A stretch of DNA of 64,000 nt from Nymphaea colorata (lineage: Eukaryota > Streptophyta > Magnoliopsida > Nymphaeales > Nymphaeaceae). The stretch is from contig NC_045148.1 in NCBI RefSeq assembly GCF_008831285.2, forward strand, positions 6,639,001 to 6,703,000, written 5' to 3'. Below are positions 1 to 64,000 of the stretch, one piece after another. Every line of letters begins with the position of its first letter. Positions within the stretch are counted from its first letter, which is position 1. The notes under the pieces were generated by a model that worked only from the letters and a program-made list of their open reading frames with translations, searched no databases and was not told the DNA's origin. Made by a program: the position numbers and the translations under genes.

Positions 1-1090
1 TCTCATACCAAATATGCATATATATATAAAAAGTATATATAAAGATTGTGTACAATTATCAATTTTGTTGAATAGGAAGTTTATATATATATATATATAT
101 ATATGATTGTCCACATCCAAATCCTTAGAATTAATGAGCCATTTTTCTTGTTGAGTATATGAGAAGATTAACGAAACACTTTCTCGATCTTAAATTAATG
201 AGCCGTTTTTCTTGTTGAGACAACCTAACCGTCTCAAATAGATTTCAGACAGAATCTTAACTTCTGATAGGACCTGCATGGCCTACCGTGGCAACTGGCA
301 AGTATTCTGCATCCAGGAAAGCAAGTGAAAAGATTTGATATGTGCAGTTTAAAAACAAAATGCAGATGCTGTTCGAGTTTAATTTTCTTTATTTCTTAAA
401 TTGGTCAAAAAAAATTATTTCCTATGTTCATCGAGAAGAACCAAATTATTTAATTAACCTCATTATCTATTCTCATCATCAAAAGGCCGGGAGAACAACT
501 ATCTACATGACATGATTATAGAAAGATCACTTGTAATATTGATCATGAGACTAGATTGAGCACAGGGCATCGTTTATTTTCTTGGAATCTTATTTATCAA
601 TGAATGCCCAGCTTATCTTGTAAACATAATAGTTAATGGTTTTTGCAGAAAACATTTTAAAGGGTAGCTTATGAAAGTAGTTACCTGCAGGGGAATTGAC
701 CACAATTTATGGCATAATAATGGTTTTTAAAGTGACATTTAAAATTTTTAACCATCCAGCAACATTTGGTTTCAATTTTTCATATCATATCATATGTGGG
801 CGCAGATCCCAAATTTGAAAATGTAACTTGTGAATGTGAAATACCACCAGCAGCACCCGTGCATCTGATCCTTGTTGGTTTCTTATAAGCCATGCAATAG
901 AAATCTTACTTAGGTGCATCTGTGGTCTTTGCTGGCGTAACAGTACATCCCTCATCAGTCATCTCTATTCCTTTTCTATATTTGATGCATGCTTCCATAA
1001 CCATGCTATTGTACTGTGCCAAATCGATCAGTTTGAGTTCTACACTGAGAAGGCGACAGGAATAGATGAGGTCATAAATTCCACGTAACT

Positions 1091-1091
1091 C

Positions 1092-1129
<38 letters not shown>

Positions 1130-1130
1130 A
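1091..1130. repeat. Composite (CA)n(TA)n microsatellite
   Basis: Alternating CA units pass directly into TA units. Read directly. Confidence 0.9.
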
Positions 1131-3579
1131 CTGTGTATTTTTTATTCATTTTTTACTTTTACTATTATTGTTATCATATTTCTTATTATGTTTGATGCTC
1201 ATGAACAAAGAAACGAAATTAGTTTTAGGTTTTGTTTCTTGCCCCATTGTCTGGTTTAGCCATTTGATAATTTAAGGAAAAGCAAAATTAAATTTAATGT
1301 TATTATGGGTCCCACTTTAGAAGAAAATTAATGTCGCCTGGTGCTAATACTTCTTTCGTTTTAGTTCATAAGATCACGATTTTTTAGTATCAAATGAATT
1401 ACTCATCTTCATTATGGCATCTTCATTTTAATTATTTGGGTAATTCCATCAATACCCCTTTATCATCGTTACTCCACTCTTCTTTGAGCGTGGTTCAAGT
1501 TCAATTCTTCTTTGCTGGTTATTGGAGACGATCAATTTAAACTATAGCAAACAAATAATGATGCTTGGAGCCCCATATATGAATATGTAAGTAATGACTT
1601 AGATAATCTGTTCATGACAATACAGTCACTATAATTAAACTAACTTATAGGCCGGTTAAAGAAAAGGAGAGACTGCTCCTGTTATCCCCGTCAATGACTT
1701 TTCTCTCTAATTGGGAAACAGAAAGAACTCAGACATCTTGAAATTCCAATTATGTATTAAAATTTTTCTAGAAATCGGCTCTAAGCTGACCCTTACTTAT
1801 TTTTTTGATGTTTTTCTCTTCATTTTTTAAGATTGGTGAATTGATGAATATTCAAAACTTATTGTTGTTAAATTCGATCAACATTGCCATATATCGCATG
1901 AAAGGTCATCAACATTTAAAGAAAGATAAATGCTTCATTCTTTCTCTTACGTCTCTGTACATTTTCCGTTAAATTGATGAATGCATGTGGGTTATTCAAT
2001 GACAGAGGACCACTACAATCTACGGGAGTTTAGTCAGTGACAGGGTTGATGGTATTTCTTGAGATTTTGAACCAGCTGGCTAGCTTTCCTTGTGCAAGGT
2101 CCAACCATAGAACAGATCATTCTTTGAAAAATCTAAGATCTCGCTGAGGGAAAAGTTCCTTTCTCTTGGTAGCTAGGAACATCGTTTTCAAAATATTTAT
2201 AGTTGTTTGATAGATATAAATGTATACCAAGCATAAGCAATTGTGAATACAATATTGAAACCATAACTCTAGTTACTACAGTGCTGATATTATTGGACGA
2301 TGTGATATTTTCAGAAGTAAATGCACTTTTCGAGTACCATCTTGTAATTGGCGAGGTTTCTGGAATCAAGTCTGAACTTTTATTCCTTATCTCAATTCAA
2401 TGATATCTTAAGCTAATTAACATAAAATGCAGTGAGCATTGCAAGTAGATCAAGAACTACTTTTGTTCTTGATGTGTCTGGCTTTTTCTTTGAAAAAAAA
2501 AAAAACTATGAAATTTTTTTTTACCATAGTCAACCCAAGATTAGCCAAAGATGGCAGTTACAGTGCTCGAACCGAGTATTTAGAAGGGTGCCTTTCCCTA
2601 TCAAAGCAGGAGTTTAGTGGGTGATCCACAGTACTGATGAAATCCTCGTGTTTAGAAAGGAGGAAATTAAATGGATCCGAATACCGTAGTACTGCGACCT
2701 CACAGCCAAAACGATGAACGTGGTTAATAATATATACCAGCATGACCCTACGACCTGCTGGTAGGACAAGATTTTTATTTCATGATGCAAATGTGGCATA
2801 CAAAAGTGTAAAATCGCCTTATTATCTTAAACTTAGAAGACGGATATTTTCCAAATAATGATTCCTTTTTAGGGTGGAGGGGGGTGCCGTGAGGTTCATG
2901 TGTGGGCAATTGCCTACACAGACCTACAAAAAGTGCTTACTTTCATATTGATACCTCAAGGCAATTTTTTCTCAGTGACCTATATGTTGATGCCCCTTTT
3001 ATTCTTAATGGCCCTTAGTCAGAAATTTCTAGCTCTGCCCGTCTTACATAAGATGCACGGTAAATAATATGTGGAGGACAAAAATTGCTGTTGGCAATGT
3101 TTGACAAGGGCTTCCATTAAGTGTTGGTGAGGGAACTCCTTTCTTTGGAGAAGGCAGGGGAAATAATTATAGTTAAGAGGATACTTTTTTATCTGAAAAA
3201 CATAAAAAGCATGCATTCTAATCTTGATAGTGTCCTGGCTACGAATTAACCGCCGAAGTTAAACAAGTAATTAGTAGGGCTGGTCAACAAGATGAAGGAA
3301 TCAAACGATTAAGGAACAGCTCAATCACAATTCACACACCCATAAAATTGGCCTTCTTAAATTAATGGTGCATTTGAAAGCCAGCTCAAGCTCATAATGA
3401 AACCAAGCTGAAGTTGGTAGGCCTAAATAAATAGCAATGCCTTATTTAGTTTGTAGATTAATAGGCTTGCAATCTAAATCTGCATGACTGCAAGCTTTGG
3501 TTGAATATTCACAACAGCAGGCAATTACAAGAGTACTGAAACTCCTAAATTTTTAACTATTCTACTTCAGTGTGTATGA

Positions 3580-3790
3580 AGGGGGCGTTTGATATATAAC
3601 CAGAATCATGGAATTTTAGAATCAAAATGCTCATTCCTTAAGAAATTAGGATTATTCAAGGAATGGGGTATTTTGTTTCCAGAATTAGGAAACAAGGCTT
3701 GGATTTTTTATTTTATTCCAGTTTGAGGAAGAATAATGATTTTGGAATTTTCATTCTTGAATCAGAATTCCAAACCATTAAACGCTTCCT
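3580..3790. mobile_element. MITE-like element with inverted ends (AGGGGGCGTTTGA type)
   Basis: The left end reads AGGGGGCGTTTGAT. The right end, read on the other strand, is AGGAAGCGTTTAAT. The interior is AT-rich with many GGAATT and AATTCC words and no coding content. The ends and interior resemble the element at about 47454-47878. No clean target duplication was found, so the superfamily is not assigned. Confidence 0.5.
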
Positions 3791-4249
3791 AAGATGCTTG
3801 CACACCAGATATATGATGTCTGTCTAAAGCCGAATACTTTCCATTACAGAGAGTGAGAAAAGTAATTCTCTGATTGAATATTTCCGAAAACAAGGATCTA
3901 GATCAACCATTTCAACAGCATATGTCTCATTTTGAAAAAAAAAAAAGTAAAAAACTTGGCCTCTCATAAAATAATTGTCCATGTGATCTGTTAAAAAAAA
4001 ATGCAAATTAAGGTCGATTACAGCAATGGGAGGAAGTTGAGAATGGATTCACTGTCACTTAACTCTCTGTTCATCAGTTGCTTCTAACGATTGTAAACCA
4101 TATTTGCCTCAAAAATCATTGCTTCTCTTCTTATATATAGCAATATGTTAGCAATAATATACACGTGGAGGGTTAGTTGGCACAGAACATGTGAACTGAT
4201 TGGTTGCCTATGCTGATGGCCATTAATGTCACTGCAACCAGTTGGCCTC

Positions 4250-4257
4250 TATAAATA
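4250..4257 (+). promoter_or_regulatory. TATA box of the glycine-rich protein gene
   Basis: TATAAATA lies 75 bp upstream of the start codon at 4325, a normal spacing for a plant TATA promoter with a leader of about 40-45 bases. Confidence 0.7.
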
Positions 4258-4324
4258 CCTTCACAAGCCACACCTTCTAGAGCACTGCAATCCCGTTTCT
4301 CCTTAGTAAAGGAAGCAAACAACC

Positions 4325-5407
4325 ATGAGAGCTAAAAATATGTCAGGCTCTCCTGGAGGAAGGCTCCTCTTTCTCGTCCTTCTTAACCTTCTTCTTCTCC
4401 ATGCTAGTGCTGGTGCTCGCAAGCTGCTGAATGAAAAGGCCAACCATGAAGAGGCCAACCATGAAGAGACCAACCATGATCAGGCTGCTCCCAACCTAGA
4501 TGACCAAAAATGGTTTGATAAGTCTTGGGGAGGTGGTATGGGGGGTGGATATGGTGGCGGCGGCATGGGCGGCGGGTTTGGTAAAGGTATTGGTCTTGGT
4601 GGATTGGGTGGTGGGTCTGGTCTAGGCGGTGGCTTGGGTGGTGGTTCTGGTCTTGGTGGCTTGGGTGGTGGTATTGGCAAAGGCCTAGGCGGTGGCTTTG
4701 GTGGTGGTTCTGGTCTTGGTGGCTTGGGTGGTGGTTTTGGCAAAGGCCTCGGCGGTGGCTTTGGTGGTGGTTCTGGTCTTGGTGGCTTGGGTGGTGGTTT
4801 TGGCAAAGGCCTCGGCGGTGGCTTTGGTGGTGGTTCTGGTCTTGGTGGCTTGGGTGGTGGTTTTGGCAAAGGCCTCGGCGGTGGCTTTGGTGGTGGTTCT
4901 GGTCTTGGTGGCTTGGGTGGTGGTTTTGGCAAAGGCCTCGGCGGTGGCTTTGGTGGCGGTTCTGGACTTGGTGGCGGTTCTGGTCTTGGTGGCTTGGGTG
5001 GTGGTTTTGGCAAAGGCCTCGGCGGTGGCTTGGGTGGTGGCTCTGGTCTTGGTGGCTTGGGTGGTGGTTTTGGCAAAGGCCTCGACGGTGGCTTCGGTGG
5101 TGGCTCTGGTCTCGGTGGTGGCTACGGGAAAGGTTATGGCAAGGGTTTTGGCTGGGGCGGTGGGTACGGCAAAGGCTTTGACAAAACTACATTTGGCCTT
5201 GGCCATGGCTGGGGCGGTGGCTACGGCAAAGGCTTTGACAAGAGTGCATTTGGCCTTGGCCATGGCTGGGGCGGTGGCTACGGCAAAGGCTTTGACAAGG
5301 GACTTGGTTTTGGTGGCGTTGGAGGTGGCGGAGGTGGTGGCATGGGCGGTGGTGGTGGTGGCGGTGCAGGAGGAGGGTACGGAAGCTACGGAGGTGGGCA
5401 CCATTGA
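4325..5407 (+). CDS. Secreted glycine-rich cell-wall-type protein (class I-like GRP)
   Basis: A single intronless frame of 360 codons. Residues 1-12 are basic and polar, 13-29 form a leucine-rich hydrophobic core, and a signal peptidase site is likely around residues 28-31 (ASAGA). After an acidic/basic linker with three NHEE/NHDQ-type units (about residues 40-54), the rest is glycine-rich. A 63-bp unit (21 aa, containing GFGKGLGGGFGGGSGL) recurs about seven times between about 4678 and 5095, with one 18-bp insertion. Three 57-bp units (19 aa, with GWGGGYGKGFDK) follow from 5151, and the tail is GGGGGMGGGGGGG-like. Proteins of this architecture are exported to the cell wall and are thought to be structural; the exact function here is inferred. 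The start at 4325 follows the TATA box at 4250; Met6 is an alternative. Long open frames in other frames over the repeat are by-products of its codon pattern. Confidence 0.9.
   Translation: MRAKNMSGSPGGRLLFLVLLNLLLLHASAGARKLLNEKANHEEANHEETNHDQAAPNLDDQKWFDKSWGGGMGGGYGGGGMGGGFGKGIGLGGLGGGSGLGGGLGGGSGLGGLGGGIGKGLGGGFGGGSGLGGLGGGFGKGLGGGFGGGSGLGGLGGGFGKGLGGGFGGGSGLGGLGGGFGKGLGGGFGGGSGLGGLGGGFGKGLGGGFGGGSGLGGGSGLGGLGGGFGKGLGGGLGGGSGLGGLGGGFGKGLDGGFGGGSGLGGGYGKGYGKGFGWGGGYGKGFDKTTFGLGHGWGGGYGKGFDKSAFGLGHGWGGGYGKGFDKGLGFGGVGGGGGGGMGGGGGGGAGGGYGSYGGGHH
4678..5095 (+). repeat. Coding minisatellite, 63-bp unit, about seven copies
   Basis: The word CAAAGGCCT recurs at about 4678, 4741, 4804, 4867, 4930, 5011 and 5074. 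Spacing is exactly 63 bp except for one 81-bp step, which contains an 18-bp insertion. The central copies look almost identical, which suggests recent unequal crossing-over or slippage. The unit is a multiple of three, so copy changes keep the reading frame. Confidence 0.9.
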
Positions 5408-5449
5408 AGAATAAACTGGGATTTGCCTGATCAGATCTGTGGCCAATAA

Positions 5450-7100
5450 TGTGTCCTGCGCTTTCTAGTTTTGTATTTATGTTCTCTAAGCTTATATTTG
5501 AAGACTTTAATTAAAGTTGTGGGTTTCATTTGTCTTTCATTATTAACTGGTGTCCTTATCTCGTTATTATATCTCGACCATTTCATTGTGATGCCTCTGT
5601 ATTGCTTAGATATATTGTCCATTTTTTACTTGTTATGCTTCCCACATAATTATCGATCACATTCTCGGCCAAAAAATATATATTTTTCCCGGATCTTTGC
5701 CAAAGCTTTACATTTTAAACAGCTATTTTTTAATCAAATTGGCATACCATACGGCTCATGGAAATCGAATAAGGGACGTGCCCGTTACGTGCCACATATG
5801 TTAATCCATGCATCACATATATGTTATTTTATTAACCCAGATGACAATTTTGTGTTTCCAAAATGACAACTTCAAGCAGCAGTTAGTTGCAAATATACGC
5901 CCTAAAAATTAGGCAGGTTGTAAATTTTTTTCAACATGCATTTTATAATCCGGAAAGCCTAATAAACGTTTACTGCTGTCAGATAACAGATTTTTTTGTT
6001 ACAAATTTATTCGAGCGATTGATGAAATTTGAACGGATGCGGGCGCGTGTATATATATATATATATATATAATCAAAATATTAATTACTAAGAGATGATG
6101 AATAACGAATATGAATTACAGATCGATGGGACTCGGTCCAGTTAATAAGACCCTCGTTCAGGGTCCAGCTACTTCCCACGAGACTGTACATTAGGCTTCC
6201 ATGAGATCTAATGGCATATCAAACCATCTTCATGAGTTAGGTGTTGGTTGGAACTTGCAGCTTAGGTACAAGCACTGCAAATGAGGATGGTCCCGCCTCA
6301 TTAGGATCTAACGCCGTTGATGGGCCATGGCTGCGTATTGATTGTGCCTCATAATTATTCAGTAACAGTATAATTCACCCAGTCACTGAAAGCTCCATCC
6401 ACCTACAAAGGAGGCTGGGCTTAATGGCTTCAGGTTGAAAGGTCAAGATTCCATACTCAGCTGAGCACATCTCTCAGCTGAACCGCACTCTTCATGAAAT
6501 CACACTTGTTATCAGAGCAACCTGATCCACCTCAATCTGCGGCCTTGGCTCTCCCTCAGATTTTAAAAAATTTAAAACTTTATATGTAAATTTCAAAAAT
6601 TTTAGTTTAAAGTAGATACAAAATTTGAAAAAAAAAATTATTTCGAACCATGTTAAAATTTTGAACTGTAGTTCGGTCGTTGCAATGAAAATTCTTGGCT
6701 CTGCCCTTGCTCAAGTTGCTTCTGAACTGTGCATGTATACTAACATTCAGTGTCTCAGTTTGTTAATATCCAGTGTTGACATAAACAATGCATCAACATT
6801 ATCACACCATTATATATATGTGCTTTGTCTGATTGGAAACCTAATTCATTCAAAGTAGTTTGACTACAGCGCTGGCATGGGATTTATAAATAGCGACTAA
6901 GTTCCGAAGGAAATCGACTACCCCGCCAGCAAGGGATTTATATTTTGCTTTCAATAACATGTCCTATTTTCATATGGACTCCCTTCCCTTTGAAGCTTAG
7001 CCGAGGTGCAAATGAGAGTAGGGGATGCCTTTGAATTGTCCATGGTAAGTCTACTTCAAGAGATTTAGCAAATAATTTCTTTGGTTGAGACTAACGAAAT
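5450..7100. other. Intergenic DNA, no gene seen
   Basis: This is the 3' flank of the glycine-rich protein gene. It contains a (TA)n run at about 6046-6071 and an AT-rich stretch at about 6530-6720 ending in a GGCTCTGCCC motif, like other repeat fragments in the window. No supportable gene. Confidence 0.5.
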
Positions 7101-7105
7101 CATTT

Positions 7106-8635
7106 TCATGAATTGACCTCGAAGCTGCCTAGAGAATACGACAGTCTACGCATATCTTGCATAGAAAAATTACACTTCAGCTCATCATAAATCACATACC
7201 CTATTGCTTCTTCGGATGGTCTTGTAACCAGAATGTCATCTACATAAACTAAAATAAAAGTTTGACTCGTTGTAGATATGAATAACGACATATTTGATTA
7301 GGAAATCCAAAAACATCCCAAAGGAATTGGCTAAGATGCAATACCAAGCTCTTAGAGCCTGCTTTAGTCCATAGATAGTCTTTACTAGATGGCGTACATG
7401 TTTTTGGATGTGTTTGATATTCATGTCCTTGAGAATGCAACATACAAACTTCTTACGTAAGAAATTCATTCAGAAAAGCATTATGAAAGTCAAGTTGATA
7501 GATATCCCATTTGATAATACCATGCATACAGAGGTTGGTTTGATTGTAAGACTAAAAGTCTCTGTAAAGTCAATTTCTGCCTCTTGAATATATTCTTTTG
7601 CTACCAATAGGACTTAGTGTCTGGCTACAGTTTTGTTTACATTATATTTGTCTTTATATACCCATTTGGATCCAATAATATTGAAGTGATCTTGCTGTTG
7701 TACAAGAACCCCAGTTTTATTTTGTTGGAATGCATCATATTTTTTGTCCATAGCTCTTTGCCATTTTGTCATCTGAGAGGTTTTCTTGTAGCTGGCAGAT
7801 TCATGAATCTTCTCTTTGGATTTGGATTTGATGGCTAGAAAGGATTTCAGTTTTAGGGAACTAGTCATCGATCTTGTGATCCTGTGGTGGGTGTGTATGG
7901 GAGGTGGCATGTTAGGTAACAACAGGTTGCTAGGTAATGGGATTAGTGTATTTGGTTCTCATGGGAGTGGTTGTAGAAGATTGTTATTGAATGGCAAGAC
8001 GAGTGTAGCCTCAATTTGAGATGGTTCGGTTTAGGGGTAGAGCTAAGATTTTTTTTCAAGGGTAGGCCAAAAGGTCTGACGAACTTATTCGGGTTGGGCT
8101 AAACTAAACCCGAATCCAAAAAATACATTATGCTTTTCAATTAGATGGGGTGGGGCCACGGCTCTGTCCTAGATCAGATTTTTGTTGGTGATGATGAATT
8201 GTAGTGATCTGACGGTCCTCAATATTAGCATGGAGATGATCTGACGGTTCTATCGTCTTGTGATCAATCAGCTTAAATGGAAGTTTATGAGTTTTGAACC
8301 CTTTTCTCTTGGTTGAATGGCAAGTTAAAAAGATTGGTGAACGTGAGTTTTTCTTTGTTAGGGCTGGTGGTAGTAGACGTCACTAACTCACATATTATTC
8401 TCGTAGACCATTCATAATGATCTGTACTGAGTTAGACACAGGGTATTCAGCAGCAGCAGCAACAGCAATGGTGTTGGTAAGAGACTTCACCTGATCTAAG
8501 CACGAGACCATATCAGCTCCATCCTTGTTTATGAAGCTCAATTCCTTCTTTAAGTAACATAACAAGCGGAGGAGATTGAGATCCGTAGGATCTCTATAGT
8601 TCAGTCAAGGCCTCATGAGCGGCTTGGTGTTGAAG
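7106..8635 (-). mobile_element. Decayed, internally deleted Ty1/copia retrotransposon (gag and reverse transcriptase remnants)
   Basis: On the minus strand the order is gag then pol, as in copia. At about 8630-8370 a broken frame reads like the copia gag (UBN2-type) domain: LKKEL, DQVKSLTNTIA, PVSNSVQIIMNGL. At 7922-7614 comes the start of the reverse transcriptase domain (ITRSM, WQRAMDKKYDAF, GSKWVYKDKYN). At about 7469-7236 is TIYGLKQALRAWY. At 7291-7106 is the catalytic YVDDILVT motif. These parts sit in different frames with stops and frameshifts between them. Only about 450 bp separate gag from RT, so protease and integrase are essentially missing. Foreign repeat sequence near 8030-8180 interrupts that gap. 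No RNase H region or LTR pair was recognised. It is a dead element. Confidence 0.85.
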
Positions 8636-8639
8636 AATC

Positions 8640-9660
8640 CGCTAGTGACGGAGCCAGGAATTTTTGGATATGGGGCATTGTTATAAAAAGTCTAATTTAT
8701 GAAGGGCACAACATATTTAAATAAATAAATAATTATAAAATATGTAAAAATAAATAAAAAATTTGTTGCGGTATGGGCAAATGCCCACGCCAGCGTATAT
8801 GTAGCTACCCTACTGGAATACACTCGTTAACTTGTTTAGATACTGTACCCTCTTTATCCAACTCAAGGCCATTTGATATGAACGTCCCGTCATACATACT
8901 TTGGATCATAATCACAAAAAAAATGCATTATTTTTAAAAAAAAATATGAAAAAAATACAAGAAAATGAAATGCAATTTAGAACTAAAAAGAACATGTTTT
9001 TTTTTAAAAAAAATTGTTAAAAACGAAGAAAACGTGTTTTTTAGCGTTTTTTCACTTTTTTCATTTTTTTATTTCTTTCTTTTTAATGCCAAACAGTTTT
9101 TTTTTTTTTTATTTTATTTTTTATTTGTTGCAAATCTACTTATCTTTTGATGTTTTTATTATTATTTTCTCACTTATTTTATTTTCTCCTATTTTTAGTT
9201 TTTTAAATTTAAAAAATACCTTTTTCCCATTTTTTTTCATATTTTTTAAGTCGGACGTATTATACCTGAAAAAAACCTCGCTGTTTAAAAATATGAATTT
9301 TCTTTTTTTCTAGTTGTTTTCCTTTTCATCCTTGTAAATGAGGTTGGCCACTGCAAAAACATGAAGAGATGCCATGGACGATTCTTGAAACAGCAGCACA
9401 GAAGACTGGAATAAACTCAGAGTTTTTCTTAGGCAAGAAGTGTCTCTGACTATGCCATGTTAGAATGGTATCACGACACTGCTTTTGGGATGATCAGCTC
9501 AGGGTGAAGTGGGATGAGATGCTCATACATCCTGCAACTTGGGAGGAATGGGAGGAAACTGGAACTTTGTTTGTCTCCTTCATTTGTAAAACAATAGTAG
9601 TTCTCTTCTCACACATGGATTGCAATTTTTGGCAGTTGACCTCTCTTTTGTAGTGTCCTA
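8640..9660. other. Intergenic DNA with repeat fragments
   Basis: At 8645-8815 lies a fragment of the GGAGCCAGGAATTTTT ... GGGCAAATGCCC dispersed repeat. The interval 8920-9310 is dominated by A-rich and T-rich homopolymer runs. No gene is supportable. Confidence 0.5.
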
Positions 9661-9664
9661 AAAT

Positions 9665-10057
9665 TAGGCTGCACACGGACTGAGTCGAGCTCGAGCTCTT
9701 TATAGCAAGCTCGGGCTCGACTCGACCACACAAAATATGCTCAAACTCGACTTGTTTAACTCATTTATCTCGTTTAGGCATTAACTCGTGTAAGCATTAA
9801 CTCGTTCAATTCATGTAAGCATTAACTAGTATAACTTATGGAACCGATTTTGATAATATTATATAAAATACAGGTTTGCAAGTCGAGTAGAGTATAAACG
9901 AGTCAAGTTTCTGAAACTCGAACTCGACTCATTTATAGTTTCGAATATCGTTATAAGCTTGAATCCAGCTCCTTTATAAACGAGTCGAGCACGAGCCGAG
10001 TTTTTTAAAGTGAATTTGGGTTGAGTCCAAGTTGGTTCCGCTAGTTGTGCAGCCCTA
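9665..10057. mobile_element. hAT-like MITE rich in GAGCTCGA palindromes
   Basis: The left end TAGGCTGCACA matches the right end TGTGCAGCCCTA as an imperfect terminal inverted repeat. The flanks are CCTAAAAT at 9657-9664 and CCTAAAAC at 10058-10065, a 7-of-8 match that fits the 8-bp target duplication of hAT transposons. The interior is built of self-complementary ACTCGAG/GAGCTCGA words and ATTAACTCGT repeats and has no coding frame. Confidence 0.7.
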
Positions 10058-10065
10058 CCTAAAAC

Positions 10066-10780
10066 ACACCATAAACCGCTGACTATGGCAATCAGCCGGA
10101 CGATCATCATCTTAATCTTACTGCATGACAAAGGTATGAAACGAAGCTAGAATGCCCTACTATTCCACACCTTGACTACATACATGCAAAGACAAGTTTG
10201 TTGCTTCGAGTATGATGTAGCATGTAAGTTTTTTTTTTATATTCTGAAAACTTTCATGTGATGAACGTCCCTATCTGAGGAATAACATCCATTGCCGAAG
10301 AAGTAACACATTGAATAGGAGAAAACCTTTAATTCATAGGAGGAAGAAGTGTGGCTTTGCAGATTAATTGTGTGATAGTCATCTAAATTTTGGAGTTGGC
10401 TCGACCAGCAAAGTTAGGATACAAGTTCAATTGCATCTATCTGGTCTAAAGATTGTCGACTGCGGTTGGGTAAGAGACTCAAACCAAACTATTAAAATAA
10501 ATTATTTAGATATTTTTTCAGCAATCTAACCTTGTATGTATGATCTTATGAGTGATTTAATGAGAAACATATATTAAAATTAATAATGTTTTTTTACTTT
10601 AATGATGTTTCTTTGAATAATTGAAAAATAAACGATGTCTGCAACATCAAAATTTTGATAATAGAAAAGATCAATTTTGTTGCAAAAATTAACACTTTTA
10701 TTTGTGCTTCTGTGAATTTTACTTGCTCATTGATATAAAGGGGATGTTTGATCGTCGTGGATTCCACTGTTCAAGCGAAA
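10066..10780. other. Intergenic DNA, no gene seen
   Basis: Ordinary AT-rich sequence. Nothing recognisable apart from a GGGGATGTTTGATCG word near 10740 that resembles MITE termini elsewhere in the window. Confidence 0.4.
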
Positions 10781-10789
10781 TCCTGATCC

Positions 10790-11400
10790 ATTTTTGAAAA
10801 ATGTCGGCGCTTCAGCAAAGGCCGGAACGAATCCCAGATCTCAGGAGCGTATCCGAGATTTCTTTCCATATTCTCACCTCCCGCGTTGCTCCGTTGTCCT
10901 AAAGCCCGCAGAAAGGAATTTGCCCGCTAGGGCACCCACAAGCAACTGCATCGCTACTTCGCTCTCGCTCACCCCACCTCGTCCCGGTTCACGCAGCAGC
11001 GCCGAGGGGAGGAGCAGCCAGCACCAGCGGAGTGGAGAAGCTTGCTGTAAAAGCAGAGGGTCCAACCGGCAACGAGGTACCCTCCTCTTTTCTCTCTCTC
11101 TCTCTCTCAACACCGGCATCTCTTTCTCTCTCTCAGCCGCCGGTAGCCATCTCCGCCTGGGATGGCTACCCGCGGTCACCTCATCTTTCCGTTTCTTCCT
11201 ACCCTTCCCCCATTTTTTCTGGCCTTTGTTTCGCGCGTTCCTCTTCTGGCTTTGGCTGCCGATGGTAGCCACCGTCTGGGCCGTCAAGCTCATCCCCTTC
11301 GGTTGGGTTCTGTGTGGAGAATGGAGAAATTTTCAGTTGTGAGCTGCTGCGTCCAGCAGTCGCGAGGCTAGGGATGGACATAAATGAATACAAATCTGCA
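10790..11400 (+). promoter_or_regulatory. GC-rich, CT-rich island: possible distal promoter or leader upstream of RPB7
   Basis: About 600 bp stand out from the AT-rich surroundings: GC- and CpG-rich up to about 11080, then (TC)n tracts at about 11092-11145, then further GC-rich sequence to about 11400. A possible splice donor, AACGAG|GTACCC, lies at 11076/11077. It could be an alternative first exon of RPB7 or the start of another transcript. No protein product is recognisable. Confidence 0.35.
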
Positions 11401-13299
11401 GAGCTCGAGTGTTTGGGTTTTGCAACGGATAGATCTTGATGTTAGTCTGTCCCTTTTCTCTATCTCCTTCCGTACCAAGCTGACTTTCTTGCTTGTGCCT
11501 TTCATGACTGTAATTCTCTTTGTCAATGTATATGTTGTTGACTTGAGGGATTTCAATGGGAAGCATTTGGAGACAACTTTTTGGTCTTTATCAATTTCCT
11601 TCTTTTCGTCGTCTAATTTGCGAATTTTCTGTGCTGATGAAAAATTCGAAGATTTTTTTCGCTTATTTTTTAAAATAAAAGGTAACCAAACGGGGTTACG
11701 GATGAATGCTCTTGGCTCTCAGCTTCAAAAGTCCTAGAGGTGATGCCTCTTATTCAGAACCCAATGACGATGTTCCAACTCCCAAATGTGTATGACCTGT
11801 GCGCAAAAGCTGATACAACTTAATTTTCTATATAGTAGTTCCTCGTTTCTTCATCTTCTCATTCTTTCACCTATTTTCCTCTTTAAAGTTAGTGGATTTA
11901 AGAAAAAAGAATAACTGTTTCATTGAGAAAAAAAAGAGAAAAAAATAACTCAAACAGTGAGAAGTTTAGAAAACCAATATGATTGGTTGAACTGACTATT
12001 ACATTTATTAATTGACCGTACGAGGAATCTTAGTGACAGATTTCAAATGTTGGAGATGGAATTCTAAGTTGCATGAACAGCACATTTTAAGGGTTGGAAA
12101 ATGCATAGTAACTCTTCTTCGTCGTGTCACTTTACTAAAATGTTGGTGAAATTAAACTAATTATGCTACAAAACACTTCTATTCTTTTATCTTTTGAACT
12201 TTAAACCCATGCTTCTTCTGGTGTGTGAGCATGGGAAAAATGAAGCATAAGTAGGCTTTCGTGTTCACAATTTTCAGAACCTTGCTCACAATTTTCTTAT
12301 GTTAATGCTTGTAGTTGCATGAAGAATCATCTACTGGTTGTAGAACTGTTCACAAGATTGCAAACAGTTCTATCTCTTCTTGCATAAGCCCAGATAGTTA
12401 TAGTTAATTTAATTAGAGTTTATGCTGATGTAACAGCTTAGTTTGGATACCATTTCCTGTTTTATGTATCTCGGTTTCTTATTTTTTGGTACAAAAGCAT
12501 GCATGTATGAGATTCCATTGTTTTGACCAAATTCCTGCACTAGCTGTTTGGTGAAACAATTTTGCTACAATTTGCTTGTCTTGTAGTGGTGCATACCAAA
12601 ATCACGATTTCAGAATTTTTAAAAATTCTGATGTAGGCTTTTGACTCCCCCTATATGCCACTGGTTCCTTTATTGGATGATGAAAGTACTGCTCTTCCTA
12701 ATATTGCATAAAAAGGCAGGCCACAGAGCCAGCCCACCTCTACTTGTAGACCAAAAGTGCAGTTTAAATACTATTTAAACTCTCTTAGCAAACGTCTGTT
12801 TACATGCTATTAGCCAGCCAACGGTCACATCTTTTTTCCAACCATCAACACTTATGCCATCAAACACTAGAACTTAATTCTTGTCAGTATAATTCCAATC
12901 AGACACTGGCTGAATTTGGAAAGGGGATTGAAATCCCTCCTCAATTGATTGCAAAATTACAATCTTGGGATTTAATCCCAGGATTTTAATCCTGGTGCAA
13001 CCAAACACTGCCTAAATTAGGTATGCTGAACATTGCTCATTCTTCCCCCTCTCTTCTCTCTATCCCTCTCTCTACCTTGCAGTAGTGTGCACTTAAAGTC
13101 CCGTCTGCAGTAGAGTCAACTAAGACGAAGAAAAAGAGCCTATCAGCTTTATTAGAGGTGAAGTGTGTGTGTTGCGAAAATGCTTTGATCCTCAAGGATG
13201 AAGCGTACATATGCCTGGACACACACTTCGCAGGCACAATGTTTTTTCTGCATAAAAATGATGTTTTGCCCCTTTTTCCAACTTTTTTCATCTTTGTTT

Positions 13300-13451
13300 T
13301 TCACCTCGAAGGTTTTGTTTTCACTTTCAAGTGACTTTTCACTCAAGTTGCATTTTGCCGCCTCTTTCACCAAGAGTAGATCATCGCCCTTTGCCATCAA
13401 ATCCCACTGCCAGCTCGATCTCTCTCAGCCTCTCAGCTATCTGCAATCACG
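13300..13451 (+). other. RPB7: Putative 5'-UTR exon of RPB7
   Basis: A pyrimidine-rich leader (CTCGATCTCTCTCAGCC and similar) ends at a strong donor, CACG|GTAAGC, at 13451/13452. The first coding exon is preceded by CTTATAG, giving an acceptor at 14164. This would make a leader intron of 13452-14164. The 5' boundary is not determined. Confidence 0.5.
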
Positions 13452-14170
13452 GTAAGCTTGGCCACCATATATTATAGGTGCCTTTAGGTGGTGAAGGAGA
13501 AGCTATGTTCAGCTGCTGGCCACCTTTGCTGGTCCTGACCTTGTAAATGACTGTCCTAAAAGTTTCTAGTGGGAAACTGTTTCAAGAACGTTCTCATTTA
13601 AGGCCTGCCCTTTCGCTTTGCGTTTTGTTTCAGAACTAAGCGTGTGATCAAATCAGTAGCTACTGAGAGTCCGTGTTTCTTTTAATACATAGTGCGATAA
13701 AAAATGTATGTCCTAAAATTATATTCAGACAGGCTTCTTACTTGGCTTGATATTATTGGCAGTTTCTTAGAATGTCACTTGCTTTCTGAATCTTCTTAAG
13801 TGCTGAAATGGTTTATGCTTCTTAGCCTCTATGTTCGAGGATGTGCTTCTACATTTTTTGTGCTTGTCGAGTGTAAATTTGATTTTGTTAACATGTGCAT
13901 CTATGTATAGAAGATGATCCACATGTGTCCAATTTGTTTTTATACTGTTGTTTACTTGTATATTTGTTATTGTAGTTGTTCTCTTTCAATTTTTTTAATT
14001 ATTTTTTTGCATATTATATTTTATTTTTAGCATGTTGATCCTTGAGCTTACACTTTGATGTTTCACCTCATGGTAGGTTTGATGCCTCGCCTCACCTCAC
14101 CTTATCGCATTTAACAACATTGGTGCCTGCTAAGGGTCTTTTTGTGTCGCTATTCTACTTATAGGGAAGG

Positions 14171-18694
<4,524 letters not shown>

Positions 18695-18699
18695 AGGGC

Positions 18700-20750
18700 A
18701 TCTCCTGATGCATGCAAACTACCGTGAGCTGTCATGTGCACTTAAAACGTACTTCACTGTTTTCTGGAATGTGGACTTGATGAAGAGATATAGGCTTAAA
18801 TGCTGGGTACCAAGTGCAGTGAAATCTTCTTTCACGTAGGATGACTTGAATTGGTATGTTTTTTTTATTCTGTATGCATAGTTTTTTTCTTAATAGTTAA
18901 CTTTTCCTTTATTTAGGTGATCATCTGACTGGTCGAGTATGCAAATGACTGTCAGTTATCACTTTCAGCAAGTTAAAAAAGATCTGCTAGATTAATTTCA
19001 TCCTGTGTAAGTTCTAGAATGCAATAGGCCGTGTGTATAAATGGATGGTCCGTTGGGAAATTTACCCATGTAATTACCAGTTAATTGAAATGGATGGGGA
19101 AATGGTACCTCAAGTGCAAGCAGGAAAAGAAATATTTTGGAAAAACCATTTTGTTAAAATAGGTGACAGCATTTGGCCCATCTGGGGAGCGGTGTTAAGC
19201 TGCAAAGAATTTAGGAGGAAAGTGAATTTTTGAAAAGAAGCTGATTTCCTGGTAACTAGGATCCCTCATCTCATTTAGAAAATGAAGCCCATAAGGTGCC
19301 AGCCGTACCCGCCCCCAACTCCATCCATGGTAGCTTGGAGCAACGAAAACTAAGGTTGGAACTTGGGCACAAAGGAGAACTTCAGAGCTAGAAGCCAGTG
19401 CAAGGTATAAACCCCTTGTCCTTTTGTTACGCATAATAAAAGCAAAGTCTTATGTATGAGTAGGAAGTTAACAACTCACTGTCAGCTTGAAGGTTTTTCA
19501 GTTCCCTTGCTTCCAGGGTCTTGTGTTGCATGAGGACCTGGGTGGGGTATTGGGGTGTCATGAACTCACTGCTTGCGATGATCCCAAGGTATTAGCACCA
19601 TGAGAATCGAACTGGTGATGCACTTTTTTATGTGCTGTCTGCTCCACCAGTTATGATACACCACTTAAGGTAATAAAAGCAAAGTTTCACCCTAATGGGG
19701 ATATCACTAATCTGCCTGTTTGACGGCCAAGATAGCCCTGCCACCCTAATGCCCTTTGCGTTTATGAAGGCAGAATACTGGACTTGTCACTTAAATGTGA
19801 TGCAGCTGATCGTGGGCTTCTAACCAAGTCTTAAAATGGCCCGTCGATTTCTGAAAGTTGGTGAATGGAACGCGTAAGATACCACTATAGAACATCAAAC
19901 AGAGAAAACAATGGTAGGTCAACTCGGGGATGTTGAAAGTGTTTGTGCCGGCCTTATCATGCACGGTCCAGAAGTTATTGTGCTTCCAGAGTTTGCCTTC
20001 AGCGTTCCACCTGTTCTTGTCGGAAAATGTAAAGAACCCAGGTAGAAACCAAAATCAGAAAAAGACTAAAACCTGAAAAACATGAGATACAACTTGGAGA
20101 TCAGAGATTTTTTGAAGGTTAGTCCATCGTCGGAATCAAATCTAAGCAAGTAAGTGGACCATCTAAGTCAACCAGAAAAGTCTCCTAATTACATCAAGGA
20201 TGCAACTTATCATTTTTAGAATAAAATGTAGATGACTCTTACAATAGAAAAAGGCAGAGAAAGAGAGAAAGGGAGAGAATGATCAGTTCTTAGAATAAGA
20301 AAACAGCTACCTCTAACGGCATCATTTCGTCTCAATAATAACTGTAACAACTAAGCGGTAGATAATTCTCATTCAGTCCTTTGAAACTGTTTATAATCCA
20401 AAGAGGCTGTGAATTTTGTGTACTAGTGGGTATAGGGGGGGAGAGAGAGATCTTAGTCTTTATTGGCTCCAAATATGTAAACATACCTTACATGAAGCTA
20501 CAAGAATTAGGACCTACTCCCTTAAAGAGGCCAGGATGCCAACTGCTCATAGAGTAGCCTAGCCCCTTCCTTTTAACTTGTCACGAATCAACAATTGAAG
20601 AACACTCATAAGAGAAGAAGACAGCAACATATATTGGAACCGAAAACTATCTAGACAACTTTTCGAGTAGAGAGCACTGGGAAAGCATCAACTGATGTCG
20701 ACTATCTCGTCACCCTCTCGTGACGAACATAGAAGAGGCACCGGCGACAA
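18700..20750. other. Region between the convergent RPB7 and SKS genes
   Basis: The RPB7 3' flank and UTR lie on the left and the SKS 3' flank on the right. The middle (about 19240-20460) is unassigned. An open minus-strand stretch of about 85 codons at about 19803-20060 has no start codon of the usual kind; see findings. Confidence 0.5.
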
Positions 20751-20756
20751 GTCCCA

Positions 20757-23700
20757 TCAGAGAGGCCGGGTTCTCCGGCCAGACGCCCGGCCACACAGGA
20801 GTGCATTCCGGGGGATGGGGTTCTCATCTCTCCATGAATTTACAGGGGAGTACACTCTGAGGTAGAACTGTTGTCCCAAGTATTGCCTGGCCCAGTTCTC
20901 TGATCTTATGTTCCACATCCCCACATTGTCCAGAGGCATGTAGATTGCAGTCCATGACTGAGGGTATACCTGTAACAGTGGGAGATAACACTTTTTCAAC
21001 ATATGCAAAAAATGAGGGCACATGCACGTACTGTATCTGGTACAACCTTTGATGTAAAATGTCTAACACAAGCGCGACACATGTCCAATAAATGAGACCT
21101 ATGGCTACTTTTCAGAGTACCAAGCAGGACAAGTGTGACATTCTCATAGTGATAATTATATTAGTACTTCAGTTGATCATTTTGCTTTATCCAAATCAAA
21201 GTTTCAACTTCTTGAAATAAAATTTTACCTGAGTTGTGCATCTGTAGACGCCATCTCGAAGATTATATCCGTTCCTGCTTGCTGGTGTCCATTGGCCCCC
21301 ATCCATTCTGCCCATATCAAGGGGAAAAGATACATTAAGTACCAGTAGGCTTAACAAAGTTCGCTGCCTTTTCTTAACCAATGGCTACATTCTGAGATTT
21401 TAGTGCAACAAGCCATCAAAAGAAATTCTGAAATTTCATATCTTCTGTCATGTCATAAATCATGCTCTTGGCAAAATACCATAAAAGGAAAATCAATCCA
21501 TGACCTCATTTCATTAACCAAAAGTGCGAGTAATGCTAATAATCAAGCTTATCTTTGCTATTCCTAGAATATACTCATCTGAAACAGTGCTGGAACTGAA
21601 AAAAAGAACTAGATTGTAGGCAAGACAAGTACTGAGCTGAAGAACAAGCAGGAAAATTGTGAATCCATTGGATTCCTGTGGCATCACAAAGAAGTGACAG
21701 GTACAAATGTAGTAATTAAATCTTCAGGAATGCCGTGGTACTAATAACAGCAGTCTTTTTCTGATTCAATGACATGATGAAGACATCTTTAATGGTGTTC
21801 ATAATGGTCCAAACAGGACAGTAACATCAAAGGCTGCACCACAGATCGACCATCATGAGAATCCTGTCCCTTGGTCCCATCCCCATCTATAGTGGGACAT
21901 GGTGTCCATGGCTGGCTCTAAATTTCACGGCTAAAAATTGACACGTATTTCGATGTAATAGCAAAAGGGCACACTATGGACTGGCCTATCCATCTGATTT
22001 ATTGGACATGTCTTCCCGGAGACTTGAACCTATGGTTTCTCACTTGGCAACTCAACACTGTATATTGCCTGTTTGCCCATAACCACTAGATCTTAATGAA
22101 CACAGATTGGTATTTCAAGACAGGAAATAATTCAAGCACAGTTTCATGCATCAATACATGAATCTTCTGCAACTTGTATCAAATATTAGCGACAAGTTGA
22201 TTACCCGACAACGAAAAATGAGTAGCCATCAATGTGCCATGACTGCACCGTGTTCTCATAGTTTTGGAAGATGATTTCAACGTATGCCCGGAAATCAGCC
22301 TCCATTACAGATGTCTGCAGGTAGGCACCGCCTCCATGGGGGTAGTCCGAGATGCTGCCAAGTGAGAAAACTCCCTGGATATTGTAAAAGTCGGCTACCT
22401 TCAACGGCGTGTCGGCCGGAATGAAGGAGACACTATTGATGGCATATCTCTGCTTGCCATTGATGACAGCCGCTGAGTTTGCCAGTTCAATGGTTCTGGT
22501 GGTGTTAACCAGTCCATAGTGGTATGAACCTTGTGGGTTTGGCCTTGCCGCGCTCGCAGTGAGGTTCCAACTACAAATTCACAACAGAAAAGAGACAATT
22601 TAAAGCATTCTGTTCAATCTTACTTGAACCAAAGTTAAAAATCAATCCACTTAATTCTGCTATACACTATACAGAAAGCACAAATACAAGGCCTAGACAG
22701 AGAAGATGACAACTATAGACTCATTATACCGTATGGATCTAGCCTGATTGAGGGACCAATCGATCTGAATGGTGGGCCCGCCTGGCGGTGGGCCGGAAAC
22801 ACCGCCGGCGGAGTTGCTGTAATGCAGTATGGCAGTGCTGGTGAGGATCTGGCTGGTGAACCTTGTGGAAACGACAATGTAGTAGTCCTGGCCTGGCTGG
22901 TCCATGGTCACCAGCACTGAATATGATTGCCCCAGATGGACGTCCAGCGAGGAGTAATGGTTCTGAAGCGTGTGTGAGCCCTCCACCTCCACCAAGGTCA
23001 TGGTGTGCCCCTGGATCCTAAAGTTGAGCGACGTTGTCAAGCCCACATTCGAAATCCGGAACCTGTATGTTTTTCCTGAATCAGCAGACATTGCTGGTCA
23101 GATTCTGAAGCTGCATGTTAAGTAAGAGCCTGGCGCCATGCACAACGTAATTCTGGGAAGATGAAATTGTACAACAGGAATTGCATGCAATTATACTCAA
23201 AAGAGTTTTATATTTTTGGAGCTTAGTTCTTCCATCATAACTCTAACCACATAGGAATGGGTTTTTATGCCTTCGAAACTTTGAAGGGTTCAATCTTCGA
23301 AATTTCAGATTGCTTAGATATCCTATTTAAAATATGAAAAAAAATACAAAAAACAGGAGAATTGGTTTCTAAATCTTGAAGTCCATAGCCACAAATATCG
23401 CTAACTTTTTAAATGACGAAACTTTTCTGAAGTATTTTTCTGCAAAGCTGAAATTCTCAAGAAAAGCTCGACATTTTATTAGAAAAGAAAAAATCTTGAA
23501 AATTGAGAAAAGTAAAATAAATGAAAAAACTAACCATGAAACATAAAATGTCTTGTTAAAATGATAAAATAGTAGAAATGAAGATAAATAATTTTAACTT
23601 AATTTTAAACTTTAATACAAAAATAATGTAAAAATAATGAGAAAAAACACCATAAAAGCACAAAAAAACACGAACAACTCATTTCGAAGTTTTTTTCAAA

Positions 23701-24240
23701 AAAAAAGTAAAGAAGTCTTTTTTGTTTTCATTATTTGTAACGTTTTTCTCGGTTTTTTTTTTTTAAAGATGATTTTTGTGTGACAACGAATCGATCAAAT
23801 TTTGGTACAGTGAGAACAAAAATAAAAGTTTGGTTTCTTCCTCTTAAGATCATGGAACGTCATCCAACCCAACTCCAAGAAATTTCACTCTCCCCAGTTC
23901 ACAGGTAGCTCCAGAGGAAAGTGCGCCGTGTTTCATACCGTGTAAAACTTTGTCCATCCACAGAGAAAACGGTCAAAACATACGTACGTATAAAAAGAAG
24001 TGATGATTACATGGATTCACCGTCTTGGTGACATGAAAAGGATGAATAAGAGATATATATTCCTCCTCTGAAAAGCCTGACGATGCATAGTAGGAGGGAC
24101 ACGCGTTTAGGAAAGTTTCGAGTAAAATTCCAAACAGTCAAGCGACTGTCCTGTCAAAAGTTTTTGACTATCATAACACACACACTCTATATATATGTAT
24201 CAGATTGAAAGGAGCTCAAAATGCATTAACGATTTCAGCA

Positions 24241-24277
<37 letters not shown>

Positions 24278-27200
24278 AAAAGTTAAATATTAGTTGGCTT
24301 TTTAGGGTTACTTAACTATTTAATAAAGATCGTTTAATTCAGCATAATGAATGATTAAGACAAAAATAAAAAGAAAAAGAAAATGGTAGTAAACATGTTT
24401 GTTATGTAGCATTAGTTTTCATGTATTCTTTTTTCTTGTTTTCTCCCAACCATAGGTTTAATGTAAATGAAAAACTTTGATTAAATGAGATGACAAAGTA
24501 ACTTTAGATAATCAAGTCATAAATCACTCACTTATACATATATACAATTTATTTGTTTTTCGTTTCGTTCAATTTCTTCCACAATAGCACATACAATAAA
24601 AGTTTCACTGTGAGAGATTGAAGGTTGTCACATCGGTTAAAAAGAGTGGGGTTCTACTTTTAAAAAGAATTTACCTTGATCGACGGTGAAAGACAAACCA
24701 TTGGTGCCCCGGCCATTGATGAGGATGCCATCAGGGAAGGGCAGGTCATGTCCGCCGTCCAAAACTGCTCTCAGATCCTGGATTTATCATGAAAACCAGT
24801 GAACCCATCACGCTTCGCCGAAAGCTAGTGACCACACTGCCTTTCTCTACAAGCTCAGGACTAATATGAACTTACAGTGTGGTTGGCCTTATACCAGTCG
24901 CCGATGAGGACGGTGAAATCGCCGGCCGGCGGGGGGAAGGGGACGGGTATAAGAGGGCGGCTGTTGACTCGGAACCCGCCGTAGCCGCCTGCGGCTTTAT
25001 GCATTGCCAAGGAAGGGAAGTAGAAGTAGCTGCCAATCTGATCCTTTACCTGCAAAAAATATGTGAAGTTCTTCCCTGGTGGTATGGGGCAGTTTGTTCC
25101 ATACACTCCATCCATCCATGAATTCCTCCTCTGCTGGATGCCGTTCCTGATTTTGATTCTAAAATTAATTTTCTACAAACAAAGATTCCTCCTCAAACTC
25201 AATTGGAATGAAAATTTCAATTCTAGTTTTCACTTGTGTTTGACAGTTTGGAATCAAATTCTAGAATTGAAAATGATGTGTGTGATAAAAACATGAATTA
25301 AGGTATTAAAATTGATGAATTAAAAGCATCAATGACATGTGCTGCCTTAAAGAGAGATGAAAAAATTTTAAAATTCTAGAATCATAATTCTAGATTTTAC
25401 TTCAAGAGTGGCGTATAACTCCTGAACCAAAGTTCTTTGTTTGGTAACACAATGCTAATGTCAGCAAAAATGAGAATTTCAATTGTATAATTTCACAATT
25501 CCGAACACATCAAATGCCGTCTTAAGATCAAAAAGTTTAATCTGATTGGCACCAGAAACTTAAATTACCATCCTTTCGGATCCGAACCGAGTTCTATCCA
25601 ATTTAGATCAGATGTAGCTAGAGTTCGACAAAAAATTAAGAAACGGCCTCACATTCGTTATCAAATTTCAGTTAATTCGGTGGCACTTGAATGACATTTT
25701 GTAGTCCTACAATAGCTGCATTTTTAGATCTTCCAGAACAAGATCTAGACCCATTTGCATGGAATCATGGATTTGACTGGTAGTTTTATATCAATGGTCT
25801 GAATCCACTCATATCATTTTTGTATTTTGTAAACATATGATAAGGGAAACTCAGTTGCATTCAGAAAGAAACCTCATCCGAATCCAGATCAAATACTATT
25901 TTAACTTACCTCCTAATTGTTTTGTGGGATTCAGTTTGAAGATATGGTTTTGGATTCACAACATGCTTTACAAGACCAAAACATTAGATCTAGATTCGAG
26001 GCTCAGACTAAGGAAGCTGCATTGGATCCAAACTGAGGTTTACTGTGATGCAAGTGAATCCTGCCCTAAAAGAGAATCTCTAAAGACTTGTCCTAAAAAA
26101 AGGTGAGCAGAAGCCCTGTGTCTGGCTACTCTTATGAGACACTCAAGAGTGCACCCACAAGAATCGAATTAAAGACGGCGCTGTCACCAGGTATGATACT
26201 CTCCTCGAGGCGGGTCTCTAGGAATTTGTCCCGAGAAGTAAAAAAGACAGAGAAATTTCCCTTTTTCTCTTTCAGTATAAGGAAAATACATTTCAAGCAT
26301 CAGTAACAAAGAAAAATAACAAATCGACTCCCCTAACAAAATCCCCACCTTAATATGAGAAATCAGAATGTCCCTTCCCCAATCAAACACACGCGGCCGT
26401 ACATATTTACTTTGTATTTATAACAATATATTATTAAACTTTAAAAATGACATTGTTTAAACGGAAAAATAAAATTCACTTAAATGAAAATATAGAAGTT
26501 ATATTTTTCTTAGAAACTAAGTTGAGGGATTGAAATGGATGAAGACCAATCGACTCCCCTAACAAAATCCCCACCTTAATATGAGAAATCAGAATGTCCC
26601 TTCCCCAATCAAACACGCGCGGCCGTACACATTTACTTTGTATTTATAACAATATATTATTAAACTTTAAAAATGACATTGTTTGAACGGAAAAATAAAA
26701 TTTACTTAAATGAAACATATAGAAGTTATATTTTTCTTAGAAACTAAGAAGAGGGATTGAAATGGATGAAGACCAATCACCCCAAGCTCTGCCGTGCACG
26801 CTTCCCTAGTGCACGAACACGAACACGAACACGAACACCGAGACTGCAGCTCATGGAGGCTTACATAGAACAATTATTTGGCGAACGGGTTGTCCTAGAA
26901 AGGAATATTTCTACAATATTGATATTATTATCTTATAAAATCAAGAAGGTATTGAAGTCATAGTAACAGTAAGAATCTTGGATTAGTACGAAAGATTTGC
27001 TACCAATCGGGGGCTTTTGGATCAGGCTTGGCTGTGTGGGGTTGATGGATTTAGGTTCAAATCCAAGTAATAATACCGACTCCAGTTTACTTGGACCTCA
27101 TTTAATCAGGTTTAGGCTTTTAATTTCGGAGCCAAACCCGATCCATACTGGCATAGAGCCCGTAATAGAGGGGGCAGCATCTTTTCTGGATCTAATACTT

Positions 27201-28844
27201 GAACTGGGGTTCAGTTCAAAAACCATTACACTGAACCCTAATCTGATCAAGAAGTGGATCCTCTTTCCTTTGACCCGACCCGACCGTGTGGGACCCACCT
27301 CCTTCGCGATGGGCGCCATCCTTTTTTTTTTCTTTTTTTTCCTTCTCTCTCTTTGGGCGACACTTTCACTTACCAATGGCAATTGAAAAGTGAAGGGAAT
27401 TTCCTTATGACTATTTTTTAACAGAGATCGACTGCAAGAGTATACTTTTAAATGAGCAAAGAATTTCGGGAAGCATCAAACTCCATTACTCCAACGCCCT
27501 TACTGCACCAAAATCTAGACGAAATGAGACCTCTGTGCTAGATAGTCTCTCTTTTATATATAAATATAAAAATTTCTGTGTGCTCTAATTCTTTGAACTA
27601 CAAATGATGGTGGATGTCATGACATTATTATATTTGATGATTGCTTAGCTTTCTACCGAAGTTTATAAGCAGCACTACTACATCTTTTGTGCAGAGGAAA
27701 AGGTATCATCCGCCTCTTCTATATATAAATATACAGGTAGTTGGCTTCGACAATTAAAAGACTGTTACAGATCGACGAGGAGAAAGATAGGTCCACTGCA
27801 CTTTATTGCACATGTCCATGGCTACCCGTCGACAATTATTGACTTCATCTTCTTCAAAAGGTTTTTAACATCACCATTTCGCTGCTCGGATTAAACCCAA
27901 CGCGGTGAAGGGTCAACTCACTGCAGTAATTGCCCAATCCCCGCAAGAAGACAAAAACAATATAAAAATGAACAGAGAGAGAGGGAGCACAGAGCAGAGC
28001 AGAGTAAAACCAGAAACTTTCAGGATTAGCTAACGCATTTTCCAAAACACGCTCATTGCCACAGTCTCCGTAAACCTTGCCGGGAAACCAATAACGGAAA
28101 TTACAAGAATGCCGGGAAAAAGTCTAAAAGAGCGCACTCACCGACCACATTGGCCACGCTGACAGAGAACAGTTCAGGCGATGACTCTCTTGGCAATGTA
28201 AGTTAACTCAAAATGTAAGTTAACTCAGAAGGAGAAAAGGGGATCGAAGGAAAACGATTTTCTGTGAGTGATCTTACCAGGAGATCAAAAATGGCTCCGG
28301 CAGACTGTTGTAGACATTGATGATGAGATTATCGTTGGTGACGCAGTCGATCTGGGGTCCGGGAAACTGCCAGTTTATTAAAATCCCCTGCAACGCCAAC
28401 CGCCATGGCATCAACGTCAGAGATCTTTATGATGGATGGTGATGATCATGATGGTGGCGGTGCTGTGGATGCTGAATGGTAATGATGATCCATGATGCTG
28501 GTGGTCATGATCTTAATGACAATGGCCGTGATAATGAGCATGATGGTCATGACAGTGGAATGGAAGTAACCATGATGCTGCGATATGAATGTGCATCTAC
28601 ATCCTCCATTAACAAAGAAGATGCTCATATCATGATGTTGGTGGTGATGATAGTGAGGAAGCCAATGCGCGATGACAGTAACGTTAATCATACTCACCTG
28701 TTGCTTCACCCCTAGTGGGTAGATATCGCCATAGGTAACATTCCAGGTGTAGAATCTGTAAGGGTTCTCCCCGTGAACAGAGGAAAGAAGAAGAAGGAGG
28801 AAGAAAGAGAGAGATCTGTGGAGGATGCTGCGACTGGGACTCAT
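20757..28844 (-). CDS. SKU5-similar (SKS) multicopper-oxidase-like secreted protein (eight exons)
   Basis: Exons on the minus strand: 28844-28698, 28387-28278, 25146-24876, 24777-24675, 23075-22730, 22570-22205, 21307-21229, 20969-20757. Together they are 1635 bp, 544 aa, all GT-AG. A signal peptide covers about residues 1-25 (LSFFLLLLLSSVHG). Three cupredoxin domains follow: about 27-145 (PYRFYTWNVTYGDIYPLGV), about 155-330 (DFTVLIGDWYKANHT, YRFRISNVGLTTSLNFRIQ) and about 380-530. The copper ligands of true ascorbate oxidases and laccases are replaced: HWHG by SWNG (85-88), HxH by FPS, HPWHLHGH by QSWHIDGY (435-442), and the last HCHIxxH by WNIRSENW. It is therefore probably not a catalytic oxidase. 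The family (SKU5, SKS, pollen Bp10/NTP303) acts in wall expansion and directional growth. The tail GRASGRRTRPL lacks a hydrophobic GPI signal, closer to SKS5/6 than to SKU5. Residue 55 is Trp where the family has Gly (INGQFPGP). Confidence 0.95.
24242..24275. repeat. (TA)n microsatellite in SKS intron 4
   Basis: Uninterrupted TA units in the intron between exons 4 and 5. Confidence 0.9.
25150..25525. mobile_element. MITE-like insertion abutting the SKS exon 3 acceptor
   Basis: The interior, rich in TTGGAAT, AATTCTAGAAT and similar words, resembles the elements at 3580 and 47454. The right end ACATCAAATGCCGTCTTAAG matches their terminal pattern. The left end runs to within a few bases of the intron 2 acceptor, so no left inverted repeat is clear. 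Confidence 0.4.
26322..26773. repeat. Tandem duplication, 226-bp unit, two copies, in SKS intron 2
   Basis: TCGACTCCCCTAAC starts at 26324 and again at 26550. The two units match almost throughout (for example GCGGCCGTACA and AAACTTTAAAAATGACATTG in both) with a handful of substitutions and a small indel. Confidence 0.9.
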
Positions 28845-29053
28845 TCTGATCGTTAACCTGAAAGGAACAGAGAGAGGTGCAGGAACGTGAGATGTTAGAG
28901 CATTTCGTGAGTGCCTTTTCTGAAGACAGAAGGGAAACAACACACAAGAAGAGAGTGAGATTTTACCAGCTTGGTAACCGGAAGACTGCTAGGACAGATC
29001 TGTGAGAATGCAGCTCAGTCGATCTATGGCGCCATTGGCGAAGCAGAGAAGAA

Positions 29054-29084
29054 ACTGTAGAGAGAGAGAGAGAGAGAGAGAGAG
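29054..29084. repeat. (GA)n run in the SKS 5' leader
   Basis: Pure GA units, read as (TC)n in the sense of the gene, between the TATA box and the start codon. Confidence 0.85.
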
Positions 29085-29146
29085 CTCTCCCGGTTGGTTC
29101 TTTGGAGCTTCCTTCCCGCCTCTGTATGGGTGCCTGTACTGGGGGT

Positions 29147-29152
29147 TTATAC
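29147..29152 (-). promoter_or_regulatory. Likely TATA box of the SKS gene
   Basis: TATAAA (in CCGTATAAACCCC on the minus strand) lies about 300 bp upstream of the start codon at 28844. This implies a leader of about 270 bases containing the (TC)n run. Confidence 0.5.
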
Positions 29153-29199
29153 GGCGGCCGTAAATTGGGCAAACTGGGTGAGTTGTCAGAATGTAGTAA

Positions 29200-30520
29200 A
29201 GCTGTAGTGGTGGGAGTGTAATATATTTAATTTATTTAAAGGATGGTAGGAAATTACGGTTTTGTCCTCAAGACGAAATTTCGTCCTCGCGCATGTAATT
29301 AGCTCGCATGTGAGAACGGAATCTTCTGTTCCTGCAAACTTTTCATGAGCCAGATGACAATTCTTTGTCAAATAAATAATAACTATAACCAATTATTGTT
29401 ATATATATATATATATATATATATGAGTTGAAATGCTCTGATTTTTGTTAGTCTTGTATGATCATGACCATCTAATGCATTGTATCCAGTAGCTTGAGGA
29501 CTTTTTCTATCCAAACCAAAAAAAAAATCACAAATCTTATATATATAACAATTAATCAAATTTATTGTATATATATAAGTAAAAAGTACTATTTTTATAT
29601 TAATGGCTATCAGAGAGCATTTGGTTGTTCCAGACGTTAAATTTGGGAATCTGATTTGACATGGAGTCCTTTTTAAAATATTAGGTTCTAGCAAAATGGT
29701 AGATACAAGAAAGAGTTGTTTGACTTGAAATTCATGGATTTGAAAATGCAAATTTTACAAATGCATTGTAGTTTCACATTTTTTTGGAAAAATTATTTTA
29801 TATATTAAATTTAAGAATATGAAACCATCTTAAATTACTTAGATTCAAAGTAATCAAAGGCCCCCAAAATATAACATCATCGCAAATCATCAAGGTTAAT
29901 AATGGCTACCTGAGTTCTCATATTTTAGACTATGAGAACTAGTTTGAAACTTTGATTTCTCGTATATATTTCTTCATAGTTCATACTTCATGGCTATTTT
30001 ATTACTCTTACGTTTATGCATGAATTAGTCAATCAGTTTCCCTGCAAAAACTCAGGGCGCATACGGAAACCTTTATTTAAACCTTTCCTCAATGAGGATT
30101 TGACCCAATTCATAATGGTTTCAGATCCAGACCTTACTTGGACATTGAACTTTGTCAACTTGGTTTCCAAGTCAACCTGATTTTTTTTTGCTAATGAAAG
30201 TCTTAATCCAACCGGCATAATTCTTGAAAACTTAAATACAATATGATTAGAACTGTGTACCAAATCGATCTAGTGGATAGAACTGTGCACCAAATCAATC
30301 TAGTAGATAACGAATTCGATCTTTATTTCTATACCGGACTTGACTAAACAAATGCAGCCGCCGGAGATAGGTGGGGGCTTCGTGGGGCATATGCCCACGA
30401 AGTTCATTTTATGAAAGTTTAAATTAGTGGTTGAATTTGAGTAGATTTAAGTCCAGTCATAAAATAAGCACGACGAGACTCGAGTGATGCCAGAGGGATA
30501 TTGAAAATTTGTTAACTATA
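29200..30520. other. Intergenic DNA upstream of SKS
   Basis: It has a (TA)n run at about 29400-29424 and a short fragment of the GGGGCATATGCCCACG dispersed repeat near 30357-30402. No gene seen. Confidence 0.5.
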
Positions 30521-30525
30521 TGCAT

Positions 30526-30911
30526 TGTAACAATCTGACCCACTCCTAGGCTCGGGCTCCTGGTTCGGTGAATCTCAACTCGCCTCCTACCATTTTCGAC
30601 TCCAACCCCCAAAAAACTAAGAACCAAGACAACTATTTTCAATACGGGACTAAATTTTTGGGGTTGCAATTCACTCCCCTTAAGACACACGCGTCCGCGC
30701 GTGTGGAACCCTAAGTTCGAGTGTTGAACGCGTTCTGATACCACGTAACAACCCGATCCACTCTTGGGCTGGTTCCACGGATCATAACCCGCCTCTTAGT
30801 ATTTTCAGCTTCAACTCCAAAAAGACTAAAAATCAGGACAATCATTTATGGTAATGACCCGCTTTATAAACTCTTGAAGATTTCTCACAATGACTAAATT
30901 TTTGGGACTGT
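30526..30911 (-). mobile_element. TRIM-like miniature LTR retrotransposon
   Basis: In minus-strand sense an LTR (about 30911-30744) ends TGTTACG and is followed at once by TGGTATCAGAAC (30743-30732), close to the primer-binding site for initiator tRNA-Met. After only about 70 bp comes a polypurine stretch AAGGGGAG (30681-30674). A second LTR follows, beginning TGAATTGC at 30673 and ending TTGTTACA at 30526. The LTRs share blocks such as the AAATTTAGTC region and a CCGAACCAGGAGCC-type block, but are diverged. There is no coding capacity. The outer edge of the first LTR is uncertain because a duplication adjoins it. Confidence 0.6.
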
Positions 30912-31104
30912 CCCATAAAAAGCTTTTTAACTTTGCCCTTGTCTCATGGGGTTTGGCAGGTTAATGGCTAGTAAGTAGCTGGTTACTAATTATAAACTTT
31001 TGAAGATTTCTCGCAATCTTCAATACTAGACTAATTTTTTTGGACTATCCCATAAAAAGCTTTTTAACTTTGCCCTCATAGGTCAATGGCTAGTAAGTAG
31101 CCGG
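30893..31104. repeat. Imperfect direct repeat adjoining the TRIM-like element
   Basis: The block CCCATAAAAAGCTTTTTAAC with GGCTAGTAAGTAGC occurs at about 30912-30980 and again at about 31046-31101, with about 130 bp offset and a few differences. Confidence 0.75.
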
Positions 31105-31109
31105 TGAGT

Positions 31110-31644
31110 TGCATGGACATCAATTTGTTGTTTGTAAATGAGTGGGAATAGCGACCTAAATTATGTCCATTGGTAGTCCCACACTAAGCATCCACGGTAA
31201 ACAAAGGAGCTCACCCTGAAACTTAACAAATATATGCATAAACTTTGAGAAATATTTTTAGACGGCCGCTTTCTGGAAAATTACATTTGTGGTGTGGGTT
31301 AAAAAAAGTTAGCTCTGTGACGACTTACAGTCGGTCAAACAAATATATAATTTCGTTCTGAGTCCTCCTTTCTCTTAATTATTTGACGTTGTGATACTTC
31401 TTTTTTTCTTTTACGTACGCCACCACCACGCTAGTTGTCACGTGAAACTTAATGCCACATTCATCAGGACTCATAATTCCTCAAGTATATTAAATGGCTA
31501 CCTACAAATTTTTTTACACAAGGACTTTTCAATTCATGAACTTGAAAGGTGATGTGAGTTCCTTCAAGAGGCACAGCTTGAGTTAGGGTTATATTAAAAA
31601 GCATGTTTTTGTAGTTAGATTTTAATGAGCATTCCCTTTGTTTT

Positions 31645-31675
<31 letters not shown>

Positions 31676-31751
31676 CAATCATCCATTTGCTTTAGATAAA
31701 CAATTCTAATTAAATGGTTAGATAACTTTAGATAACCACAATCATTATTCA

Positions 31752-31810
<59 letters not shown>

Positions 31811-32600
31811 GAAAAAGGTACCTACATCAGATAAAGCCTATAAAATTAAAATAAAGACGGGAAATACTTTTTTTCTTCTTTTGGACTTTTTCATTTGAAT
31901 CTTAAGGGGGACATGAAGCCAACATGAATTGGGGGGGTTCTTATCACATTGATACATAGTAAAGGACAGGACTTTTGGATTTTGGTAATCACTACTACTT
32001 CCTTTATTGTAGATCTGATTGAAGCCCCAAAAAGTAAAAGCCTTTCGTGCTGGAATCCTTCTCTATTACCATTGCCAGTTGTGGATCCCAAACAGGGAGA
32101 GAACCTTTAAGTTGAATTTGGGAGTTTTGGTTCTCAAATATAGTTAGGTGGCCAGTTATAAATATAGCATATGACATCTGAAGTAATATCAGATCATTAC
32201 AGTTGGATCTAACATGGTCTCATGAAAGATTACATCTAAAGTGGGCCCCTTGTATCGATCTTGCTTCACCATAAATAAGATCCATGGCATTTATGTGATC
32301 GTCCTCCATAATATGTTACATTGTTCTTATTATTGCATGTCATTAGCAATGTAAGCACCTCAAGTGACGCCACAAATATATTTAGAATGTAAACAAAAAC
32401 AGGGCAATTTTAAATGGGTCGTGTGGCAGCAAGAACATCGATAAGGTGTTTAAATATTAAAGACGGTGCATGAAACAATAGTTCTAGCATTATATAAACA
32501 TGCCCTGATATTTAGGGCAAATTTATTGGAGTATTCTTCCTACCAAACGACTTCAAAGGGATCTGATTGATTCAAATTTGTCAGAGGCATTTAAGGACTT
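31110..32600. other. Intergenic DNA, no gene seen
   Basis: It contains a T homopolymer of more than 20 bases at about 31640-31666 and a (TA)n run at about 31754-31804. Confidence 0.5.
31754..31804. repeat. (TA)n microsatellite
   Basis: About 25 uninterrupted TA units. Confidence 0.9.
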
Positions 32601-32602
32601 AT

Positions 32603-32799
32603 TGTAACAACTCGACCCACTTCTGGGCTCGGGCTCCTGGTTCGGTGGATCCCAAACTGCCTCGCCCCCTAGCAGTTTCGACTCTAGCCTCAAAAAGGCT
32701 AGGAACCAGGACAATCATCTCATTAATAGTCTCCCTTTATAAACCCTTAAAGATTTCTCACAATCTTTTGATACGAGACTAAACTAATGAGATGTTACA
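32603..32799 (-). mobile_element. Solo LTR of the TRIM-like family
   Basis: A 197-bp unit bounded by TGTAACA and TGTTACA. It shares the CTCGGGCTCCTGGTTCGGTG block and the GACTAAA end with the element at 30526. It carries a TATAAAGGG-like promoter word in minus sense. No primer-binding site follows the end, hence solo. No target duplication is evident. Confidence 0.6.
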
Positions 32800-33640
32800 C
32801 TCAACTCTGACAATAACACGATCATAGTGGCCATAGAAGTCGAACAAGGAACATATCTTCAATACACCAACTCACGTGCCTAGTTGTGCTACACATCATT
32901 TAGTGAGACAAAAAAATAAAAAATATATTTTTTAACTTTTTACTTTTTCCAAGCAGCTATTCATTCACTTGTTTCCTGTTTGTTTTCTTTTTTCTTTTTT
33001 TTTTCACGATTTCCTTTTACCCTAAGACTGAACAACTTGAGGAGGAAAAGTGACTAGAAAATCTTGCCGTAACCGTAGACAGAGTCCTTGTCCAATACAG
33101 GCTCAAAAGGTTCTGTAATAGTTCGAATTTGTGACAACCTAATTAAAGAACAAGCTAGCCTCGATGTGCGGTCACGTCCTTTGCAGTGATAAATGAGCAA
33201 AGTAAAAAAAAAATGAAAGAAAGTAGATCATGATTTCTCAAGGGTGCTTGATTTTAAGAGTGATCACACCTAATGTTGTTTGTCTGGTAATGAACAGCCT
33301 CTTTGGTGTAAAGGGAGGGTGCGCCCTATAAGGGTGAAGGAAAACCTGTGGCGCTCAGGACAGAGGAGATCTGACTTCATCTGTCTACCACACATGATGC
33401 TGGAGACTAATCAATATTCCCTCAGCGCCTTTCCCAAAAAACGCCAAAAAAAAAACTCAAATTTTAATAAGAATAATAAGAAAAAAAACTATTTTTAAAA
33501 ATGCCACCGACAATGGATTTAGTCTACCACTCGAGTTATTTTCCAGAAAAAGTGATAAATTTTAGTTATTTGTAGATAGCTTGCATCATTTTTGTTATAA
33601 CCTTTTACTCTTTTTGTGTGAGCCACTGTGAAAAGGAGGC
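32800..33640. other. Intergenic DNA, no gene seen
   Basis: AT-rich, with short homopolymer runs. Nothing recognised. Confidence 0.4.
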
Positions 33641-33646
33641 TTCAAG

Positions 33647-34143
33647 TAGGGTTGAACACCAACCGGAGTTGAGTCAACTCAAGCTCGGTTTGACTAATGA
33701 AACCTCAAGCTCGAGAATAGCTCGACGGAAGTAACTCGAGCTCGACTTGGCAGTTACGTGTTGAGCTCGAACTCGACTCGATTAAGGCTGGACAAACTCA
33801 TTTGAACAGGACTGATATTCGCCGTTACCTGTTGAGCTTGAGCTCAATTAAGGGTCGACAAATTCGTAAACTCGTTTGCATATAGCGACTTGATTAAGGC
33901 TCGACAAACTCGTAAACTCGTTTGAACATATCGACAAACTCGATTAAGGCTCGACAAACTTGACTAACGCTCGAGTTCGACTCGGCAATTATGGTGTTGA
34001 GCTCGAACTCAACTCGATTATTTAAATGAGTCGACTCGTGAATTCGAGCTCGAGTCTTTAAGCAAATGACTTGGTTTGAGCTCGTTCATGAGCTGAGCTT
34101 TAACAAGTCGAGTTCGAGTAGCTCGACTTGTTGTTGACTCCTA
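33647..34143. mobile_element. Second hAT-like MITE rich in GAGCTCGA
   Basis: The left end is TAGGGTTGAACACCAAC. The right end, read on the opposite strand, is TAGGAGTCAACAACAAG. The flanks CTTCAAG (33640-33646) and CTTAAAG (34144-34150) look like a mutated target duplication. The interior has the same self-complementary CTCGAG/GAGCTCGA words as the element at 9665, plus several GCTCGACAAACTCG repeats. Confidence 0.6.
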
Positions 34144-37100
34144 CTTAAAGGTCCCTCCATTCTTGTTGCCCTTATGTTGTGGGTTGCATTAAAACCTAGG
34201 TGGGATGTGATAAACCTGTCAACTTAAAGTGTTAAAGTGTTGTGATTCTACACCAACTACACAAATCCATCATTTTTCATTTACATTTTAAGAACATGAC
34301 ATCCAAAAGTTACAGTTAAAAAGGGTTGCTTGATATCGTTGATTTAATTTAGTCGTTTGATTGCCTTAATTTGGACAGATACGAGGGCTCAAACACATGG
34401 ATCCAAAATCCAAGGTATTTAAATCCAAACGATATTATAATTCTCAACCGATTATCCAAAAAAGAAGCTAAATTAGGCAGCTGCCAATAAATCGGCAGGT
34501 GGTTCTATGTAAATAACAACATTATCAACATTTTTACCAATATCTTCTAAGCAATTAGCCCTGCTCTTAAAGTTGATCGAACGGCTCAGCGAAACGGATC
34601 TTTCCTAACATTAATCAATCGTCGCCGTCCGATCTTCCCTCCCTGATTAGTTCTTAAAAGGGCGGGCATCATCTCTCTCTTGACTCTTCTTGTCGGCGGG
34701 CACGTGCCTAAGACGGAGCGAGGGGGGCGGGAAAATGGATTAATTGGATCGGACCCACCAAGATCCGGTCGATGACGTAGGAGACGCGGCAATTCCTGGT
34801 GCCAGATGCCAGATGAAGGGATGAGAGAGAGTGGACCCTCCTTTCTGGATCTTGGGATCCGTGTTAGGTGTCAGGGAGAACCACCAAGTAGAAAGGTTCC
34901 ACGTACCTTCGTTCTGGATCTGCTCGTACAGATCCGCTTTTTCTCTCTCTTGCTCTCTCTCTCTCCCGCCGACACAATCCAGCTGGCCTCGTGGGCAATG
35001 GACTTGGATCGGGTTTCGATCCATCAAATCAAACCCATCTCTTAGTTGGATCGGCAGTATCCAACAAATTGGAGCTCCATAATTATGTTTTATTTAAATG
35101 GTGGTGTTGTCTGAACATAGACAAGTATATGATTTAATATTAAATTATATAATGCACAATGCATGTTATAAAATCATATTCATTAATTGTGCAACGACTT
35201 GTCATGTGGGTATCTCCTTTCTTCATGTTGTGGGGTCATTGATACAAGACCCTCATTGTGAGGCAGGCAGGCTAGAAAAAAGGAGTCCAGGTTGAACGTA
35301 GTCGGATCAAATCCACGTACAACTATGACTTGGATCTTTAACTTGGATCATGTAGGATCCAGACACTGTTCACAAAAATTGGGGAGTTTAAAATGTGAAA
35401 CCATGAGTTTCGAATTGTCCTGGAATCCAGGTGAATGGGATCCGAATTAATTCTGCATAGAGCTGCATTGGTATTAGGTGACTATATCTCTACATGCTTC
35501 AACTTGCACGTAAAACCCACTCTCCTTATGGTAGAGGCGTACAAGCCCCTGCAAGTATAATGTTGGTCTACATTACGAATACCAAAGTCTTGCTTATATG
35601 AAAACTTTATACTAATGTTGTAATTCGTTTATACACTTTTCAAACTTCACAATAATCTTTTTTTAAGATTATGAAAACATAATGTTGTTGATATTAGGAA
35701 TTTTTACCCTAAAATGATGTCACTTCTTGTGGAATGCATGATTGAAGAATGCCATGTTGTAGTTCAGGAAACATATAGAAGTTCTTTTATTCAATAATGA
35801 AACTATGCACATAACCATACCATGTTCTTGGAAATGAAAGTATGGTATTCTTGAAACATGGATCTTAAAATCATGCACCTTAAAAATACAATAGCAATAT
35901 GCAGACCTATAATAATGTTGGAGGGAATGATGCCTTGACTTTTTCAAATTAAAGCTTCCATTAGAAAAGAGAAAAAAAAAAAGGCCTTGTGACAGCAAAG
36001 CCAAATACATGTGCATGACAGCTCTGAATTTTCTCCCCCTTATTGAAAATGCTAGGCATATACCAACAAGTAATTTAGTATATACCTGCCTTGGTCGGAA
36101 TTATCATCTGTAATTTTCAGTTCTTCCAAAAAAATTTAATTACTACAGTGATTTGACATTTTCAACCTTTGACTAAATTCTTTATAGTGTCTAAAGAGGC
36201 ATAGAGTAGCTAGTCGGGCGGGCCAACTGGTTTGATTTTACAAGGTCAATAGAGTAAGTGGGACAGGCAAGGGCCATGTCTAGGGTCAAGTTACTGATGT
36301 CGAGTTGGCTCTCATGCCGCTAGCTAGGCCCTGCTTGGTTCCCCGACACAAAGGAGGTTCCGTAGTGAGTCATTAGAGGGGGAAGGGCAATTGTGGAGCT
36401 AGAGAAATTGGCTAGAGGGGTACTTGTTTAAAATACTCAAATCTGGTAGTATATATATATAAGGATAAATGTTTAAGATTTTGAAAAATAAACAACTTTT
36501 AAGAAACTGGTGTGGTAACTGCTCACACCAGTCACCATGTGGCTACGCCACTTCGGGAGCGCGCAAGGGTCATGGCTCTTCCCTCAAAATTTGGACAAAC
36601 AAATTTACTATTTATTATCTTGATAAATTATAATTTGTCACTAGTAAACATTTTGAGAAATACTATTTTCCTTGTAAAAATTTTAAAAATACTCTTCGAC
36701 TTGTAATAAAAAACTTCTGGCTTCGCCCCTATGCACGGTGGAGCACGATACCAAGTTGAAGGTACATTGCCCACTCCATACTCGATGTGGCCCAGTATCT
36801 AAGGGCAGGAGGAAAGAGAAACTTTTGGCTTTCGCTCGAAGAATGGTGGGATATTCCTCTTGCAATGCACTATAGTGGACAGGTTTTGATTCAATAGTGC
36901 CCATAAAGCTGCAAGATGTATATGAGATCCAAAAGAGTAATGCTCTTGTTGGTTATTTAATGCGAAAAAGAAGTGGTGAACTTAGTGGACTTTTCTACGT
37001 TTTGGTGTAGGCTGAGTCCCCCAGCCGTGGGACCGAAGGGGGGGTGCGTCCGGCCCCAGTGCTGCATTAAATTAATAGGACAACTGGAAGCGGACACATT

Positions 37101-39323
37101 TGACACCACCCTGATGTCTAGCTATGAGAAAACAAGAATAAAGGAGGTGAGTAGGGCTGCACAAGGGGCCGATCAAGTATATATATATCCCCTCTATTAT
37201 TGACTGATTTGAGTTTGATATAAAGTTTGAAATTAACAAATGAAAAAGAGTTTTCAGTTTATTTTGGAGTTAGAAATTTCTGGTTTAAAGGGCACTACTA
37301 TTTAAAATTTCAAACTTCAAAGGACACTCGCTATGTATGTTATAAATATGTATGTTATAAAGGTAAAAAATAATAAAATATCAATATGAAAATAAAGCAA
37401 ATTTTAGGAGTTAGAAAGTGGGTCTCAAATTGACTGGGACCAAAGTTGGCAAAGCAAAATATTGATGTGATATTATTGTTATAAGTGTATCATATTATTC
37501 ACGTTAAGGGGTGTAGCATACTTGGTCAAGCAAGTGGTCATGATGAAAAGATGAATGTACAATTCTCATATGTACAATTTTTTAACTGTAGACAGTTATG
37601 ACACTTTAGTTGATGAGTGTTCCATATCCTACCTAAGATTACGACACTACTATTTCTACAAAATATTCAGGAGCTTTTATTTTTCATTGAAGGGAGAAAC
37701 CATGGGCTTTAACACTGATGATGAGAAGCTTTATACAATCCATGTAGGTTGAACAAGAGAAGATCACTCAACTAGGTAGGGCTGACGTGAGAAATGACAG
37801 CCATGATAATTAATTCTATGACTCCTTATCTGACAGCCATGGGATGAACCACTGCACCAACTGATCCTCCGCGTTTGGGTTTTATTGCCATGACAAGATG
37901 CATTCATTAAGGACATTTGTTTTCGGGTGTGCGGGAAAGAACCTTCCTGCAAGAATGAGAGGCTGAAATTTTAACTCTTTCCCCCTTGTTTTTAAGGTTT
38001 AGAGTTGGTTCGAGACTTCGGTTTATAGAACAACTGAAGTTTTTTAAAATTTACAAGTAATTTTTTTTTTCTAAATTTTGAGGTGGGGCCAAAGCCCATG
38101 CACTAGAATAAAGCAGTGACCATGGAGATTTGAAACTTAAACACTTTTTCATGAGCTGCCTTGCACTTGGTTGTGCTAATGCTCCTATGGGTCATTATGG
38201 ACACTTGATTGAGGCCCGCAATTGTGTACATTAAACTGCCATCATTTTACCAAGCTCATTTTTTTCAAGAAAAATAATATATATATATATATATATTTCA
38301 TTTTTATATTAAAAAGGGCCTATAGCACCCTTTTAAATTAACTCCATTCCACTTAGAAAGATGCTTCCTTCAAGCAACTCCAGTACAGTACACTAAAAGT
38401 AGTGGGGTGTGGAAAATTTTAGCTGAAACACACTAAAAATTCAAATTTTAGACATTTAAGAAACATTGATATATAAATGAAAAAGTAGTTATGAGGGGTT
38501 AATATATAATAAATATTTCATGTGTGGGTCTGTGTGAGCAATTGCCCACACAAGCCCACCTTTTCCTCCCAACTAGCTAAAGCACCACCATGTGAAGCAC
38601 ATCAGAGAGAGTCCCACAAGCCAGTACTCGAGCTCAGGCAAGTACTCGGCCCACAGCTCCTTCCACTTTCTGTCCATAATTGGTGTGGCGCCATTGATAA
38701 GGGTGGGCCACCTGCCTGCAATTCAGACGGTGGAGAAAGCTAATGGATCCAAGGGCGTACAGGTGCCTACGCATTTCAAGCCCCGGTGATTTTTATTTCC
38801 GGCGCCGTCAAAGTGAGAAGAGAAAAGAAAAAAAACCTGTTTAAAAGTAATGTCAGAAGGATGCGTGCATCGAGACAGCTGCATTAGAGTTGTCGATGTG
38901 ACAAAAGAACCAACAGAATTTACTACACTGTAGCTTTTTTATCTTTAAAATGGTGTGTTTTGATTGATCAGCATAGCAGCCAAGATTTTTAATTCATGTT
39001 AAAAACTATGAGTTTAAAGTCTAATGAAAAGTGGTTTGATCCTAAATTTGTGGCTTTGAGATTCTAGGTTACACAGTGGATCTTAAATTCATAGTGAAAC
39101 AAACACAACTTATGTGTATGAAGAACCACACCCGTGCGTGTATCACATTCGTATACAGACCAAGCCTGGTAGATCTACAGTCAGTTTAATTTTTTTGTGT
39201 AGGAGTGCCACTTAAACTTTGAATTATAAAGTAAAGACAGTGCCCCTTAACTAGAAACTTCTGACTTTATCACTAAACAGTCCAGAACAAATCCATTGAA
39301 AGACTGTAATTTTTGGTATATTA

Positions 39324-39325
<2 letters not shown>

Positions 39326-39413
<88 letters not shown>
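39326..39413. repeat. (TA)n microsatellite, about 44 units
   Basis: The longest pure TA run in the window, ending in CACACA. Confidence 0.95.
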
Positions 39414-39420
<7 letters not shown>

Positions 39421-39584
39421 AATGGGTTCAGTGTTGTCACCCGTAACGTCGATGAAAAGCTTATAATCTAACTAGAGTAAAAATAACACCAGCCTGATTC
39501 AACGGGAGCCAGAATTTCTTTTTTTTTTTTTTTTTTCATAGAGCGTTAAGCATAGTCAACAGTGACCCGGGTCTTATGGAACTG

Positions 39585-39698
39585 TCTTATATAACTTGAT
39601 CTGAATCCACCCAAGTTCAACCACTAATTAAAGCTTTCAAGTCTTATATAACTTGATCTGAATCCGCCCAAGTTCAACCGCTAATTAAAGCTTTCAAG
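39585..39698. repeat. Tandem duplication, 57-bp unit, two copies
   Basis: TCTTATATAACTTGATCTG starts at 39585 and 39642. The copies differ at two positions I can see (CCACCC/CCGCCC and ACCACT/ACCGCT). Confidence 0.9.
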
Positions 39699-40563
39699 AA
39701 TGAGCTCTACTATAAGGCGTATATGAAACCCCCTCCTGTGTGCGCCCTTGGCCTAACCTTAACCTATATATCTTCCACTTCCTTTTAATTTATTCTTTGG
39801 CTATAGTGGACCTGATGTTGTATATGTCTAAAATGCCCATTCAGTAAGCCAGCCGAATACTGGTGAAATGGCAAACCAAAAAAAAAAAAAAAAAACTTAA
39901 TTTGTTGAACAAAAAATAAGTAATTATATGAAAATTGATTAAGAAAGAAAAACTAGCATTTAAAATCCTTCGTACTTACTTCACAAAGCCCTTAATCTTG
40001 ATGACCCATTCGTAGTCATGCTAAGAATAGACGTCAAGACACCAGATCAGACTTGGGATTATGTCGGAACCATTAAGGGCGTAGTTATTGATGGAGTTAG
40101 GCTTGTTCCTACTTTGTCAGCTGTTATTTAGTCTTGAAAAAAAGTATAAAAAGGTGTCTAACTTTTTGAGTAAATAACAAATGACTGTTAATTTTTTTAA
40201 GTTATTTATAAATAGATGCTTAGCTTGTGAAAGAAATTTTCAAAGAGCCATCTAAAAAATGAAACTATATTGTTAACATAACAAATGACTGTTAACATAA
40301 CAAATGTTTTTTTGCCCTTAAAAAGTGTACTTTTCATCATTTTATATCAACAATTAATTTATTGATATGTTAAGAATTAATAATGGTTCATGGTACTTTC
40401 GGAGATTTTTAATTTTTAATCATCTAGCATTACCCAACACATCCACCCACACACACAAACTCTACCATATGATGGGACATTGCAAGATAGAATAAAAATT
40501 AAAAAGTTTACTGTTAAAAGCGTAGCAACTTTTTTTACCATTTTTTAACCATGCAGCAGATTT

Positions 40564-40567
<4 letters not shown>

Positions 40568-40625
<58 letters not shown>
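40568..40625. repeat. Composite (TC)n(TA)n microsatellite
   Basis: TC units pass directly into TA units, the same arrangement as in RPB7 intron 1. Confidence 0.9.
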
Positions 40626-40631
<6 letters not shown>

Positions 40632-41649
40632 AGGTTCATTTGAAAGCAGCGGTAGAAATTGGCTTCTAACACTTTTATCGGTTTGATAACAGATAATCTG
40701 TAAATGTTTCATCAATCTATTTTAAAAATTTATAAATTTTAAGTCAAATTCCTGAAACACTCACAAGCTGTTTTTACTACCAAACTTGTATTACCAAATG
40801 ACCCCAAATAGATCATTAACTAACTTTAAAGCAGCAGTTAAAAGATAGTTTCTAGGGTCATGAATGCGAGTTGGAGGTTTTACAGATACGATGAATGCCG
40901 TGCGAAAGAGTAGGTGTAGGCACCTGGGAATTGGAATAGTCCACTTCTAAGCTTAAAAAAGAAAGAAAGAAGAGATTAGAAAGCGCAGAGATTACGAACA
41001 ATGGGGCTTTCGGGCTCGAATGAGAACCAAGTGAGATGGAAGCTTCCATACTTTTAATCTTGAAGACCGCCGTTTCCGTCTGGAAGCAAATCCTCAAAAG
41101 CTTACGGTCAGCTAAAATTTCACTCAAATGTGTGGTTAAGGGGTTCGCAGAAACTCCCACTCAGGATAATCTTGCTCGTCGCGCCAACCATTGGCCCCAA
41201 CACTATTTATTTTACCTTCACTTGAGCCTGAAGCGTCTCATCATAAACATCAATAGATATCAGTAATGCATAGTCACATGCACTAAGTACCTGTTACGGC
41301 TTCTGATTCACAGGCATGAAATAATGCATCATTTTCTGTTTCCATTGTACGCCTAGGAAGGGCGACATGGGAGCATTCGACAGTTCCATCGTTTCATAAA
41401 TAACATGTATGAACACTTTCTTTGAAGCACAAGACAATGCCTTTTCAGGTATGATACAAAGACAAATGATCATTGAGACAAAAAATGAAACTATAAGCAT
41501 AGTGGGGAGAAAAATTGAAATATTCATGCCAAAAAATTCTGTAATGTAGGTGCACTAACTTTTTATTTTATTTTCTTTCTCTGTGTTTTACATCATGCGC
41601 CCCATGCGTAGGATATGAAGCAGAAACCTGAGAGTAATGACTTAAGGTT

Positions 41650-41944
41650 TCATAGGCCAACGGGACCATTTACACCTGTGCGCTGTCTTAAAATTTCGGT
41701 ACGTTTACTCCTCTCCATAGTCTCCACCAACCAATCTATCGCATCTTTGATCCCCATCCTGCAAAAAAGACTAAGCTGTTGTGAACTGAGCCGTCATTCA
41801 ACAATCAACAGCATCCTATCCATAAGTCTATTAATGCTGCAAATAATATTTTGTACACAATCTTTTAGTAGATGCCAGAACCAGAGAAACAGATGAATAA
41901 ATAGAAGATAGACCAAGGTTATACTGCATTATGCGCCCCCCCCC

Positions 41945-42017
<73 letters not shown>

Positions 42018-42832
42018 AGTGCAAAGTTTAAACCCTCTCGGACATTAAACAAAGAAAAAAAATCTATGGTAATTTACCCATCATAAGCAGAAACAGCTTC
42101 AAATAGGTAGGGTCTTTCATCCAACTCCTTTAAATCCAAATACCTTGCAAGTTCATCTGCTGATACAGCTCCATCAATGTCCTGCAATCCAGTTTAACAA
42201 AACAAATTACGATGAAAAACAACCAGGTGGCAAGTAAATTTTGAAGTCATTTAGCCTGTTTTTCTCTGTCAATACTTGTCAAGACATCCATGTAAATTTT
42301 GGAAGCATGTAAACTCTTTTTCTATTTTTTTTCTTTTTTTTTTTGGTCTCCGCCAAAGTCTTGTCAGGACTGCAAATGCTCGACAAATTAAATAGATGTG
42401 AATGCATAATCCATATACTGATCTATATTGCTTAATATTCCATCTGGATCTGGTAAGGATCTAACTAACCCAAAGAACGAGATTAAATAACCAATTAATG
42501 TTGGTAAGAATTACAGATAACTTATACGCTAAAGTGGGCAGAACAATATTAGCAGCTCTAAATCTAAAAATCAATTCAAACATGGTATTTTAAATTCATC
42601 AGTGACATTGCTTGGAAAGTACTTTCAACCAATCATAACCACTGCTGGCAATATCAGGACTCCCTCTTGGATTGGTTGATCACAATCCGGGTGAGCCAGG
42701 TTGGCATGGGTTTTTGGCTTGTATGTTAAAAACTTAAAAGTAAATGACAAATATATGATTTTCAATGTACAAGTTAAGAAAATAAATACACGTATATTGC
42801 TAGACGTAATAGTATACAGAAGTCTTTTACTG

Positions 42833-42878
<46 letters not shown>

Positions 42879-45800
42879 TAAATGTATGGAAAACAATTCA
42901 ATTATAAAATTAGTATTACTTGGTCAACTAGGCCAAGTCTGCTAAAAATAAGTTGACTCACCAAGTCAAAAATGTTAACAGGAACAAATTTGATCATAGC
43001 CAAGTGAACCTTGTAACTTAGATATACAAGAGTTCAGGAACCTAGTTTTAACTTTTTTGGTCTTAACCTGTTGCACCAGATCACGACTTTAGTGGTGGAT
43101 TGCATCCAAGGATGTGAAGAAATGGATGTCAGGACACAATTTTCATTACCTTTTACGGTTCAACGATATTTACCAGATGAATGTGAAGGAGAATGAAACT
43201 TGCTGAAAGTTCCAATTTTTTAAAAGAACTAGACTTCTGTTCATGATAGTACCTGCTTGTTTGCGAGTATCAGCAGCGGGGCACCTTGTAAATCTTCATG
43301 TCTAAGTACTTTCTCTAATCAAGAAAGCTACAGATATCAGCTGGATAAAGTGCCATGATCCTAGTCAATTAACAAAAAAGAAAAGAAAAAATTGTCCAAA
43401 TTTAAGCAGAACTGACCTAAAGCAGACTTTGAATCTTCAAATCGCTGTTGGCAAGCAGCATCTATCACATATATTATGGCATGTGCCTCCTCAAAATATT
43501 TTTCCCAAATTGTACGAAGTCCACTCTACAAGTAAATTGCAAATAAATAACTGATCACACATTACACACAAACAAGCATATCAATGATATGTACATGCAA
43601 CTCTGTATGTAGGTTCGCAAAAAATTGGAATCAGATTGAAGAATAGATTCAAAAGCCAAGAAAATGAGAACACGCAGATGAGGCAAAACAAGCCATTGCA
43701 AATTATAAGATCCAATTAGTAGGTTGAACCAAAAAGAGCAGGTTGAACCAAAAAGGAGCCAGTGAAATCCTACAAGGTCAACTGTACCGTCAAAGATGGG
43801 GAGAACTAAGATCATAAAATTGGCAGGTCAGAGAATGATTAGCTGTAATAACTCAATACAAACATAACTTAGACATAACTGTATGTAGGTTCGCAAAAAA
43901 TTGGAATCAGATTGAAGAATAGATTCAAAAGCCAAGAAAATGAGAACACGCAGATGAGGCAAAACAAGCCATTGCAAATTATAAGATCCAATTAGTAGGT
44001 TGAACCAAAAAGAGCAGGTTGAACCAAAAAGGAGCCAGTGAAATCCTACAAGGTCAACTGTACCGTCAAAGATGGGGAGAACTAAGATCATAAAATTGGC
44101 AGGTCAGAGAATGATTAGCTGTAATAACTCAATACAAACATAACTTAGACATAACTGGTTCCTGTTGATTATGCCACAGTTCTTCTGCGTAATATTTGAT
44201 ATTCAGCAGGGCCTCGCTGAACCTACACTCTATTTGGTTAGAAAAAAGATATACATCATTTCTTAGTTCTTCATTGGGTGAGAAAAAGCAAATTATGATG
44301 TATTAGGTCATAGAATGCCTACTGATAAGCAAACAGAACCAATCTCAAGCAAGCTCAAGTCTAGTTGCAAAGTCTAACAAGTCAACAAACTTGCTGTTTT
44401 ACTTGTTCAAACTTGCCTTGATCTCCTAAATATCCGTCGAGATCAAGTATAGTCTTCCTTTCCTTTTGCAATCAGTGTGAGGGCAAAGCTGTAGGGATCC
44501 CAGCAGGAGCTAAACAAACTCAATCAGCAAATTGAGTGAAAGCAAATGCTAAAACAATGTCAAAGATCTACCTCTAGGGAAAATCTCAAGAAAAATAAAA
44601 ACATCATGAAGACCATTAGCACATATCAAGATATTAAGTAAAAGAAAATTGCAAATCTAAAGAATGCTTCAAGCTACTAGAGACGAAGATAGTTTTAAAA
44701 TAGGAAATATTTTGGAAATCCCTTGCACCGTGGGGGTTATATCAGATTTTATACGTACAAAGTTACACAATATATATACATACATAGACACATACATATA
44801 TATATAAGGTTCTTGAAACACAGACTCCGAAACGTCCAAAATGAAACTATTGACATGCACTTCAGAGTGTTTTTTGGCAAATCGAACCATAAGCATGCTA
44901 AGTCACATGGCTACAAGTACGGAGATACGGGTATGGACATGATAACTTTAGAAAATATGGGTACGGGGGTATGGCAGGATATATATATATATACACAAAA
45001 TAACACAAAAAAATCAAAATAAAAGCAACATTCAAATAAGCAAGTGACTTTAAATAAAACCATACATGTTAATGAACAATAACTAAAAATAAAATGAAAA
45101 CTGAGTTGAGAAAAAGTAGATCACATAAAATTAAGCCGTTTGGATTGGTTTCGATCTAAAAAGTACCCAAGTGTATCCAAGTACCTACTTTGGGAACTGC
45201 AACACGGGTACGTAGACCTTATTGAAGTACCCATTGTGACTTAGTAAGCATGTGATCTACATATGAAAACCTAAGAATCAAAGAAAGTACACAAATTTTT
45301 AATGTATAAACTGGATTCTGTAAGTACATAAAATTTAGTAGTCCAAATTTGTTGGGCTTATAAAATCTGATTTACACATAAAGAACCACATACTATATGT
45401 TGATTAGTATGTTCTGGAAGAGATAGAATCCATCTGCATGGAAAAATTTGTAGAAAGCAGCACCAAAGTAAAGGTCAAAACTCCAGAAATGACACAGATG
45501 TAATGCATATCTGCACACAGCACTATAAATATATATGCACATACATCATGTTTTGCATATTTATCAGAAAAAGTATCTGCTGTCTAACAGGCACTTCCAC
45601 AGATGTTCGTGGTAGTTTTCCTGTTCAAAACCAAACGGTATCCTCTTAACACATATTTTAAAAATCAAGATTTTTCACACCAAGCTCTGCTCAAGCTTAG
45701 CCAAGCAGAGTTTGAGCTTCCTTACACTCAGTGCAAATGAGTTCAAGCTAGTGGATTCGAGCTTGACTTCAGATCAAGCCAAGCTCCAGCTGGCTTGTTT

Positions 45801-46701
45801 TTGAGCAGCCTCGGCTCAGCTCAGACTCAGCTTGTGTCTACTCCTAATAAGACAGGAAAGCTTTAATTGAAAAATTGGAACAAAAAAGAAGAATAGAAAG
45901 GAAAATAGTTCAAGTTGCAGGTCATACTGTATACCTGACCTCCAAGATCCCAAAACACAAGTTTTGTGTTCTCCACTTCCATACGACCAATATTCAGTCC
46001 CACAGTTGGAACAATGCGGTCTGGTGGAAGGCCTTCCAAGTTTGAATATGTTGCCTTCAACTTTTCAAGCAGAGTCTGCGATTTTCATAGAGGAAATGCA
46101 TTAACCTTATTGTTGCATGGAATCATATTAATGCCAATAAATGATATGAAGCAAACCACATCATACAAACACAATTCAGGTAAGAACAGGATGATCCGCA
46201 GTATAAAAGCAACATTTTGCAAAACTGTTACATAAAGTAATTGTCACATGCACCGAGTTGCAAAAATCAATGTAGACAAATTTATTTAGGCTTTGTTACC
46301 AAAAGTCAAATAAAATTTAAATTTCAGTGCGCGTGGTATTTTCATTTGAAAAAATATCAACTAGTTATCGAGTCCAGTGTGCCAGAAACAATATAAAGAA
46401 CAACCTTTAGTTTGTGTCCCCAATGGTGATATTCATGCAGTGTAGTGACTATAAGTATCAATCAAGCAAAACCATCTGAAAAGAAAGGTCATGATCTATA
46501 AATTTTGACAAAAGCCAAGATAAAGCAAACTGCTCATCAGAGAGCTACTAGTCTAATTAATTAGCCAAATATCATTTATAAAGCATGTGAGAAGCAAAAG
46601 TGGATTACCGTCTTCCCAGCTTTGTCAATCCCAAGAATGAGGACATGAAACTCAGTCTTGCTGAAGAGAAACTTCCATAGTCCATATAACAATGAAAACA
46701 T
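41650..46701 (-). CDS. ARFRP1: ARF-related small GTPase ARFRP1 (ARLB1 type), six coding exons
   Basis: Coding exons on the minus strand: 46701-46609, 46075-45935, 43525-43417, 43314-43253, 42181-42078, 41758-41650. All introns are GT-AG; the product is 205 aa. It begins MFSLLYGLWKFLFSKTEFHV, with the P-loop GIDKAGKTT (24-32), switch I Thr55 in VPTVG, WDLGGQ (73-78), NKQD (133-136) and SAYD (166-169), so all nucleotide-binding motifs are intact. Gly2, needed for ARF myristoylation, is Phe, as in the ARFRP1 branch. In animals and yeast (Arl3p) this GTPase sits at the trans-Golgi and recruits ARL1 and golgins; the plant role is inferred from that. Intron 2 carries a perfect 276-bp tandem duplication. 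The leader intron carries an inverted pseudo-copy of exons 1-2. Confidence 0.95.
41938..42017. repeat. Composite (C)n(CA)n(TA)n(GA)n microsatellite in ARFRP1 intron 5
   Basis: C-run, then CA, TA and GA units in succession. Read in the sense of the gene this is (TC)n(TA)n(TG)n. Confidence 0.9.
42836..42877. repeat. (TA)n microsatellite in ARFRP1 intron 4
   Basis: About 20 TA units. Confidence 0.9.
43605..44156. repeat. Perfect 276-bp tandem duplication in ARFRP1 intron 2
   Basis: GTATGTAGGTTCGCAAAAAA starts at about 43605 and again at 43881. I read no difference between the two 276-bp copies. Each ends CTTAGACATAACT. Inside each copy is a smaller doubled AGGTTGAACCAAAAAG word. Confidence 0.95.
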
Positions 46702-47453
46702 CTCTTTAGATACTTCACTATCTTCTGTTTTGAGATACCCCCACCTTGAGCTTTCAATAATTCAGAAGAAAACATGAGAAAGATCCACAAGCATCAGTTA
46801 AGCTCTACAGTCTACTCCTCCCATCAACATCAGCACAACAAGGCCATGAAAGCTAAACATATAAAAGCAAAACACAGTAAAGGAAAGAAGCCCAACACAC
46901 AAAAGAAACTCAGACACAGATACAAAAATGAAGCATCAGTTCTTACATCAAGACACCTAGGATCACAAACATCCAGGTAAATGAGTTCCCTTCGAGCTTT
47001 GTGGATTATGACAAGGGAATCCTTCTATCATCATTTTCAGTTTTGCAAGAAACAATGAAGGTTAAGGGAGATCGTTTCCAGGTTGGGAAAATTTTGGACT
47101 CAAACTACTCATGGCATGTGCTCCACATAAAATTAATGACAGAAGAAAGCTTGCCTACGCAATTATTTGAAAAAGCAGGCCATGAATGTATCCTTCTGCT
47201 CTTTTCCATTTTTGAGTAAACACATGCAATCTGGGCTAATAAATATAACTAAAAAAAAAAGAAAAGAAAAAGTAAACCGATCTCTCTCTCTCTCTTCCAT
47301 CAACCAATAATGCAAAATTTCCAACTTTCATCAGGAAAAGGATTCCCTATTTTCTCCAAAAATTGTTACCGCTTGATTCAATAGGTGAATGCTTCCCAAT
47401 AATTGTCATCAAGCAAAAACGGGGCACAAAAATAATAAGAATCAAAAGTATGA

Positions 47454-47878
47454 AGGGGGTGTTTGGTGAGGCAAGAATTGTGGAATTCTAGAATTAAAAT
47501 TTTCATTTTTGATGAAATGGAAATTACGTTATCAAACAAAGAATTTTGGTTCTGGAATTATAGACTCATTCTTGAATCAGAATTCCAAAATTGTGATTCT
47601 ACCCTAGGGGTGGAATTATAATTCCATAATGTCAGAACTTTTTCATCTCCCTTTAGGGTACATGTTATGATAGTTTTAAATTTTTAGTTCATCAATTCTA
47701 AAACTTTAATTGCTGTTTTAACAAACACATAATTTTCAATTCTGAATCAAAATTTCAGACCATCAAACACAAAGGGAAACTAGAACTGGAAGTTTCATTC
47801 CAATTCCAGTTTGAGGTGGAATTTTATTTCTATAATTTTAATTCCAGAATCAAATTTCAAGGCCCGTCAAATGCCCCT
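47454..47878. mobile_element. MITE-like element with inverted ends (AGGGGGTGTTTG type) in the ARFRP1 leader intron
   Basis: The left end AAGGGGGTGTTTGG pairs with the right end, read on the opposite strand, AAGGGGCATTTGAC. The interior is rich in GGAATT and AATTCC words like the elements at 3580 and 25150. The target duplication is unclear (TGA against TAA). Confidence 0.55.
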
Positions 47879-48834
47879 TAATGGACATAAACTCAAGTGA
47901 GAAAGTAAATTCATTTGTAACGAGAATAACAAACATTTGCTCTTAAGTATGAAGGGAGGAATTATGAATTTCTCAATTGCAAATAGAAAAAGAGGGATCA
48001 ACCAAGCAGAAAAAAAAAAACCATTTCTTCCTTTATCTACTCCATCAAAGAAAATGGCAAATGCTCATAAACTAAATTTGGAAAAGAAACAAAAATTTTG
48101 CCTACTTTAGTGGGAATTCTAGGGGAATCTTTGCTCTACTCTTTCGAAAATTAGAGAAAGCCACTTCCCCAATTTTTCTTTTTGCACTCAAGGGTTTCTA
48201 TTCTAGTGCCAACAAGTTGGAAAATGTGATTGTCAACCCGAATCCAACTTATGTCCCTACGGTTCACCTATCAAATTTAACCAAACTTTGGGTTATTCAA
48301 TTCGAATTGACTGATGCACTCCAATTTTAACAACACCAAAGATTGTTAATCGCATGAAGCATGTCCTCAACCGGATTGCCTATTGGGTGGCAATGCACTT
48401 CGCTCCCAGGCAGATGTATTAAGGACCATATCACCATAACAAATGAGATTGTAAGTTGAGACCATAACAGTCAATGCAGCACTATCTACCTCAAGCTTAA
48501 GCTTAGCAAGACATATGAGAGGCACAACTAGGATTTCCTAAAAAAAATGGACGACTCCACCTTGGTTTCTATAGGACTTGGGTTCAAAGATAATGTGTCG
48601 TATGCATTGCTCCTGTCTTAGCTTGAATGGCATCATTGGAGACCATTTTGCTTGTTCTTGGGGGTTACACAGTGTTACCACTTATCCTCGTTCCTCTTGA
48701 ACACAACAATGGAAATTACTAACATGCACATTCAAGCAATAGTTCACCACAATCAAATTAACTTCCCAAAAGCTGGGTGCAGGATCAATATTCCTGTAGG
48801 CACTCAAGAACGTGCTGATATGATCAGCTTTTTT

Positions 48835-49244
48835 GGCCTCGTATTGATGTTGACGAGTGATTGATGCTTGTGAATCTTTCTCATGTTAGCTTCTGAACTA
48901 TCGAGGCACTCAGAGAGATATTTTCATTGTTTTTATGGACTAAGAAGGTATCTCTTCAAAAAGAGTGAGGGTCATGTGCTTCTTCTTGGTATTGGCAAAG
49001 GTAGGAAGAGTCAAGACAGCAGTGCACCACTGCACCTTTACTTCTTACATGGTTTATAGATGATATTTGGCTAATTAATTAGACTAATACTTCCCAGCAA
49101 TTTACCTTATTTTGGCCTGTGATAGAATTTTTATATCATGACCATTCTTTTGAGATGGTTTCTGAAGAGTCAAGACAGCATCGGGCAGTGTGTTTGATCA
49201 TGTCTGCCCGATGCATTTCTCAAGCTGGCCGAAGGATTTAAGCT

Positions 49245-49289
<45 letters not shown>

Positions 49290-50020
49290 AAATCTGAAAA
49301 AACTTCATGCATTTTCATTAAAAAGAAAAAGGGTTTAGTGTGTTTGCATTTTGGATCAAGTGCAACCCAGACTCGATCCAAAACATCCCATAATGTGTCT
49401 CGTACTCGTGTTGCTACGTCGCATGCCAAAATAAGTATAGGGACCAATCTGCTATGCCCATGTTACTTAGATGTTCAATGTTCTTACCTATAATTGTATA
49501 TGTACAATGTTGTTAGCTCATATCATTTGCTTGCTCTAAATGTTGTCCATGCAATAATAGCAGAAAATTTTCGTCTATGAAATCTGCAGACTCTGCTCAA
49601 GAACATGAGGCAACAGTTCAAACTTGAAAGGCATCCCACCACACTGCATTGTTCCAGCTGTTGCATTGAATATTTGGTTGTATGAAATGGAGAACACAGA
49701 ACTTGTGTTTTGGGATCTTGAAGTCAGGTATACAGCAACTTGCAGCTTGAGCCATTTTCCTTTCTATTCTTCTTTTTGCTCCAATTCTCAATTATAGTTA
49801 GTTTCCCTGTCTGAATGTTAGGAGGGGTCACAAGTTGAGTCGGAGCTAAGCTGAGACTGCATGATGAGCCAGCTCGAGCTTGGCTTGGACTGAAGTCAAG
49901 CTTGAGTCCGCCAGATTGAGTGCAGTTCCTTGAGTTGAAGGAAACACAAACTCGTTTTAGCGAAGCTCAAACAGAGGTTGGTGTAAAAAAAAATTATTTT
50001 TACAATATGCATTGACTAAG
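48835..50020 (+). pseudogene. Inverted, degenerate partial copy of ARFRP1 (exon 1, intron 1, exon 2, part of intron 2)
   Basis: Read on the plus strand this stretch aligns with the minus strand of about 46830-45640, including non-coding sequence. Anchors: GATGCTTGTG and TTTCTCATGTT upstream of the start; an exon 1 copy at 48918-49010; the intron word GATATTTGGCTAATTAATTA near 49060; an exon 2 copy at 49590-49727 with both splice borders kept; then the GAGCT-rich repeat of intron 2 near 49840-49990. The start codon is ATA, the P-loop is changed, the exon 1 donor is lost, and single-base deletions in exon 2 shift the frame. A (TA)n run at 49242-49287 is unique to this copy. It lies in the leader intron of the intact gene. 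Confidence 0.85.
49242..49287. repeat. (TA)n microsatellite inside the ARFRP1 pseudo-copy
   Basis: About 20 TA units, absent from intron 1 of the intact gene. Confidence 0.9.
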
Positions 50021-51011
50021 GCTTCAGCTTGATCTTGTGTAATAAAAAAAAGGCACACGTGGATGGTTTGGCTGATTCAGAAGCCATATTAAGCAAGGTG
50101 TTTTATCCATCAGTTTTCCTATGAGAAGATCAACTTTTGATTACTGTTTGATGCATTCAATTCATAAGTTCAGTAGGATCATTTATTGGAGAATAACTTC
50201 TCTTCTGCCCAAAATTCCCTTTATATTCACTTATCGTATTAAAATGAATGGACGTGGTTACCGAAACAAATGATGCACTTAAGACCAATCTATGCGCAGT
50301 TAAGTTATTTAAGGATAAATCATATATAGTATAAGCCTTATTCTAAGTGATGCAAGGACATATATTTAGGGTAACACTTATTCTCACATATCACATATTG
50401 TTCCCCTATTTGACTGGTCCTGCAGATCTTAACAGAATGAAACTGCCATAAAGGAAAAGGAATATAAAAGGCCACAGCTCATGAATATAGAGAAGCCAAC
50501 ATATCAAGCTGTCATGCTTGTAAATTTAGCTTAAATAAGAGGAATGCCAAACCATTATTATCTGGCAATGGTATGTTGACTTCCCAAAGAATTTGTATCA
50601 AGTCAAATCTTGTTCAGCCGACTGTAATATTTTAGATTCTAAGAGTTCCACCAAATCTAGATCAACACCACGCATGCCAGATCCCACAGCAGGAAAGGAA
50701 AAACAGCCAATGGATAACTATTGTCATCCTCGTCTTCAAAAGACTCAGGAGTAGAAATCAAACCACCAACCAACGCTTGATCAAAGGGCACCTTGACAGT
50801 AAGTTGAATTTAAAAACAGCATAAACCAAATTGAGTCATCAGATCCCCTAAACCACTAAAATGAGAAACGGAAAATTTTGATTTCCAATAAATACAAGGA
50901 AATGGAAAGAGAAAAACCATTCAGAAGCTCTTATCCCAGTCATTAAAACCCGCAGAAGAAAAGCAATTTCTACAAGCAGAGAGAGAGGAGAGGAAGCGGA
51001 GAGAGAGATAC

Positions 51012-51110
51012 CTGTGAGGGCGACGCCACGGCGCGGTCTGGGTCGATGAAGATGGAAGGAGGACCAGCTATGGCGACGGGAGGGGGAGGCTACGGCGAGG
51101 AAAGGAGAAG
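51012..51110 (-). other. ARFRP1: Putative 5'-UTR exon of ARFRP1
   Basis: On the minus strand a GC-rich leader ends GTCGCCCTCACAG|GTATCTC at 51012/51011, a good donor. A likely acceptor, TCAAAACAG, lies just before the start-codon exon at about 46725. The GC/CT-rich sequence up to about 51350 would be the promoter and further leader. The 5' end is not determined. Confidence 0.5.
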
Positions 51111-51349
51111 CCGCTAAGGAGAGGCAAGGAGGCCAGGAGGATCGAGCGGGAGGGAGGGGAGGGGCGGAGGATCTGACGGGGAGGAGCGAAGGAAAGGAGA
51201 GGGGCGGAGGATCGAGGAAGAGGCGGACAATAGGGGAAGGGAAAGATCGAAGGAACGGAGAAGATGGAGGGAGAGGGGCAGAGGACGAGGGGAAGATGGA
51301 GAGGGAGAGGGAGCGAAGTGGAGGGAAAGCGAGAGAGAGAGAGACAGAA

Positions 51350-53160
51350 TCCCTCGGATGTGGGCCATCAACCTTATGTCAAGAAGGGGAAAAGCGCATG
51401 TTCGGCCCGACCACGTAAGCTCTGGCAAGGCGGAGAGCAAGAGAGAGAAAAGAAGCCGAGGTTACTCTCGACTTTGGTATTGAGGATGATTATGGTTGCA
51501 AACCACAACTGCACCTTTTCCCCTTTATGCTCTCCCAACTTCCTCTTATTCACCAAAATGATAGGAAAACATCATTTCACCATCATCAAGAATATTGACC
51601 TTATTAGAGATTAGAAATGGCTCTGATAGACCGTTTGATTTAGAGATCATATGGGCTATTGTTTTCAAGGAGATAAAATGGAGGATATTAAGTTGCAAAT
51701 GTAAAAGCCAAACTTTTTTTTAAAGAGTCCAAAATACTCCTTCAAAAAATGTGAGAGATAAGGTAGGGGAACTAACGAGTTTTCTTAAACGTGTAACGCC
51801 TATATCTTTTCGAGGATATTTCAAACTCTTGAAAAAACAACTTAACTTTTGTATTTATAATTTAATTTTCACTATTTGAATTCCTTAAGAATCAATGATA
51901 TATAGATGATTTTCATCAAGTCTAGTATATGAGGGTTTGGTAGTTGTCTATTTCCCCACATGCATACATATATATGAGATGATTTAATGCTGCAGGATGT
52001 TGGATGTTGTCCAATAGTTAAAATTAAAAAAATTATCTTAAAAAAAGTCACTACATTGGCATTAGTGATGGTTTGTTATACAGCCCTAGATTTTAGTGAC
52101 TTTAACGATGATTTATGAACTTTTTTTACAACGAATTTTTGAATTTTAATCATCCAACAATTACCAGTAGTACTGACCATATATATAAGGTGGTTGATTT
52201 CATAAGATTGCCATAAATGTGTTTGACATATGTAAATGAACTCGAAATGTGCTTCAGATCTCCTTCTTTAGCGGCAGCACTATGAAGAGCTTCAACCTAG
52301 TAATGTCTTACCCATACATGGGGTCATTGTTCTGCATTAACTCTAGTAATCTCCATCAAACGAGACATCATAAGTGTGACGTTGAGCATGTGTCAAAGGA
52401 AGACAAAGGTGTTTGAGCTCAATGGTTTTTGACCCTCTAAAGAAAAGCTGTGAACCTGCAACTTAAGTTAAGCAACCAAATTACAAACAAAGTAAACATC
52501 ATCTTCCTTGAGTTTGCTTTGGCTGTGAAACATTGAATGAGCAAGATAGACTAACAATGTCACACCACAAAGTTGGAGTATTAAAGGTCGACACTCCAAG
52601 TTTCTTTAACAACTATTTTCACCAAATTATCCGACTCATAGCATTTGAAAATCCAACAAATTTTTGTGAAGGATCAAGCTTGTGCTTCATAAGAAGGCTC
52701 CAAGGGTGACGTAATTCAAGAGAGGGAATTCTTCAATGGAAACTTCATGGAATTTGCCAAACCCTCAAATTTTATAGATGCCATAACTTAAGATTTTGGA
52801 AACAAACCCAAATAGATATTCTAATGGATTCGTTAGGTTGAAGCATGTTATTGGGAAACGTAGACAGTGATTTAAAATTTTTGGTTTACACTTCAAAGAG
52901 ATTAACTTGAAATGAAGTTATTCAAGAATAATAGGAGCAAACAATTGATCCAATGAAATAAAGGATAGCGGAAAAGCCATGGCGTGAAAAAAGAGAATAC
53001 GTATCGTTCCTGTGAAGGCATTTTACTTTGAATTCAGGATGAGACTCAAAATCCAAGATCTCATTAGTCCTATAAAATGATGAGGAATCAATGAGAGATC
53101 TTGCAGGTCAATCAAAACAAATAAAATTCACACGATTTCTGTATGTCTACGACAATGAAA
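51350..53160. other. Intergenic DNA between ARFRP1 and the dehydratase gene
   Basis: AT-rich. The minus strand around 52235-52300 encodes a short ankyrin-like stretch in broken sequence; see findings. No intact gene. Confidence 0.5.
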
Positions 53161-53166
53161 ACCTAA

Positions 53167-53380
53167 GGTTGCGTTTGACTACCACTGACCCTTAGGTCCA
53201 TGGTTTTGAGCTCTGACCCCATCGAATCTCAAATTCATGCTTTTTACAATGTAGCGTGGATTGAAATCCACGCTGGGAGGTTGATACTGAAATCCACAAT
53301 TTGTTAAAAATTGTGGATTTCAACTACCTTTGATTTCAGATGCCCTCATATTTGAGATTCATGGGAAATCAAACACAACC
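53167..53380. mobile_element. PIF/Harbinger-like MITE
   Basis: The terminal inverted repeats are GGTTGCGTTTGA on the left and, on the opposite strand, GGTTGTGTTTGA on the right. They are flanked by TAA at 53164-53166 and 53381-53383. The element is 214 bp with no coding frame. TWA target duplications and short G-rich ends are typical of Tourist-type elements. Confidence 0.7.
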
Positions 53381-54007
53381 TAACAGAAAAAAGGCATCGT
53401 CATAATCCATCGATCATCAGACTGATACCCACCTCATGCAACATGTGCTGCCTATAATATAATGCAGGCCTCAAGACTGGTTTATGGATCATAAAAGGGC
53501 ATTGGGCAACAGGAACAATAACAGTGTTAGTGGATTTGACCCAAAGATTGAGACAAATTTATGAAATGTTCCATGAATCTGTTCTAATCTTTTGGACAAA
53601 TTTATGAAATGTTGTATTACTGTTCCTCCTGCAAAACACCTCCTAATGAACACCAGTGTGAAAGTGGAAATGGTACAACATAGGACAAGGATGAATACTT
53701 GTAATTGCAGCTTTCCACAAGCTAGAAATAACTTGCAGTCTGTAAGGAACATCAACACCGTTTGCCTCAACAGATCAGTAGCAGACAAGCCATTACAACT
53801 AACCAGTTAAACGTGAGAATGGTGTTGGCTTCTGTAACGGGAACAGACAAATACATCAATGGCATAGCATTATAACTTCAACGTGCTTCTGAAGAGAACA
53901 GGCACATCCAGCCGCTCTGAGCACCAAGAACCAACATACAAGGAAACTTGCGCCCTGAGAACTTGATGAAACATCGAAATGATAAATTTGTGTCCCAGAA
54001 GTAGAAT

Positions 54008-57000
54008 CTACACATGCATATCCATGGGATATGATCCAAGAACTTTAAGAAATGTGGCAAATTCCTGCACAGTGGTCTTCAAGTAAGTGCTAACGTAACA
54101 GGCAAGAAAAGCATACTACATGAACCAAAATCCAAGAAATAGGCAAAAGCAAAATAGATGCTAACAGTTGTAGGGGTCAACAAGTGGAAGAACATAATTT
54201 CACCAACTAGAACGAACAAGTAGATATACGTGGGACAAGAACTTGTTCAATGTTCAGAAAGTGACAATCGACAACTTGACATAATATTTTAGCTGTTTAC
54301 CACAACTCCAATGCTCTTCCAAGTGACATTCGGGGATGAAATTAGGGTGCAGATTGAGCCAAGTACCTAAAAACTTGTGTCTCCAAGACAAATGAGACAA
54401 CCTGGAGATTGAGTTAGATCTAGATTGGCATAATTATGAACAGCTTAATGAGCTTGTAAGCTAGTGAGGCTCAACTGTTCTCAATTAAGTCAACAAAGCC
54501 TCATCTTGACCACACCATGCACCATCAGTAACTCTATTGTGCATGGTTTAAGTCAATCAGGCCTCATATTGAACACATCATGCACCATCGGTAGATTCAA
54601 CATGATCAGTTAAATCAACCAAGCTTGAAAAAAGACAGGTTTTGTCTTGTTTATTAATTTTTTGAATCAAGGCATATGAGTGGCATGCTGGCTACCTGAA
54701 ATAAGTGCATGTCATACAGGAGAACACAAAATATGGAATCAAAATGATCTTTGGAATTGAGATTTCGCAGGGAATACTAATTACCTGCAGATGCCCTAAG
54801 GCATTTTGTGCACGTGGTTCTGCCATAGATGCTTCAAAATCAATGTAGAAAAGATAGTCAAAATACCTACATCCATAAAGGGTACTTGGTCAGCTTGTAT
54901 TAGAATTAAACCTGTGGGAGCTATTTTCTTAACACACTTAGTGGCAACAGTATTCTTAAAATACAAAGACAAGCTAAAGCAACGCTGTTAGCTCGAATAT
55001 TTTCAGACCTCAACCAGTAATCAGTGCAAAATCAAAATGATGTTCTTACTTGGCACATCCATTATTGCAGTCATCAACAACTCTCAAGGGACGTTTTCTT
55101 TGAGGCCTGCTCTCTATCTAGGTAAGCATAGAACATATTGATTCAGGTTCTGCTTGACCATAATATGCAAAACAAAAATATATAAATATAGGACAATACC
55201 TTAGCCAAATTAATTCCCCGTAAGGCAAATACAGCTAAGGCTTTAAAAAGCATTCCAGGGCCTTCCTCCAAAGTAAAGACAATACTTGTCTACCATGAAA
55301 AAGCAAAAACATTTTCATCATTATGAAATATAAAGAATGCTCGATGGATAAAAAGACCAGATCATTTACCTTAAATGGTTTATCTGTTCCAGGAATTATA
55401 GGTTCCCGAGCAAGTACCAGAAAGCGAGTAACGTTATCCAAATCATCCTGCAAAGGAAGCGAAAAACTTTAGAGGCATTGACAACATATCCACATTTGCG
55501 CATAAATTCCAATTGGATTCACAATTCAATTAAAAAAGATGTTAACATCACATGTATAGCAGCATTATGCAAAATAGTCAGAAGAGCAAGAGAATAGTCA
55601 GTATCCTGCCTGTATCTTTTCAGCAAGAATATCAAGTCCATATATTTCTCCAGCTCGAGCACTAGCAACTGCTCCTGTGTCTCTAAGTCCTTTAGCAGCT
55701 ATTATCTGACTCATAAAACTTTGAAATTATAACAGAATTAAAAGCATCAATAACAAAAGAGTAGAAACTCAATCATAAGCATCAATAACAAAAGAGCAGG
55801 AGGTAGATGTTTTACAAACGAGAACATTTTTATATACTATCAACCTGGGCGGCCACAGCAGTATCGTCTGTACTCTCACGAATGACCCCCAACTTGCTTA
55901 GTGTGAATTCACATTGATCAAGAGCCTGAAATGAAGCAGTTTCAATCAAGAAACATCTATCCAAAAGAACATAAAGATCCCAGTCAATAACAGGTTAGCA
56001 AGAATCAGAACCTGGGGGTGACTGAGAATGCGCTTTATCTCTTCTTTTCTGACACCTGGTAGCCCTAAAAGACAGTGATTCACATCCAATTGCACCTCAC
56101 CAACAATATGCAGCCTATGGCGGAGCAGCAAGTCATAATTGCGGTGAATGCTTCCACCTAAAGAATTTTCAATGGGCAGAACAGCTTTATCCGCAAGCCA
56201 CAGTTCAACAGCCTGCAGCTCGGAAGTGACAAGTGTAGGAGTCAACACCTTCGAGCAAGCAAATATAAGGGAAAAAAACAAGAAAACAAATGAAACCTTA
56301 AATGCTGCTTCAAATTGTTTACAGGGAACAGCTTGGCACTGAGGATATGCTTTAAGGGCAGCTGCCTCACTGTATGCACCAGGTACACCCTAGAAAATTG
56401 TTTCGTTGAACCCAAATCAGAAAGAAGACAAACATAGAGCAGCCAAAGGACTCCAAAAAAACAACCAAACCAGAATGTGGCACATATAGAATGTTGCTAA
56501 CCTGATACGCCACACGAACTTGAACACCGTGATTAGGAGAGGCAATGAGATCCGTAACAGATAATGGTTCTAGAATAACCATAAAGTTCATCAATCACTG
56601 GCACAAGCCGACACAATCAAAACACTAGAACTGGCAGGGATAATAATGAATGTAAAAGTTTCCTTGACCAATTGCAACTACTTAAGCAGAACAATGGAGA
56701 TCAATTCCGAAGTACAACAACATGTTCAGAAAATTTGGCTAATCACCTACACTAGCACATTTGAACTTGAAAAAAATGAACTGAAAGCACATCTGCCCCA
56801 AATCTGAACCCACATCATCTTTTCGTGTATAGAGATTTCAGAACGTTTTAATACTTGGTTTCTTGTAACCAAGCAGATGGATAGTCATTTGGAGTTCAAA
56901 TCAAATATTATTTTGTTAGCGTATTGGCAACATTACAGGTTCAACTGTCAGCACCAAACGAGAGGAAAAAGACGAGGGAAGAACTTCAGAAAAGGGTCCT

Positions 57001-57712
57001 CGCAGTTAATCCAAGTTAACATGATTTATGAGGTTATACAGAATCATGCTTCCATAAGGTTTAGTTTTCAAAAGAAACTCACTTACAGCAAATCAGTTTT
57101 TCAAAATTCACCTTAAGAACAACGTAAAACTGTAGGCCTAAAACTAAAATTTTCACGAATTGCAGGGAACCTTACAAAGTTGCAGCAAGCACCACCTAGA
57201 ATGAAACGCCTTACTTCACAGGCGTGCCAAGAAAAATCCCATTAACACGTGCTCTCATGAAATGCTCAATGTGATGAACTTTAAGCCCTATTTAAATTTT
57301 TTATGTGTTGTTAAACCAGGCACCATATACGGTGAAATGCGCGAAATGCATGAGAAGTAAATCAAGGAAACCATTTTTGGCATCTATAAATTCATGAACT
57401 CCAGCTAATACACAAACTTCAATGAACATAAAATCGAGAAAACACACTCGGCAAAGGGGCCAACTCCTTCCTCGATTTTCCATCCAATCTCCCATCTGCC
57501 GATCGCAGCTCCGCCGAGGAGGATGCCTCATCATCGCTCACCAGCGACCCACGGCCAGCATAGATGCACCAACCATTATACGGACAAGCGAAGCCTCCCC
57601 ACTTCTTGTTACTGGGTTTCAGGCTATACCAACAATGTTTAGGCCCCAAATCCCCTCTACCAAAGAGACCACAATGCTGAAACCCAAGCATGTTAGGCGC
57701 TTTCAGAGCCAT
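54008..57712 (-). CDS. ADT: Arogenate/prephenate dehydratase (ADT), plastid-targeted, eleven exons
   Basis: Exons on the minus strand: 57712-57448, 56569-56502, 56389-56297, 56212-56012, 55925-55845, 55705-55610, 55447-55370, 55289-55200, 55117-55050, 54866-54785, 54064-54008. The sum is 1179 bp, 392 aa. Residues 1 to about 88 look like a transit peptide followed by a linker. The prephenate dehydratase domain spans about 106-283, with [44 protein letters not shown] and the catalytic-loop [10 protein letters not shown] (273-282). An ACT regulatory domain (about 295-385: [28 protein letters not shown]) is where phenylalanine binds. The enzyme decarboxylates and dehydrates arogenate (or prephenate) to phenylalanine (or phenylpyruvate) in plastids. 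The intron-rich structure matches the ADT1/ADT2 type; Arabidopsis ADT3-6 are intronless. The intron after exon 6 uses a GC donor. Confidence 0.96.
54487..54594. repeat. Imperfect 64-bp tandem repeat in ADT intron 10
   Basis: A block beginning AAGTCAACAAAGCCTCAT at about 54487 recurs diverged at about 54551. Both copies contain a CATGCACCATC word. Confidence 0.65.
55608..55609 (-). other. ADT: Non-canonical GC splice donor in the ADT gene
   Basis: Exon 6 ends GAAAAGATACAG and the intron begins GCAGGATAC. The next exon begins after TTTGCAG with GATGATTTGG, giving the conserved [12 protein letters not shown] junction. No GT nearby restores the frame or the protein. Confidence 0.85.
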
Positions 57713-57799
57713 CTCTCATGCATCACACCAGTTGCTCTATTGCCACAGGAAATCTATGGAGCAGTGCGATGGCAATTGATAACACAACTTTGCTAATGG

Positions 57800-58140
57800 G
57801 ATTAATGTAACTCTAACTTGGTAGGCAGAAGAAGTCGGTGCTTTTTTCATTTTTGCCTTCGGAGCAATCTGGACAAAACTGTCCGGTGTATATGCGCAGT
57901 GAAGTAGGTGAGAGAAGCCAAAACTGTTTCCGACAAAACTTTTACTGTGACTTTCATCACCCCCTGGTGCTAAATCTTTCAAAATCTGGCGATCGAAACT
58001 GTAATGGGGACGCCTTCCTTTCACCCTCTTACTTCTGGCTTACCAATTGAAATCAGGTCGGCAGATGAGCGCCTGTTTCCTTCCCTAGTAAACGGACAAC
58101 CTAAATAGAAGGTTCTCAAGACCAGCGGGCTATCCGGTCC
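57800..58140. promoter_or_regulatory. Upstream region and probable leader of ADT
   Basis: The 5' flank of the ADT start codon. A minus-strand open frame at 58024-57737 ends 24 bp before it. No TATA box stands out. Confidence 0.3.
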
Positions 58141-59740
58141 TCACTTGTATGCCTCACTTGTGGCATAGCAAGAGCTTTTGGACGGATGGATTTTGATTTT
58201 AATAGAGGGGACGGAAGGGGAAGTAAAAGAGAAAAAAAAAGGGGAATGGAAAAAAAAAAGGAAATCAAAGAAAAAAAAGGATGAAAAATTGTTGGGGAGG
58301 AAAAAAAAAAGGAAATGAAAGAAAATATAATAAATCATGTTTTGTTTGTTTAGTTGTACAAAGGAAATGCAAAAAAGGTGATTTAACTCAATTGTCAAAA
58401 ATACCTTTAATATCCCTTCACAAGATACCGTTACAGTAGTTCTCTCTCTCCCTCTCTCTAACAATTAAACTAACAAAAAATGCGAATTGAAAAGCCAACT
58501 AAAAATGAAAGCTAGCTGGAAAGGTGGTAAAGGTTTATTTTTCAACTTAATATAAACACGTCCTTCAATCATACTTCTCACCAACTCACAATATTTTTTG
58601 CCAAGTTCAGCATCTAATCTTAGTTCACCTATATCAAAAGCAAAAAGCTAAATTTAAAAGTGACTAACTGTTGCCATCTTATCTACTTGTTCTATATTCC
58701 CATCTTGTCTTGGCCATATAGAGTTATATGTTGAAATTCATAAACGGTCTTTGATCTTGCATCACCTAATGCAGATTGACCACGATACTGCGTAGTCAAA
58801 TTAACGTGCCCTGTTTTTTTTTTTTCTTCCACAGTGAGGCTTTTCTCTCTTTGATAATATGGTTGAAAGGAAGTTCCGCTTCTTGCTCCATAGTCGATGC
58901 TTTCCAATATTTGGTTACCTTATCAGTTTATTTGTTCTCCTCTAAAGCTTAACTAGAAAAGGTTTTAAGCGATTCACCCAACAAGCAACACCAAGACAGT
59001 CCACGGTTTTAGAAACCCTATGTGGAAACATGGCCCTGTCTGCTGAGAGAGACATGAAAAAGAAAGGGTAATCCAAGAAAAGAAAGGAATGAAAGAACGA
59101 AGAAAGATGGAATGAAAGAACAAAAAAAAAACCCAAAATTAATCTAAGAGCTAGCGGAAGTTCTGTTAACATGATTACAGCAACGAAATTCCTTCCTGTT
59201 CGCCTGAAAAAAGCTATAATAAAGTAGACGACCATCTCCGATTGGGGCGACTCTTTATCAGGAGATCTCTGCTTTGGTGATGGAGGCCCAAATGAAGCCC
59301 ATGCTTCTAACAAAGCTATCATAAAGCAGACGACCATCTCTGATTTGGGCGATTCTTTATCGGGAGATCCCCTGCTTTGGTGATGGAGGCCCAAATGAAG
59401 AAGACGACGATCGGGCCAACAAGAGATTTGGTCGATTTGGAGAAAGGGGAAGAGTTAGCGCATGCGATGAGGCAAGAAGAGTCGTGCACAAGCCGATGTG
59501 AGGGCGGATACGTCATTTTGGAATGCACCCTTCACTTCCCTTTCAAATCTCTGGAGGGACTCCGTGTGTACACAATTTTTCTTTCTTTTTCTTTGTTTCT
59601 TTTCTTTCCTCTCTAGCCAAACAACTTTTTTTTTCCACCACATTTCCTTCCTCACTTCCACTCCATTCAAGCAACTTCACCAATTAACTTTCTTTTCATT
59701 TCCTTTCCTTCGCTTTCCCCTCTACCAAACAGGCTCTTAG
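58140..59740. other. Intergenic DNA with purine/pyrimidine blocks and a tandem duplication
   Basis: The plus strand is strongly purine-rich at about 58200-58330 and strongly pyrimidine-rich at about 59575-59740, as if the two were arms of an inverted structure. Between them, units of about 102 bp repeat at 59211-59400. No gene is recognised. Confidence 0.4.
59211..59400. repeat. Tandem duplication, about 102-bp unit, two copies
   Basis: AAGCTATAATAAAGTAGACG at 59211 recurs as AAGCTATCATAAAGCAGACG at about 59313. Both units continue with GACCATCTC and end at TGGAGGCCCAAATGAAG. Confidence 0.85.
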
Positions 59741-59942
59741 GTTGCGTTTGATCGCAGACTGCATTAAAAAGTATGCTTTGAAAGATCCTCATTTCAATAA
59801 ATCCATGGTACATATTAAAAACAATAAATTTACGGTTGAATTGAAAGAGGAGAAGAAGGTTCGATCTTAAGTCCATAGATTCCAGATCTTAAGAATCTTA
59901 AATCACTACAGATCTTAGATCTACAACGAAACAAACACAAAC
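59740..59942. mobile_element. Second PIF/Harbinger-like MITE
   Basis: The left end GGTTGCGTTTGATCG matches the right end, read on the opposite strand, GTTTGTGTTTG. TTA flanks both sides (59737-59739 and 59943-59945). It is 203 bp, AT-rich and non-coding, and shares its termini with the element at 53167. Confidence 0.7.
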
Positions 59943-60239
59943 TTAGTGATTAGGGTTTTTCTACGTCACTACAGGTTAGCAACCCAAACCCATCGCTCCC
60001 CGGCATTTGGGGTCATTCAAAATCAAGAAGTGGGTCACCTTCAACTTGATGACACACACCTTATTTTTAACGGACCAAAAAAATAGCACTCATGAAAATC
60101 TAAGCGGTGGTTAGGATTTTTTAATTAATAGAAACAACCTTATTTTTAGTAGTTAAAAAGAAATAGCACTTACAAGAATCAAATCTGGATGCACCCAACC
60201 ACCTACAAAGTAGTGATTGGGGTTTTTCTATGATTTAAC

Positions 60240-61480
60240 AACTAAAATTTAAAGAATATTCTTATATGTCGTCTTTATGAGGCAAATAAGAAGTTAAGTG
60301 TATTTTTAATAATATCAAAATATTAGATGTAACTTTATTATTGCCAATTTTAAGTGTGCTTTCGAAAATTTTCTTTAACTTATTCCACTAGGTCCAAACT
60401 TTCCTTACTGTTTCTCGGCCTTTAGTTTAAGAACCATGTGCAAAATATGTACGCACATGGGATGTCCGCAGAATTAGATTTGACTCACATATAATCTTAA
60501 TCGTATAAACTTTTTCAGATATTCGAATTTGAATTCGAATGTGAATACTTACAAATTGAAGTCATATTTGAATTTGAATCTATCCGATTTAGGCCTTTAG
60601 TTTAAGATCCATGTGCACAAAATATACGCACATCAATTTTGTGGATGTCAATGGATTGAATTTGAATGGATCACATTTGAATCATATATACCCTTAATAA
60701 TATTCACTTTTTTGAAAACTCACATATTTGGATGCAAATAGGAACAAGGAAAAGTCATATTTGAATCTGAATCCAAAATCCAATTTCATGACATGAACTA
60801 ATTGCTTTAACAAAGTTGGACTACTTTTCATGTTATTGAGAGGGTACGATGGTAATTTTATACGAGTTAACGACTAAAATTTAAAGAATATTCTTATATG
60901 TCCATTTTATGATGCAAATAAGAATCTAAGTGTATTTTTAAGTGTCTTTTCCAAAATTTTCCCAAGGGGCAGAGGGAGGGGGGGCATGCCTGGGCCATGG
61001 CCTGGTGAGCGCATGATTTTTTTTTTTTATATAAAAAAATCATTTTTTTTTTAGTTTGGCCCGACCTATTACTCCTCTTGGCCGGATTGCTCTTGGTCCG
61101 ACCCACGGACCGTTTGGCCCGCCTCTGAAAAAATTCTGGCTCCGCCCCTGCATATACCCTTAATTGTATCCATTTTTTCAAATACTCACATATTCTAATT
61201 TGAATTCGGATGTAAACATGTGCAAATTGTAGTCATATCGTAATTTGAATCTATCCGATTTGGGCCTTTATTTTAATAACCATGTGCACAAAATATATGA
61301 ACATCAATTTTATTGATCTCAATGGATCAGATTCAAATCATATATACTCTTAGTTATGTCTGCTTTTTGGATACTCACATATTCAAATTCAAATTCGGAT
61401 GCGAATAGAAACGAAGAAAAGTCATATTTGAATATGAATCCGAAACCAGATTTCATGTTATGAATCTGATCCAAAACTGA
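60240..61480. repeat. AT-rich cluster of diverged repeated blocks with a nested insertion
   Basis: A block with GGCCTTTAGTTTAAGA, CCATGTGCA, CAAAATATA and AAAAGTCATATTTGAAT occurs about three times (about 60417, 60592 and 61263). A second block with TTTAAAGAATATTCTTATATGTC occurs at about 60248 and 60877. A GC-richer insert at about 60962-61150, ending CTCCGCCCCTG, interrupts the array. Confidence 0.7.
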
Positions 61481-61489
61481 TTTTTACAT

Positions 61490-63215
61490 TAACCCAAATC
61501 CAAATTTTGAACTGAATCTGAGCAATTTTGAAAATGCAAGAACATCGGATATAGAACATTAATAAATCTGATATGAATCTTGATCCAATTGCTTGCCATT
61601 TTTAAATCTGAATCCATCCAATTTCTTACTCAGTTATTCATTTTTTTTCCTTATCGGATTTTTCCGGAAACGATTCGATCGAATGTCTCATTCAATTTTT
61701 TATATGTTGACATATCTAATCAAACCCCACTGAAGCTAAAGTTTCCAAGGTTGCTACTGTGATTTATTATTGCCATTGCATATGCACAAGCTAAGAGAGG
61801 TCTGCTATTGCCTGAGAATTGAAAGTTAAATTTTCAAAAGCACACCTAAATATTAGCAATGAAAAAGAAAACACACACATACTTCGCTTTTTGATCGTTA
61901 AACCATAGGCTCCAAGTTTTTACATTGTCAATTAAAAACATCCATAAGTCTAATTGAGTCAGGTCAATGATCATTTAGTTAGCTTTTCTTTTGCAGCTAT
62001 CTATCATTAATGAAAGAATCACACCTAATTTTGATATTAATGAGAGAAAATTGATTTAGTTAGATATAATTATGCATTAATTAGTGAAAGTGCTTGGTAT
62101 AGTTAAATAGGTTAATGCAAATTAATCAGCATGAAACTTATTTTTATTAAAAATATTTTTCTCATCAAACTAACTTAAGCTAGTAATAACTTAAGGTTTA
62201 ATTGAGAGATGATCAATTTCTATTAACAATGAAAAACTTGGACATGATTTTAACAATATTGAAAAGTTAAGGATATTCTTTACGATGGCCCAATAATCCG
62301 GCGTACTCCTCTTCAAAAATTTCTTAAATAAAAACAATACAGTGCTATGCTTGAGTCATGCATGCACACATCTAAGCTCATATATATGCTTGGAGCCACA
62401 AATCTTTGGCCAAGGGGCAGTAGTACTTAAGTTTCAAATATTTAAGAGGCAGAAATATGTAAATGAAAAAAATTGCTCCGAAGTATCAATAGAAAAGCAG
62501 CCAACTTTTGTGGGTTTGTGTGGGCAACTGCCGACACAAGTCGACAACTACCTCTGCGCCTGTTGATAACTCATTTCGCTAATAAGCGCGGCTCGAACAA
62601 ATACAAACTGCTTAATTATGCTCTAGTTCATTTTCATATTGACTTTGTCCCATCTTTTACTTGTTAGCTTAATCTACCAAGTGAAAAGGGCTGAACTGAT
62701 TCAAAACAAAAGCTACTATTTCAATTGAAATGCAATGGGTGTTGGCTGCTACGAAATACTTCGGGGAGATGCAATTTTCATATTAACTGTCTGCAACAGG
62801 ACCTGATTATATAAGCTTGAAAGTTCATGTTAATTAACCAATTCCATTTGAAATTTCTTTATTGGATTCAATAAGCCTGCTAGTGCCTTACTAGACAGTA
62901 ACAAGACTAAGGAGGAGTAGAGGACTCCAGAGAGTCGAGGGCCAATTGAGTGTCATTTTTTCTTTCTTTCTGCATGCATCTGTGGTGTACTGTCGGCGGT
63001 GATGTTTCAGGCCGTGCATTTCTGCACCACCAGTCAGCCTTTTAATAACGTGGCAGACAAAGTCTTACTGTCAACACTCTTTCTGATTTCGGCCTGTCTT
63101 GCCGACAGCCCTCCAAAAGAATCCAAGATTAGATACTTATGTTAAGTTAGGCTTTTCCTAAGTCAATTAATTATAGGGATTATATTTCGGCCCTGCTAAT
63201 GCATGACAGATGCTG
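61490..63215. other. Intergenic DNA, no gene seen
   Basis: AT-rich. Near 62508-62540 a fragment of the GTGTGGGCAACTGCCGACAC dispersed repeat. Nothing else recognisable. Confidence 0.5.
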
Positions 63216-63579
63216 AAGAAACAAGTCAGTTTGAGTTTTAAGAACTCGACTCGTTTATACTCGCAAACTGGTACTATATATAATATTACCAAAACCGGCT
63301 CACCAAATCACTGGTTTTAACTTTTAAGGTAAAAAACATTTTTAGAAGTTACACAAGTAAAACGAGTTACATGAGTTAATGCTTACGCGAGTTAAACAAG
63401 TTAGCACTTACACGAGTTAATGCTAAATGAGTTAACGCCCAAATGAGTTAAATGGGTTAAACGAATCGAATTCGAACTCGATTTTGTGTAGTTGAGTCGA
63501 GCTTGAGCTTACCATAAGGAGCTCGACTCGAGTTCGTGATGGCCAAGCTTGGGTTCAACTCGACTCGTGTGCAGCCCTA
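63215..63579. mobile_element. Truncated hAT-like GAGCTCGA element, opposite orientation to the one at 9665
   Basis: The right end TGTGCAGCCCTA and the interior AACTCGACTCG and GTTAATGCTTACGCG words match the reverse complement of the 9665-10057 element. No left inverted repeat is visible, so the element is truncated or rearranged. Confidence 0.6.
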
Positions 63580-63589
63580 CGAATAGTCA

Positions 63590-64000
63590 ACTAACTAGAA
63601 ACTGAAATTTTTTTTAAAAAGTGTGACCCTTACTTTTCAAAAAGTTTTACATAGGCCGAATTAAAACATTTGAAAAACTTAATAGGCAAGATTTAAAATT
63701 TCAAAATTTGAAGATGGGGAGAAGCCATAGCCCCTGCCAACCCTCCTTCCCTCCGCAGCTGCTGCCGGAGCTTTTCCTTGGTGTTTTTACTCAGCTCAGG
63801 GTTGTTCTCGAATGGCTTCTTTCAGTTGATAGATAGCATCCACAGTCGAGCTCCACGGATTTGAATGTTAGGCTGCCAACCGACCGAACTCTTACATTAT
63901 CATTCAATTTAACTGTGCATATAATATGTAGAGATTATATTTTGCACCGTACTCTTATGTTTTTTTTTGGTTATATATAGTATGCATGCGTGCTAGGTAA
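63590..64000. other. Intergenic DNA to the window end, no gene seen
   Basis: Ordinary AT-rich sequence. Nothing recognisable. Confidence 0.4.

Follow-up and report, generated by a model that had tools for sequence, protein, structure and literature searches.

Inverted gene duplications are the proposed seed of MIRNA genes, and in the model of Allen and colleagues, as outlined in PMC3237417, a gene segment duplicated in inverted orientation can give rise to a foldback transcript that matches its source. Several plant loci have a comparable architecture in the accounts cited here. The poplar ARR17 repeats are partial gene copies under relaxed selection which form an inverted repeat on a chromosome other than that of their target, and siRNAs have been observed from them (PMC9636151). 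The soybean CHS I locus is a natural inverted repeat of gene sequence in which whole gene clusters make up identical arms of 10.91 kb, with siRNAs reported (PMC6710647). In rice, MIR3863 and MIR2284 are described as hairpins of more than 1 kb that lie within introns (PMC3661559).

A 64,000-nucleotide stretch of the Nymphaea colorata genome (the window) contains an ARFRP1-like gene together with an inverted, decayed copy of its first two coding exons. By structural analogy the locus belongs with the inverted repeats above, its own twist being a live gene as one arm and the probable location of the other arm in the leader intron of that gene; both features set it apart from the MIRNA-origin model as given in PMC3237417, and no separate foldback unit is seen. 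Unlike the poplar repeats the ARFRP1 pair is in cis, unlike the soybean clusters its arms are only 1.2 kb long and 78% identical, and unlike the rice hairpins one of its arms takes in coding exons of the host gene itself. One feature of proto-MIRNA or siRNA hairpin loci, an inverted duplication of the target gene, is present at ARFRP1. A literature search found no title on an inverted copy of a gene's own exons within its own intron, which is no proof of absence, and an Rfam scan of the window gave no match at the gathering score.

The gene is intact, its six exons and their GT-AG junctions giving an uninterrupted reading frame of 205 residues (Table 1). Residues 10-183 of 205 match the Pfam Arf domain (PF00025, E 1.6e-51) and the product is an ARF-family small GTPase, to which the NCBIfam models above cut-off add just a general small-GTPase domain. 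The best PDB sequence matches are to ARL3, ARL1, ARL2 and ARF chains, with no ARFRP1 chain among the best 60 of 85 matches; the name ARFRP1 is provisional for this gene and was carried over from a first-pass annotation of the window. Signs of the next gene upstream lie on the same strand and comprise frames with a prephenate-dehydratase match (56389-55946) and an ACT match (55289-55149) that is weak and under the Pfam cut-off. The window also holds a multicopper-oxidase domain.

Table 1 Features of the ARFRP1 locus, with positions counted from the first base of the window.
Feature	Position	Strand	Basis
Coding exon 6, with stop codon	41650..41758	-	ORF and splice junctions
Coding exon 5	42078..42181	-	ORF and splice junctions
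Coding exon 4	43253..43314	-	ORF and splice junctions
Coding exon 3, absent from the copy	43417..43525	-	ORF and splice junctions
Gene arm (inverted repeat), from the pre-start region into the beginning of intron 2	45652..46860	-	BLASTN and gapped alignment
Coding exon 2 (gene arm)	45935..46075	-	ORF and splice junctions
Coding exon 1 (gene arm)	46609..46701	-	ORF and splice junctions
Spacer between the arms, with a MITE-like repeat at 47475-47854	46861..48815	.	Self-alignment, repeat search
Decayed copy, inverted relative to the gene arm	48816..50009	+	BLASTN, gapped alignment, chance control, lesions
Copy segment unaligned to gene intron 1, with a (TA)n run	49162..49478	.	Self-alignment
Probable leader (5' UTR) exon	51012..51360	-	Inferred from sequence

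The gene arm and the copy align in inverted order with 78.0% identity (662 of 849 aligned columns). BLASTN of the window against itself gave two inverted matches, one between 45652-46188 and 50009-49479 (77.2% over 548 columns, E 3e-102) and the other between 46469-46705 and 49161-48914 (74.7% over 253 columns, E 5e-42). The two are collinear; together they span minus-strand positions 46705-45652 and plus-strand positions 48914-50009, and a gapped alignment extends the homology upstream to about 46860 and 48816, respectively. These alignments confirm the inverted self-copy of ARFRP1 described in the first-pass annotation, as well as its estimate of arms of about 1.2 kb and a spacer of about 2 kb, the spacer being 1955 bp. 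The homology runs from the pre-start region through exon 1, the ends of intron 1 and exon 2 to the start of intron 2. The arm-to-arm alignment proposed earlier therefore stands in its order and orientation but not as a continuous match, the middle of intron 1 being unaligned (46189-46468 in the gene). Identity is 79.6% in exon 1 and 81.2% in exon 2, 80.7% and 72.7%, respectively, in the 5' and 3' portions of intron 1 that align, and 82.8% in the unique start of intron 2 and 76.2% in the repeat-like part that it also contains; the pre-start region is 73.2% identical, with 62 gene bases absent from the copy. The highest-scoring single match of the copy reaches 370 bits, compared with 32.8 bits for the best of 200 Markov-1 resamples and 31.9 bits for the best of 112 other pieces of the window (overlapping, 1500 bases each), and a chance match is excluded.

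When exon 2 was searched against the whole assembly (407.8 Mb in 783 contigs, the window being on a contig of 24.3 Mb), two places were found and both were scored: the gene (100%) and the copy (84%, covering query bases 4-143 of 146). There was no third place within the sensitivity of the search tool.

The copy has ATA in place of the start codon ATG of the gene. Its exon 1 carries a one-base insertion and, at the lost donor, a 15-base insertion, and its exon 2 has three one-base deletions, the exact places of all of these depending on the alignment; the reading frame is lost. The AG acceptor of intron 1 and the exon-2 donor are retained as sequence. Among the 45 single changes in the copy exons, 11 are synonymous, 33 non-synonymous and one creates a stop, in agreement with the 25%, 70% and 4%, respectively, expected of random change, and the differences at codon positions 1, 2 and 3 number 18/75, 11/78 and 16/78. 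Divergence does not differ detectably between exons (45/231) and introns (71/332; P 0.60), the intron figure being biased downwards by omission of the unalignable part of intron 1. This similarity is slightly odd, as drift of the introns and silent sites of the gene as well should have raised the difference. The synonymous share (11/45) is below the 40% expected if both copies had drifted at silent sites (P 0.03, in one of several tests), as if most of the changes fell on the copy. Changes from CG to TG or CA, which bear on methylation-driven decay of the copy, are too few to judge by, with five in the direction of the copy, four in the opposite direction and no CG kept in both. With introns retained, the frame broken and a neutral pattern of change, the copy is an unprocessed (duplicated) pseudogene, and its substitutions suggest that it evolves as if coding did not matter, that is, unconstrained. 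The overall K2P distance between the arms of 0.26 indicates that the duplication was not recent; the loss of the ATG, the exon-1 donor and the frame likewise agrees with the earlier description of the copy as decayed and not new.

A retroposed pseudogene would lack introns, whereas the copy holds the ends of intron 1 and the start of intron 2. Retroposition is ruled out by this intron sequence, which points to an inverted partial duplication at the DNA level, as the first-pass annotation had argued. We consider it likely that the locus as a whole represents an old local inverted duplication in the leader region of ARFRP1 which is now neutral debris. In this account one local event would have copied about 1.2 kb of the gene (the pre-start region, exon 1, intron 1, exon 2 and the start of intron 2), inverted, to a site about 2 kb upstream, probably within the gene's own leader intron. 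The copy would then have decayed without coding constraint, while the original exons still encode an intact protein.

Capture and re-insertion of the fragment by a DNA transposon is an unlikely origin. Pack-MULE and Helitron elements carry gene fragments with introns and may land near gene starts. However, among the best 25 of 35 inverted pairs of at least 14 nt in 47300-50600, none closely brackets the copy, and the nearest of these 25 (22 nt, 73%) has one arm within the homology itself. The lack of a third exon-2 place in the assembly, at the sensitivity of that search, also counts against capture, since an exon present at just two places is unlikely to belong to a dispersed family that carries it. 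Such an origin would be compatible with later neutral decay; it concerns the origin alone, and the likelihoods given here for the preferred reading and its alternatives therefore overlap and are not mutually exclusive.

Whether the copy lies within its own gene depends on the leader. On the minus strand, the 351 bases of 51360-51010 are 80% pyrimidine and 63% GC and contain no ATG, and when the plus strand was scanned in 341-base windows at 20-base steps, the most purine-rich windows were those that begin at 50981 and 51001. The pyrimidine-rich block ends at a donor, CACAG/GTATCT, at 51012, and is probably the leader exon of ARFRP1. A GGCCCA motif, of a type linked to housekeeping plant promoters, is found just upstream of the block at 51366; it is weak evidence, since other GGCCCA or AGCCCA words occur nearby at 51657 and 47237 (minus strand) and 46889 (plus strand). 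Six upstream ATGs on the minus strand at 46702-46860 make an unspliced leader less likely, although a very short leader would still be compatible with them. Neither TATAAA nor TATATA occurs on the minus strand in 46600-47300 or 51000-51700, which favours neither a start near the ATG nor one near 51360. For the acceptor of the leader intron, 14 AG sites were listed and two look usable: that with its G at 46751 is followed by no later ATG, and that with its G at 46853 has the better pyrimidine tract and five later ATGs. If the exon at 51012 is right, the intron is 4.2-4.3 kb long, depending on the acceptor. Because the pyrimidine-rich, ATG-free block supports a leader exon, one pre-mRNA probably contains both arms. 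The leader exon proposed near 51012 in the first-pass annotation thus gains a fitting block and donor, and the position of the copy within the leader intron is probable.

The minus-strand RNA from 50060 to 45600 (4461 nt) has a minimum-energy fold of -1633 kcal/mol, compared with -1224 kcal/mol when the copy was flipped to a direct repeat (one control) and -1142 to -1159 kcal/mol in all four shuffles of the copy. In the fold, 703 of the 849 alignment columns are base-paired no more than 2 bases out of register, and 108 arm-to-arm stacked runs total 769 pairs, the longest helix being 30 bp. The copy arm pairs with the intron-1 acceptor, the exon-2 donor and the start codon, but not with the GT at the exon-1 donor. 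The exon-2 donor is within a 17-bp helix, followed by one unpaired gene base and then a 20-bp helix. The pre-mRNA could therefore fold, according to this model, into a long imperfect hairpin that covers the exon-2 donor. The self-folding pre-mRNA envisaged earlier is predicted in silico as such a hairpin, the presence of both arms in one RNA being probable. A predicted hairpin is a necessary outcome of inverted homology and so is no evidence of function.

It is unlikely, to much the same degree as transposon capture, that the hairpin works in cis, with Dicer-like enzymes cutting its dsRNA and the resulting siRNAs reducing ARFRP1 mRNA or leading to methylation of the gene. The fold energies and in-register pairing would suit such a role, and 17 of the 121 21-nt windows of exon 2 match with one or two mismatches, although 37/121 hold a gap; in exon 1 no window (0/89) is gap-free with fewer than four mismatches, and 30/89 hold a gap. 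There is precedent in rice introns with long hairpins, which are described as yielding small RNAs (PMC3661559), and an account of Arabidopsis Dicer-like enzymes counts endogenous inverted repeats among their substrates (PMC12825306). On the other hand, the arms are just about 78% identical with many gaps. Of the transitions, 55 leave a G-U pair in place and 46 disrupt the pairing (P 0.43), and selection for hairpin pairing is unsupported because the changes do not favour kept pairs. Moreover, introns are usually removed quickly. The suggestion in the first-pass annotation that edited dsRNA might act on ARFRP1 does not suit a plant, since plants are not known to have ADAR enzymes.

Less probable again is an effect on splicing, in which base-pairing between intron 2 and the leader intron would bracket exons 1 and 2 and promote a circular RNA by back-splicing, or would hide the exon-2 donor and so reduce splicing. 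The intron-2 sequence at 45652-45934 is the counterpart of 49728-50009 in the leader region, and the donor sits in the first of the two predicted helices that flank the single unpaired base. The review PMC11276256 describes pairing between introns as one established way in which circular RNAs arise, and gives LINE1-like elements and their reverse complements in 17.3% of circular-RNA flanks in maize; by contrast, pairing of more than 15 nt is rare in the figures cited there, being found for 46/6074 exonic circular RNAs in rice and 1/5152 in Arabidopsis. Furthermore, the fold is a minimum-energy model of the whole segment, which co-transcriptional splicing may outrun. It is equally improbable that ARFRP1 forms a self-targeting hairpin, in which slow splicing of the leader intron would let the pre-mRNA fold across exons 1 and 2, leave the exon-2 donor hidden and generate siRNAs against the gene's own message; if true, this housekeeping GTPase would be held back to a degree set by the rate of splicing.

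An assembly artefact or chance match, for which nothing speaks but the inverted arrangement, can be dismissed almost entirely, given that 22% divergence and frameshifts are unlike an assembly duplicate and that chance scores fall far short of the real match.

The reading of the copy as an old local inverted duplication, now neutral debris, accommodates the predicted fold: the unspliced pre-mRNA may pair along the arms, and this pairing would be incidental, lost as a rule when the intron is spliced out. The ARFRP1 pair is in cis and probably in the same transcription unit, and it is decayed enough to ask whether splicing makes such hairpins tolerable. Should small RNAs be found, the locus would offer a natural instance of self-silencing by a gene, with its own leader intron as the means; if they were absent, it would serve as a useful example of harmless debris.

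Within the inverted, decayed copy of part of the ARFRP1-like gene, an identical 17-nt word occurs twice, once at the lost exon-1 donor and once at the edge of the segment that cannot be aligned to the gene's intron 1. The doubled word may represent templated filler DNA from repair. The spacer between the gene arm and the copy holds one copy of an AT-rich, MITE-like element, which forms an inverted pair (72% alike, ends partly inverted) with a sequence elsewhere in the window.

The other coding frames include a glycine-rich protein frame with strong internal repeats, and frames matching the Cu-oxidase and Cu-oxidase_2 domains (multicopper oxidase). A direct tandem duplication (~233 bp, 96.6% identity) was also found. 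Intron 2 of the ARFRP1-like gene contains a perfect (100%) tandem duplication (unit ~276-279 bp), either a very recent event or an assembly duplicate.

Positions of the repeats and coding frames in the window
Feature	Position	Strand
17-nt word, lost donor	49005-49021	
17-nt word, segment edge	49164-49180	
AT-rich element, spacer	47475-47854	
AT-rich element, partner	25152-25501	
Intron 2 duplication	43603-44157	
Other tandem duplication	26319-26778	
Glycine-rich open frame	4310-5407	
Multicopper oxidase frames	22201-23097	-
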